A stretch of 40,706 nucleotides of DNA from Aliarcobacter sp. (lineage in GTDB: Bacteria; Campylobacterota; Campylobacteria; Campylobacterales; Arcobacteraceae), in NCBI GenBank assembly GCA_028703945.1, contig JAQVLW010000011.1, positions 1 through 40,706 on the forward strand, in the 5' to 3' direction. Under the pieces are notes generated by a model that saw only the letters and a program-made list of their open reading frames with translations, did not search any database and had not been told where the DNA came from. The position numbers and the translations under genes are program-made. Of the stretch, positions 1 through 40,706 are shown in pieces (the first letter of the stretch is position 1; each line of letters starts with the position of its first letter).

Positions 1-539
1 CTCCCAACTCTTTCATTTTCAGGAGTTGTTAAAAACTTTTCGTAGTTTTTTAAGACTCCTTCTTTATTTCTTTCACTTATCCTTTTATTTCCAACATATA
101 TTCCCCATGGTTCTAAATCTTTTGTTACTGTTGAATTTGCGCCCACCATAGCACCTTCACCAATAGTTACTCCTGGTAAAATCACTGCATTTGCTCCAAT
201 TATTGAAAATCTTCCAATACTTATTGGTAAACTTTTTACATTTCTAAATTGATTATCTATTGTTGAATTACCAAATCCTCCATCTTTAAAATCATCAGTA
301 GCAGTCAATATTCTAACTCCTTGAGAAATAGCAGAAAAATCCCCTACTATTAATTCACCTCCACCTGTTATCGAAGCATAAATTCCTATATGTACATAAT
401 TACCTAGTTTTATTTTACCTTTTGCATAAATAAATGCAAAATCATCTATTATAATATTTTTACCAAATTCTATATTTTCTATTCCTATAATTTTTGTATA
501 CTCAAAAGTCCTTGCATTTGGAATTTTGTATTTATCCAT
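1..539 (-). CDS. Hexapeptide-repeat acyltransferase (3' end cut by window edge)
   Basis: About 179 codons are visible and the reading frame runs off the left edge without a stop, so the C-terminus is missing. The translation shows left-handed beta-helix hexapeptide spacing throughout (for example IGANAVILPGVTIGEGAMVG near the end). This is typical of trimeric acetyl- or acyltransferases of the LbetaH superfamily. The ATG at 539 shares one base with the TAA of the upstream aminotransferase gene (TAATG), so translation is probably coupled. By context it likely N-acylates the amino sugar nucleotide made by that aminotransferase, as VioB, FdtC or QdtC do in other bacteria. The acyl group and the exact sugar cannot be read from the sequence. 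Family confidence is high, substrate confidence low. Confidence 0.85.
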   Translation of the reverse strand, partial: MDKYKIPNARTFEYTKIIGIENIEFGKNIIIDDFAFIYAKGKIKLGNYVHIGIYASITGGGELIVGDFSAISQGVRILTATDDFKDGGFGNSTIDNQFRNVKSLPISIGRFSIIGANAVILPGVTIGEGAMVGANSTVTKDLEPWGIYVGNKRISERNKEGVLKNYEKFLTTPENERVG

Positions 540-1612
540 TATAAACTTTCCTTAATAATTTTGATAATATTATCTTGAATTTCTTTTTCAAATTCAGCAT
601 AAATAGGCAAACAAAGTATTCTTTTGCTTATATCTCTTGAGATTTTACATTCTTGTTTTGGCTCGATATATTTTAAAGTATCAAGAGATGGATAAAAATA
701 TCTTCTTGGGAAAATTTGTTTATCATTTAAAGCTTTTTGTACTTTTAAAAGCTGTTCTTCATTTTTGAAAACTACAGGAAAATAACTATAATTTTCTGTA
801 GCATTTTCATTTTGCTCTTGAAACTCTACTAGATCTTTTAACCCGATTCTATAGTTTTCTAAAATAGCTTGTCGTTTTTGTTTTATCTCTTCTATATCAT
901 CAAGTACACAAAGCCCCATTGCTGCTTCAAACTCATTCATTTTAGCATTTGTACCTAGATGTGGTATTTCTTCAGTATTTTTGATACCAAAGTTTATAAG
1001 ATATCTAGCTTTTTGTACTAATTCATCATCATTGATTATTAAAGCACCACCTTCTATACTATGAAAAAGTTTAGTTGCATGAAAGCTAAGAGTAGAGATA
1101 TCTCCATAGTTTAATACACTTTGCCCTTTATATTTTACATCAAAAGCATGAGCTGCGTCATAAACTACTTTTAGCTTATGTTCTTTTGCTATTTGTTCTA
1201 TCTCTTCTACTTCACAAGCATTTCCAAATACATGTACTGGAACAACTGCTGTTGTATTTGGTGTGATTAGTTTTTTTATATTTTTTGGGTCAAGATTAAA
1301 TGAATTTTGGTCTATATCTGCAAATATGGGCAAGATATTATTTGTTACAAGAGAACTTGTCGTCGCTACAAAAGAAAAAGGAGTAGTAATTGCAAAACCT
1401 TTTATATCCAAAGTTCTGTAAGCTATCTCAAGAGCCACTGTACCATTTGATACTAATATTATATTTTTTACACCAAGATACTCAGCAAGCCTTTTTTCAA
1501 GTCTTTGAACAAGTGGACCATTATTTGTAAGCCAACCATTCTCATAAATTTCATCTATATATTTTTTATATTTTTCTTTGTTTGGAAGATAAGTTTTTGT
1601 TACGTTTATCAT
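539..1612 (-). CDS. DegT/DnrJ/EryC1 sugar-nucleotide aminotransferase, VioA-like
   Basis: A 357-aa PLP-dependent aminotransferase of the DegT/DnrJ/EryC1/StrS family. It has the PLP-contacting Asp in YDAAHAFD (D152) and the Schiff-base Lys in SFHATKLFHSIEGG (K181), both canonical. The N-terminus (NVTKTYLP, then GWLTNNGPLVQRLE) resembles dTDP-4-amino-4,6-dideoxyglucose transaminases such as VioA. It follows rfbA and rfbB and precedes an acyltransferase gene, which fits transfer of an amino group onto dTDP-4-keto-6-deoxyglucose. No ketoisomerase (FdtA/QdtA type) is in the window, which favours a 4-amino over a 3-amino product, though one could lie beyond the left edge. The start overlaps the end of rfbB by four bases (ATGA). 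Confidence 0.88.
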   Translation of the reverse strand: MINVTKTYLPNKEKYKKYIDEIYENGWLTNNGPLVQRLEKRLAEYLGVKNIILVSNGTVALEIAYRTLDIKGFAITTPFSFVATTSSLVTNNILPIFADIDQNSFNLDPKNIKKLITPNTTAVVPVHVFGNACEVEEIEQIAKEHKLKVVYDAAHAFDVKYKGQSVLNYGDISTLSFHATKLFHSIEGGALIINDDELVQKARYLINFGIKNTEEIPHLGTNAKMNEFEAAMGLCVLDDIEEIKQKRQAILENYRIGLKDLVEFQEQNENATENYSYFPVVFKNEEQLLKVQKALNDKQIFPRRYFYPSLDTLKYIEPKQECKISRDISKRILCLPIYAEFEKEIQDNIIKIIKESL

Positions 1613-2649
1613 TTATTAATCCTATATTTACCTAAATACCACTCTATAGTCTTCACTATCCCACTATCAAAGTTTTCATCTGCTTTCCAACCAAGTTCAT
1701 TTTCTAGCTTAGTTGCATCTATTCCATATCTTCTATCATGTCCCGCTCTATCTTCTACGAAAGTGATTAATTCTTTATAAGAAGAATTATCAGCTTTTGG
1801 AACTTGCTGATCTAGAATAGTACAGATTCTATCTACTATTTGAAGATTCGTTCTTTCATTTCTTCCACCGATATTATATGTTTGTCCAGTTATTCCCGTA
1901 TGATAAACTATATCTATACCTTTACAGTGATCAAGAACATATAACCAATCTCTAATATTTTTTCCATCACCATAAATTGGAATTAGATTTCCTAGAAGAG
2001 CATTTCTTATTATTGTAGGAATTAATTTTTCATCATGTTGTTTTGGTCCATAATTATTTGAGCAGTTTGTAATAACTGTATTCATTCCATAAGTTTCATT
2101 ATATGCTCTTATTATCATATCACTTGATGCTTTAGAAGCTGAATAGGGAGAGTTTGGAGAGTAAGGAGTAGTTTCAGTAAATAAATCATTCGGGTCAAGG
2201 CTTAGTGTTCCATATACTTCATCTGTTGAGATATGATGAAATCTACAATCTTGATATTTTTCTTTATAAGTAAATGGTTTATCCATCCAGTATTTATATG
2301 CAACATCTATTAAAGTAAATGTTCCATTTACATTTGTTTGTACAAACACACCTGGGTTTTTAATAGAGTTATCAACATGAGATTCAGCAGCAAAGTGAAT
2401 AACACCAGAAATATCATATTCAGCAAATATAAACTCTACTAATTCTCTATTACAGATATCACCTTTGATAAATTTATATCTTGAATTATTTTCACACACT
2501 TTTAGATTATCTAGATTTCCTGCGTATGTTAGAAGGTCTAAATTAATTAGATTATAATCAGGATATTTTTCTAGAAAATACGGCACAAAGTTTGAGCCTA
2601 TAAAACCTGCTGTTCCTGTTAGTAATATATTTCTATTATTGTTATTCAT
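1609..2649 (-). CDS. rfbB: dTDP-glucose 4,6-dehydratase
   Basis: A 346-aa extended short-chain dehydrogenase that converts dTDP-glucose to dTDP-4-keto-6-deoxyglucose. It has the NAD-binding [10 protein letters not shown] motif at 11-20, the RmlB-specific STDEVYG motif (141-147, with catalytic Asp143 and Glu144), and YSASK (Tyr169, Lys173). Length and motifs match RfbB/RmlB. It overlaps rfbA upstream by eight bases and the aminotransferase gene downstream by four, so the three are almost certainly cotranscribed. No rfbC or rfbD is present, so its keto-sugar product is expected to feed the aminotransferase rather than rhamnose synthesis. Confidence 0.96.
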
Positions 2650-3517
2650 TTTCTTCTCTTACTAAATCATAAAGATATTGTCCATATCCATTTTTAGAAA
2701 GTGGTTTTGCAATTTCTAAAATCTTTTCTTTATTTATCCAACCATTTTTATATGCTATTTCTTCCAAACAAGCTATTTTATAACCTTGTCTATGTTCTAT
2801 AGTTTGTACAAATTGACCTGCTTCTATCAAGCTATCATGGGTTCCAGTATCAAGCCATGCAAATCCTCGACCTAAAAGTTCTACTTTTAGTTTTCCATTT
2901 TTTAGATATTCTTGATTTACAGTTGTTATTTCAAGTTCATCTCTTTCACTTGGTTTTACATTTTTTGCTATTTCTACAACACTATTATCATAGAAGTAAA
3001 GTCCTGTTACTGCAAAGTTTGATTTTGCTTTAGTTGGTTTTTCTTCTATACTTATTGCATTTTTATTTTGATCAAATTCAACTACACCAAATCTTTCTGG
3101 GTCTTTTACTTGATAACCAAATACAACTGCACCCTCTTTTAAAGAAGCAGCATTTTTAAGCATAGGAGAAAATCCTTGTCCATAGAAAATATTATCTCCA
3201 AGAATTAAACAAACACTATCATTTCCAATAAAATCTTCACCTAAAATAAATGCTTGAGCTAAACCATCAGGATTTGGTTGAATTTTATATTCTAAAGAAA
3301 TACCCCAATCAATACCATCTCCTAAAAGTTCTTCAAACTTACCTATATCTTGAGGAGTTGATATAATAAGTATTTCTTTAATTCCTGCAAGCATCAAAAC
3401 AGACAAAGGATAATAAATCATTGGTTTATCATATATAGGAAGCAATTGTTTACTTATACTTCTTGTCACAGGATAAAGTCTAGTCCCACTTCCGCCTGCT
3501 AGAATTATTCCTTTCAT
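2642..3517 (-). CDS. rfbA: Glucose-1-phosphate thymidylyltransferase
   Basis: A 291-aa nucleotidyltransferase that makes dTDP-glucose from dTTP and glucose-1-phosphate. The N-terminal signature [13 protein letters not shown] (6-18), followed by [18 protein letters not shown], is diagnostic of RfbA/RmlA. GLYFYDN and the C-terminal YGQYL segment also fit the family, and the length is normal. It commits glucose-1-phosphate to the dTDP-sugar branch of this operon. Its ATG overlaps the stop of the upstream epimerase gene by four bases. Confidence 0.96.
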
Positions 3518-4575
3518 TTTTGTCCTTTCTTGTAAAATTTTTTATACCAAACAACAAACTGCTCAATACCAACAGCCAATTTAGTATCAGGTTTATAACC
3601 AAAATCTTTGATTAAGTCATTTGTATCTGCATAAGTAGATACTACATCTCCTGCTTGCATATCCATAAAATTCTTTTTAGCTTTTATCCCTATTTTTATT
3701 TCTAAAGTTTCTATAAAATCAAGTAATTGTACAGGAGCATTATTTCCTATATTATATATTTTATATGGTGCAGAAGAAAGTGCTGGGTTTGGGTTTTCAG
3801 GATTGAAACTTTCAGATGATTTAGATGGATTATCTATTACTTTGATTATTCCATCTACAATATCAGCTACATAAGTAAAATCTCTACTCATATTTCCATG
3901 ATTAAATACTTTTATAGCTCTATCATTTAAAATAGCATCTGCAAAAAGCATTGGTGCCATATCAGGTCTTCCCCAAGGTCCATAAACCGTGAAAAATCTC
4001 AATCCTGTAGTTGAGATATTATAAAGATGACTATACGTATGAGCCATCATTTCATTTGATTTTTTTGTAGCTGCATATAGTGAGATTGGATGGTCTGTAT
4101 GATCGCTTGTTTTAAAAGGTTGGGATTTATTTAATCCATATACAGAAGAACTAGATGCATATGATAGATTTTTTATATCATTGTGTCTACAAGCTTCTAG
4201 GATATTCATAAAACCTTTTATATTAGAATCTATATAAGCATGGGGATTTTCTATAGAGTATCGCACACCTGCTTGTGCGGCTAGATTACAAACAGCATCA
4301 AACTTTTGCGTTTCAAAAAGATTATATATAGAGTTTGTATCTGCTAAATCTATTTTTACAAATCTATGATTTGGGTAAGTTTTAGAATTTACTAATTTAT
4401 TATCTTCTAGTTCATCTTTATTTATACCAAGTTCATTTAATCTTGCATATTTTAGATTTACATCATAATAGTCATTTATATTATCAAGCCCTACTACTTC
4501 ATCACCTCGTTCTAGAAGTTTAAGTGCAAGATGGAATCCTATAAATCCTGCTGTTCCTGTTACTAGTATTTTCAT
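3514..4575 (-). CDS. NAD-dependent epimerase, probable UDP-glucuronate 4-epimerase
   Basis: A 353-aa extended short-chain dehydrogenase/epimerase. It has GTAGFIGFH (GxxGxxG at 7-13), the ASSSSVYG segment around Ser142 and YAATK (Tyr167, Lys171). The segment [16 protein letters not shown] and the later [14 protein letters not shown] are typical of UDP-glucuronate 4-epimerases of capsule and LPS loci (LpsL/WcvA/Cap1J type). The product would be UDP-galacturonate. The gene directly follows UDP-glucose dehydrogenase, which supplies UDP-glucuronate, so the two form a short pathway. A UDP-glucose 4-epimerase role is less likely given these signatures. Confidence 0.88.
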
Positions 4576-4584
4576 TTCAATACC

Positions 4585-5763
4585 TTAACTATCACTATTA
4601 AATATGTCACGAGTATATATTTTTTCTAATACATCTTTTATATCTTCTGAAATTCTATTTGCTACAATTACATCTGAAATTTTTTTAAACTCTTTCAAAT
4701 CTTTGATTACTCTTGAGTTAAAGAATTCATCTTCTTGAAGAACTGGCTCATAAACAACAACTTCTATACCTTTTGCTTTGATTCTTTTCATTATCCCTTG
4801 GATCGCTGAACTTCTAAAATTATCACTTCCTTCTTTCATGATAAGTCTATAAACACCCACAATTTTTGGTTTTTTAGCAATAATACTATCAGCTATAAAA
4901 TCTTTTCTAGTTGAGTTTGATTTTACGATAGCTTCAATTAGATTACTTGGAACTTCTGTATAATTTGCCAAAAGTTGTTTTGTATCTTTTGGTAAACAGT
5001 ATCCTCCGTATCCAAAACTTGGATTATTATAGTGACTTCCAATTCTAGGATCAAGTCCAACGCCTTCTATGATTTGTTGTGTATCTAGGTCATGTGTTTG
5101 TGCATAAGAATCTAGTTCATTAAAATACGCAACTCTCATAGCTAGATATGTATTTGAAAACAGTTTTACAGCTTCCGCTTCTGTTGAATCAGTAAAAAGT
5201 ATAGAAATATCTTTTTTTATTGCACCTTGTGCTAATAAATTTGCAAAAATTTTTGCACGCTCTGATTTTTCACCTACAATTATTCTACTTGGGTGAAGAT
5301 TGTCAAATAGAGCTTTTCCTTCTCTTAAAAACTCAGGAGAAAATATAATATTTTGAGTATTAAATTTTTCTCTTAAACTTTTTGTATAACCAACAGGAAT
5401 TGTAGATTTTATTATCATTACTGCACTTGGGTTTATACTTAAAACATCTGCTATTACATACTCAATAGATTTTGTATTAAAATAATTTGTTACAGGATCA
5501 TAATCAGTTGGAGTTGCAATTACTATGAAATCTGCATTTTTATATGCTTCATTTTTATCCAATGTTGCTTTAAAATTTAAATCATCTCTTAAAAGATACT
5601 CTTGTATTTCAACATCATCTATTGGAGATTTTTTATTATTTATCATTTCAACTTTAGAAGCAATAATATCAAGAGCTATTACTTCATTATATTGTGATAA
5701 CAATAGTCCATTTGATAGTCCTACATATCCGGTTCCAGCTATTGCTATTTTATATTTATTCAT
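4585..5763 (-). CDS. ugd: UDP-glucose 6-dehydrogenase
   Basis: A 392-aa short-form UDP-glucose/GDP-mannose dehydrogenase that oxidises UDP-glucose to UDP-glucuronate with two NAD+. It shows the N-terminal Rossmann motif [12 protein letters not shown] (8-19), STIPVGYT in the NAD domain, FSPEFLREG, and the nucleophile Cys256 in [12 protein letters not shown]. Length is close to the E. coli Ugd type. It lies one base downstream of the MarR-type regulator and ten bases upstream of the epimerase gene, consistent with one transcript. It is probably the first enzyme of the UDP-uronic acid branch of the surface-polysaccharide operon. Confidence 0.95.
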
Positions 5764-6078
5764 TTATTTTAAACCGATTTTAATATCTTGATCTAACTCA
5801 GATTGTAATTCTTCATATTCTATTTTTTTTCTAGCTATAAATTTTTGAGTTAAAAATATTTTTTCTTTTATACCTTCTTCTGTAAGTAAGTATTTATATT
5901 GAAGTTTATTTTTGCTGTTATAGAAATTCTCTATTTTAAGAAGACCTTTATCTCCAAGTGCTTTTAAGACATAGTTTATTTTTCCTACACTAAATCCTAG
6001 CTCATTGGCTATTGTCTTTTGAGTAGTTACTTTACCAATACTTCGCAAAATAGAAAGTTCTAACTCTTCACAACTCAA
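5764..6078 (-). CDS. EPS-associated MarR-family transcriptional regulator
   Basis: A winged-helix protein (104 aa from the chosen start) with a helix-turn-helix at roughly 19-45 (TTQKTIANELGFSVGKINY), a wing (NSKNKLQYKYLLTEEG) and a coiled C-terminal helix. It resembles the small MarR-type regulators found at the head of exopolysaccharide clusters. I chose the TTG at 6078: it has GGG six bases upstream (AAAGGGAATATA) and gives a compact domain. The longer frame, from a TTG at 6123, has no ribosome binding site and adds a hydrophobic leader. The gene heads the ugd-epimerase-rfbAB operon and probably controls it. A large dyad 40-91 bases upstream is a candidate operator. Confidence 0.78.
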   Translation of the reverse strand: MSCEELELSILRSIGKVTTQKTIANELGFSVGKINYVLKALGDKGLLKIENFYNSKNKLQYKYLLTEEGIKEKIFLTQKFIARKKIEYEELQSELDQDIKIGLK

Positions 6079-6117
6079 TATATTCCCTTTTTTTAGTAAT
6101 TTAATAATTACGATAAT

Positions 6118-6169
6118 AACCAATTCAAACTTTGAATCTACTTTTAAAATAGATTCAAAATAATTGGTT
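6118..6169. promoter_or_regulatory. Nested dyad upstream of the EPS regulator
   Basis: The inner arms TTTGAATCTA (6131-6140) and TAGATTCAAA (6150-6159) are a perfect 10-base inverted repeat with a 9-base spacer. The outer arms AACCAATT (6118-6125) and AATTGGTT (6162-6169) form a second perfect inverted repeat around it. The element lies between the glyS stop and the regulator start. No convincing U-run follows on the minus strand, so I favour an operator over a Rho-independent terminator, but both remain possible. Confidence 0.6.
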
Positions 6170-6178
6170 GTAGTTATA

Positions 6179-8194
6179 TTAAATCGTGATCTCTTTAATA
6201 TCAGCGATTTTTCTAAATCCTTGATATACTAAACCTATTAGATTTTTTCTATTAGTTTTGATTTTTTCATTTTCATGATTTACAAAAACATTATCAAAAA
6301 AACTATCTAATTGTGGTTTTAAAGCAAATAGTGCTTCTAATTCTTCATCATAAGTTATAAAAGATTTGAATTTCACTTCATTATATTTTGTATATAACTC
6401 TTTTTCTTCACTATTTTCTAATAAATCTTCATCAATTGTAAGTTTAACTGTAGTATCAACATCTTTAATAATATTTGCAACTCTTTTAAATGTTGCAACA
6501 TAATCTTTGAAATTATCACTTTGAACTATTGGATTTAAAGCACAAATTTTTTGTGAAATTTTGTAAATATCTGTTTCTCCGCTTGCTAAAACTGCTTTTA
6601 AAACTGTTGGATTAACTTCAAAAATTTTAAATAATCTTTCATTAAAGAACTCAATTAATACTTTTTTATCTAAATTTTTATAGTTTATAGATAATCCATC
6701 AATAATTTTTGATAAATCTATTGATAATTTATGCTCCATTGCAATTTTTACAATTCCAGCTGCTGCTCGTCTTAGAGCAAATGGGTCTTTTGAACCTGTT
6801 GGAATTTTACCAACACTAAATAATCCCATTAAATTATCTAATTTATTTGATAAAGCTACAATAGATGAGAATACATTTGATGGAAGTTCAGAATCTTCTC
6901 CATCTGGTAAATATTGCTCTTTTAAAGCAGTATAAACCAGTTTATCTTCTCCTGCAAGTTTTGCATAGTAATAACCCATTAAACCTTGTAGTTCTGTGAA
7001 TTCATAAACCATTTCTGACATTAAATCTGCTTTTGAAAGCATTACCGCTTTTTGTAAAAGTTCTTTCTCTTTTATTCCAAAAACATCTGCTAAATAAGAA
7101 GCAATTTTTGCTTCTCTTTCACATTTTTCATAACTTGAACCTAAACCTTCAACAAAAACAAGTTTTTTAAGTCCTTCATTTGATAAACCATTTTTAATAT
7201 CATTTTTATAAAAGAACATTGCATCAGCAAGTCTTGGTCTTAATACTTTTTCATTTCCAGCAATAATGTAACCAAAGTCTTCTGTTTTTGAGTTTGAAAC
7301 AACAATAAAATTATTTGTTAAATTTCCATCTTTATAAACTGCAAAATATCTTTGGTTTTCTTTCATTGAAGTTACAATTACTTCTTCTGGTAATTCTAAA
7401 AATTCAACATCAAACTTTCCAATTAAAGCTGTAGGATATTCAGTGATTGCAACAACCTCTTCTAAAAGTTCACTATCAATTTCTATTTTAATATTGTGTC
7501 TTTGTTCTATATCTTTCATTTGAGAAAGAATTCTTGTTCTTCTTTCATCTGGATATAAAATTACTCCACTTTTATCAAGTTTGCAGAAATAATCTCCTGC
7601 AAAAGAGTAAGAAAATGGCTCATAAGAAACCATTCTATGAGCAAATGAGAAATTAGATGATTTAACTCCAAAAAGTTCTGCATCAACTATTTCATCACCT
7701 AAAAGAATAGATAAACTTCTGATTGGTCTAATAAAACTATCAGTTCGGCTTGCCCATCTCATTGATTTTCCAAAATTTAATGAATGAACAAATTCATTAA
7801 TCATGTCATTTAATAAAGTTTTAGAAGGACTTCCTTTTACTTCTTGTTTAAAATAAAGAACTTCACCTTTTCCTAAATCAATTTTTCCAAGTTCTGAAAC
7901 ATCAACACCACATTTAGTAGCAAAACTAATAGCAGCACCTGTAGGAATACCATCTTTATAAGCTATTTTAATAGGCGCGCCAAACTGTTCAACAGTTGAA
8001 TCTTCTTGAGCCACTTGAAACTCTCTATGCCACAATACTAACCTTCTTGGTGTATAAAAGAAATCAAATTCACAAAGCAATCTATTTTTTTCTAATATAT
8101 CACTCCATTTTTTTTCAATATTTGGTAATTCATTTAAAAATGGAATCGCTGGTAATTCTTCTACACCAATCTCAATTAATAATGGTTTATTCAT
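6179..8194 (-). CDS. glyS: Glycyl-tRNA synthetase beta subunit
   Basis: A 671-aa protein matching the beta chain of the bacterial alpha2beta2 glycyl-tRNA synthetase, which charges tRNA-Gly. The N-terminus (LLIEIGVEELPA), FYTPRRLVLW, KSMRWASRTDSFIRPIR, TEYPTALIG and DPFALRRAAAGIVKI are family signatures. The alpha subunit gene glyQ is not in the window. The ATG at 8194 lies inside the end of a 51-aa ORF upstream, with an eight-base overlap, suggesting coupled translation. Length is normal and no damage is visible. Confidence 0.97.
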   Translation of the reverse strand: MNKPLLIEIGVEELPAIPFLNELPNIEKKWSDILEKNRLLCEFDFFYTPRRLVLWHREFQVAQEDSTVEQFGAPIKIAYKDGIPTGAAISFATKCGVDVSELGKIDLGKGEVLYFKQEVKGSPSKTLLNDMINEFVHSLNFGKSMRWASRTDSFIRPIRSLSILLGDEIVDAELFGVKSSNFSFAHRMVSYEPFSYSFAGDYFCKLDKSGVILYPDERRTRILSQMKDIEQRHNIKIEIDSELLEEVVAITEYPTALIGKFDVEFLELPEEVIVTSMKENQRYFAVYKDGNLTNNFIVVSNSKTEDFGYIIAGNEKVLRPRLADAMFFYKNDIKNGLSNEGLKKLVFVEGLGSSYEKCEREAKIASYLADVFGIKEKELLQKAVMLSKADLMSEMVYEFTELQGLMGYYYAKLAGEDKLVYTALKEQYLPDGEDSELPSNVFSSIVALSNKLDNLMGLFSVGKIPTGSKDPFALRRAAAGIVKIAMEHKLSIDLSKIIDGLSINYKNLDKKVLIEFFNERLFKIFEVNPTVLKAVLASGETDIYKISQKICALNPIVQSDNFKDYVATFKRVANIIKDVDTTVKLTIDEDLLENSEEKELYTKYNEVKFKSFITYDEELEALFALKPQLDSFFDNVFVNHENEKIKTNRKNLIGLVYQGFRKIADIKEITI

Positions 8195-8342
8195 CTATTT
8201 TATCCTTGTTAGAGTTCTTATTTTCATTTTCTTCAATTTTGTCTGTATGTTTTTTTATTTGTTGTCTATTAAAGTTGATAATGAACATTGCAACCATAAT
8301 AACGAACATAATAAGTATTACTGTGTCTAATATATCTTTCAC
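8187..8342 (-). CDS. Small single-pass membrane protein, unknown (51 aa)
   Basis: This ORF starts at a GTG (8342-8340), preceded by AGGA five bases upstream, a strong Shine-Dalgarno match. It encodes 51 residues: a hydrophobic segment at about 6-24 (DTVILIMFVIMVAMFIINF), then a highly charged Lys/Glu/Asn-rich tail, so an N-out or N-in single-pass membrane topology is expected. Its TAA overlaps the glyS start region by eight bases. I recognise no family. A role linked to glyS is not implied; the arrangement may only serve coupled translation. Confidence 0.72.
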   Translation of the reverse strand: MKDILDTVILIMFVIMVAMFIINFNRQQIKKHTDKIEENENKNSNKDKIDE

Positions 8343-8361
8343 ATTTATCCTAAGTTTTATC

Positions 8362-8385
8362 TATTAAAAGGCTAATATTTTAGCC
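8362..8385 (-). terminator. Rho-independent terminator after the cytochrome c gene
   Basis: A hairpin with arms GGCTAA (8370-8375) and TTAGCC (8380-8385) around a four-base loop. On the minus strand CTTTTAATAG follows directly. It sits a few bases after the stop of the tetraheme cytochrome gene and before the 51-aa ORF, so it probably ends the ribA-rsmG transcript. Confidence 0.7.
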
Positions 8386-8390
8386 AACAA

Positions 8391-8732
8391 TCACTTATTT
8401 TTTAGTAAATCCATCAAACTTGAACTATTGTTTATTGAAGAGTTTTTAAACAAATCTTCTTTATTTATATGACACTCTTTGCAAGATGCAAGATTTTGAT
8501 GTTCTATTCTATTTGATTCTATTAATTTATTTTGAGAATGACAAGCAAAACAATCTCCTCCACACTCAACCATAGTTGTAGGAGTTTTAGTATGACATGC
8601 AATACAAGTTGTCAAAACTTGATGATGTTTTTCTTTTATTGATTCTTTTAACACAGGATGACAAGACATACAATCACCACTACAAGCAAAAGAATAGAGA
8701 GTCAAAAAAATAAATAATAAAACTATTTTCAT
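8391..8732 (-). CDS. Small periplasmic tetraheme c-type cytochrome
   Basis: A 113-aa protein with a short signal peptide (1-16) followed by four CxxCH heme-attachment motifs at 21-25, 43-47, 61-65 and 84-88. The first and third lie in repeated CxGDCxxCH units (CSGDCMSCH at 17-25, CGGDCFACH at 57-65), suggesting internal duplication. Extra His residues (for example in EKHHQ and IEHQN) could serve as distal axial ligands. It should be exported and matured in the periplasm and transfer electrons there. The partner is not identifiable. It is the last gene of the run starting at ribA and ends just before a hairpin terminator. Confidence 0.88.
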   Translation of the reverse strand: MKIVLLFIFLTLYSFACSGDCMSCHPVLKESIKEKHHQVLTTCIACHTKTPTTMVECGGDCFACHSQNKLIESNRIEHQNLASCKECHINKEDLFKNSSINNSSSLMDLLKNK

Positions 8733-8734
8733 TT

Positions 8735-9106
8735 TTAATTTATCAACTCTCTATAAATCACCCCATCTATTTGAGCGATAGCTGTTTGCTCAAACTCTTC
8801 ATTTGAATCAATAATTACAAGATTTTTTGAATCATACATATAATTATCAGCTATTTTTTGTATTTCACAAGCGAGATTTTTTTCTGAGATTATATATTTA
8901 ATATTTAAACTATTACAATAAATTGCTTCTTTTATCGAGCTTACAATAACAGCTGATGAAAGATTATTTTTATAAGAATATTCTAAAGCTTTTTCATCAT
9001 AATGAAATATAATTGTTGAATTAGCTTTAGTATTTTTTATATTTTCAATGTTTTTTATATATATTATTTCTTCAAGAGGGACAAGTTTATCACCAATAAT
9101 TATCAT
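8735..9106 (-). CDS. Conserved-looking protein of unknown function (123 aa)
   Basis: A 123-aa soluble protein with alternating beta and alpha segments. Three short hydrophobic strands (SSAVIVSSIKEAI, IKYIISEKN, NLVIIDSNEE) look like a small Rossmann-like or receiver-like fold, and no signal peptide is evident. I do not recognise catalytic motifs or assign a family. It lies eight bases downstream of the PP0621-like gene and two bases upstream of the cytochrome gene, so it is probably cotranscribed with both. Confidence 0.75.
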   Translation of the reverse strand: MIIIGDKLVPLEEIIYIKNIENIKNTKANSTIIFHYDEKALEYSYKNNLSSAVIVSSIKEAIYCNSLNIKYIISEKNLACEIQKIADNYMYDSKNLVIIDSNEEFEQTAIAQIDGVIYRELIN

Positions 9107-9114
9107 TTTAATTC

Positions 9115-9333
9115 CTATTTATTTAACAAACATTCTTTTGAACAATAAAATTTACCATTACTTACAATCGCTTCTTTTTGAGAAACATATATTTTGCAAG
9201 TTGGGCACTCTACCATTTCATCTTCAATTTTCTCATTTTTTTTACTAATAATACCTTTTTCTCTATTCTTTTTGAAAAAAAGAATATAAATCAAAAAAGC
9301 TATAATTACTACTGCAATTATTTTAAAAAACAT
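9115..9333 (-). CDS. PP0621-family membrane-anchored zinc-ribbon-like protein
   Basis: A 72-aa protein with an N-terminal transmembrane helix (about 3-19), a basic linker and a C-terminal cysteine motif: MVECPTCKIYVSQKEA followed by GKFYCSKEC. This arrangement (membrane anchor, CxxC, a middle EA segment, then YCSxxC) matches the PP0621 family, whose function is unknown. The four Cys may bind zinc. The ATG at 9333 shares a base with the rsmG stop (TAATG), suggesting coupled translation. Confidence 0.8.
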   Translation of the reverse strand: MFFKIIAVVIIAFLIYILFFKKNREKGIISKKNEKIEDEMVECPTCKIYVSQKEAIVSNGKFYCSKECLLNK

Positions 9334-9917
9334 TATTCACCTTTTATATAAAGATAATTTCTATCTTTTCTATTTACTATTTTATAATCATTAATTTTTG
9401 CTGTTTCAATCTCAGATTCAAGCATAGAACCTTTATAAAACAGATATGAACTATTTTCTTTTTTAATATTTTTTGTAATATCTAAAAGTAAAGAAGTATT
9501 TGTAACTGCTCTTGAAGTAATTAAGTCAACTTGTAAATCTTTAACTTCTTCGACTCTACTACAAATAACTGTTAAATTTTCTAATTTTAAACTAGCTTTT
9601 ACAAAATTTAAAAATGAAACTCTTTTGATTCGAGGCTCTATCAAGTAAGATTTTACATCTCTTAAAGCCATTGCTAAAATAAGACCAGGATAACCAGCAC
9701 CTGTCCCAATATCTGCAAAACTATTATATTTATTTATAAAATTTAAAGGAAATATAGAATCCAAAATATTTTCTTCAATATCACTTCGTAAAAGTCTTCC
9801 ACTAAGATTATGAACCTTCCCCCATTGTTGAAGTAATTTTATGAAAACTTCACAATCTTCATAAAATTTATCATCAAAATGAAGATTATTTTCTTCTAAT
9901 AATTGTTTTAAAAGCAT
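9333..9917 (-). CDS. rsmG: 16S rRNA (guanine527-N7)-methyltransferase
   Basis: A 194-aa Rossmann-fold methyltransferase that uses SAM to methylate G527 of 16S rRNA. The SAM motif FADIGTGAGYPGL is at 67-79, preceded by WGKVHNLSG and ILDSIFPL, all characteristic of RsmG/GidB. LITSRAV further on also fits. Length is slightly short but normal for Campylobacterota members. Its ATG overlaps the ribA stop by one base. Confidence 0.94.
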   Translation of the reverse strand: MLLKQLLEENNLHFDDKFYEDCEVFIKLLQQWGKVHNLSGRLLRSDIEENILDSIFPLNFINKYNSFADIGTGAGYPGLILAMALRDVKSYLIEPRIKRVSFLNFVKASLKLENLTVICSRVEEVKDLQVDLITSRAVTNTSLLLDITKNIKKENSSYLFYKGSMLESEIETAKINDYKIVNRKDRNYLYIKGE

Positions 9918-10492
9918 TAAAGCATATGTCCCATTTTTTCTTTTTTTGTAGATAAATATGCTTCGTTATATTTATTTGATTTTGTAATTGCTGGAATTCT
10001 TTCTATTATTTCAATTCCTAATGATTCAACATATTGTATTTTTTTAGGATTATTAGTTATTAATTTCAACTTTTTAACTCCTAAATCTTTAAAAATATGT
10101 CCAACTATTGAGTAATCCCTATCATCTTCACCAAAACCTAATTCTAAATTTGCTTGAATTGTGTTTCTTCCTTGGTCTTGAAGTGCATAAGCATTTACTT
10201 TATTTACTAAACCGATATTTCTACCTTCTTGTCTATGGTAAATTACTAAACCACCCTGTTGTGCTATAAACTTTAATGATAAATCTAATTGATTTTGACA
10301 ATCACACTTTAAACTTCCAAGTGTATCGCCTGTTAAGCACTCTGAGTGAATTCTTACATAAGGGGCATCAAGAGTTTCAAAATCTTGACTCATAATTGCT
10401 AAATGTTCTTGATTTCCATCTTTGTAAGCTTTTATTTTAAATTTTCCGTATTTTGTAGGTAAGTTTGCTATATTTGATTGAATAATATTCAT
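9917..10492 (-). CDS. ribA: GTP cyclohydrolase II
   Basis: A 191-aa enzyme that opens GTP to give the first intermediate of riboflavin synthesis. The zinc ligands are Cys52, Cys63 and Cys65 in SECLTGDTLGSLKCDC, and the catalytic segment HRQEGRNIGL is at 86-95. TNNPKK near the C-terminus is also diagnostic. It is a monofunctional RibA with no DHBP synthase domain. It is the first gene of a five-gene minus-strand run and is divergent from hemB across 59 bases. Confidence 0.96.
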   Translation of the reverse strand: MNIIQSNIANLPTKYGKFKIKAYKDGNQEHLAIMSQDFETLDAPYVRIHSECLTGDTLGSLKCDCQNQLDLSLKFIAQQGGLVIYHRQEGRNIGLVNKVNAYALQDQGRNTIQANLELGFGEDDRDYSIVGHIFKDLGVKKLKLITNNPKKIQYVESLGIEIIERIPAITKSNKYNEAYLSTKKEKMGHML

Positions 10493-10520
10493 TTGTATTT
10501 AAACCTTAAACTGTTAAAAT
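10493..10520 (+). promoter_or_regulatory. Possible hemB promoter
   Basis: TTGTAT (10493-10498) and TAAAAT (10515-10520) are separated by 16 bases in the 59-base divergent ribA/hemB gap. The match is weak in such AT-rich DNA. hemB itself has a clear AAGAGG ribosome binding site before its ATG. Confidence 0.35.
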
Positions 10521-10551
10521 CATAGGATTATAACCAAAAGAGGTAAATAGA

Positions 10552-11529
10552 ATGTTTAAACGATTTAGAAGACTAAGAATAAATGAGACTTTAAGAAATT
10601 TAGTTCAAGAAACTACATTAACACCAGATGATTTCATCTATCCGTTATTTGTAAAAGAAGGTAAAAATATCAAAACTGAAGTTTCTTCAATGCCAGGTGT
10701 TTTTCAAATGAGTGTTGATGAAATATTAAAAGAGTGTGAATATCTAGTAAGTATCAATTTAAAAGCAATCATTCTTTTTGCAATTCCTGATGTAAAAGAT
10801 TCAGTTGGAAGCGAGTGTTTATGCGATGAAAGTATAATTGCACGAACAATCAAAGCTATAAAAGCAAAATTTCCACAAATGTTTATCGTAACAGATTTAT
10901 GTTTTTGCGAATATACAGACCATGGACATTGTGGAATACTTGACCCAAAAACTGGAAGTGTTGATAATGATAAAACATTAGAAATTTCAGCTCAACAAGC
11001 ATTAGTTCATGCACGAGCAGGTGCTGATATGATAGCACCTTCTGGAATGATGGATGGAATTATTACAATACTTAGAAATGCTTTAGATGAAAATGGATTT
11101 AGAAATCTGCCAATAATGGCATATTCAACAAAATTTGCAAGTGGATATTATGGACCATTTAGAGATGTTGCTGAATCAACTCCATCTTTTGGAGATAGAA
11201 GAACTTATCAAATGAATCCTGCAAATAGACTTGAAGCCATTGAAGAATCACTTGAAGATGAAAAAGAAGGTGCAGATATTTTAATGGTAAAACCAGCTCT
11301 TGCATTTTTAGATATAGTAAGAGATATAAGAAACGCTTCAAATCTTCCTTTATGTGTTTATAATGTAAGTGGAGAATACGCAATGTTAAAACATGCAGGA
11401 ATTGCTGGATTGATTGATTATGAAAGAGTTATGATGGAAACTATGATTGCTTTTAAAAGAGCTGGTGCAAATATTATCATTTCATATCACGCAAAAGAAG
11501 TTTGTGAGATTTTAAGAAAACAAAACTAA
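10552..11529 (+). CDS. hemB: Delta-aminolevulinic acid dehydratase (porphobilinogen synthase)
   Basis: A 325-aa enzyme that condenses two 5-aminolevulinate molecules to porphobilinogen in heme synthesis. The Schiff-base lysines are Lys194 ([14 protein letters not shown]) and Lys247 (LMVKPAL). Zinc-type cysteines are present in [14 protein letters not shown] (Cys117, Cys119, Cys127), so this is a zinc-binding rather than a Mg-only form. Length is normal and the start has AAGAGG upstream. The histidine kinase gene begins two bases after its stop, so the two are likely cotranscribed. Confidence 0.97.
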
Positions 11530-11531
11530 AC

Positions 11532-12743
11532 ATGAATAATACTTATCTAGAAGCAATTGAAAATTCAAATATAGTATCAAAAACTGATATAAATGGAATT
11601 ATTACTTTTGTAAATGATGAGTTTTGTAAAATTTCTGGCTATTCTTATGATGAACTAATTGGTCAAAACCATAACATTGTAAGACATCCAGATGTTCCTA
11701 CTTCAAATTTTGAAACTCTTTGGAAAACTGTATTAAATAAAAAACCATATAAAGCAACGGTTAAAAACCTCACAAAAGATGGGAAAACTGTATATTTAAA
11801 TACTACAATCACACCCATTTTAGATGATAAATCAAATATTATAGAATTTATTGCAATAAGATATGATGTAACTGCTGAAGTTGAATTAAAAAAACATTTA
11901 GAACTAAAAGACAAAGAACTTGAGCAGTTAAATCTAACACTAGAACAAAAAGTAATAGAACAAACGAAACAATTAAAAGAGTTAAATAAAACACTAGAAC
12001 AAAAAGTTGCCCTTGAGATTAAAAAAAATGAAGAAAAACAAAAAATGCTTTTTTGGCAATCACGAATGGCAAGTTTAGGTCAAATGCTTGGGAATATAGC
12101 TCATCAATGGAGACAACCATTAACTGAGCTTAATCTAACTTTATTTAATATGAAAAGAGCTTGTACTAAAAATGATGAAAAAAAAGTAGATGAACTATAT
12201 AAAGAAAGCAAACTTCTTATTTTAAATATGTCTTCAACGATAGAAGATTTTTCAAACTTCTTTAATCCACAAAAAGAGAAAAAAAGTTTTGAAATAAAAG
12301 AAGCTGTAAATGAAGCTTTGGTTATTTTGAGAAAAGTAATAGAGATGGAAAATATAAACATAAAAATAGATGTTCCAATAAAATATAAGGTTTTAGGAGT
12401 ATCTAACGAATTATCTCAAGTAATTATTAATCTAATTCAAAACTCAAAAGATGCTTTTAAAATAAATGATATTAAAAATAAAAAAATTACAATAACTCTT
12501 AAAGAAGAGCATATTTTAGATAAAAAATATTCGTTACTTGAAATAAGTGATAATGCAGGTGGAATAAGTAAAGAAAATGCCGATAAGATATTTGAACCAT
12601 ATTTTACGACTAAACATAAATCTCAAGGAACAGGACTTGGACTTTTTATGTCTAAAATGATTATTGAAAAAAGTTTAGATGGAGAGTTAAGCCATGAAAA
12701 TATAAAAAATGGTTCTTTATTTACCATAAAATTAGTTTTATAA
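11532..12743 (+). CDS. Soluble PAS-domain sensor histidine kinase
   Basis: A 403-aa kinase with no membrane segment or signal peptide. An N-terminal PAS domain (about 5-115) includes GYSYDELIGQNHNIVRHPDV, an Aer-like sequence seen in redox- or oxygen-sensing PAS domains. A coiled coil follows (about 118-172) with repeated LNxTLEQKV units. The phosphoacceptor His191 is in NIAHQWRQPL. The ATPase domain shows an N-box (NLIQNSKDA), DNAGGI and GTGLGLFMSKMI. It should autophosphorylate and pass phosphate to the regulator encoded 15 bases downstream. There is no good Shine-Dalgarno before its ATG, so translation may be coupled to hemB. The ligand is unknown. Confidence 0.93.
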   Translation: MNNTYLEAIENSNIVSKTDINGIITFVNDEFCKISGYSYDELIGQNHNIVRHPDVPTSNFETLWKTVLNKKPYKATVKNLTKDGKTVYLNTTITPILDDKSNIIEFIAIRYDVTAEVELKKHLELKDKELEQLNLTLEQKVIEQTKQLKELNKTLEQKVALEIKKNEEKQKMLFWQSRMASLGQMLGNIAHQWRQPLTELNLTLFNMKRACTKNDEKKVDELYKESKLLILNMSSTIEDFSNFFNPQKEKKSFEIKEAVNEALVILRKVIEMENINIKIDVPIKYKVLGVSNELSQVIINLIQNSKDAFKINDIKNKKITITLKEEHILDKKYSLLEISDNAGGISKENADKIFEPYFTTKHKSQGTGLGLFMSKMIIEKSLDGELSHENIKNGSLFTIKLVL

Positions 12744-12758
12744 AAAATAGGAAAATAA

Positions 12759-13439
12759 ATGAATTATGAATTACTAAAAACACTAAAAATTTTAATTGTA
12801 GAAGATGAAAAAAGATTAGCACAACTTTTAAAAGATGCTATTTCTGATTCATTTTTTTCTGTTGTAATTGCAAAAGATGGAAATGAAGGGTTAAAAAAAT
12901 TCAAAAGCTTTAAACCAGATATTATAATAACAGATATTATGATGCCTGTATGTGATGGATTAGATATGACAATCAAAATAAAAAAATTAGATGGAAATAT
13001 ACCAATTATAGTTTTAAGCGCTCATTCTGATAAAGAACAACTTTTAAAAGCTATTGATATAGGCATAAACAAATATTTTATAAAACCATTTGATCCAGAA
13101 GAAGTAATAGAGCATATAAATAAAATAGCACCTTCATTAAATAAAAAAAGACAGGTAAAACTAAAAGAAGATTTTATGTTTGATAATAATTCAATGTCTT
13201 TATACAAAAATACAGTATTAATAAATCTAACAAAAAGAGAAAAAGAGTTTATTCATCTATTAATAAAAGTTAATAATAAAGTAGTCGATTCTGAATATAT
13301 AAAAGAAAATCTTTGGAATGAAGAAGTAAATGATGAAAGATTAAGAACTTTTATAAAAAGATTAAGAATAAAAACATCAAAAGATATTATAGAAAATATA
13401 TCAGGGCAAGGGTATTTAATTTCTATATTGGATAGTTAA
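12759..13439 (+). CDS. OmpR/PhoB-family response regulator
   Basis: A 226-aa regulator. The N-terminal receiver has the acidic pair in VEDE, the phosphoacceptor Asp59 in IITDIMMP and the conserved Lys in FIKPFDP. The C-terminal winged-helix domain (about 130-226) includes LTKREKEFIHLLI and RTFIKRLRIK. It pairs with the PAS kinase encoded upstream. The last 24 bases overlap the convergent nrdG gene, leaving no room for a terminator between them. Its targets are unknown; the adjacent nrd operon is one candidate. Confidence 0.95.
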   Translation: MNYELLKTLKILIVEDEKRLAQLLKDAISDSFFSVVIAKDGNEGLKKFKSFKPDIIITDIMMPVCDGLDMTIKIKKLDGNIPIIVLSAHSDKEQLLKAIDIGINKYFIKPFDPEEVIEHINKIAPSLNKKRQVKLKEDFMFDNNSMSLYKNTVLINLTKREKEFIHLLIKVNNKVVDSEYIKENLWNEEVNDERLRTFIKRLRIKTSKDIIENISGQGYLISILDS

Positions 13440-14120
13440 ATTTTGGCAATCTATTTTATTTTTATCAATATCTGAAGATTTAGAAATATTTCCAATATTT
13501 GAAGAGGTTTCTAAAAAATTTTGTAAATAATATGTTTTTTTATAACCTAAGTTGCTAATAGTTTTTATCATCTCATTAATATCATTTTCATCAAGTAAAG
13601 ATTTATTAATAGTAGTTCGTAATTCAAAATTAAAATCTATTTTTATTAAGTATTGTATAGTCTTAATAGTATTATCATACATATCAACTCCTACAATTTT
13701 TTTAAATTTATAACTAGGTGCTTTAAAATCAATGGCAATATAATCTAATAAATTTAAATCTATGAGTTTTTTTATTTGTGATAAATTTGTTGCATTTGTA
13801 TCAAGTTTTATTTTAAAACCCATTTTTCTTATTTCTATACAAAAGGGGATTAGGTTATGAATAGTTGCTTCTCCACCTGATAATACAACAGCATCAAGAA
13901 GTCCTTTTCTTGTTTTTAAAAATTCAAGAACATCATTTTGCGTATAATTACCTTTTTTTGTATAAACTATAATATCATTATAGCAATACAAACATCTAAA
14001 GTTACAAGATACGAACCAAACTATGCAAGACAAATGTCCTACATAATCGGTTGTTGTAAATTTTGTAATGTTATATACAATCTTTTGATTCAATAAATTT
14101 AATTCTTTGATTGTGTTCAC
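13416..14120 (-). CDS. nrdG: Anaerobic ribonucleotide reductase activase (radical SAM)
   Basis: A 234-aa radical-SAM protein. The cluster-binding motif is CNFRCLYC (Cys39, Cys43, Cys46), and LSGGEATIH (80-88) is the SAM-binding GGE segment. It should reductively cleave SAM to install a glycyl radical on the class III ribonucleotide reductase. Length is greater than short NrdG forms but typical of the longer activase type. The GTG start at 14120 overlaps the 55-aa glycyl-radical ORF by 50 bases; a start a few codons further in is possible. Its substrate glycine is probably on that 55-aa protein. Confidence 0.9.
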   Translation of the reverse strand: MNTIKELNLLNQKIVYNITKFTTTDYVGHLSCIVWFVSCNFRCLYCYNDIIVYTKKGNYTQNDVLEFLKTRKGLLDAVVLSGGEATIHNLIPFCIEIRKMGFKIKLDTNATNLSQIKKLIDLNLLDYIAIDFKAPSYKFKKIVGVDMYDNTIKTIQYLIKIDFNFELRTTINKSLLDENDINEMIKTISNLGYKKTYYLQNFLETSSNIGNISKSSDIDKNKIDCQNLTIQYRN

Positions 14121-14238
14121 CTTTTTTACCTAAATTAAAGCTCTCAACTGGTCTATGGTAACCCATAACCCTAGTATAAACCATACACTTTGTTCTTTTT
14201 TCACTATGCTTTTCAAGCAATTCTTGACTTTTCATCAT
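14071..14238 (-). CDS. Stand-alone glycyl-radical domain of class III ribonucleotide reductase (55 aa)
   Basis: This ORF starts at tandem ATG codons (14238-14233), with AAGGAG seven bases upstream, and reads in the +1 frame relative to the end of nrdD. Its 55 residues contain RTKCMVYTRVMGYHRPVESF, the C-terminal glycyl-radical motif of NrdD, with the radical site most likely Gly26 in RVMGY, then NLGKKGEH. The 705-aa NrdD encoded just upstream ends without this motif. The two chains therefore probably assemble into one active enzyme, with NrdG activating the small one. The first 26 bases overlap nrdD and the last 50 overlap nrdG. A ribosomal +1 shift making a fused chain is an alternative. Confidence 0.85.
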   Translation of the reverse strand: MMKSQELLEKHSEKRTKCMVYTRVMGYHRPVESFNLGKKGEHNQRIKFIESKDCI

Positions 14239-16330
14239 TTTTTAACTCCTTTTTTAAGATTTCCTCATCACATTTTGGACAATATTCATGTTCACCTGGT
14301 AAATATCCATGAATATCACAAACTGAAAATAATGGCGTTACAGTAATATAAGGCAATTTAAAGTTTGTTATTGTGTTTTTTACAAATTTTCTACAAGCAT
14401 CTGTTGAAGATATTCTTTCATTCATGTATAAGTGTAATACTGTTCCACCTGTATATTTACATTGTAATTCATCTTGTAAAGATAAGGCTTCAAATGGATC
14501 ATCTGTATAATCAACAGGAAGTTGTGAAGAATTTGTATAATAAATATTCTTACCATTCCCCGCTTGAATTATTTCTTTATATCTTTTCTTATCTTCTTTT
14601 GCAAATCTATATGTAGTTCCCTCAGCTGGTGTTGCTTCAAGATTGTATAAATTTCCTGTTTCTTCTTGAAATTTAATCATTTTTTCTCTCATAAAATCTA
14701 AGATTTCAATACAAAAATCATTTCCTATTTTAGAAGAAACATCAATATCTTCTTTAAAATAATTCTTCACCATTTCATTCATACCATTTACTCCAATAGT
14801 AGAAAAATGGTTGTTAAAGTTTGGTAAATATCTTTTTGTATAAGGATAAAGACCCCTTTCATACATATCTTGTACGAAAACTCTTTTCTTTTCAAGTGTT
14901 GATTTTGCAAGGTCCATTAACTCTTCTAATCTTGAGAAGAAGCCTTTTGAATCATTTTTGTATAAGTATCCAAGTCTTGCCATATTAATAGTTACAACTC
15001 CAATACTTCCTGTCATCTCAGCTGAGCCAAAAAGCCCACCACCTCGTTTTAGAAGCTCTCTTAAATCAAGCTGTAATCTACAACACATACTTCTTACATG
15101 ACCTGGTTTGTATGCTTTTTCATTTGGAACTAGATTTCCATTTTCATCTTTTTCATATTGACTACCTATGAAGTTTTGGAAATATGAACTTCCTATTTTT
15201 GCAGTATTTTCAAATAAAACATCAGTATTTTCACCATACCAATCAAAATCTTCAGTAATATTTACTGTTGGAATTGGAAAAGTAAAAGGTTGTCCTGTTT
15301 TATCACCTTGTGTCATAACTTCATAATAAGCCTTATTTATTTGATTCATCTCTTTTTGAAAATCTTTATAAGTTAACTCTTCAAATGATTTATAACCTTT
15401 TTCTTTTATTCTTTCTAATAATTCTTCATTTTGAAAATCTTTAAAAAGATGTTTTTGATTTTTCGTTGGAATTTGATCTTTTAAATCAGAAGGAACTGTC
15501 CAATCAATAGTAATATTTGTAAATGGACTTTGTCCCCAACGAGCAGGAACATTTAAGTTATAAATGAAAGATCTAACAGCTTTTTTTATTTCACTATAAG
15601 ACAAATTATCTTTAAACACATAAGGTGCTAAATATGTATCAAAACTACTAAAAGCTTGAGCACCAGCCCATTCACTTTGTAAAATTCCCAAAAAGTTTGC
15701 CATTTGTCCTAATGCTTCTCTAAAATGACTAGGAGCTGTACTTTCAACTCTTCCTCTAACCCCATTAAATCCCTCATCAAGTAAAACTCTTAAACTCCAA
15801 CCAGCACAATATCCACTTAAACAATCTAAATCATGAATATGATAATCAGCGTTTCTATGGGCATAACCCTCTTCTTTTGAATAAACTTTATCAAGCCAAT
15901 AATTTGCAATTACTTTTCCAGCACTATTATTTATAAGCCCAGCATGAGAATACCCAGTATTTGAATTTGCTTTTATTCTCCAATCATTTCCATTTATATA
16001 TTCTTGAATTGTTTGAGTTGAATTTATATATGTAGTATCAGATTCGATTTGAAGTATTTGTTCTCTTTGGATTTTATGTAAATGTCTATATAAAATAAAA
16101 GATTTCATAACATCAAAATATCTAGCTTTAAATAACTCTTTTTCTATTATATCTTGTATATCTTCAACAGCTACTAATCTTTTTTGTTTTATTTCAAATA
16201 AAACATTGAAAAATATAGAAATATCATATTGGATATTTACACTTTTAAATGCTTTTTTTATTGCATCCTCTATTTTAAATGATTCAAAAATTTGTTTACT
16301 ACCATCTCTTTTTAATATACTCTCAATCAT
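14213..16330 (-). CDS. nrdD: Anaerobic (class III) ribonucleoside-triphosphate reductase, catalytic chain
   Basis: A 705-aa protein that reduces ribonucleotides to deoxyribonucleotides without oxygen. An N-terminal ATP-cone (about 1-90, from ILKRDGSKQIFESFKIEDAI) gives allosteric control. The barrel follows, with candidate active-site cysteines in GYCAGWSL (Cys175) and SMCCRLQ (Cys416/417). A C-terminal metal site is visible (Cys671, Cys684, Cys687 in CDIHGYLPGEHEYCPKC). The chain stops about 18 residues after this site and lacks the RVxGY glycyl-radical motif found at this point in ordinary NrdD. That motif lies on the next ORF. A promoter-like sequence precedes the gene. Confidence 0.95.
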   Translation of the reverse strand: MIESILKRDGSKQIFESFKIEDAIKKAFKSVNIQYDISIFFNVLFEIKQKRLVAVEDIQDIIEKELFKARYFDVMKSFILYRHLHKIQREQILQIESDTTYINSTQTIQEYINGNDWRIKANSNTGYSHAGLINNSAGKVIANYWLDKVYSKEEGYAHRNADYHIHDLDCLSGYCAGWSLRVLLDEGFNGVRGRVESTAPSHFREALGQMANFLGILQSEWAGAQAFSSFDTYLAPYVFKDNLSYSEIKKAVRSFIYNLNVPARWGQSPFTNITIDWTVPSDLKDQIPTKNQKHLFKDFQNEELLERIKEKGYKSFEELTYKDFQKEMNQINKAYYEVMTQGDKTGQPFTFPIPTVNITEDFDWYGENTDVLFENTAKIGSSYFQNFIGSQYEKDENGNLVPNEKAYKPGHVRSMCCRLQLDLRELLKRGGGLFGSAEMTGSIGVVTINMARLGYLYKNDSKGFFSRLEELMDLAKSTLEKKRVFVQDMYERGLYPYTKRYLPNFNNHFSTIGVNGMNEMVKNYFKEDIDVSSKIGNDFCIEILDFMREKMIKFQEETGNLYNLEATPAEGTTYRFAKEDKKRYKEIIQAGNGKNIYYTNSSQLPVDYTDDPFEALSLQDELQCKYTGGTVLHLYMNERISSTDACRKFVKNTITNFKLPYITVTPLFSVCDIHGYLPGEHEYCPKCDEEILKKELKNDEKSRIA

Positions 16331-16357
16331 TTATATTTCCTTTTTAAAGATTTCGTA

Positions 16358-16386
16358 ATTGTAGACGAGATTTTCTTAATAAACAA
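16358..16386 (-). promoter_or_regulatory. Predicted sigma-70-type promoter of nrdD
   Basis: On the minus strand TTGTTT (16386-16381) and TACAAT (16363-16358) are separated by 17 bases, placing the start of transcription near 16351, about 20 bases before the nrdD ATG at 16330. An AAGGAA ribosome binding site precedes that ATG. Confidence 0.55.
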
Positions 16387-16396
16387 TGAGTTATTT

Positions 16397-16412
16397 TGTC
16401 ACTAAAGTGTCA
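16397..16412. promoter_or_regulatory. Near-palindrome upstream of nrdD
   Basis: TGTCACTAAAGTGTCA is a 16-base dyad in which six of seven arm positions pair around a central AA. Its centre is about 53 bases upstream of the predicted nrdD start, a position used by activators. It does not match the NrdR-box or FNR consensus I know. The cognate regulator is unknown; the neighbouring response regulator is one possibility. Confidence 0.45.
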
Positions 16413-16445
16413 TAAAATGGGCATTTTTAACAAAATCAAGGACTA

Positions 16446-16484
16446 AAAATATTAAATATTAGAAATATTAAAAATATTAAAAAT
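16446..16484. repeat. AT-rich tandem AATATTAAA-like repeats
   Basis: Four imperfect copies of an AATATT-centred unit lie between the nrdD promoter region and argF. The tract contains only A and T apart from a single G. It may act as an UP element or bent DNA for argF, or be simple AT drift. No ORF covers it. Confidence 0.45.
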
Positions 16485-16554
16485 TTAAGTTTTAAGTAGT
16501 TCTAAAGTTAAATTAAATAGAATGTCCGTTTTTATTAATTACAGAGGGAATAAA

Positions 16555-17484
16555 ATGAGACATTTCTTAACATTAGCTGATTATACTAAAGAAGAGATTT
16601 TAGAAATACTAACATTAGCTAGACAAATCAAAGATGAAACTAAAAGAAGAGACTTTAAAGATTACATGCCTAAAAAAACATTAGGAATGATTTTTGAAAA
16701 AAGCTCTACACGAACAAGAGTATCTTTTGAAACAGGTATTTATCAGTTAGGTGGTATCGGTTTATTTCTTTCATCAAATGACATTCAACTAGGTCGAGGT
16801 GAGCCAATGAGCGACACGGCAAGAGTGATATCTAGAATGGTTGATATGGTAATGATTAGAACTTTTGAACAAAGTAAAATAGAAGAATTTGCAAAATATT
16901 CAAAAGTTCCTGTAATAAATGGTTTAACAACTGAATATCATCCTGTTCAACTTATGGCTGATTATATGACTATTCAAGAAGCAGGACTTGATAAAGATTT
17001 AGTTGTTGCTTATGTTGGTGATGGAAATAACATGACACATTCATGGCTTAATTTAGCTGCAAAACTCGGTTTTGAATTAAGAGTTGCAACACCTAAAGGT
17101 TATGAGGTTGATGCTTCTATTTTAGAAAAATCTTTAGAAATGGCAAAATTAAGTGGTGCAAAAATTACAATTACAAATGACCCTAAAATTGCAGTAAAAG
17201 ATGCAACAGTAGTAACAACAGATACTTGGGTTTCAATGGGACAAGAATCAGAAAAAGAGAAAAGAATAAAAGATTTCACAGGATATATTGTTGATTCTGC
17301 TATGATGAAATTGGCTCATGAAAAAGCTATTTTCTTACACTGTTTACCCGCATATAGAGGTTATGAAGTTAGTGAAGAAGTTATGGAAAGTTCTCAAAGT
17401 TTGATTTTTGAAGAAGCAGAAAATAGACTACATGCACAAAAAGGTGTAATGGTTTGGTTAGATAGAAAAAGAGATGAAAAATAA
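16555..17484 (+). CDS. argF: Ornithine carbamoyltransferase
   Basis: A 309-aa enzyme (from the chosen start) that joins carbamoyl phosphate and ornithine to form citrulline in arginine synthesis. The carbamoyl-phosphate loop STRTR is at 51-55, HPVQ at 129-132, SMGQE at 227-231 and the ornithine-binding HCLPAYRG at 262-269. The frame is open from an ATG at 16522, but I chose 16555: AGAGGG lies seven to eight bases upstream and the protein then starts at the usual family position ([10 protein letters not shown]). The TAA overlaps the hemN ATG by one base. Confidence 0.95.
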
Positions 17485-18851
17485 TGATAGATTTTAAAAA
17501 ATTCGAAAAATATTCAAGACCAGGACCTAGATATACTTCATATCCAACAGCTCCTGAATTTAGTGAAGAGTTTACACAAGATGATTTAAAACAGTATTAC
17601 AAAAATCAAGGTGATGATAGAGCAATATCTTTATATATTCATATGCCTTTTTGTAGAAGTGCTTGTTATTTTTGTGGATGTAATACTATTTTTACTTCAA
17701 AAGAAGATAAAAAAGTAAGATATATTGAGTATTTAAAAAAAGAATTAAATATTCTAAAAAATCATTTAAATACTAATAGAACTGTAACTCAAATGCACTT
17801 TGGTGGTGGAACTCCAACATTTTTTTCTCCAGAACAATTAGAAGAAGTTATAAATTCTGTAAAAGAAGTTTTCCCAAATTTTGCACTTGATGCTGAAGTT
17901 TCATGTGAAGTTGATCCTAGATATTTTACAGTTGAACATATGCAGGTACTTAAAAAAGGTGGCTGTAATCGTCTTAGTTTTGGGGTTCAAGATTTGGATG
18001 AAGAAGTTCAAAAAACAATTCATAGAATCCAACCTTTTGAATTAACACAAAATGTAATTAAAATAGCAAGAGATGCTGGAATTCACTCAGTTAATACAGA
18101 TTTAATTTATGGTTTACCTTTACAAACAAGAGAGAGTTTCAAAAGAACTTTAGAAAAAATGCTTACTTTAAATACAGATAGATTTGCTGTATTTAATTAT
18201 GCTCATGTTCCTTGGCTTATGAAAACTATGAGAAAGTTTGATGAATCAACTTTTCCAAAACCAGAAACAAAACTTGAAATGTTAAAAGATACTATTGATT
18301 TTTTCACATCAAATGGTTATAAAATGGTTGGAATGGATCACTTTGCAAAACCTGAAGATGAACTATTTAAAGCAATTGAAAAAGGTGAATTACATAGAAA
18401 TTTTCAAGGTTATACTACTAAAGGTGGAGCTGATTTAATTGGGATTGGACTTACGTCAATTGGAAATGGTGTTGATTATTATGCACAAAATTTTAAAGAG
18501 TTAGAACCTTGGGAAAATGCTTTAGATAATGGTGATTTACCAATATTTAAAGGTTATAGACTTTCAGATGATGACCAATTAAGACAATTTGTAATTATGG
18601 AATTAATGAGTAATTTCGCTTTAAATATAAAAAGAGTTGAAAAAGAATTTAAAATAAATTTTAAAGAGTACTTTGCAGATGCCCTAGAAGCTCTTAAAGA
18701 GTTTGAAGAGGCTCAACTAATAGAAATTAGCGATGAAAGAATAAAAGTCTCTCAAACAGGAACTATGCTTATTAGAAATATTTGTATGCCTTTTGATGCA
18801 TATTTAAATAAAATTCCAGAAGATAAAAGACGATTTTCTAAAACTATTTAA
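17484..18851 (+). CDS. hemN: Oxygen-independent coproporphyrinogen III dehydrogenase
   Basis: A 455-aa radical-SAM enzyme that decarboxylates coproporphyrinogen III to protoporphyrinogen IX without oxygen. The motif CRSACYFCGC (Cys57, Cys61, Cys64, Cys66) is the CxxxCxxCxC signature of genuine HemN, as opposed to HemW-like proteins. The N-terminal SRPGPRYTSYPTAPEF and GGGTPTF also fit. It is translationally coupled to argF. With hemB nearby it contributes to heme synthesis under low oxygen. A strong hairpin follows the stop codon. Confidence 0.96.
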   Translation: MIDFKKFEKYSRPGPRYTSYPTAPEFSEEFTQDDLKQYYKNQGDDRAISLYIHMPFCRSACYFCGCNTIFTSKEDKKVRYIEYLKKELNILKNHLNTNRTVTQMHFGGGTPTFFSPEQLEEVINSVKEVFPNFALDAEVSCEVDPRYFTVEHMQVLKKGGCNRLSFGVQDLDEEVQKTIHRIQPFELTQNVIKIARDAGIHSVNTDLIYGLPLQTRESFKRTLEKMLTLNTDRFAVFNYAHVPWLMKTMRKFDESTFPKPETKLEMLKDTIDFFTSNGYKMVGMDHFAKPEDELFKAIEKGELHRNFQGYTTKGGADLIGIGLTSIGNGVDYYAQNFKELEPWENALDNGDLPIFKGYRLSDDDQLRQFVIMELMSNFALNIKRVEKEFKINFKEYFADALEALKEFEEAQLIEISDERIKVSQTGTMLIRNICMPFDAYLNKIPEDKRRFSKTI

Positions 18852-18878
18852 AATAAAGTAGCTTTTTGCTACTTTATT
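18852..18878. terminator. Bidirectional terminator between hemN and the PLDc_N gene
   Basis: A perfect 11-base inverted repeat, AATAAAGTAGC (18852-18862) and GCTACTTTATT (18868-18878), with a TTTTT loop. It follows the hemN stop directly and contains the stop codon of the convergent minus-strand gene, so it can serve both transcripts. Confidence 0.8.
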
Positions 18879-19069
18879 CTTTGTGACTTTCCAAAAACTA
18901 AATACAAAATTGCACCTAGAACTGGAAAAAAAATAAGAACTAAAATCCAAATAATTTTATTATAACCTGTAAATTCATGTTTTAAAATATCTATTAAAAT
19001 ATAAATATATAAAACAAAAGTAAAAACAACAAAGGTCATTAAAAATGATGATAATAAAATTGCTGACAT
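18869..19069 (-). CDS. PLDc_N-domain small membrane protein (66 aa)
   Basis: A 66-aa protein with two transmembrane helices (about 5-28 and 38-58). The sequence IIWILVLIFFPVLGAILYLVFGK matches the PLDc_N domain, which occurs N-terminal to cardiolipin synthases or alone in short membrane proteins. No phospholipase catalytic domain follows, so it is a stand-alone form of unknown function. It is the last gene of the minus-strand run and begins one base after the lpxK stop; its 3' end forms part of the terminator hairpin. Confidence 0.8.
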   Translation of the reverse strand: MSAILLSSFLMTFVVFTFVLYIYILIDILKHEFTGYNKIIWILVLIFFPVLGAILYLVFGKSQRIK

Positions 19070-19070
19070 A

Positions 19071-20021
19071 CTAAACTTCCTTAAAACTATTTATATACTC
19101 ATTCATCAAGAAAAAATCTACTTTTTCATTAATTTTTATATCTAAATCCATTAAATATAAATTTGTGATATTAAACTCTTTTAATTTCACGAAATCTTTT
19201 CCTGTTGTAACGAAAGAATAATCTTTATACTCATTTTGGATTTTAAAAATATCATCTTTTGTAAAAGTATAATGATCAGGAAATGAAATCATTTTTATAT
19301 CTTTTGGCAAAAATTCCAATAATCTTTTTGGTTTTGAAATAGCTGTTATCAAAATAGTTTTAGCTGGAAGTTCACAAACTTTTCCATCTTTTTTTATACT
19401 GATAACTCTTTCAAAATCTGTTCCTTCCAAAAGTTCAATATTAGCTTGAGCATAAAATCCTTTTGGTTCTCTATAACCTCCACTTGGTAAACAAAAAATA
19501 TTCGTAGGTTCATCTTTTGGTCGTAATAAAATATTAAATTTAGCAATTTGATATTTAGAAAATCCATCATCCAAAAATATGATTTTACATCCTAGTTCTT
19601 TTGCTTTTAAAATAGCTTTTATTCTATTTTCACTCACAATTATCGTAGCATTACTTAAAGAGTTAGCTAAAAGCATAGCTTCGTCTCCACTTGTTTTTAC
19701 ATCTAGTAAAATCTTACCATTTAAAGAAACAACATATAAACCTTTTGAAACTCTGCCATAACCCCGAAGAATTACACAAGCATTTTCATATTTTGAAGCT
19801 AGTTTTATTGTAATTGGAGTTTTTCCACTTCCACCAACAATTATATTTCCAACTGAAATAATAGGTATTCCAAACTCTATTGGTTTTGCCATAGCTCTTT
19901 TAGTCAAAATAATTAACATATAAATAAAAGTCAAAGGAAGAAGCAAAAAAGAGATTATTTTTTGAAAAGTATTTGGAAAGAAGAGATAATCTTCAATCCA
20001 TAAATATAATTTTTGTTTCAA
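19071..20021 (-). CDS. lpxK: Tetraacyldisaccharide 4'-kinase (lipid A)
   Basis: A 316-aa inner-membrane kinase that phosphorylates the 4' position of the lipid A disaccharide. It has an N-terminal membrane-associated helix (about 22-40), then the P-loop VGNIIVGGSGKTPI (GGSGKT at 63-68), VILRGYGR and IIFLDDGFSKYQI. FPDHYTFT near the C-terminus is the family's second signature. It is preceded by a DegT-family gene with a six-base gap and followed by the PLDc_N gene, so the three are probably cotranscribed. Confidence 0.95.
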   Translation of the reverse strand: MKQKLYLWIEDYLFFPNTFQKIISFLLLPLTFIYMLIILTKRAMAKPIEFGIPIISVGNIIVGGSGKTPITIKLASKYENACVILRGYGRVSKGLYVVSLNGKILLDVKTSGDEAMLLANSLSNATIIVSENRIKAILKAKELGCKIIFLDDGFSKYQIAKFNILLRPKDEPTNIFCLPSGGYREPKGFYAQANIELLEGTDFERVISIKKDGKVCELPAKTILITAISKPKRLLEFLPKDIKMISFPDHYTFTKDDIFKIQNEYKDYSFVTTGKDFVKLKEFNITNLYLMDLDIKINEKVDFFLMNEYINSFKEV

Positions 20022-20027
20022 GCTATT

Positions 20028-21167
20028 TTATATCCACTCTGATGCAACACTAATCACTTGGTCACAAACATAATTTACCTCTTCATCTGTAAGACCTGCA
20101 TACATAGGAAGTGAAAGTATTTGTTGATAATTATTTAAAGCATTTGAAAATGCAGTAATTTTAATAGAATATTTTGTTTTATAATAAGATAAAAGATGTA
20201 AAGGAATATAGTTAAGTCCAGTTGAAACACCTCTTTCTTTTAATGCTCTTGCAAATGCATCCCTATTTCTTGAGATTTTAATTATAAATTGTGTAAAAAT
20301 ATGTTCATCATTATGTGGTAAAACTGTGATATGTTTTACATCTGATAATCTTTTTTCATAAAGTTTTGCTATTTCTTTTCTTCTTTTTATAAATTTTTCT
20401 GTTTTATTTAATTGAGCTAATGCATAAGCAGCATCAAGTTCTGATAAGTCATATTTATGTCCAATATCAACAACATCATAAACATAATCTAAATTTCCAT
20501 AACTATCATAAGTAGTAGTAAGTGCGTGAGTTCGTAAAAGTTTTGCCCGTGCTGCTATATCTTCATTATTTGTTACAATTATTCCTGAACGACTAATTGC
20601 ATATTTTGAATTTGATGGATTTGTAGAAAAAATCGTCATATCTGCTCTTAGATTTCCAACTTTTTTACCATTATAAGTTGCTCCCAAAGATGAACGGCAA
20701 TCTTCAATTAAAATAATTCCGTACTTTTTAGCAATATCATAAATTCTGTCTAAATCAGGAGATTGACCAGCTACAAAAGTAATAATAGCACCTCTTAATT
20801 TTTTTGAATCATTAACAGCTAGTGCTTCTTCAAATTTATTTATATCAATATTCATATCTTCCATATTTATATCAATAAAAATAGGCTCAGCATCAAAATG
20901 TCTTACAACTTCAGGTAAATTTACAAAAGAGTTAACAGACATAAGTATTTTGTCACCTCTTTTAAGTTTAATTGCACTTAACGCTAAATGAATAGCAGCA
21001 GTTGAAGTTGCTGTTGCAATGGCATATTTTGCACCAATAAATTTTTTCATATTTTCTTCAAATTCTATTACTTTTGATAAATCGTTTTTTGATTCTAAAA
21101 CTGATCTAATTTGATTTAATTCTTCATTATCTATAGATGCTTTGTATATTGCAATATTTTTAGCCAT
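20028..21167 (-). CDS. DegT/DnrJ/EryC1-family protein with divergent active site
   Basis: A 379-aa member of the DegT/DnrJ/EryC1/StrS fold. The fold signatures are present: ATATSTAAIHLALSAI (PLP phosphate region), IEDCRSSLGATY with Asp156, and a C-terminal LSLPMYAGLTDEEV. The usual FSFHxxKxxTTGEGG block is replaced by FSTNPSNSKYAISRSG. The only nearby lysine is Lys188, about two residues out of register, and the Gly-rich end is lost. The aromatic/His after Asp156 is also gone. It may be a divergent aminotransferase or a PLP protein with another activity. Its place between nadE and lpxK suggests a cell-envelope sugar role, but that is inference. Confidence 0.85.
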   Translation of the reverse strand: MAKNIAIYKASIDNEELNQIRSVLESKNDLSKVIEFEENMKKFIGAKYAIATATSTAAIHLALSAIKLKRGDKILMSVNSFVNLPEVVRHFDAEPIFIDINMEDMNIDINKFEEALAVNDSKKLRGAIITFVAGQSPDLDRIYDIAKKYGIILIEDCRSSLGATYNGKKVGNLRADMTIFSTNPSNSKYAISRSGIIVTNNEDIAARAKLLRTHALTTTYDSYGNLDYVYDVVDIGHKYDLSELDAAYALAQLNKTEKFIKRRKEIAKLYEKRLSDVKHITVLPHNDEHIFTQFIIKISRNRDAFARALKERGVSTGLNYIPLHLLSYYKTKYSIKITAFSNALNNYQQILSLPMYAGLTDEEVNYVCDQVISVASEWI

Positions 21168-21170
21168 TAA

Positions 21171-21932
21171 TTAATTCCACCTTATTTTTGCGATTGTTGG
21201 TAATTTACCTTTAAAAGCATTTGCTTTTATTCTATATTCTAATCTTTCAATTAAATCTTTTTCAAAACCTAATTCTAATAATTTTTCTTTTGATTTTTTT
21301 TCATCAACCATTTCTTTTAAAACTTCATCCATGTGTTTATAAGAGTATCCAAGTTCTTCTTCATCACTTTGACCTTCCCATAAATCAGCACTTGGAGCTT
21401 TATTTAAAATATTTTCAGGAACACCTAGAAGTCTTGCAAATTCAAACTCATCACTTTTATAAATTTCACCTATTGGATTTATTGCACATGCAATATCACC
21501 AAAAATAGTTCCATATCCTAAAAGAATTTCACTTCTATTTGAAGTTCCAATAACTAAAGATTTTTCCCTTGAAGATACATCATAAAGTACTGACATTCTC
21601 ATTCTTGCAGAAAAATTACCAATTCTAAGTTTATCTTCATCCATATTTTTTATAAAACCACTAACCATTGGTTCTATTGAGATAATTTCATATTTAATAT
21701 CAAATTTTTCGCAAACTTCAAGAGCATGTTCTATTGAGCTTTTTGAAGAAAACTGTGATGGCATCAAAACACAATTTAAGTTATCGGCAAAAGCCTCTTT
21801 ACATAAAATTGCAACAACAGCTGAATCCAAACCACCCGAAAGTCCAACTGTTACTTTTTTTAGACCAGTTTTCTCAACTTCAATTTTTAAAAAAGAAATT
21901 AAATCTTCCTTAATTTTTTTCCACTCTATCAC
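21171..21932 (-). CDS. nadE: NAD+ synthetase, ammonia-dependent type
   Basis: A 253-aa N-type ATP pyrophosphatase that amidates nicotinic acid adenine dinucleotide to NAD+. The P-loop SGGLDS is at 32-37, and GTSNRSEILLGYGTIFGD plus KAPSADLWEGQSDEEELG are family signatures. There is no N-terminal glutaminase domain, so it should use free ammonia. Length is normal. It lies three bases upstream of the DegT-family gene and 21 bases downstream of a small unknown gene. Confidence 0.95.
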   Translation of the reverse strand: MIEWKKIKEDLISFLKIEVEKTGLKKVTVGLSGGLDSAVVAILCKEAFADNLNCVLMPSQFSSKSSIEHALEVCEKFDIKYEIISIEPMVSGFIKNMDEDKLRIGNFSARMRMSVLYDVSSREKSLVIGTSNRSEILLGYGTIFGDIACAINPIGEIYKSDEFEFARLLGVPENILNKAPSADLWEGQSDEEELGYSYKHMDEVLKEMVDEKKSKEKLLELGFEKDLIERLEYRIKANAFKGKLPTIAKIRWN

Positions 21933-21953
21933 TTTTAATCCTTTATTAAGTAA

Positions 21954-22166
21954 TTATATCTCATCTTTTTTTGTTTTCTGATAAATTTCATCTAAATAAG
22001 TATTGCTTATTTTAGAAATATTCTCTTTTTTAAATTCTAATTGTTTTTGAATATCTAAAAGTTCTTCAACGTCGAAATATTCTAAATAATTTGGGTTTAT
22101 TTCTATTGTTTCTTCTGGATTTATTTTTATGAGTTTTTTTATATTTTCTATAATTTCATTTTTCAT
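21954..22166 (-). CDS. Small hydrophilic protein, unknown (70 aa)
   Basis: A 70-aa acidic, Lys/Glu/Ile-rich protein, predicted mostly helical (IIENIKKLIKINPEE, then VEELLDIQKQLEFKKENI). It has no signal peptide, membrane segment or cysteine. It lies between the BFD-like gene and nadE with short gaps on both sides, so it belongs to the same transcript. I recognise no family. Confidence 0.75.
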   Translation of the reverse strand: MKNEIIENIKKLIKINPEETIEINPNYLEYFDVEELLDIQKQLEFKKENISKISNTYLDEIYQKTKKDEI

Positions 22167-22175
22167 TTTTATTCT

Positions 22176-22406
22176 TTACTTTTTATTAAATTTATTTAGT
22201 ACTTCTTCTAAATATAGTTCCATTTTTTCTACACCAATATCACTTTGAGCATTTTTACAAGATTTACAACAAGTTCCCGCATCTGTTAGATTTCCTAAAT
22301 CTTCCAATGTTTTTGCATTTTTTTCTTTAATAGCATAAACTATCTCACCTAAAGTTACCCGTTTGCAAGTACAAACTTCGAAAGAATGGTGAAAATTTCT
22401 TGCCAT
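22176..22406 (-). CDS. BFD-like [2Fe-2S]-binding protein
   Basis: A 76-aa protein with VCTCKRVTLGEI (Cys12, Cys14) and TDAGTCCKSC (Cys46, Cys47, Cys50). The CxC then CxxC pattern, spaced about 32 residues apart, matches the BFD-like [2Fe-2S] domain, with Cys46 an extra residue. It is longer than the minimal domain by a helical C-terminal tail. Bacterioferritin-associated ferredoxin is one known member, but no bacterioferritin gene is here; other members are small electron carriers or assembly partners. The ATG overlaps the stop of the DjlA-like gene by one base. Confidence 0.85.
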   Translation of the reverse strand: MARNFHHSFEVCTCKRVTLGEIVYAIKEKNAKTLEDLGNLTDAGTCCKSCKNAQSDIGVEKMELYLEEVLNKFNKK

Positions 22407-23164
22407 TATTTTTCTCCTTTATCTTTTTTTATAATCTCATAAGCTTCATTTATCTCTTGAAGTTTTTTAGTTGCTTCATCTATGATATTTTGAGTAGCAC
22501 CCTGCCCTGAAATAATATCAGGATGATGTTTTTTAACTAAAGTTCTATAATTTTTCTTTAAAGTCGCTGCATCATCACTTGATTTTGATTCTAAAATTTC
22601 ATAAGCTTTTTCTAAAGTTATCGCTTTATTTGAAGCTTGTTGAGCATAAAAAGATTCAAAAGTATTAATTAAATTATTAAAATCCTCTATTTTGATTTTT
22701 AAAGCATTTGAAATATCTTCTGTTATCATTTTTTCAGCAGATGAAAAATCTTTATCAATAAATGCTAAATTTAACAAATATTCCATAATTTTAATACGCT
22801 TATGATATTCATTTTTTGTTAAATTATATAATTTATTACAAATATCAATTAAATTATCAAAACTATGTTTTTCATTTTCATATAAAACTTTTAGTTTTTC
22901 TCTTATTTCTTCTGCATTTTCAAAATGACTAGAAATATCATTAAAAGTATGTTTTAAAACTTCAGCTTCTAACTCACAAACTTTTCCATCTGCCTTTGAA
23001 ACTTTTGCCATAAGCGCCACTAAAAGACCTGCTTCATGGTGTAATAAATCACCTTCAAATCTATCTTTTGCCTTTAAATTTATATTTTTAAACTCTTCTG
23101 TTTTATAGTTTTTTCCAATAAAAAACAAAATTACTATAACAATTAATAAAACAACTATTTCCAT
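22406..23164 (-). CDS. DjlA-like membrane-anchored co-chaperone (TerB and J domains)
   Basis: A 252-aa protein with an N-terminal membrane helix (about 3-18), a TerB-like helical domain (about 42-175, with HHEAGLLVALMAKVSKADGK) and a C-terminal J domain (about 184-247) with the HPD tripeptide at 214-216. This order matches DjlA, which stimulates DnaK at the inner membrane. It is the first gene of a seven-gene minus-strand run ending at 18869 and is divergent from tatB across 92 bases. Confidence 0.88.
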   Translation of the reverse strand: MEIVVLLIVIVILFFIGKNYKTEEFKNINLKAKDRFEGDLLHHEAGLLVALMAKVSKADGKVCELEAEVLKHTFNDISSHFENAEEIREKLKVLYENEKHSFDNLIDICNKLYNLTKNEYHKRIKIMEYLLNLAFIDKDFSSAEKMITEDISNALKIKIEDFNNLINTFESFYAQQASNKAITLEKAYEILESKSSDDAATLKKNYRTLVKKHHPDIISGQGATQNIIDEATKKLQEINEAYEIIKKDKGEK

Positions 23165-23200
23165 TTATACCCTTAATATCACTCTTTTTAGATTTGGTTA

Positions 23201-23226
23201 GATTTTATCAAATTTTAGATAAAATC
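23201..23226. promoter_or_regulatory. Inverted repeat in the djlA-like/tatB divergent gap
   Basis: GATTTTATC (23201-23209) and GATAAAATC (23218-23226) are a perfect nine-base inverted repeat with an eight-base spacer. It overlaps the probable -35 region of tatB, upstream of a TATACA-like -10 near 23240. It could be an operator or a chance AT-rich palindrome. Confidence 0.4.
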
Positions 23227-23256
23227 ATTTCCTTTAATTATACAATGGAGTTATAA

Positions 23257-23664
23257 ATGTTCGGAATGGGTTTTACAGAAATTTTACTAATTGCAATGGT
23301 TGCAATTATTGCGTTGGGGCCTGAAAAACTTCCTACTACAATGGTGCAAATTGCAAAGTTTATTAATAAAATAAAAACAGGTCTTGCGGATGCTAAAACA
23401 ACTTTAGATAATGAACTTAATATTTCTGAATTAAAAGCAGAAGCTACTAAATTCAAAACTCAAATTGAAGAAACAAAAACTTCATTAGCAGTTGATTCAA
23501 AAATAGATTTAGGTTTAAATGATATTATGAAAGATAATTTAGCTACAGATTCTTCTACTGAAACTAAAAAAGTTGAAGAAGAACCAAAACAAGAAAAAGT
23601 TTCTTTTAAAAAAGAAGATAAATTTAAAATTAAATTAGATGAAAAAAAAGAGGATAATGCTTAA
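23257..23664 (+). CDS. tatB: Sec-independent protein translocase subunit TatB
   Basis: A 135-aa protein with an N-terminal transmembrane helix (about 5-21), then the hinge LGPEKLPTTM, an amphipathic helix and a long charged tail. GFTEILLI and the conserved Gly-Pro fit the TatA/TatB family; the Glu in the helix, the length and the position next to tatC favour TatB. It should form the twin-arginine substrate receptor with TatC. GGAG lies six to seven bases before the ATG, and its stop overlaps the tatC start (TAATG). Confidence 0.92.
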   Translation: MFGMGFTEILLIAMVAIIALGPEKLPTTMVQIAKFINKIKTGLADAKTTLDNELNISELKAEATKFKTQIEETKTSLAVDSKIDLGLNDIMKDNLATDSSTETKKVEEEPKQEKVSFKKEDKFKIKLDEKKEDNA

Positions 23665-24401
23665 TGTTTGAAGACTTAAAACCACATATTGCGGACTTGA
23701 GAAAAAGATTAGTTATATCAGTACTTACTGTTATAGTTATGTTTTTTGTATGTTTTTCTTTTTATGAACCAATTTTAAATTGGATGATGGTTCCTGTTGA
23801 AGCAGCTCTGCCAAAAAATTCACAAATGGTTGCTGTTGAAATTCAAGAAACATTTTTTACAGCTTTACAAGTTGCATTTTTTTCAGCTTTTATATTGTCT
23901 TTACCTGTTATATTTTGGCAATTATGGTTATTTTTTGCACCAGGACTTTATGAACATGAAAAAAAACTAATAGTTCCTTTTGTAATTTCTGGAACTTTTA
24001 TGTTTTTAGTAGGATCTGCATTTGCATATTATATTGTTGTTCCTTTAGGTTTTGATTTCTTAATTGCTTTTGGTTCTACTGTGGTTACAGTACTACCAAG
24101 TATCGGAAAATATGTGGACTTTTTCACTAAATTATTACTTGGATTTGGTATAGCTTTTGAATTACCTGTTATTACTTTTTTACTTGCAAAAGTTGGTCTA
24201 GTTGATGATAAAATGTTAAAAGATTTTTTTAGATATGCAATTGTTATTATTTTTATCGTTGCTGCTATATTAACTCCACCTGATGTTTTAAGCCAACTTT
24301 TAATGGCGGCACCTTTACTTTTACTTTATGGAGTATCAATTTATATAGCAAAAGTATTTAATCCAGCTGCTAAAGAAGAAGATGAAGATGAGGAAGAATA
24401 A
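23664..24401 (+). CDS. tatC: Sec-independent protein translocase subunit TatC
   Basis: A 245-aa polytopic inner-membrane protein with six predicted transmembrane helices. Family signatures include HIADLRKRL at the N-terminus, FFALQ-type segment ETFFTALQVAFF, FFAPGLYEHEKK and FGIAFELPV. It recognises twin-arginine signal peptides with TatB. The C-terminus is a very acidic tail. It is followed three bases later by queA, so tatB, tatC, queA and the exonuclease gene probably form one transcript. Confidence 0.96.
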   Translation: MFEDLKPHIADLRKRLVISVLTVIVMFFVCFSFYEPILNWMMVPVEAALPKNSQMVAVEIQETFFTALQVAFFSAFILSLPVIFWQLWLFFAPGLYEHEKKLIVPFVISGTFMFLVGSAFAYYIVVPLGFDFLIAFGSTVVTVLPSIGKYVDFFTKLLLGFGIAFELPVITFLLAKVGLVDDKMLKDFFRYAIVIIFIVAAILTPPDVLSQLLMAAPLLLLYGVSIYIAKVFNPAAKEEDEDEEE

Positions 24402-24403
24402 AA

Positions 24404-25426
24404 TTGCTTGACCCATTAAAAACTTCAAGCTATGATTATAATTTACCCAAAGAACACATAGCAACCCATCCAGTAAGCCCAGCTGATAACGCTAGGCTTT
24501 TGGTTTATAATAGAGCTACAAACTCAATAATACATACAACTTTTAAAAACCTTATGGATTTTTTACCAAATAAATTATCAGTTTTTCTAAATGATACAAA
24601 AGTTATAAAAGCTAGAATTTTTGGAGCAAAAGAAACAGGTGGAAAAATAGAATTATTACTAAATAAACCCTTATTTATGGACAGATATCTAGTAATGATA
24701 GGTGGAAAAGTAAGACTTGGAACAAAACTATTTTTTGATGAAAACCTAAATGCTGAAGTTTTAGAAGTAAATGAAGATGGAAGTCGTATTGTACAATTTT
24801 TTCAAAATGACAAAAAACTTGATTTTTTAGCACTTGTTGATATTTTAAATAAAATAGGTCATCTTCCACTTCCTCCTTATATGAATAGAAGCGATGAAAA
24901 AGAAGATGAAAAAGATTATCAAACTTTATTTGCCAAAAATTATGGAGCAGTTGCAGCGCCTACGGCATCACTACATTTTACCCCTTTATTATTAGAAAAA
25001 ATAAATGATAAATATGATGTAAATTATTTAACTCTTCATGTGGGAGCTGGAACTTTTAAACCAGTTGATGTTGATGATATTTTAAATCATCCAATGCATA
25101 GTGAATATTTTGAAATAGGCATTGAGGCTAAAAAGGCTTTGGATAATGCACAAAAAGTCCTAGCTGTTGGAACAACGGTTACCAGAACTATTGAATATTA
25201 CATACGAACAAATAAAATACAAGGTGAATGTGACTTGTTTTTAAATCCAGCAAATAAACCAATTAAAGTGGATTATTTACTAACAAACTTTCACTTACCA
25301 AAATCTACGCTTATTATGCTTGTTGCATCATTTGTAGGACTTGAAAAAACACTTGAAATTTACCATGAAGCCATAAAAGAGAACTATAGATTTTACTCTT
25401 ATGGCGATGGTATGTTAATTATATAA
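24404..25426 (+). CDS. queA: S-adenosylmethionine:tRNA ribosyltransferase-isomerase
   Basis: A 340-aa enzyme that transfers the ribosyl part of SAM to 7-aminomethyl-7-deazaguanine in tRNA, giving epoxyqueuosine. Diagnostic segments are YDYNLPKEHIATHPV, NDTKVIKARIFG, APTASLHFTP, LTLHVGAGTFKPV and TNFHLPKSTLIMLV. Translation starts at a TTG (24404), supported by GAGGAAG about seven bases upstream and by the family's usual N-terminus; no ATG gives a full-length protein. Confidence 0.96.
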   Translation: MLDPLKTSSYDYNLPKEHIATHPVSPADNARLLVYNRATNSIIHTTFKNLMDFLPNKLSVFLNDTKVIKARIFGAKETGGKIELLLNKPLFMDRYLVMIGGKVRLGTKLFFDENLNAEVLEVNEDGSRIVQFFQNDKKLDFLALVDILNKIGHLPLPPYMNRSDEKEDEKDYQTLFAKNYGAVAAPTASLHFTPLLLEKINDKYDVNYLTLHVGAGTFKPVDVDDILNHPMHSEYFEIGIEAKKALDNAQKVLAVGTTVTRTIEYYIRTNKIQGECDLFLNPANKPIKVDYLLTNFHLPKSTLIMLVASFVGLEKTLEIYHEAIKENYRFYSYGDGMLII

Positions 25427-25438
25427 AAAAGGAAAAAA

Positions 25439-26179
25439 ATGGCATATTATGTACTATTTGATACAGAAACAACGGGAAACCAAGATGATGATAAAGTTAT
25501 TCAATTTGGTGCAATGATTGTTGATCAAAAAGGTAAAGTTGAAGCTTTTGATGAGTTATGTTCAACTGATGTTGCTATAAAACTTGAAGCTATGGAAGTT
25601 CATAATATCACTCCTAATTTATTAGTTGGAAAACCAAAAGCAGTTGAAACAACTTTTTACAAAAAGCTTGAAGAATTAAATTCAAATGAAAATTATCTAA
25701 TCGCTCACAATATTTCTTTTGATATGGGAATAATAAAAAAAGAGGGATTTGTAAATCAATATCAACTAATTGATACTTTAAGATGTGCAAAACACTTATT
25801 TCCAGAATTGGCATACCACAGACTTCAATATATAAGATATGCTCTTGAACTTTATAAAATAGAAGAAGCAGAAGCAACAAAACATAATATTATTATAAAA
25901 GCGCATGATGCAATCGGTGATGTACTTGTAATGAAACTATTTTTATCAAAACTTGTAGGAAAATGTAGAGAAATTTATCCTGATTATAATCCAATTGAAA
26001 AACTAGCAGAACTAACAAAAACTCCTGTGTTTATTCAAACTTTTAAATTTGGAAAATATAAAGGTAAAGATGTTGAGCAAGTGGCAAGAGAAGATGCAGG
26101 ATACTTAAACTGGATGAGAAGTAATATGGAACTAGATGAAGATTTAAAATATACTTTAGATAAAGTTTTAAAAGCTTAG
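25439..26179 (+). CDS. DEDDh 3'-5' exonuclease with C-terminal DUF3820-like domain
   Basis: A 246-aa protein. The exonuclease domain (1-180) has FDTETTG (Asp8, Glu10), AHNISFD and HDAIGDV, giving the full DEDDh set seen in DnaQ/ExoX-type enzymes. The C-terminal part (about 190-246, FKFGKYKGKDVEQVAREDAGYLNWM) looks like the DUF3820/ExoX C-terminal module. It probably degrades single-stranded DNA or RNA from the 3' end; whether it is a proofreading subunit cannot be read. An AAGGA ribosome binding site precedes the ATG, and comEC converges one base after its stop. Confidence 0.88.
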   Translation: MAYYVLFDTETTGNQDDDKVIQFGAMIVDQKGKVEAFDELCSTDVAIKLEAMEVHNITPNLLVGKPKAVETTFYKKLEELNSNENYLIAHNISFDMGIIKKEGFVNQYQLIDTLRCAKHLFPELAYHRLQYIRYALELYKIEEAEATKHNIIIKAHDAIGDVLVMKLFLSKLVGKCREIYPDYNPIEKLAELTKTPVFIQTFKFGKYKGKDVEQVAREDAGYLNWMRSNMELDEDLKYTLDKVLKA

Positions 26180-26180
26180 T

Positions 26181-27416
26181 TTATTGTACATACACATATA
26201 AATTAAAAGTTATAAGTAAAATATTCAAAATCCAAAAAGCCTTTTTATTAAAAACTGAAGCAAGTGAAAAAATCATATAAATCAGCAAAAAATAAAAAGG
26301 TGTTTCTACACTAAAAACATTCATTTTATATGATAAAAAATCTTTTATAAAACCATCAAAATATATGGCAAATCCAAAAATATGTACAACTATTTCAAAT
26401 ACATAAAAAATTGCAAAAAGTATATTAATTATTATTGATAAAAATTGTTCATAAGTTGTTTGAGGAAAATAAAAATGTACTATTGGATTAAAAACCAAAA
26501 ACATCCAAAAATCAAAAAATATAATTTGGAAATATTTATTTAAATTTTTGAAATATTGTATAAATAAAAATATATAAAAGACTGCAATAATCGAAAACCA
26601 AAAACCCAAAGAAAACAAAAATCTTGGAAAAAGTGCTATAACAATCAAAAAAGTAAAAAACAAATTTGTATATGAAACGATTTTTATGTTTGAACGAAGA
26701 AAATAAATAGTTAAAACAAGCATTACAAAAGCTCTTAAAAGGGATGGAATTATATCTGTTAAAATCAAATAATAAAAAAGAAAAACTAAAGAAATTAAAA
26801 TCAAATCATATTTTTTATTTCTATATAAAAAATAGCGTTGGTGAAAAAATGAATATGGGAAATATAAAACCCAATAAATAGTAAATGACAAAACAGCTAA
26901 ATGAAATCCTGAAAGTGCTACAACATGGCTAATTCCATAGTTTGTACAAATATCTCTTAACTCTTTTGAAATAGATGTTCCCAAAAATAGAGTCTGAAAT
27001 AACTCTTTTATCATTTCATCTTCATGGTTTGAGTTAATTTTTACTATGATTTTATCTATAAATTTTGGAGTTCTTTCTATTTTATCAAAATAAATAGCTT
27101 TAGTATAAAAACCTTTTAGATAATCCCAAAAACTAATATTTAAAGAGGCAATTGTCATATTTAAGACATCAAATTTTTTAATATCTTCTGATTTATCAAT
27201 ATTTGCAAAAAAATCAAAATTTTGTGCTTTTAATCTCAAAATATTATATGTTGGCTTTTTATATATATTTAAAACTTCAACTTTTGTTTCATAAATTTCT
27301 TCATCTATAAAATCCAAATATTTATTATATTCTATAGAAAGGTTAATCAAAAAGATTAAAATTAAAAGAATAATTGATACAATTTGTTTACTATAATTTT
27401 TTATTTTAATAATCAT
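26181..27416 (-). CDS. comEC: ComEC/Rec2-family DNA uptake channel, short form
   Basis: A 411-aa polytopic membrane protein. The core competence-domain motif GISHVVALSGFHLAVL (about 163-178) is characteristic of ComEC, and about eight hydrophobic helices follow. An N-terminal helix and an OB-like segment (about 35-115) come first. The C-terminal metallo-beta-lactamase domain of full-length (about 750 aa) ComEC is absent. It should pass single-stranded DNA across the inner membrane during transformation. The start has no Shine-Dalgarno, and a promoter-like sequence lies only seven bases before the ATG. Confidence 0.88.
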   Translation of the reverse strand: MIIKIKNYSKQIVSIILLILIFLINLSIEYNKYLDFIDEEIYETKVEVLNIYKKPTYNILRLKAQNFDFFANIDKSEDIKKFDVLNMTIASLNISFWDYLKGFYTKAIYFDKIERTPKFIDKIIVKINSNHEDEMIKELFQTLFLGTSISKELRDICTNYGISHVVALSGFHLAVLSFTIYWVLYFPYSFFHQRYFLYRNKKYDLILISLVFLFYYLILTDIIPSLLRAFVMLVLTIYFLRSNIKIVSYTNLFFTFLIVIALFPRFLFSLGFWFSIIAVFYIFLFIQYFKNLNKYFQIIFFDFWMFLVFNPIVHFYFPQTTYEQFLSIIINILFAIFYVFEIVVHIFGFAIYFDGFIKDFLSYKMNVFSVETPFYFLLIYMIFSLASVFNKKAFWILNILLITFNLYVYVQ

Positions 27417-27423
27417 ACCAATT

Positions 27424-27451
27424 ATTATACAAAAAATTAGTACAATAACAA
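27424..27451 (-). promoter_or_regulatory. Predicted comEC promoter, very close to the start codon
   Basis: On the minus strand TTGTTA (27451-27446) and a perfect TATAAT (27429-27424) are 16 bases apart. Only seven bases separate the -10 from the ATG at 27416, so the transcript would be leaderless or nearly so. Confidence 0.5.
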
Positions 27452-27475
27452 GTCATTTCGTAAAAAGGATAAAAT

Positions 27476-28012
27476 ATGCAAATATCATCACCCTCATCAA
27501 CATCATTATTTGATACTTTAAGTGAAAATCTTTTATCAAAAAAAACAAATGAAACAGAAGGAAGTTCTTTTGATTCTTTGATAGAAAGAAAAGAAGATTC
27601 ATCAGTAATAATTCATAAAGAAACAACAGAAAATCTAGTAAAAGACCTAATGTCATTATTAAAAACTGGATTTACAGAACAAGAATTAAAAGATATTGAA
27701 GAGATTTTAAAAAAACTAGAAGCATTAAATAAAGACAAATCTTCAGGAAAATCTGATTCATTAACAGATATTGAAAATAGAATTAAACAACTTCAAGCTC
27801 ATTTAAAAGAAGCCCAAGAAAAAGCTACAGGAAGATCAGCTAGAAATTTAGATACTGATACTATTTTAAATTCTGAAATAAAAACTTATGATTCTAAAGA
27901 AAATTTAAATAATATAAAAGATGGTTCAGTATTAAAAGAAAATCAACTAATAGTTGCAAGTGCTAGTGAGCAATTAAGATTATTAGAACAATTAAAACAA
28001 ACGAAAAAATAG
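27476..28012 (+). CDS. Hydrophilic coiled-coil protein, unknown (178 aa)
   Basis: A 178-aa soluble protein rich in Ser, Lys, Glu and Leu, with no signal peptide, membrane helix or cysteine. The N-terminal 50 residues look disordered (Ser/Thr-rich). Residues about 50-90 and 95-120 are heptad-like (for example LKDIEEILKKLEALNKDK and IKQLQAHLKEAQEKA), as is the extreme C-terminus. I recognise no family. AAGGA precedes the ATG. It stands alone on the plus strand between comEC and the ovoA operon; its stop codon is inside a shared terminator hairpin. Confidence 0.75.
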   Translation: MQISSPSSTSLFDTLSENLLSKKTNETEGSSFDSLIERKEDSSVIIHKETTENLVKDLMSLLKTGFTEQELKDIEEILKKLEALNKDKSSGKSDSLTDIENRIKQLQAHLKEAQEKATGRSARNLDTDTILNSEIKTYDSKENLNNIKDGSVLKENQLIVASASEQLRLLEQLKQTKK

Positions 28013-28033
28013 AGTTTTAAACCCTATTTTTTC
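28003..28033. terminator. Bidirectional terminator holding both stop codons
   Basis: A perfect ten-base inverted repeat, GAAAAAATAG (28003-28012) and CTATTTTTTC (28024-28033), with an 11-base loop. The TAG of the plus-strand coiled-coil gene and the TAG of ovoA on the minus strand are mirror parts of the stem. The U-rich 3' arm suits termination in either direction. Confidence 0.75.
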
Positions 28034-30114
28034 TTCCAAATACTCATTTGAGAAATTGTATGTTGGTATTTTCGTGATGTTTCTTTTATCACAAATGGAA
28101 CATCAATTGTTTCTAAAAGTTCAAAATCTACTAGAAGATTCTCTTTTAAAGTATCCAAAGTTTTTACTTCTTTGTTATCTTTAATATATCCACCAAGCCA
28201 ATTTTCTTTTGGTGTATAATCTTCTAGCCATGTATATGGACTTAAAAGAACTAATAATCCATCTTTATTTATTCGTGATGGAATATCATCTAAAAACTTT
28301 TGAGGATAATATAATCTATCAATTAAATTTGAACAAAATATTAAATCAAAACATGTATAAATATCTTTTAAATTACAAGCATCACCTTGCATAAATGTTA
28401 CTTTTTCTTTAATTTTTTCTAATCCTAATTCTTTTAAAGAAATAGCTTTTTCTTCAAAAATTTCACCCTCTTTTTTAACTTTATAAATTAAAGAATCATA
28501 AATTTTAAGTTTAACTCCAACATTTATAAAATTTGTAGAAAAATCAATCCCTATAACATCATCAAATATTTTAGCTAGCTCAAAAGTTGACCTTCCAACA
28601 GAACAACCTAAATCTAAAGCTTTTTTATTATTCATATTTTTTAAATAAGGGTTTAAAAGTTCAACAGAATTTAAACAGAAATTTTTAACTCCAAAATTTT
28701 CACTTCCATAGTGAAAATCACAATATTGAGCAATTAATTCATCTGTTTCATAAACATTATCATTTAATTTTGTTCTATATTCATTTATTGATTTCACATA
28801 TCTAAATCCTGCATGTTGAAAGAAATGCTTTCTAAAGGCATATCTTGCCTCTTTTAAAGTCTCATTTCCCAAAGAAATAAATGACCCACCTTTCATGAGT
28901 GCATGTCTATCATCAAATGTAGGAGTTGTAAAATCATCATATATTGGATGTGCAATAAAATCATCAAAAGGATAAATCGGTGTTAAACTCCATTGCCAAA
29001 CATTTCCAATTACATCATAAAAATCATCAAATTTATACTTATCCACGCTACTTTGATTAAACTGAATAAGTCCAATATTTGCCTCTTTTTCTTGGGCATT
29101 TGTATAATTATATAAAGCATAATATTCATCTTCACTAGGAAGCCTTACTTCAAAACCTAACTTTGAAGATTTATATTTACAAAAAGCTTCCGCTTCATAA
29201 ATATTTATATCAACTGGATAATTTAAAGCAAGTGGAATAACTCTATTTATTTCTCTTAAAAAATAACTATCATCTTTTTTTATCCAAAAAGGTGGATGTT
29301 TTGCTTGAGTAAAATCCAGCCACTCTTTTCCTTCTGTTGAGAAAAATTCAGGTTTATTATAACCACCCTCTTTTACAAACTCTAAAAATTCACCATTTGA
29401 AACAAGATATTTTGATGCTTGAAAATCTTTTATAATAGCTTTATGAAAAGAAAATTCATTATCCCAACCATAATAAATAGGGTTTTCTCTATTCTTTTGT
29501 AAAGTTATAGTTGAGCCTTTTACTTCCAATAACTCATTTTTGGGATAAGTAGTTAAAGCTTCATTTTTATAAGTAAAAATTTCTTCAGATTTTAAAAATT
29601 TAATATCTAACTCTCTTAGAAGAACTGAAGATGTTTCAATATGTATATTTTCATGTTCAATTCCCATCAAAATAATCCACATAGAACTATCCCAATTTAT
29701 AGGCATTGTAAAAGACAAAGTATCAATTAAATCTAAAATTATCTGTTTTACTTCATTTCTATAAGCTTTTGTTTCTTCATATGTTGGCCAAGTATAGTGT
29801 CTTGAATTTAGGTCATCCCAAGACATTTCATCAACACCAATTGCAAAAATTGATTCAAATTTAGGATTAACCCTTTTTTTGATTATATTTGCAAGAGCTA
29901 GTTTATTTATAAAAAATGTTGCGGTATGTCCATAATAAAAAATCAAAGGATGTCTTAATCTATTTGGTTGTTGATACAAAGATTCTTTATCTTTTAATAA
30001 ATCAAAAAGCTTTTCATCTAATTCATAAGTTTGTAAAAACTGCTTTTTAATTTCTTCTCTTTTTTCTTCAATCGTACCTATTGTTAGGTTTACGCTATTT
30101 TTTATATAATTCAT
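28024..30114 (-). CDS. ovoA: Ovothiol biosynthesis enzyme OvoA (5-histidylcysteine sulfoxide synthase and N-methyltransferase)
   Basis: A 696-aa protein with three parts. An N-terminal DinB-like domain has the non-heme iron motif HENIHIE (His154, His158, Glu160, with His63 in YGHTATF as the likely third histidine). A formylglycine-generating-enzyme-like domain spans about 195-442. A C-terminal SAM methyltransferase domain starts near 497, with DLGCSVGRS at 501-509. This matches OvoA, which couples cysteine to histidine oxidatively and methylates the resulting mercaptohistidine. The ATG has AAGGA five bases upstream and overlaps the TPR-protein gene by 20 bases. The separate beta-lyase step (OvoB) is not obvious here. 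Confidence 0.93.
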   Translation of the reverse strand: MNYIKNSVNLTIGTIEEKREEIKKQFLQTYELDEKLFDLLKDKESLYQQPNRLRHPLIFYYGHTATFFINKLALANIIKKRVNPKFESIFAIGVDEMSWDDLNSRHYTWPTYEETKAYRNEVKQIILDLIDTLSFTMPINWDSSMWIILMGIEHENIHIETSSVLLRELDIKFLKSEEIFTYKNEALTTYPKNELLEVKGSTITLQKNRENPIYYGWDNEFSFHKAIIKDFQASKYLVSNGEFLEFVKEGGYNKPEFFSTEGKEWLDFTQAKHPPFWIKKDDSYFLREINRVIPLALNYPVDINIYEAEAFCKYKSSKLGFEVRLPSEDEYYALYNYTNAQEKEANIGLIQFNQSSVDKYKFDDFYDVIGNVWQWSLTPIYPFDDFIAHPIYDDFTTPTFDDRHALMKGGSFISLGNETLKEARYAFRKHFFQHAGFRYVKSINEYRTKLNDNVYETDELIAQYCDFHYGSENFGVKNFCLNSVELLNPYLKNMNNKKALDLGCSVGRSTFELAKIFDDVIGIDFSTNFINVGVKLKIYDSLIYKVKKEGEIFEEKAISLKELGLEKIKEKVTFMQGDACNLKDIYTCFDLIFCSNLIDRLYYPQKFLDDIPSRINKDGLLVLLSPYTWLEDYTPKENWLGGYIKDNKEVKTLDTLKENLLVDFELLETIDVPFVIKETSRKYQHTISQMSIWKKK

Positions 30115-32335
30115 TAAATTCCTTATCTAAAAATTCTATTTTTTTTATTTTATTGTTTTTTTCAAACTCTTTGTATACATTTAATAGCTGGTTTAACTCA
30201 CTTTGCCCTAAATTTAGTAAATGATTTTCAAGCCTTAAAACTATATCTTTTGTATCAATTTTTAGTAAACTTTTTACAATATAATTTTCAATTAAAACCA
30301 TTCCTAATCTTTTTATAGATTTTGTTTTGTCAAGGATAATTAAAGCTTCATTCGTAGTTTCTAAAACTTCATTACATAAAGATAAATCCATAATATTTGA
30401 AATTTTGTATAAAATATTTAATGCAAAATTATGTAAAACAACTGGCATTTCATCCCTATCACCAACTGATTGTTTTAAAATCATTCCCAGTCGTCCAAGT
30501 TTTATTGATTTATCAATATTTTTTTCATCTTTTGAAGTTTGCAAAATATATTTATATCTATAAGAAATAGCCATATTTACAAAAGTCCCACCATATTCAA
30601 AAGCTCCTAAAGTTGGTATTGATAAGCATTTTTTATAATAAGCTATTGCTTCATCATAATTTTCATTCCACTCTTGTAAATTTGCTTTTATATTATAAAA
30701 ATGCCACAACCATAAAGGATTATTATCTTCACTATGAGAAAACAGTAAGCTTTCTAACTTATTTAACGATTCTATTCCTTCTTGTTTTAAACTTTCATTT
30801 CTTTGTGAAATGATAATCCAAACAGCTTTTCTTTGATAATATCTAACTTCTATATCATTTGGTTTAAAATCTTTTCCTAAATTAAGCTCTTTTGGCAAAC
30901 TATTATATGCTTGTTCAAATTTTCCCATTCTTTCATATAATGAACAAATATTTAAAGCATATTTATTTGGATTTATTTCATATAAATATTGATTTAAAAG
31001 TATTGCTTGTTCAAAATGACCATTTCTTTCAAATAAAAATGCTAAATCATTTAAAGCTTCTATTGAAATTTTTCTATAATAAGAGTTATTTGAACTTTCA
31101 AAAGTATTTACATCATTAAAATCAAACATCAATCCAGCTATTTCAAACCAATAAAAATTAATTAATTCATATTGTTGTTTATTTTTAATTGAACTAATAA
31201 GTTTTTCCAAAATTTTTATAGTTCGTCTTTGGTCAAGTACAATATCTTTTACATAATAATATAAAATTAAAAAAGATATTGGATTTTCAAAAGTGGCAAC
31301 ACACTCTTCTATATGATTTCTTAAATAATAAGCCAATCTTCTTTCTTCATCACTTAAATCTTTAAAAGTAACATTTGAAGTAAAAAAGACTTGTAATGAT
31401 TTTTCTTGAGCTAGAAATTTAAAATCATCAAAACTTCTATTTATAAAATTTTGAAATCCAAAAATAAGTTGATTTTTAGAATCTTGTTCATCTTTAGTGA
31501 AGTTTTTACCACAATATTCAAAAAGTTCCAAAGATATAAAAGTTTTTTTATCTCTTTGTTTTAAAATAACAGTTGAGCAAAGTTGCATTAAAGAGTACAA
31601 TTTTTGCTCTTTTGATGATAATAAAATCTCAATATCGCACTTTTTAGAGCTATTTTCATCTCTAATTATTTCTATATCTAAAATACCAAGTTTTTTTAAT
31701 CTTTTAGTGATATTTTGTAATTTATCATTTCTAACATAAAAATTTATAGTTAAAAATCTATTTAAAATCGTACTTGTAAATATCTTCCAAAGCCAATGAT
31801 TTGAGTCTTCCAAATCAAAATTATAAAGGTGAATATTCATTTCTTTATCAAAATTAAAAAGTGTTAATTCTAATTTCTTTAATTTTCTAATATCTTTATT
31901 AAACCATGAAGATATTAGATTTTTAAACTCATTTCCTTCTCCATCTAAAATTGATGGCATCATTAATACACCAAAGAAAAAAACTAAAACAAAACCAAAA
32001 GCTATATAATCATTTAATTCCCAAGAAAAAGGCATCTCAAAAACAATTTTTTTCAAAAAATCTTCATATATAGAAACTGATAAAAATGCTACTAAAATTA
32101 CAAAAACAGAAATTACAGAAATAAAAGTTGAAGAAAATTTCTTTTTAAAAAAATAAAAAAAAGATGAACTTCCTGCCAATAAATTTACATCCTGTTCAAA
32201 TTTATCTAAACTATCATTCTCACAATAAGTTATGTATAAATCATCATTTTTCTTTATAACACAACTTTCATCTACAGTTTTTCTCTTTGAATTACAAAGC
32301 TTTGAAATATGGATAAAACAATTAGGTTGATTCAT
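30095..32335 (-). CDS. Membrane-anchored TPR-containing protein, unknown (746 aa)
   Basis: A 746-aa protein with a short N-terminal cytoplasmic-looking segment containing several cysteines (Cys6, Cys14, Cys25, Cys38) and two transmembrane helices at about 68-91 and 108-130. A large soluble region follows. The C-terminal half contains TPR-like helical pairs (for example NDLAFLFERNGHFEQAILLNQYLYEINP and IKANLQEWNENYDEAIAYYKKCLS, around 425-600). I assign no enzymatic function. It starts in a four-base ATGA overlap with the cyclotransferase gene and ends 20 bases inside ovoA, so it is tightly coupled to both. A scaffold or sensor role is only inference. Confidence 0.82.
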   Translation of the reverse strand: MNQPNCFIHISKLCNSKRKTVDESCVIKKNDDLYITYCENDSLDKFEQDVNLLAGSSSFFYFFKKKFSSTFISVISVFVILVAFLSVSIYEDFLKKIVFEMPFSWELNDYIAFGFVLVFFFGVLMMPSILDGEGNEFKNLISSWFNKDIRKLKKLELTLFNFDKEMNIHLYNFDLEDSNHWLWKIFTSTILNRFLTINFYVRNDKLQNITKRLKKLGILDIEIIRDENSSKKCDIEILLSSKEQKLYSLMQLCSTVILKQRDKKTFISLELFEYCGKNFTKDEQDSKNQLIFGFQNFINRSFDDFKFLAQEKSLQVFFTSNVTFKDLSDEERRLAYYLRNHIEECVATFENPISFLILYYYVKDIVLDQRRTIKILEKLISSIKNKQQYELINFYWFEIAGLMFDFNDVNTFESSNNSYYRKISIEALNDLAFLFERNGHFEQAILLNQYLYEINPNKYALNICSLYERMGKFEQAYNSLPKELNLGKDFKPNDIEVRYYQRKAVWIIISQRNESLKQEGIESLNKLESLLFSHSEDNNPLWLWHFYNIKANLQEWNENYDEAIAYYKKCLSIPTLGAFEYGGTFVNMAISYRYKYILQTSKDEKNIDKSIKLGRLGMILKQSVGDRDEMPVVLHNFALNILYKISNIMDLSLCNEVLETTNEALIILDKTKSIKRLGMVLIENYIVKSLLKIDTKDIVLRLENHLLNLGQSELNQLLNVYKEFEKNNKIKKIEFLDKEFNELYKK

Positions 32336-32898
32336 TTTAGGTTTTTTATTCCTTCTCTTGCTATTTTATTTTGAAGTGAATCTGTAAATGTATAAGACCC
32401 ATCTTTTAAAGAAAAATTATAATTTTCAAAGGTTTTTTCAAAACCTTTAATAAAATTATCATCATAATTTTTCAAAGCCTCTTTTACTATTTCTATATAT
32501 TTAATTGGAATAAATGTATTTTCTTGCCCAATAAATGCAATTTTTTCTTTTTTTGTTGTCATAAAAGCTATTAAATCACTTTTTATTGTTTCATCTAAAA
32601 CATCGGTTGATTTTATAACTATACAACTATAATTTTTTTCTCTTATTTTTAAAACTTCTAATTCTTCATCTGAAATTTCTATTACCACTCCATCTAAAAT
32701 AGAATTTTTATTTTCTTGAATATTTAAAAAAACTCCATTTACATTTTTATCTTCAAAAGCAATAGATTCTATTGCATTCCAAACTCTTTCATAACCTTTT
32801 ATTTTTATTGGTTTTAAATCATTTTGGCTTAAAACCCTTTTGAAAGATTTTTGAGCAGATGCTAAATTTATTAAAGAACCAAAACCAAATAAATACAT
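32332..32898 (-). CDS. Gamma-glutamylcyclotransferase-fold protein
   Basis: A 188-aa protein that starts with LFGFGSLIN, the substrate-binding loop of the gamma-glutamylcyclotransferase superfamily. A catalytic-type Glu is present in LKIREKNY (Glu87). Known members release 5-oxoproline from gamma-glutamyl peptides or glutathione, and others act on different amines. The C-terminal 60 residues are less typical. It lies one base after the RraA-like gene and overlaps the TPR gene by four. Given ovoA downstream, a role in supplying or recycling cysteine is possible but unproven. Confidence 0.82.
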   Translation of the reverse strand: MYLFGFGSLINLASAQKSFKRVLSQNDLKPIKIKGYERVWNAIESIAFEDKNVNGVFLNIQENKNSILDGVVIEISDEELEVLKIREKNYSCIVIKSTDVLDETIKSDLIAFMTTKKEKIAFIGQENTFIPIKYIEIVKEALKNYDDNFIKGFEKTFENYNFSLKDGSYTFTDSLQNKIAREGIKNLK

Positions 32899-32899
32899 T

Positions 32900-33379
32900 T
32901 TAAACCAATCTTTCTTTACAAATTACTATTCCATCAGAATCAACATACACATAATCACCTGAATTAATCTCAACATCATCAATAACAAGAGGAACTCTTA
33001 TTTGTCCATCTTGAGCAGGAATATATTTTCGAGGACAAGTTCCTTTGGCAATAAGTCCAATATCAAACTCTTTAGTTGTAACAGTATCTCTTACATAACC
33101 ATTTACTATAATTCCCTCAAATTTATTATCACTTGCGAATTTCATCAAATTATCACCAACAACAGCAAAATATCTCATATTTACATCAACAATAACAACC
33201 TTTCCAATTCCATCATTATTCTTTAAAAATGCAGCTAAATCTTTATTGTTTTTATCAAGTTTAATAGTTATTACTTCACCTTTAAATTTTTTATTTCCAC
33301 CATAAGACTGAAAATCAGGCCCTAAAACTTCTGTTTTATCACTAAAGTTATCGCATAAATCTGCTGTAAAAAATCCCAT
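32900..33379 (-). CDS. RraA-family protein
   Basis: A 159-aa protein from the chosen start. FTADLCDNFSD, GKVVIVDVN, GDNLMKFA, GIIVNGYVRDT and the GDYVYVDSDGIVI ending match the RraA / class II HMG aldolase-like family, at about the length of E. coli RraA. The frame extends upstream to 33406, but the ATG at 33379 has AGGA eight bases upstream and gives the family N-terminus. The Asp-x20-Arg-Asp pattern is present, but the acidic residue at Arg+4 seen in aldolases is Thr. E. coli RraA inhibits RNase E; Campylobacterota are generally thought to lack RNase E, so another role is likely. Confidence 0.88.
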   Translation of the reverse strand: MGFFTADLCDNFSDKTEVLGPDFQSYGGNKKFKGEVITIKLDKNNKDLAAFLKNNDGIGKVVIVDVNMRYFAVVGDNLMKFASDNKFEGIIVNGYVRDTVTTKEFDIGLIAKGTCPRKYIPAQDGQIRVPLVIDDVEINSGDYVYVDSDGIVICKERLV

Positions 33380-33493
33380 AATATAATTCCTTTTATTTAA
33401 ATTCATTAGTAGCTATTATTATCTCATTTTAGTATTAAATTATTCTTATTATTTACGCAAATTTGATACAATACAATTCTTTAAAGGAATTAT

Positions 33494-34477
33494 ATGAAGC
33501 TTATTTTTAATACATTTTTGGTACTTTTTATTTTATTTATTAGTGGTTGCAGTTCAAAAAGATTAACAATAAAAGCTCTTCAACCCTCAAAAATAGAAAA
33601 TGAAAAAATTCATACAATAAGAATTGATAGGTTTTATAGGGATGATGTAAACCAAACTGAAAGTATCACAAACAAAATAGCAAATAAAATAGTTGACAAT
33701 CAAAGAGTATTCGAAGTAAAATATAATGATTTTGGAACAGATGCTGTATTAACAGGTGATGTTTTAAATTCATCATTAAATACCTATGTTTATTATAGAA
33801 CTGAAATAGATTATTCAAGATGTAGATTTTATAGATATGATGAAAGAAATAAAATCAGAGAGTGTATAGAATACCAAATTAGAAGTATTCCTTGTGAAAA
33901 AAGAGAATACAATGTTACAACAAGTATAAAACTTATAAAACCAATAACAAATGCATTAATATTCTCAAAAACATATGATAAATCAAGCTTTGATGATATG
34001 TGTTATGACAGACACCCTTATTATCCTTTTTATCCTGATTCTAGGGATAAATTTAGAGTAAACACTCAAATAGCAAATGATATTTCAAGTGATATTTTAG
34101 ATGATATTTCGCCACATTATGTATATTATGATATTGAAATAATTGACGAACTAGATAAAGGTACTTTAACTTTTTCAAAAGAACAAGAAAAAAGATTTGA
34201 AAAGGTTGTTGAATTAATTGTAACAAAAAATCTTGATTTAGCAAAAATTGAACTAGAAAATTTAGATAAAGATTTCAAGCAAAAAAGTTTTGAAGTTATC
34301 TATAATTTAGCACTAATAAATGAAGCATATAATCAACTAAAAATTGCAAATGAACTTTATAATGAAGCGAAAATGTTAACTTTAAATACAAAATATTTAG
34401 ATTTAGCTAATTATGGAATAAGTAGAACAAGTAGAAATTTAGAACAAAAAATAAAAGCTAAATCTCAATTACCATAG
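33494..34477 (+). CDS. Predicted lipoprotein, unknown function
   Basis: A 327-aa protein with a lipoprotein signal peptide: a hydrophobic core, then FISGCSS with the lipidated Cys at position 19. The middle region (30-200) is beta-rich and has several Cys (for example RCRFYRY, RECIEY, IPCEKREY, DDMCYDRHPYY). The C-terminal 90 residues look helical and TPR-like (FEVIYNLALINEAYNQLKIANELYNEA). No known family is clear. AAAGGAA precedes the ATG. It is divergent from the ovoA operon. Confidence 0.82.
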   Translation: MKLIFNTFLVLFILFISGCSSKRLTIKALQPSKIENEKIHTIRIDRFYRDDVNQTESITNKIANKIVDNQRVFEVKYNDFGTDAVLTGDVLNSSLNTYVYYRTEIDYSRCRFYRYDERNKIRECIEYQIRSIPCEKREYNVTTSIKLIKPITNALIFSKTYDKSSFDDMCYDRHPYYPFYPDSRDKFRVNTQIANDISSDILDDISPHYVYYDIEIIDELDKGTLTFSKEQEKRFEKVVELIVTKNLDLAKIELENLDKDFKQKSFEVIYNLALINEAYNQLKIANELYNEAKMLTLNTKYLDLANYGISRTSRNLEQKIKAKSQLP

Positions 34478-34576
34478 CTTATAAAATAGCCATTTACCAA
34501 CTTTTAACCATTATTTTTGTATATTAAATTTTTATTATAAATATTAAAATTTTTAAACAAAAAAAGGTTAGATAAG

Positions 34577-35872
34577 GTGTCAATGAATAAATTTAATTAC
34601 ACAGCAATTTCTGATGACTGTGTGAAATGTGGAAAATGTAAACCTGTTTGTACAATCTTTAATATAAATCAAGATGAAGCTACAAGTCCTAGAGGATTTA
34701 TTGATTTATTAGGAGCTTATGAAAGAAATGAATTAGAGCTTGACCAAACAGCAAAAGATATATTTGAATCATGTTTTTTATGTACAAATTGTGTTGAAGT
34801 ATGTCCAAATGACTTGCCAACAGATATGATAATTGAGCAAGTAAGAAGCGATATTGCAAAAAAATTTGGAATTGCTTGGTATAAAAGACTATTTTTCTTT
34901 TTATTAAGACATAGAAAAACTATGGATTTTTTATCAAAACTTGGTTGGGTATTTCAAACATGCGCTTTAAAAATAGATGAAAAAAAACAATCAGCCATCC
35001 CGCGATTTTCTCTTCCAATAGTTAAAAAAGGAAGAGCTTTACCCTTTGCAGATTCAAGAAGTTTTTTAAATAAATATCCTGCAAATATTCCAGCAGTTAA
35101 CAAAAAAATAGAAGAAACTAAAAAGAATAAAGTTGCTATTTTTATAGGTTGTATGAGTAATTATACTTATACGAATACAGGAGATTCATTAGTTAAGATT
35201 CTGAAAAAACTTGAACTTGATATTATGATTCCAAAAAAACAACTTTGCTGCGGAGCACCTGCATATTTTACAGGAGATTTTGATACAGTTGATTTCCTTG
35301 CTAAAAAAAATATTGAATATTTTGAAACTTGGATTGATGAAGTTGATGCTGTTATTATTCCAGAGGCTACATGTAGTGCCATGATAAACCAAGACTGGGC
35401 ACATTATTTTCATAATCAACCAGACTGGAAAAAAAGAGCTGAAAAGTTATCTGCAAAAATATTTATGGCTACAAAATGGCTAGAAAACAATACTGATTTG
35501 AAAAATATACTAGCAAATAGTGGTAAAAAATTTGACCAACTTGTGACTTACCATGACCCATGTCATGCTAAAAAAATGCAAGGTGTTTGGAAAGAACCAC
35601 GAAGTTTATTATCTCAAAATTATGTATTAAAAGAAATGAGTGATCCCAATAGATGTTGTGGATTTGGTGGAGTAACTATGCAAACAGAAAAATATAGTTT
35701 TGCAAAAGCAGCTGGAACTCCCAAAGCTGCTATGATAAAAGAAACTAAAGCACAAATTGTAAGTGCTGAATGTAGTGCATGTAGAATGCAAATTACAAAC
35801 TCTTTATTCTTAGCAGATGTAGATGTTCAATTTAAAAATCCGATTGAATTAATCGCTGAAGCATTGGAGTAG
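34577..35872 (+). CDS. GlcF-like iron-sulfur protein (two 4Fe-4S clusters, two CCG domains)
   Basis: A 431-aa protein. Two ferredoxin-type cluster motifs are visible: CVKCGKCKPVC (Cys15-Cys25) and CFLCTNCVEVCP (Cys66-Cys76). Two cysteine-rich CCG domains follow (LCCGAPAYF and RCCGFGG, each with its own upstream Cys). This is the layout of the iron-sulfur subunit of glycolate or D-lactate oxidases (GlcF/LldF-related) and heterodisulfide reductase relatives. No flavoprotein partner is adjacent, so the substrate is unknown. I give the GTG at 34577; the ATG at 34583, with AAGG five bases upstream, is an equally good start. lgt follows after three bases. Confidence 0.88.
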   Translation: MSMNKFNYTAISDDCVKCGKCKPVCTIFNINQDEATSPRGFIDLLGAYERNELELDQTAKDIFESCFLCTNCVEVCPNDLPTDMIIEQVRSDIAKKFGIAWYKRLFFFLLRHRKTMDFLSKLGWVFQTCALKIDEKKQSAIPRFSLPIVKKGRALPFADSRSFLNKYPANIPAVNKKIEETKKNKVAIFIGCMSNYTYTNTGDSLVKILKKLELDIMIPKKQLCCGAPAYFTGDFDTVDFLAKKNIEYFETWIDEVDAVIIPEATCSAMINQDWAHYFHNQPDWKKRAEKLSAKIFMATKWLENNTDLKNILANSGKKFDQLVTYHDPCHAKKMQGVWKEPRSLLSQNYVLKEMSDPNRCCGFGGVTMQTEKYSFAKAAGTPKAAMIKETKAQIVSAECSACRMQITNSLFLADVDVQFKNPIELIAEALE

Positions 35873-35875
35873 AAA

Positions 35876-36688
35876 ATGGAATTTTGGCAAAATATATATT
35901 CACACTTTAACCCTGTTGCCTTTAATTTAGGACCAGTTGCTGTTCATTGGTATGGAATTATGTATGCACTTGCATTGATTAGTGCAATATATGTAGCAAA
36001 ATGGTTTATAAAACGAGATAACTTACCAATTACAAATGAATTATTTGATTCTTATGTTTGGTGGGCTGAAATTGGTGTAATTTTAGGTGCAAGAATTGGA
36101 TATGTTTTATTTTATGATACACATACAATGTATTATCTTACTCATCCATGGCAAATATTTAATCCTTATATAGATGGTGTTTATGCAGGTATTTCAGGGA
36201 TGAGTTATCACGGAGCATTTTTTGGTTTTATATTAGCTTCATACCTATTTTGTAGAAAAAATAAAGTATCATTTTGGTTTATTACAGATATTGCAGTAAT
36301 TGGAGTTTCAGCTGCTTATGTATTTGGTAGAATTGGAAACTTCTTTAATCAAGAGTTAGTTGGACGAGCGACTGATGTTCCTTGGGGAATTTATGTAGGG
36401 CAAGTATTAAGACATCCATCGCAAATTTATGAAGCAATTCTTGAGGGCTTAGTAGTTTTTGTAATTTTAGTTTATCTAAGAAGAAGAAAAACTTTTAATG
36501 GGCAATTAGCATTAATGTATGGGATTTCATATTCAACAGCAAGAATAATTGCTGAATTCTTTAGACAACCAGATACACAATTAGGATTTATATATAGTAA
36601 TTGGCTTACAATGGGTATTTTACAATCTTTTGTTGTTTTAGTAATTTGTGTAGTTTTATATGTGAAAATAAGAAAAATAAATAGTTAA
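35876..36688 (+). CDS. lgt: Phosphatidylglycerol:prolipoprotein diacylglyceryl transferase
   Basis: A 270-aa polytopic inner-membrane enzyme that attaches diacylglycerol to the lipobox Cys of prolipoproteins. The Lgt signature GRIGNFFNQELVGRATD is present (about 143-159), as are VHWYGIMYALAL and SYHGAFFGF. Seven transmembrane helices are expected. The last codons spell KINS and form half of a terminator palindrome shared with the convergent gene. It lies three bases after the GlcF-like gene. Confidence 0.96.
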   Translation: MEFWQNIYSHFNPVAFNLGPVAVHWYGIMYALALISAIYVAKWFIKRDNLPITNELFDSYVWWAEIGVILGARIGYVLFYDTHTMYYLTHPWQIFNPYIDGVYAGISGMSYHGAFFGFILASYLFCRKNKVSFWFITDIAVIGVSAAYVFGRIGNFFNQELVGRATDVPWGIYVGQVLRHPSQIYEAILEGLVVFVILVYLRRRKTFNGQLALMYGISYSTARIIAEFFRQPDTQLGFIYSNWLTMGILQSFVVLVICVVLYVKIRKINS

Positions 36689-36705
36689 TTTTAACTATTT
36701 ATTTT
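36674..36705. terminator. Bidirectional terminator encoding KINS at both gene ends
   Basis: A perfect 15-base inverted repeat (36674-36688 and 36691-36705) with only two bases between arms. The left arm AAAATAAATAGTTAA is the end of lgt; its mirror is the end of the minus-strand 90-aa gene. Both proteins therefore end in KINS followed by TAA. The AT-only stem, apart from one G/C pair, is weak per base but long. Confidence 0.7.
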
Positions 36706-36963
36706 AATCTCTTTTGTATATCCAGATTGAATAGCTAATTCAGCTATTTTATTTTTTAGTAAATCTAATCTCCAGCCATGTCTACTTGCAAAATTTTCTA
36801 TTTCAGCTTCTCTTTCTTCAGGAGTACAAAATACAAAAATTCTCTTTAAAAAAGGTTTTGGTACTTGTATAGCTATTAATTGAAAATAATTTTCTTTACA
36901 GCTTCTTGAGCAAAAAGCCTTACTCATAGCAATCTTTTTTTTGCAGAATGGGCAATGCGACAT
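36691..36963 (-). CDS. Small zinc-ribbon-like protein, unknown (90 aa)
   Basis: A 90-aa protein with an N-terminal cysteine motif: HCPFCKKKIAMSKAFCSRSC (Cys4, Cys7, Cys18, Cys22), likely a zinc site of CxxC-CxxxC type. A basic hydrophobic stretch and a helical C-terminus follow. There is no signal peptide. I recognise no family. Its ATG overlaps the stop of the 64-aa gene upstream by one base, and its 3' end lies in the palindrome shared with lgt. Confidence 0.78.
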   Translation of the reverse strand: MSHCPFCKKKIAMSKAFCSRSCKENYFQLIAIQVPKPFLKRIFVFCTPEEREAEIENFASRHGWRLDLLKNKIAELAIQSGYTKEIKINS

Positions 36964-37157
36964 TATTTATTACCTTTGATTATTAGTTTGTAGAACTTTG
37001 CATTAGTAACATCTTGAAGAAATTTCGGTTCTATATCATGTAAAGCTATTATATCAATAGCTTTACCATCTTTTAACCAACCTCGTCCTGTATCTTCTAT
37101 GATTCGGTTTTCAAACAATTGGATTAATTCTTCTTTAGAAACAATCTGTTCTTTCAT
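36963..37157 (-). CDS. Small soluble protein, unknown (64 aa)
   Basis: A 64-aa soluble protein with mixed alpha/beta character (SKEELIQLFENRIIEDTGRGWL, then IDIIALHDIEPKFL). It has no cysteine, signal peptide or membrane segment. I recognise no family. It lies 39 bases downstream of the response regulator gene and overlaps the zinc-ribbon gene by one base, so the three are probably cotranscribed. Confidence 0.72.
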   Translation of the reverse strand: MKEQIVSKEELIQLFENRIIEDTGRGWLKDGKAIDIIALHDIEPKFLQDVTNAKFYKLIIKGNK

Positions 37158-37196
37158 ATTATAACTTTTTTATTAAGATTTTGCAAATAGCCATTC

Positions 37197-37901
37197 TTAA
37201 TTTGACTTAAGAATATCTATTGTATAGCCTTTGTTTGAGTGGTTTTTGATAATTTCATAATAAGTTTTTTGTCTGATTTTATTTACTATATTTCGCATAG
37301 TATAAATAGACATATCTTTACCTTTCCAAACAATATCTTTTATTGTATCATAATCTGTTATGTCATTTCGTCTTGTAATTAATAATTTTAAAAAAGATTT
37401 TTCTAATCTTGTAAAATCTATTAAAATTCCACCTGGTTTAAAAAATTGATCTCTATATTCATCAAAATACATACCATTTTCAAATTCTATTTTATCACCT
37501 CTTTTTGTTTGATTTAAACACATAATAACTGCTAGTTTTAAATCTTTAGCTCTTAAAGGTTTTGTTAAAAATGTATAAGCACCTGAATTAACTGCTGTAA
37601 CAATATTTTCATTATTATCTGTTTCTGAGATAATAATTTTTGGTAAAGTTGGAGCTAAACTTGATAATTCAGAACATAAATTAGAAAATGAAATGCCTTC
37701 AATATCTGTATCTATAATAACCATATCATAAGTATTTGAACATGCTAAAGCTAAGGCATCTTTTAAAGTTGAAGCAACTTTTAGTTCTTTAAAATAGTCA
37801 TCAAATTCTTTTCCTATTTCTTCATTTATTTTTTCATCACTACTTAGAAAAAGTAGTTTTGCATTATATAACTTTCTAATATTTTTCACTGTTTTTAACA
37901 T
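37197..37901 (-). CDS. Atypical OmpR-like response regulator, orphan
   Basis: A 234-aa protein with an N-terminal receiver fold (about 12-130) and a C-terminal winged helix (about 150-234, with FTRLEKSFLKLLITRR and IVNKIRQKT). The receiver is unusual. Asp64 in VIIDTDIEG is the likely phosphoacceptor, but the following Pro is Glu, and one acidic residue of the N-terminal pair is Ser (FLSSDE). Lys in FLTKPL is kept. No histidine kinase gene is adjacent. It may work with weak or no phosphorylation. A clear TTGACA/TATTAT promoter precedes it. Confidence 0.9.
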   Translation of the reverse strand: MLKTVKNIRKLYNAKLLFLSSDEKINEEIGKEFDDYFKELKVASTLKDALALACSNTYDMVIIDTDIEGISFSNLCSELSSLAPTLPKIIISETDNNENIVTAVNSGAYTFLTKPLRAKDLKLAVIMCLNQTKRGDKIEFENGMYFDEYRDQFFKPGGILIDFTRLEKSFLKLLITRRNDITDYDTIKDIVWKGKDMSIYTMRNIVNKIRQKTYYEIIKNHSNKGYTIDILKSN

Positions 37902-37934
37902 AATAATTCTCTTTGTATATTGGTTTGAATTATT

Positions 37935-37963
37935 ATAATAACTAAATTTTAATAATTTGTCAA
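37935..37963 (-). promoter_or_regulatory. Sigma-70-type promoter of the orphan response regulator
   Basis: On the minus strand TTGACA (37963-37958) and TATTAT (37940-37935) are 17 bases apart. Transcription would start about 27 bases before the ATG at 37901. The -35 is a perfect consensus match in the 103-base gap downstream of polA. Confidence 0.6.
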
Positions 37964-38004
37964 AATATTATTAATAAATATTAAATAATTTATTAAATTT
38001 AAAG

Positions 38005-40689
38005 TTACTTTAATTCTTGCCAAGAACTACCTATAGATACAGATACTTTTAAAGGTATATTTAATTTATACACATTTTCCATTATTTCTTTTAAATCAAT
38101 AGTTATTTCTTCTACAATATCATCCCTAATTTCAAAGATAAGTTCGTCATGGATTTGTAATAGCATTCTCATATTATTATTATTTTTATATTTCCTATGT
38201 ATTTCAATCATAGATAATTTAATTAAATCTGCAGCACTTCCTTGAAATAAAGTATTAACAGCTTCTCTTAAATATGCTGCTTTAATCATTGCATTTGCTG
38301 AGTCAAAATCAAATAATCTTTTTCTATTTAATAATGTTTTAATGTAGCCATTTATATGAGCAAAATCTTCAATTGATTTAAGATAATCTTTTACACTTTT
38401 AAATGCTTCAAAATATGAATCAATATAAAATTTTGCTTCTTTTGATGGAATTCCTAAAGTATCACCTAGTTTTTTACTTCCCATTCCATACAATAATCCA
38501 AAGTTTATTGATTTTGCAATTGATCTTTTTTCTTTGGCAAGTTCCTCTCCAAAAATTTTGACAGCAGTTTGGTAGTGAATATCTAAATCATTTCTAAATG
38601 CATCAACCAAGGCCTCATCACCACTAAAATGAGCCAATAATCTTAACTCTATTTGAGAATAATCAATTCCTACAAGTTTATAACCCTCTTTTGGAATAAA
38701 TGCTTCTCTTATTTTTGAACCACTTCCAGCTCGAACTGGAATATTTTGTAAATTTGGATTTTTTGAACTTAATCTTCCTGTTGCTGTTCCTGTATGTAAA
38801 AACGAAGTATGAATTCTATTATCAGGATTTTTTAATCCAAGTTCTAAAAGTGGCTCAATATAAGTTGATTGTAGTTTATATGCTTCTCTATATTTTAGCA
38901 ACCATGAAATAACTTCATGTTCATTTATTAAACCACTTAAAACAGCTTCATCTGTGCTATAACCTGTTTTTGTTTTTTTAGATGTTGCAAGTCCTAAAGT
39001 TTCAAATAAAACAACACCTAATTGTTTTGGCGAATTAATATTAAACTCTACACCTGAAATTTTATAGATTTGAGCTGTGAGTTCTTGAATATATTTATTA
39101 TTTGTTTCTTTTAACTCTTTTAATAAATTCACATCAACTTTTATTCCATTATTTTCCATATCGGCCAAAACATAAATAAAATCAAACTCCATATCAAAAG
39201 CTAATTTCAATAATTCTTCTTCATTTTTTTCTTTAAAAATTTCTAGTTGTTTATTAAAAAGTTTCAAAGTCATCAAAGCATCTTCAGCTGCATATTCACA
39301 AGCTTTGTAAACATCTACATTTGAGAAGTTTTCGCCTTTTTTTACTACATCTTTAAATGAAATCATTTTATGATTAAAATATTTATCTATCTGATAATCA
39401 AGTCCTACTTTTTCATTTGTATCTAAAAGCCATGATAAAATCATAGTATCAGCATAAAGTTTTAACTCTAAATCAAAGTTATTTTTAATAATCTCATAAT
39501 CATATTTAAAATTCTGAAGAACCAATTTATGCCTATTTAATTGAATGATTGCTTGTTTAGCAGCATTTTTTGAAATTTGTTCTGGTGCACCTAAATAATA
39601 ATGTGAAATAGGAACATAATAAGCAATGTTATCTTCATAAGCAAAAGAAAATCCTACGATTTGTGCTTTTTGCGTATCAATATCTGTAGTTTCTGTATCA
39701 AATGCAACGATTGCATCTCTTGGAATTGTATTAATTGCTAAAGATAATTTGTTTTCATCGTTTAATAAAACAAATTTTATTTCTTCATTTTTTTCTTTTT
39801 CCATTGGAATTTCTGTTTTAAAACTCATTCCATTTTTATTTATTCTATCAAGAATTTTTGCCATGTCATATTTGTGTAAAATATCACTAATTTTTAAAAT
39901 TGGATTTTCACTTGGTAATAAAAAATTATCTAAATCATCAATAACATGACAATCTTTTGATAAAGTTACAAGTTGTTTTGAAATAAATGCCATTTCTTTA
40001 CTCTCTTCTAAAAGAGTTTTCCATCTTTTTTTCTCAATATTTTCAAGATTTGCATAAATATTTTCTAAAGTTCCAAATTGCTGTATTAAAGCTTCTGCTG
40101 TTTTTGCACCAATTCCTTTTACTCCTGGAATATTATCAGCACTATCACCTAAAAGTGATTGATAATCTGTAAATTGTGAAGGATGAACGCCATATTTTTC
40201 TATACATTTTGCTTCATTTATAACAACTTTTTTTGTTGGATCAAATAGATAAATAGTATCATCATCTATTAATTGATATAAATCTTTATCATGAGAAACA
40301 ATTCTTACTTCCAAACCTTTTAGTTTTGCATCATGTGCAATTGATGCTACAATATCATCAGCTTCAAAACCGGTTCTAATTGCTGTTTTAAATCCCATTA
40401 ATTCAATCCATGAAATTGCAATTGGAAGTTGTTTTAATAAATCCTCAGGAACCTCAGGTCTGTGAGCTTTATATCCATCATAAAGGTCGTTTCTAAAAGT
40501 ATTACCTTTTGCATCCAAAGCAAAAACTATATAATCTGTTTGAAAATCTTTTCCAATATTTACTATAAAATTAATAAAACCTGTTAATAAACCTGTAGGA
40601 AAACCATCTTTTGATCTAAGAGGAGGAAGAGCAAAATAACTTCTAAATAAAAATCCAAATGTATCAATTACTGTGATTGTTTTTTTCAT
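38005..40689 (-). CDS. polA: DNA polymerase I
   Basis: An 894-aa three-domain polymerase for Okazaki-fragment processing and repair. The N-terminal 5' nuclease (about 1-290) includes RSYFALPPL and GDSADNIPGVKGIGAKTA. The 3'-5' proofreading domain is intact: FDTETTD, NFKYDYE and the ExoIII-type YAAEDA. The polymerase domain shows motif A (DYSQIELRLLAHFSGD), motif B (RSIAKSINFGLLYGMG) and motif C (QIHDELIFE). Length is normal. The start is 17 bases from the right edge, with AAGAGA just upstream, so its promoter is not visible. Confidence 0.97.
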   Translation of the reverse strand: MKKTITVIDTFGFLFRSYFALPPLRSKDGFPTGLLTGFINFIVNIGKDFQTDYIVFALDAKGNTFRNDLYDGYKAHRPEVPEDLLKQLPIAISWIELMGFKTAIRTGFEADDIVASIAHDAKLKGLEVRIVSHDKDLYQLIDDDTIYLFDPTKKVVINEAKCIEKYGVHPSQFTDYQSLLGDSADNIPGVKGIGAKTAEALIQQFGTLENIYANLENIEKKRWKTLLEESKEMAFISKQLVTLSKDCHVIDDLDNFLLPSENPILKISDILHKYDMAKILDRINKNGMSFKTEIPMEKEKNEEIKFVLLNDENKLSLAINTIPRDAIVAFDTETTDIDTQKAQIVGFSFAYEDNIAYYVPISHYYLGAPEQISKNAAKQAIIQLNRHKLVLQNFKYDYEIIKNNFDLELKLYADTMILSWLLDTNEKVGLDYQIDKYFNHKMISFKDVVKKGENFSNVDVYKACEYAAEDALMTLKLFNKQLEIFKEKNEEELLKLAFDMEFDFIYVLADMENNGIKVDVNLLKELKETNNKYIQELTAQIYKISGVEFNINSPKQLGVVLFETLGLATSKKTKTGYSTDEAVLSGLINEHEVISWLLKYREAYKLQSTYIEPLLELGLKNPDNRIHTSFLHTGTATGRLSSKNPNLQNIPVRAGSGSKIREAFIPKEGYKLVGIDYSQIELRLLAHFSGDEALVDAFRNDLDIHYQTAVKIFGEELAKEKRSIAKSINFGLLYGMGSKKLGDTLGIPSKEAKFYIDSYFEAFKSVKDYLKSIEDFAHINGYIKTLLNRKRLFDFDSANAMIKAAYLREAVNTLFQGSAADLIKLSMIEIHRKYKNNNNMRMLLQIHDELIFEIRDDIVEEITIDLKEIMENVYKLNIPLKVSVSIGSSWQELK

Positions 40690-40706
40690 AAAATCTCTTT
40701 TCTTTG

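Follow-up and report, generated by a model that had tools for sequence, protein, structure and literature searches.

We propose that the ovoA operon in a 40,706-nucleotide stretch of an Aliarcobacter sp. genome (contig JAQVLW010000011.1, hereafter the window) is a composite of two units, one consisting of OvoA and an RraA-like protein and the other of a ChaC-like protein and a TPR membrane protein, and we give this reading a probability of about 0.65. The ChaC-like and TPR genes form an obligate pair, since each of the 52 ChaC-like orthologues found in Arcobacteraceae lies directly upstream of the TPR gene. The pair also occurs without OvoA and is therefore not specific to ovothiol. The RraA subfamily of the window, as sampled here, tracks OvoA and was seen only in OvoA-positive genomes.

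The four genes lie on the minus strand in the order RraA, ChaC-like, TPR, and OvoA. The RraA-like gene (32900..33379, 159 aa, with an alternative upstream start at 33406) encodes a member of the HMG/CHA-aldolase superfamily and is separated by 1 nt from the ChaC-like gene (32332..32898, 188 aa), whose product resembles ChaC/GGCT-fold gamma-glutamylcyclotransferases in fold and motifs. The latter gene overlaps the TPR gene (30095..32335, 746 aa) by 4 nt, which in turn overlaps ovoA (28024..30114, 696 aa) by 20 nt. These coordinates agree with the sequence-only reading, which had described four genes one base apart or overlapping, with ovoA starting inside the TPR gene. A Shine-Dalgarno-like AAGGA stands ahead of the RraA start at 33379 and also ahead of the OvoA start, within the TPR gene. 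Judging from the spacing, the four genes would be co-transcribed, and the operon promoter is probably located in the 87-bp divergent intergenic region (33407..33493) between the RraA ORF start at 33406 and the gene at 33494. The four-gene row is genuine, as the same order was found in 37 of 104 Arcobacteraceae genomes representing nine genera, and we judge this conservation, without a formal test, to be beyond chance. A defence system was considered and rejected: PADLOC was blank for RraA, ChaC-like, and TPR, and its mad2 match to OvoA (43.4 bits) covered only residues 485-673, within the methyltransferase part.

Each of the four proteins was searched in the 104 Arcobacteraceae genomes, and the match coordinates were then joined. 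OvoA is present in 79 genomes (raw count 81, with short methyltransferase-region fragments in G005 and G008 left out), TPR in 55, and ChaC-like orthologues in 52 (raw count 60, with eight genomes having weak matches only, E above 1e-12, left out). One of the 37 complete rows has an extra gene between TPR and OvoA (G032). The arrangement ChaC-TPR-OvoA without an adjacent RraA was found in three genomes with visible flanks (G003, G017, and G078), and TPR-OvoA was found in three genomes in which the contig ends inside TPR (G013, G019, and G095). RraA-OvoA occurs without the pair in 11 genomes, 9 of the 55 TPR-positive genomes carry the pair but no OvoA, and the pair and OvoA lie on different contigs in three (G076, G086, and G087). 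Across the 104 genomes, the pair and OvoA are both present in 46, the pair only in 9, OvoA only in 33, and neither in 16, which is a weak association (Fisher p = 0.067, kinship ignored). Linkage of ChaC-TPR to OvoA is nevertheless kept in 43 of the 55 TPR-positive genomes, across many genera; this is more persistent than neutral co-location predicts and counts against the composite reading. The expectation that the four families co-occur around ovoA is thus borne out within part of the Arcobacteraceae (37/104), but not where the pair lacks OvoA (9/55), where the two are unlinked (three genomes), or in the two pair-bearing genomes from a different family. Seven genomes have an ADP-ribosylglycohydrolase-family gene at this locus (L122:4826-5896, with a PF03747 score of 159 bits; also at L123, L124, L125, L126, L142, and L159); it separates RraA from OvoA, separates TPR from OvoA, or lies beside these genes, and is a candidate for a further OvoA-associated gene.

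In eight of the nine OvoA-free genomes, the pair occupies the same chromosomal place as in the window, between the ComEC-like c1 gene and the c5/c6 genes, and RraA and OvoA are missing from that place. The pair stands alone between these flanks in G007, G009, G014, G016, and G030 and is accompanied by extra genes in G008, G024, and G028; in the ninth genome (G005), it lies at another place. A profile scan of 397 genomes sampled from the phylum gave TPR matches in 28, and the only ones outside Arcobacteraceae were G253 and G289, which belong to another family and each have a ChaC-like gene directly upstream of TPR; neither gave an OvoA match. Since OvoA exceeded its cut-off in 119 of the 397 genomes, most OvoA genes in the phylum sample are without the ChaC-TPR pair. 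A TPR-profile scan of the genome collection yielded 24 loci, one of which is a partial TPR match (116 residues, 48%) on L215, a contig of 3.3 kb from a MAG named Sulfurimonas, and may reflect transfer or contamination. In G253, the diverged pair (L191:5928-9951) overlaps the next gene downstream, a carbon-nitrogen hydrolase that weakly resembles deaminated glutathione amidase (49 bits against a cut-off of 355), and the gene that follows is presumably methyltransferase-like.

A glycine-rich GSL loop and a catalytic Glu in R-E-x-x-Y are the motifs of GGCT and ChaC enzymes. The AlphaFold2 model of the ChaC-like protein (pLDDT 92.8) has human GGCT, YkqA, and ChaC2 as its nearest folds (3cry, Z 13.9 over 147 residues at 2.4 A; ChaC2, 6ky1, Z 11.8 over 145 residues at 3.5 A), and the GxGSL and REKxY motifs are each present in 27 of 27 aligned orthologues. 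The alignment range suggests that E87 is equivalent to E83 of ChaC2. Against PF04752, the window protein scores 16.6 bits, below the gathering cut-off of 21; of the 27 members, 23 have a match at E <= 1, with a best value of 1.7e-6. By modelled fold and motif, the protein looks like a gamma-glutamylcyclotransferase, yet it stands outside PF04752 membership. Weak beta-conglycinin matches, the only ones returned when PDB sequences were searched with the ChaC-like profile, were discarded.

The ChaC-like profile found matches in 32 of the 397 genomes. The best match outside the pair is to residues 9-166 (116.6 bits) of an 886-aa protein in G346 (L258:3469-6129), and thus the ChaC-like domain is N-terminal. 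A ChaC-TPR fusion had been considered for this 887-aa frame; its partner is not TPR, as residues 174-882 are like the bifunctional glutathione synthetase GshF (NF002688, 806 bits, cut-off 425; TIGR01435, 609 bits, below the cut-off of 656). Both the fusion gene and the diverged pair of G253 have an nrdB-like gene directly upstream, which we take to be nrdB in each case. In two distant genomes, G389 and G263 (L259:8801-9805 and L260:5444-6508), the ChaC-like domain is C-terminal to a DUF4760 domain. The GSL loop and R-E-x-x-Y are kept in all three fusions. Taken together, these observations suggest that the substrate is a gamma-glutamyl thiol and that the ChaC-like domain has been tethered repeatedly. 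The ChaC-like gene of G389 lies upstream of OvoA with a c10-cluster gene between them, which we assume to be GGDEF-like. An independent OvoA-ChaC link in this genome was rejected because the gene is a DUF4760 fusion with another gene intervening, and because no OvoA match was found in G263, which is similar.

The TPR protein is predicted to comprise a small N-terminal beta part, two transmembrane helices, an alpha/beta region, and a C-terminal TPR superhelix (model pLDDT 82.6). Hydropathy places the hydrophobic segments at about residues 65-95 and 106-133, and the TPR fold matches cover residues 369-746; the earlier description of a 746-aa membrane TPR protein is thus upheld by two hydrophobic segments and a modelled superhelix. 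The fold matches were to Rap-type and other superhelices with near-tied scores, and a specific function was not taken from them. No description of a TPR/cyclotransferase unit was found in the open-licence PubMed Central literature.

The sequence-only reading had also suggested that the cyclotransferase could release cysteine for OvoA, and the gene content of the window's genome speaks against this. The PF04262 ligase exceeded its cut-off in none of the 104 family genomes, the window's genome included, and the PF04107 ligase was found in 12 of the 104, none of them in the window's genus. PF08886 gave no match over cut-off in the 68 genomes tried, the window's included, and no positive-control genome gave a match either. 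PF02955 exceeded its cut-off in 87 of the 104 genomes, of which the matches of three were typed (the window's, G080, and G034). The sole match in the window's genome is RimK and was rejected as a glutathione synthetase, and those of G080 and G034 are GshB-like, with NF003573 over and TIGR01380 below cut-off. PF04107 ligases or GshB-like genes exist in some other Arcobacteraceae genera. Glutathione synthesis is not apparent from the genes of the window's organism, and no paper on glutathione biosynthesis in Arcobacter was found in open-licence PubMed Central. Because no gene for glutathione synthesis was found in this genome, a cysteine supply through the cyclotransferase would be without an endogenous source. 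Imported glutathione or another gamma-glutamyl compound is a possible substrate of the cyclotransferase.

The RraA-like protein, in its 168-aa form, narrowly passes NF006875 (139.2 bits, cut-off 136); it also exceeds the cut-off of TIGR01935 (125.1 bits against 123.8) and falls below that of the enterobacterial RraA model TIGR02998 (94.7 bits against 241). Its closest solved chains are RraA (family structures 1vi4, 1q5x, and 3noj). The aldolase-type motif [D/E]-X20-R-D, read by eye, is present in all 76 aligned RraA rows; the pattern D-X20-R-[DE] is present in 32 of 48 OvoA-adjacent and 22 of 28 other rows, with E in place of D in the rest. Passages of a published report describe most RraA homologues as holding one of two catalytic motifs and as likely class II pyruvate aldolases (PMC5065237). 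A phylogenetic tree was built from these 76 rows, a sample of the RraA matches; it represents each of the seven genomes that match RraA strongly but lack OvoA, and leaves out one of the two copies of OvoA-negative G060. All 48 OvoA-adjacent sequences fall on one side of the tree with weak support (70/20), and the enclosing clade of 50 (support 96/82) adds G084 and G085, in which OvoA lies elsewhere in the genome. All 50 genomes of this clade are OvoA-positive (Fisher p = 2.4e-9, kinship ignored). This subfamily is missing from 29 OvoA genomes, some of them cut by contig ends. Occurrence only alongside OvoA, as expected of an ovothiol-specific module, is thus seen in this sample for the RraA subfamily and not for the ChaC-TPR pair.

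OvoA enzymes join cysteine and histidine into a sulfoxide and later N-methylate 5-thiohistidine. OvoA of the window is full length, with a 5-histidylcysteine sulfoxide synthase (TIGR04344, 625.2 bits, cut-off 400) followed by a C-terminal 5-thiohistidine N-methyltransferase (TIGR04345, 322.1 bits, cut-off 170), and its best PDB match is 8khq (E 1.5e-241). In G042, G076, G084, and genomes of genus g54, some OvoA genes have open frames of only some 470-660 aa, and their C-terminal methyltransferase part is missing or diverged; a separate match to this part is present elsewhere in G042, G076, and G084. Adjacency of an OvoB candidate was checked in those 63 of 77 tabulated genomes whose contigs extend 1 kb or more downstream of OvoA. 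A PatB-type lyase gene (one member was typed: 412 bits, cut-off 340) follows OvoA in 16 of the 31 genomes without an adjacent RraA and at none of the 32 RraA-linked loci. Window-like OvoA loci (over 1000 bits) without an adjacent RraA had no adjacent lyase either (0/10). An OvoB candidate adjoins none of the 42 window-like OvoA loci, with or without RraA, and 16 of the 21 distant ones. The missing adjacent OvoB therefore follows the OvoA lineage and not RraA.

Several other explanations were weighed against the composite operon. RraA might take part in ovothiol metabolism, for example by acting on a pyruvate- or cysteinyl-derived product or on a keto-acid form of the sulfoxide, with ChaC-TPR having no such part. 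Its clade of purely OvoA-positive genomes, the 11 genomes that keep RraA-OvoA without the pair, the retained aldolase-type motif, and the 32 of 32 RraA-linked loci without an adjacent OvoB agree with this idea. On the other side are the 29 OvoA genomes without this RraA, of which G003, G017, and G078 cannot be attributed to contig ends, and the OvoB pattern: because the absence follows the OvoA lineage, we rate readings that place RraA in ovothiol metabolism lower, and this one we regard as rather unlikely. A more elaborate version, in which RraA, as a metal-dependent enzyme of the 5-thiohistidine pathway, takes the place of an adjacent OvoB lyase in the Arcobacteraceae OvoA lineage and the co-transcribed ChaC-TPR pair is a membrane-docked recycler that uses gamma-glutamyl thiols imported into the cell to meet OvoA's need for cysteine, is highly improbable.

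All four genes might instead form a single ovothiol module, in which the cyclotransferase frees cysteine for OvoA from glutathione or gamma-Glu-Cys, directly or via Cys-Gly, with TPR as a scaffold. The persistent linkage to OvoA and the GshF fusion of a near relative, which points to a thiol gamma-glutamyl substrate, would fit; we nevertheless consider it improbable and reject the single four-gene module, given that nine family genomes and the two TPR-positive genomes of another family have the pair but no OvoA match, that 33 genomes have OvoA but not the pair, and that searches of the window's genome turned up neither a GshA-type ligase nor GshB. Finally, the four genes could be mere neighbors on a slowly rearranging chromosome, since linkage of all four is seen in one family only and other neighbors, such as the downstream ComEC, are kept too. 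Overlapping or near-touching genes in the same direction across nine genera argue against such chance, as does the fact that the ChaC-TPR pair remains intact where it is located elsewhere (G005, G076, G086, G087, G253, and G289), and we find this account quite improbable.

For the preferred composite operon, we propose the following scheme. In the first unit, OvoA, with the RraA/HMG-aldolase-like protein as its partner, would make the cysteine-histidine sulfoxide and later N-methylate 5-thiohistidine, and the lyase step presumably relies on an enzyme encoded elsewhere. In the second, the ChaC-like protein may act as a soluble enzyme that converts a gamma-glutamyl compound into 5-oxoproline and an amino acid or peptide, as its fold and motifs suggest. 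The TPR protein may anchor this cyclotransferase to the membrane on its cytoplasmic side, where it would present or sense the substrate or partner of the enzyme. This second unit would be able to act without ovothiol, and its sharing of an operon with ovoA may reflect a common low-molecular-weight thiol/redox theme rather than a biosynthetic step.

The analysis corrects a tempting reading of the locus as an ovothiol module and leaves two leads: an RraA subfamily that occurs only with OvoA in our sample, and a membrane TPR/cyclotransferase unit, relatives of which are fusions with glutathione synthetase or DUF4760. Because the pair is present in OvoA-free relatives, the two functions can be separated experimentally. 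Searches of open-licence PubMed Central found no papers on ovothiol with Arcobacter, ovothiol with RraA, or a GGCT-TPR operon; one review there mentions both ovothiol and Campylobacter.

The ChaC-like protein shares its fold and motifs with the known GGCT/ChaC enzymes (3cry, 6ky1, and PF04752) and differs from them by its sub-cut-off score and its obligate membrane-TPR partner, and by having relatives that are fused to DUF4760 or GshF. Likewise, the RraA-like protein has the scores and motif of the RraA/HMG-CHA aldolase family, and its subfamily differs in its OvoA-only occurrence in the sample. While a PatB-type OvoB candidate typically adjoins distant OvoA genes in Campylobacterota, OvoA of the window is adjoined by RraA and ChaC-TPR instead. 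In passages of a report on ovoA in Proteiniphilum, a neighboring LemA/DUF2207 pair that is also found without ovoA was judged not to be directly linked, and the acetyltransferase 5THNAT, which tracks OvoA, was pursued (PMC12631010). The reasoning in those passages is the same as that applied here to ChaC-TPR, although it concerns other genes in another phylum (PMC12631010).
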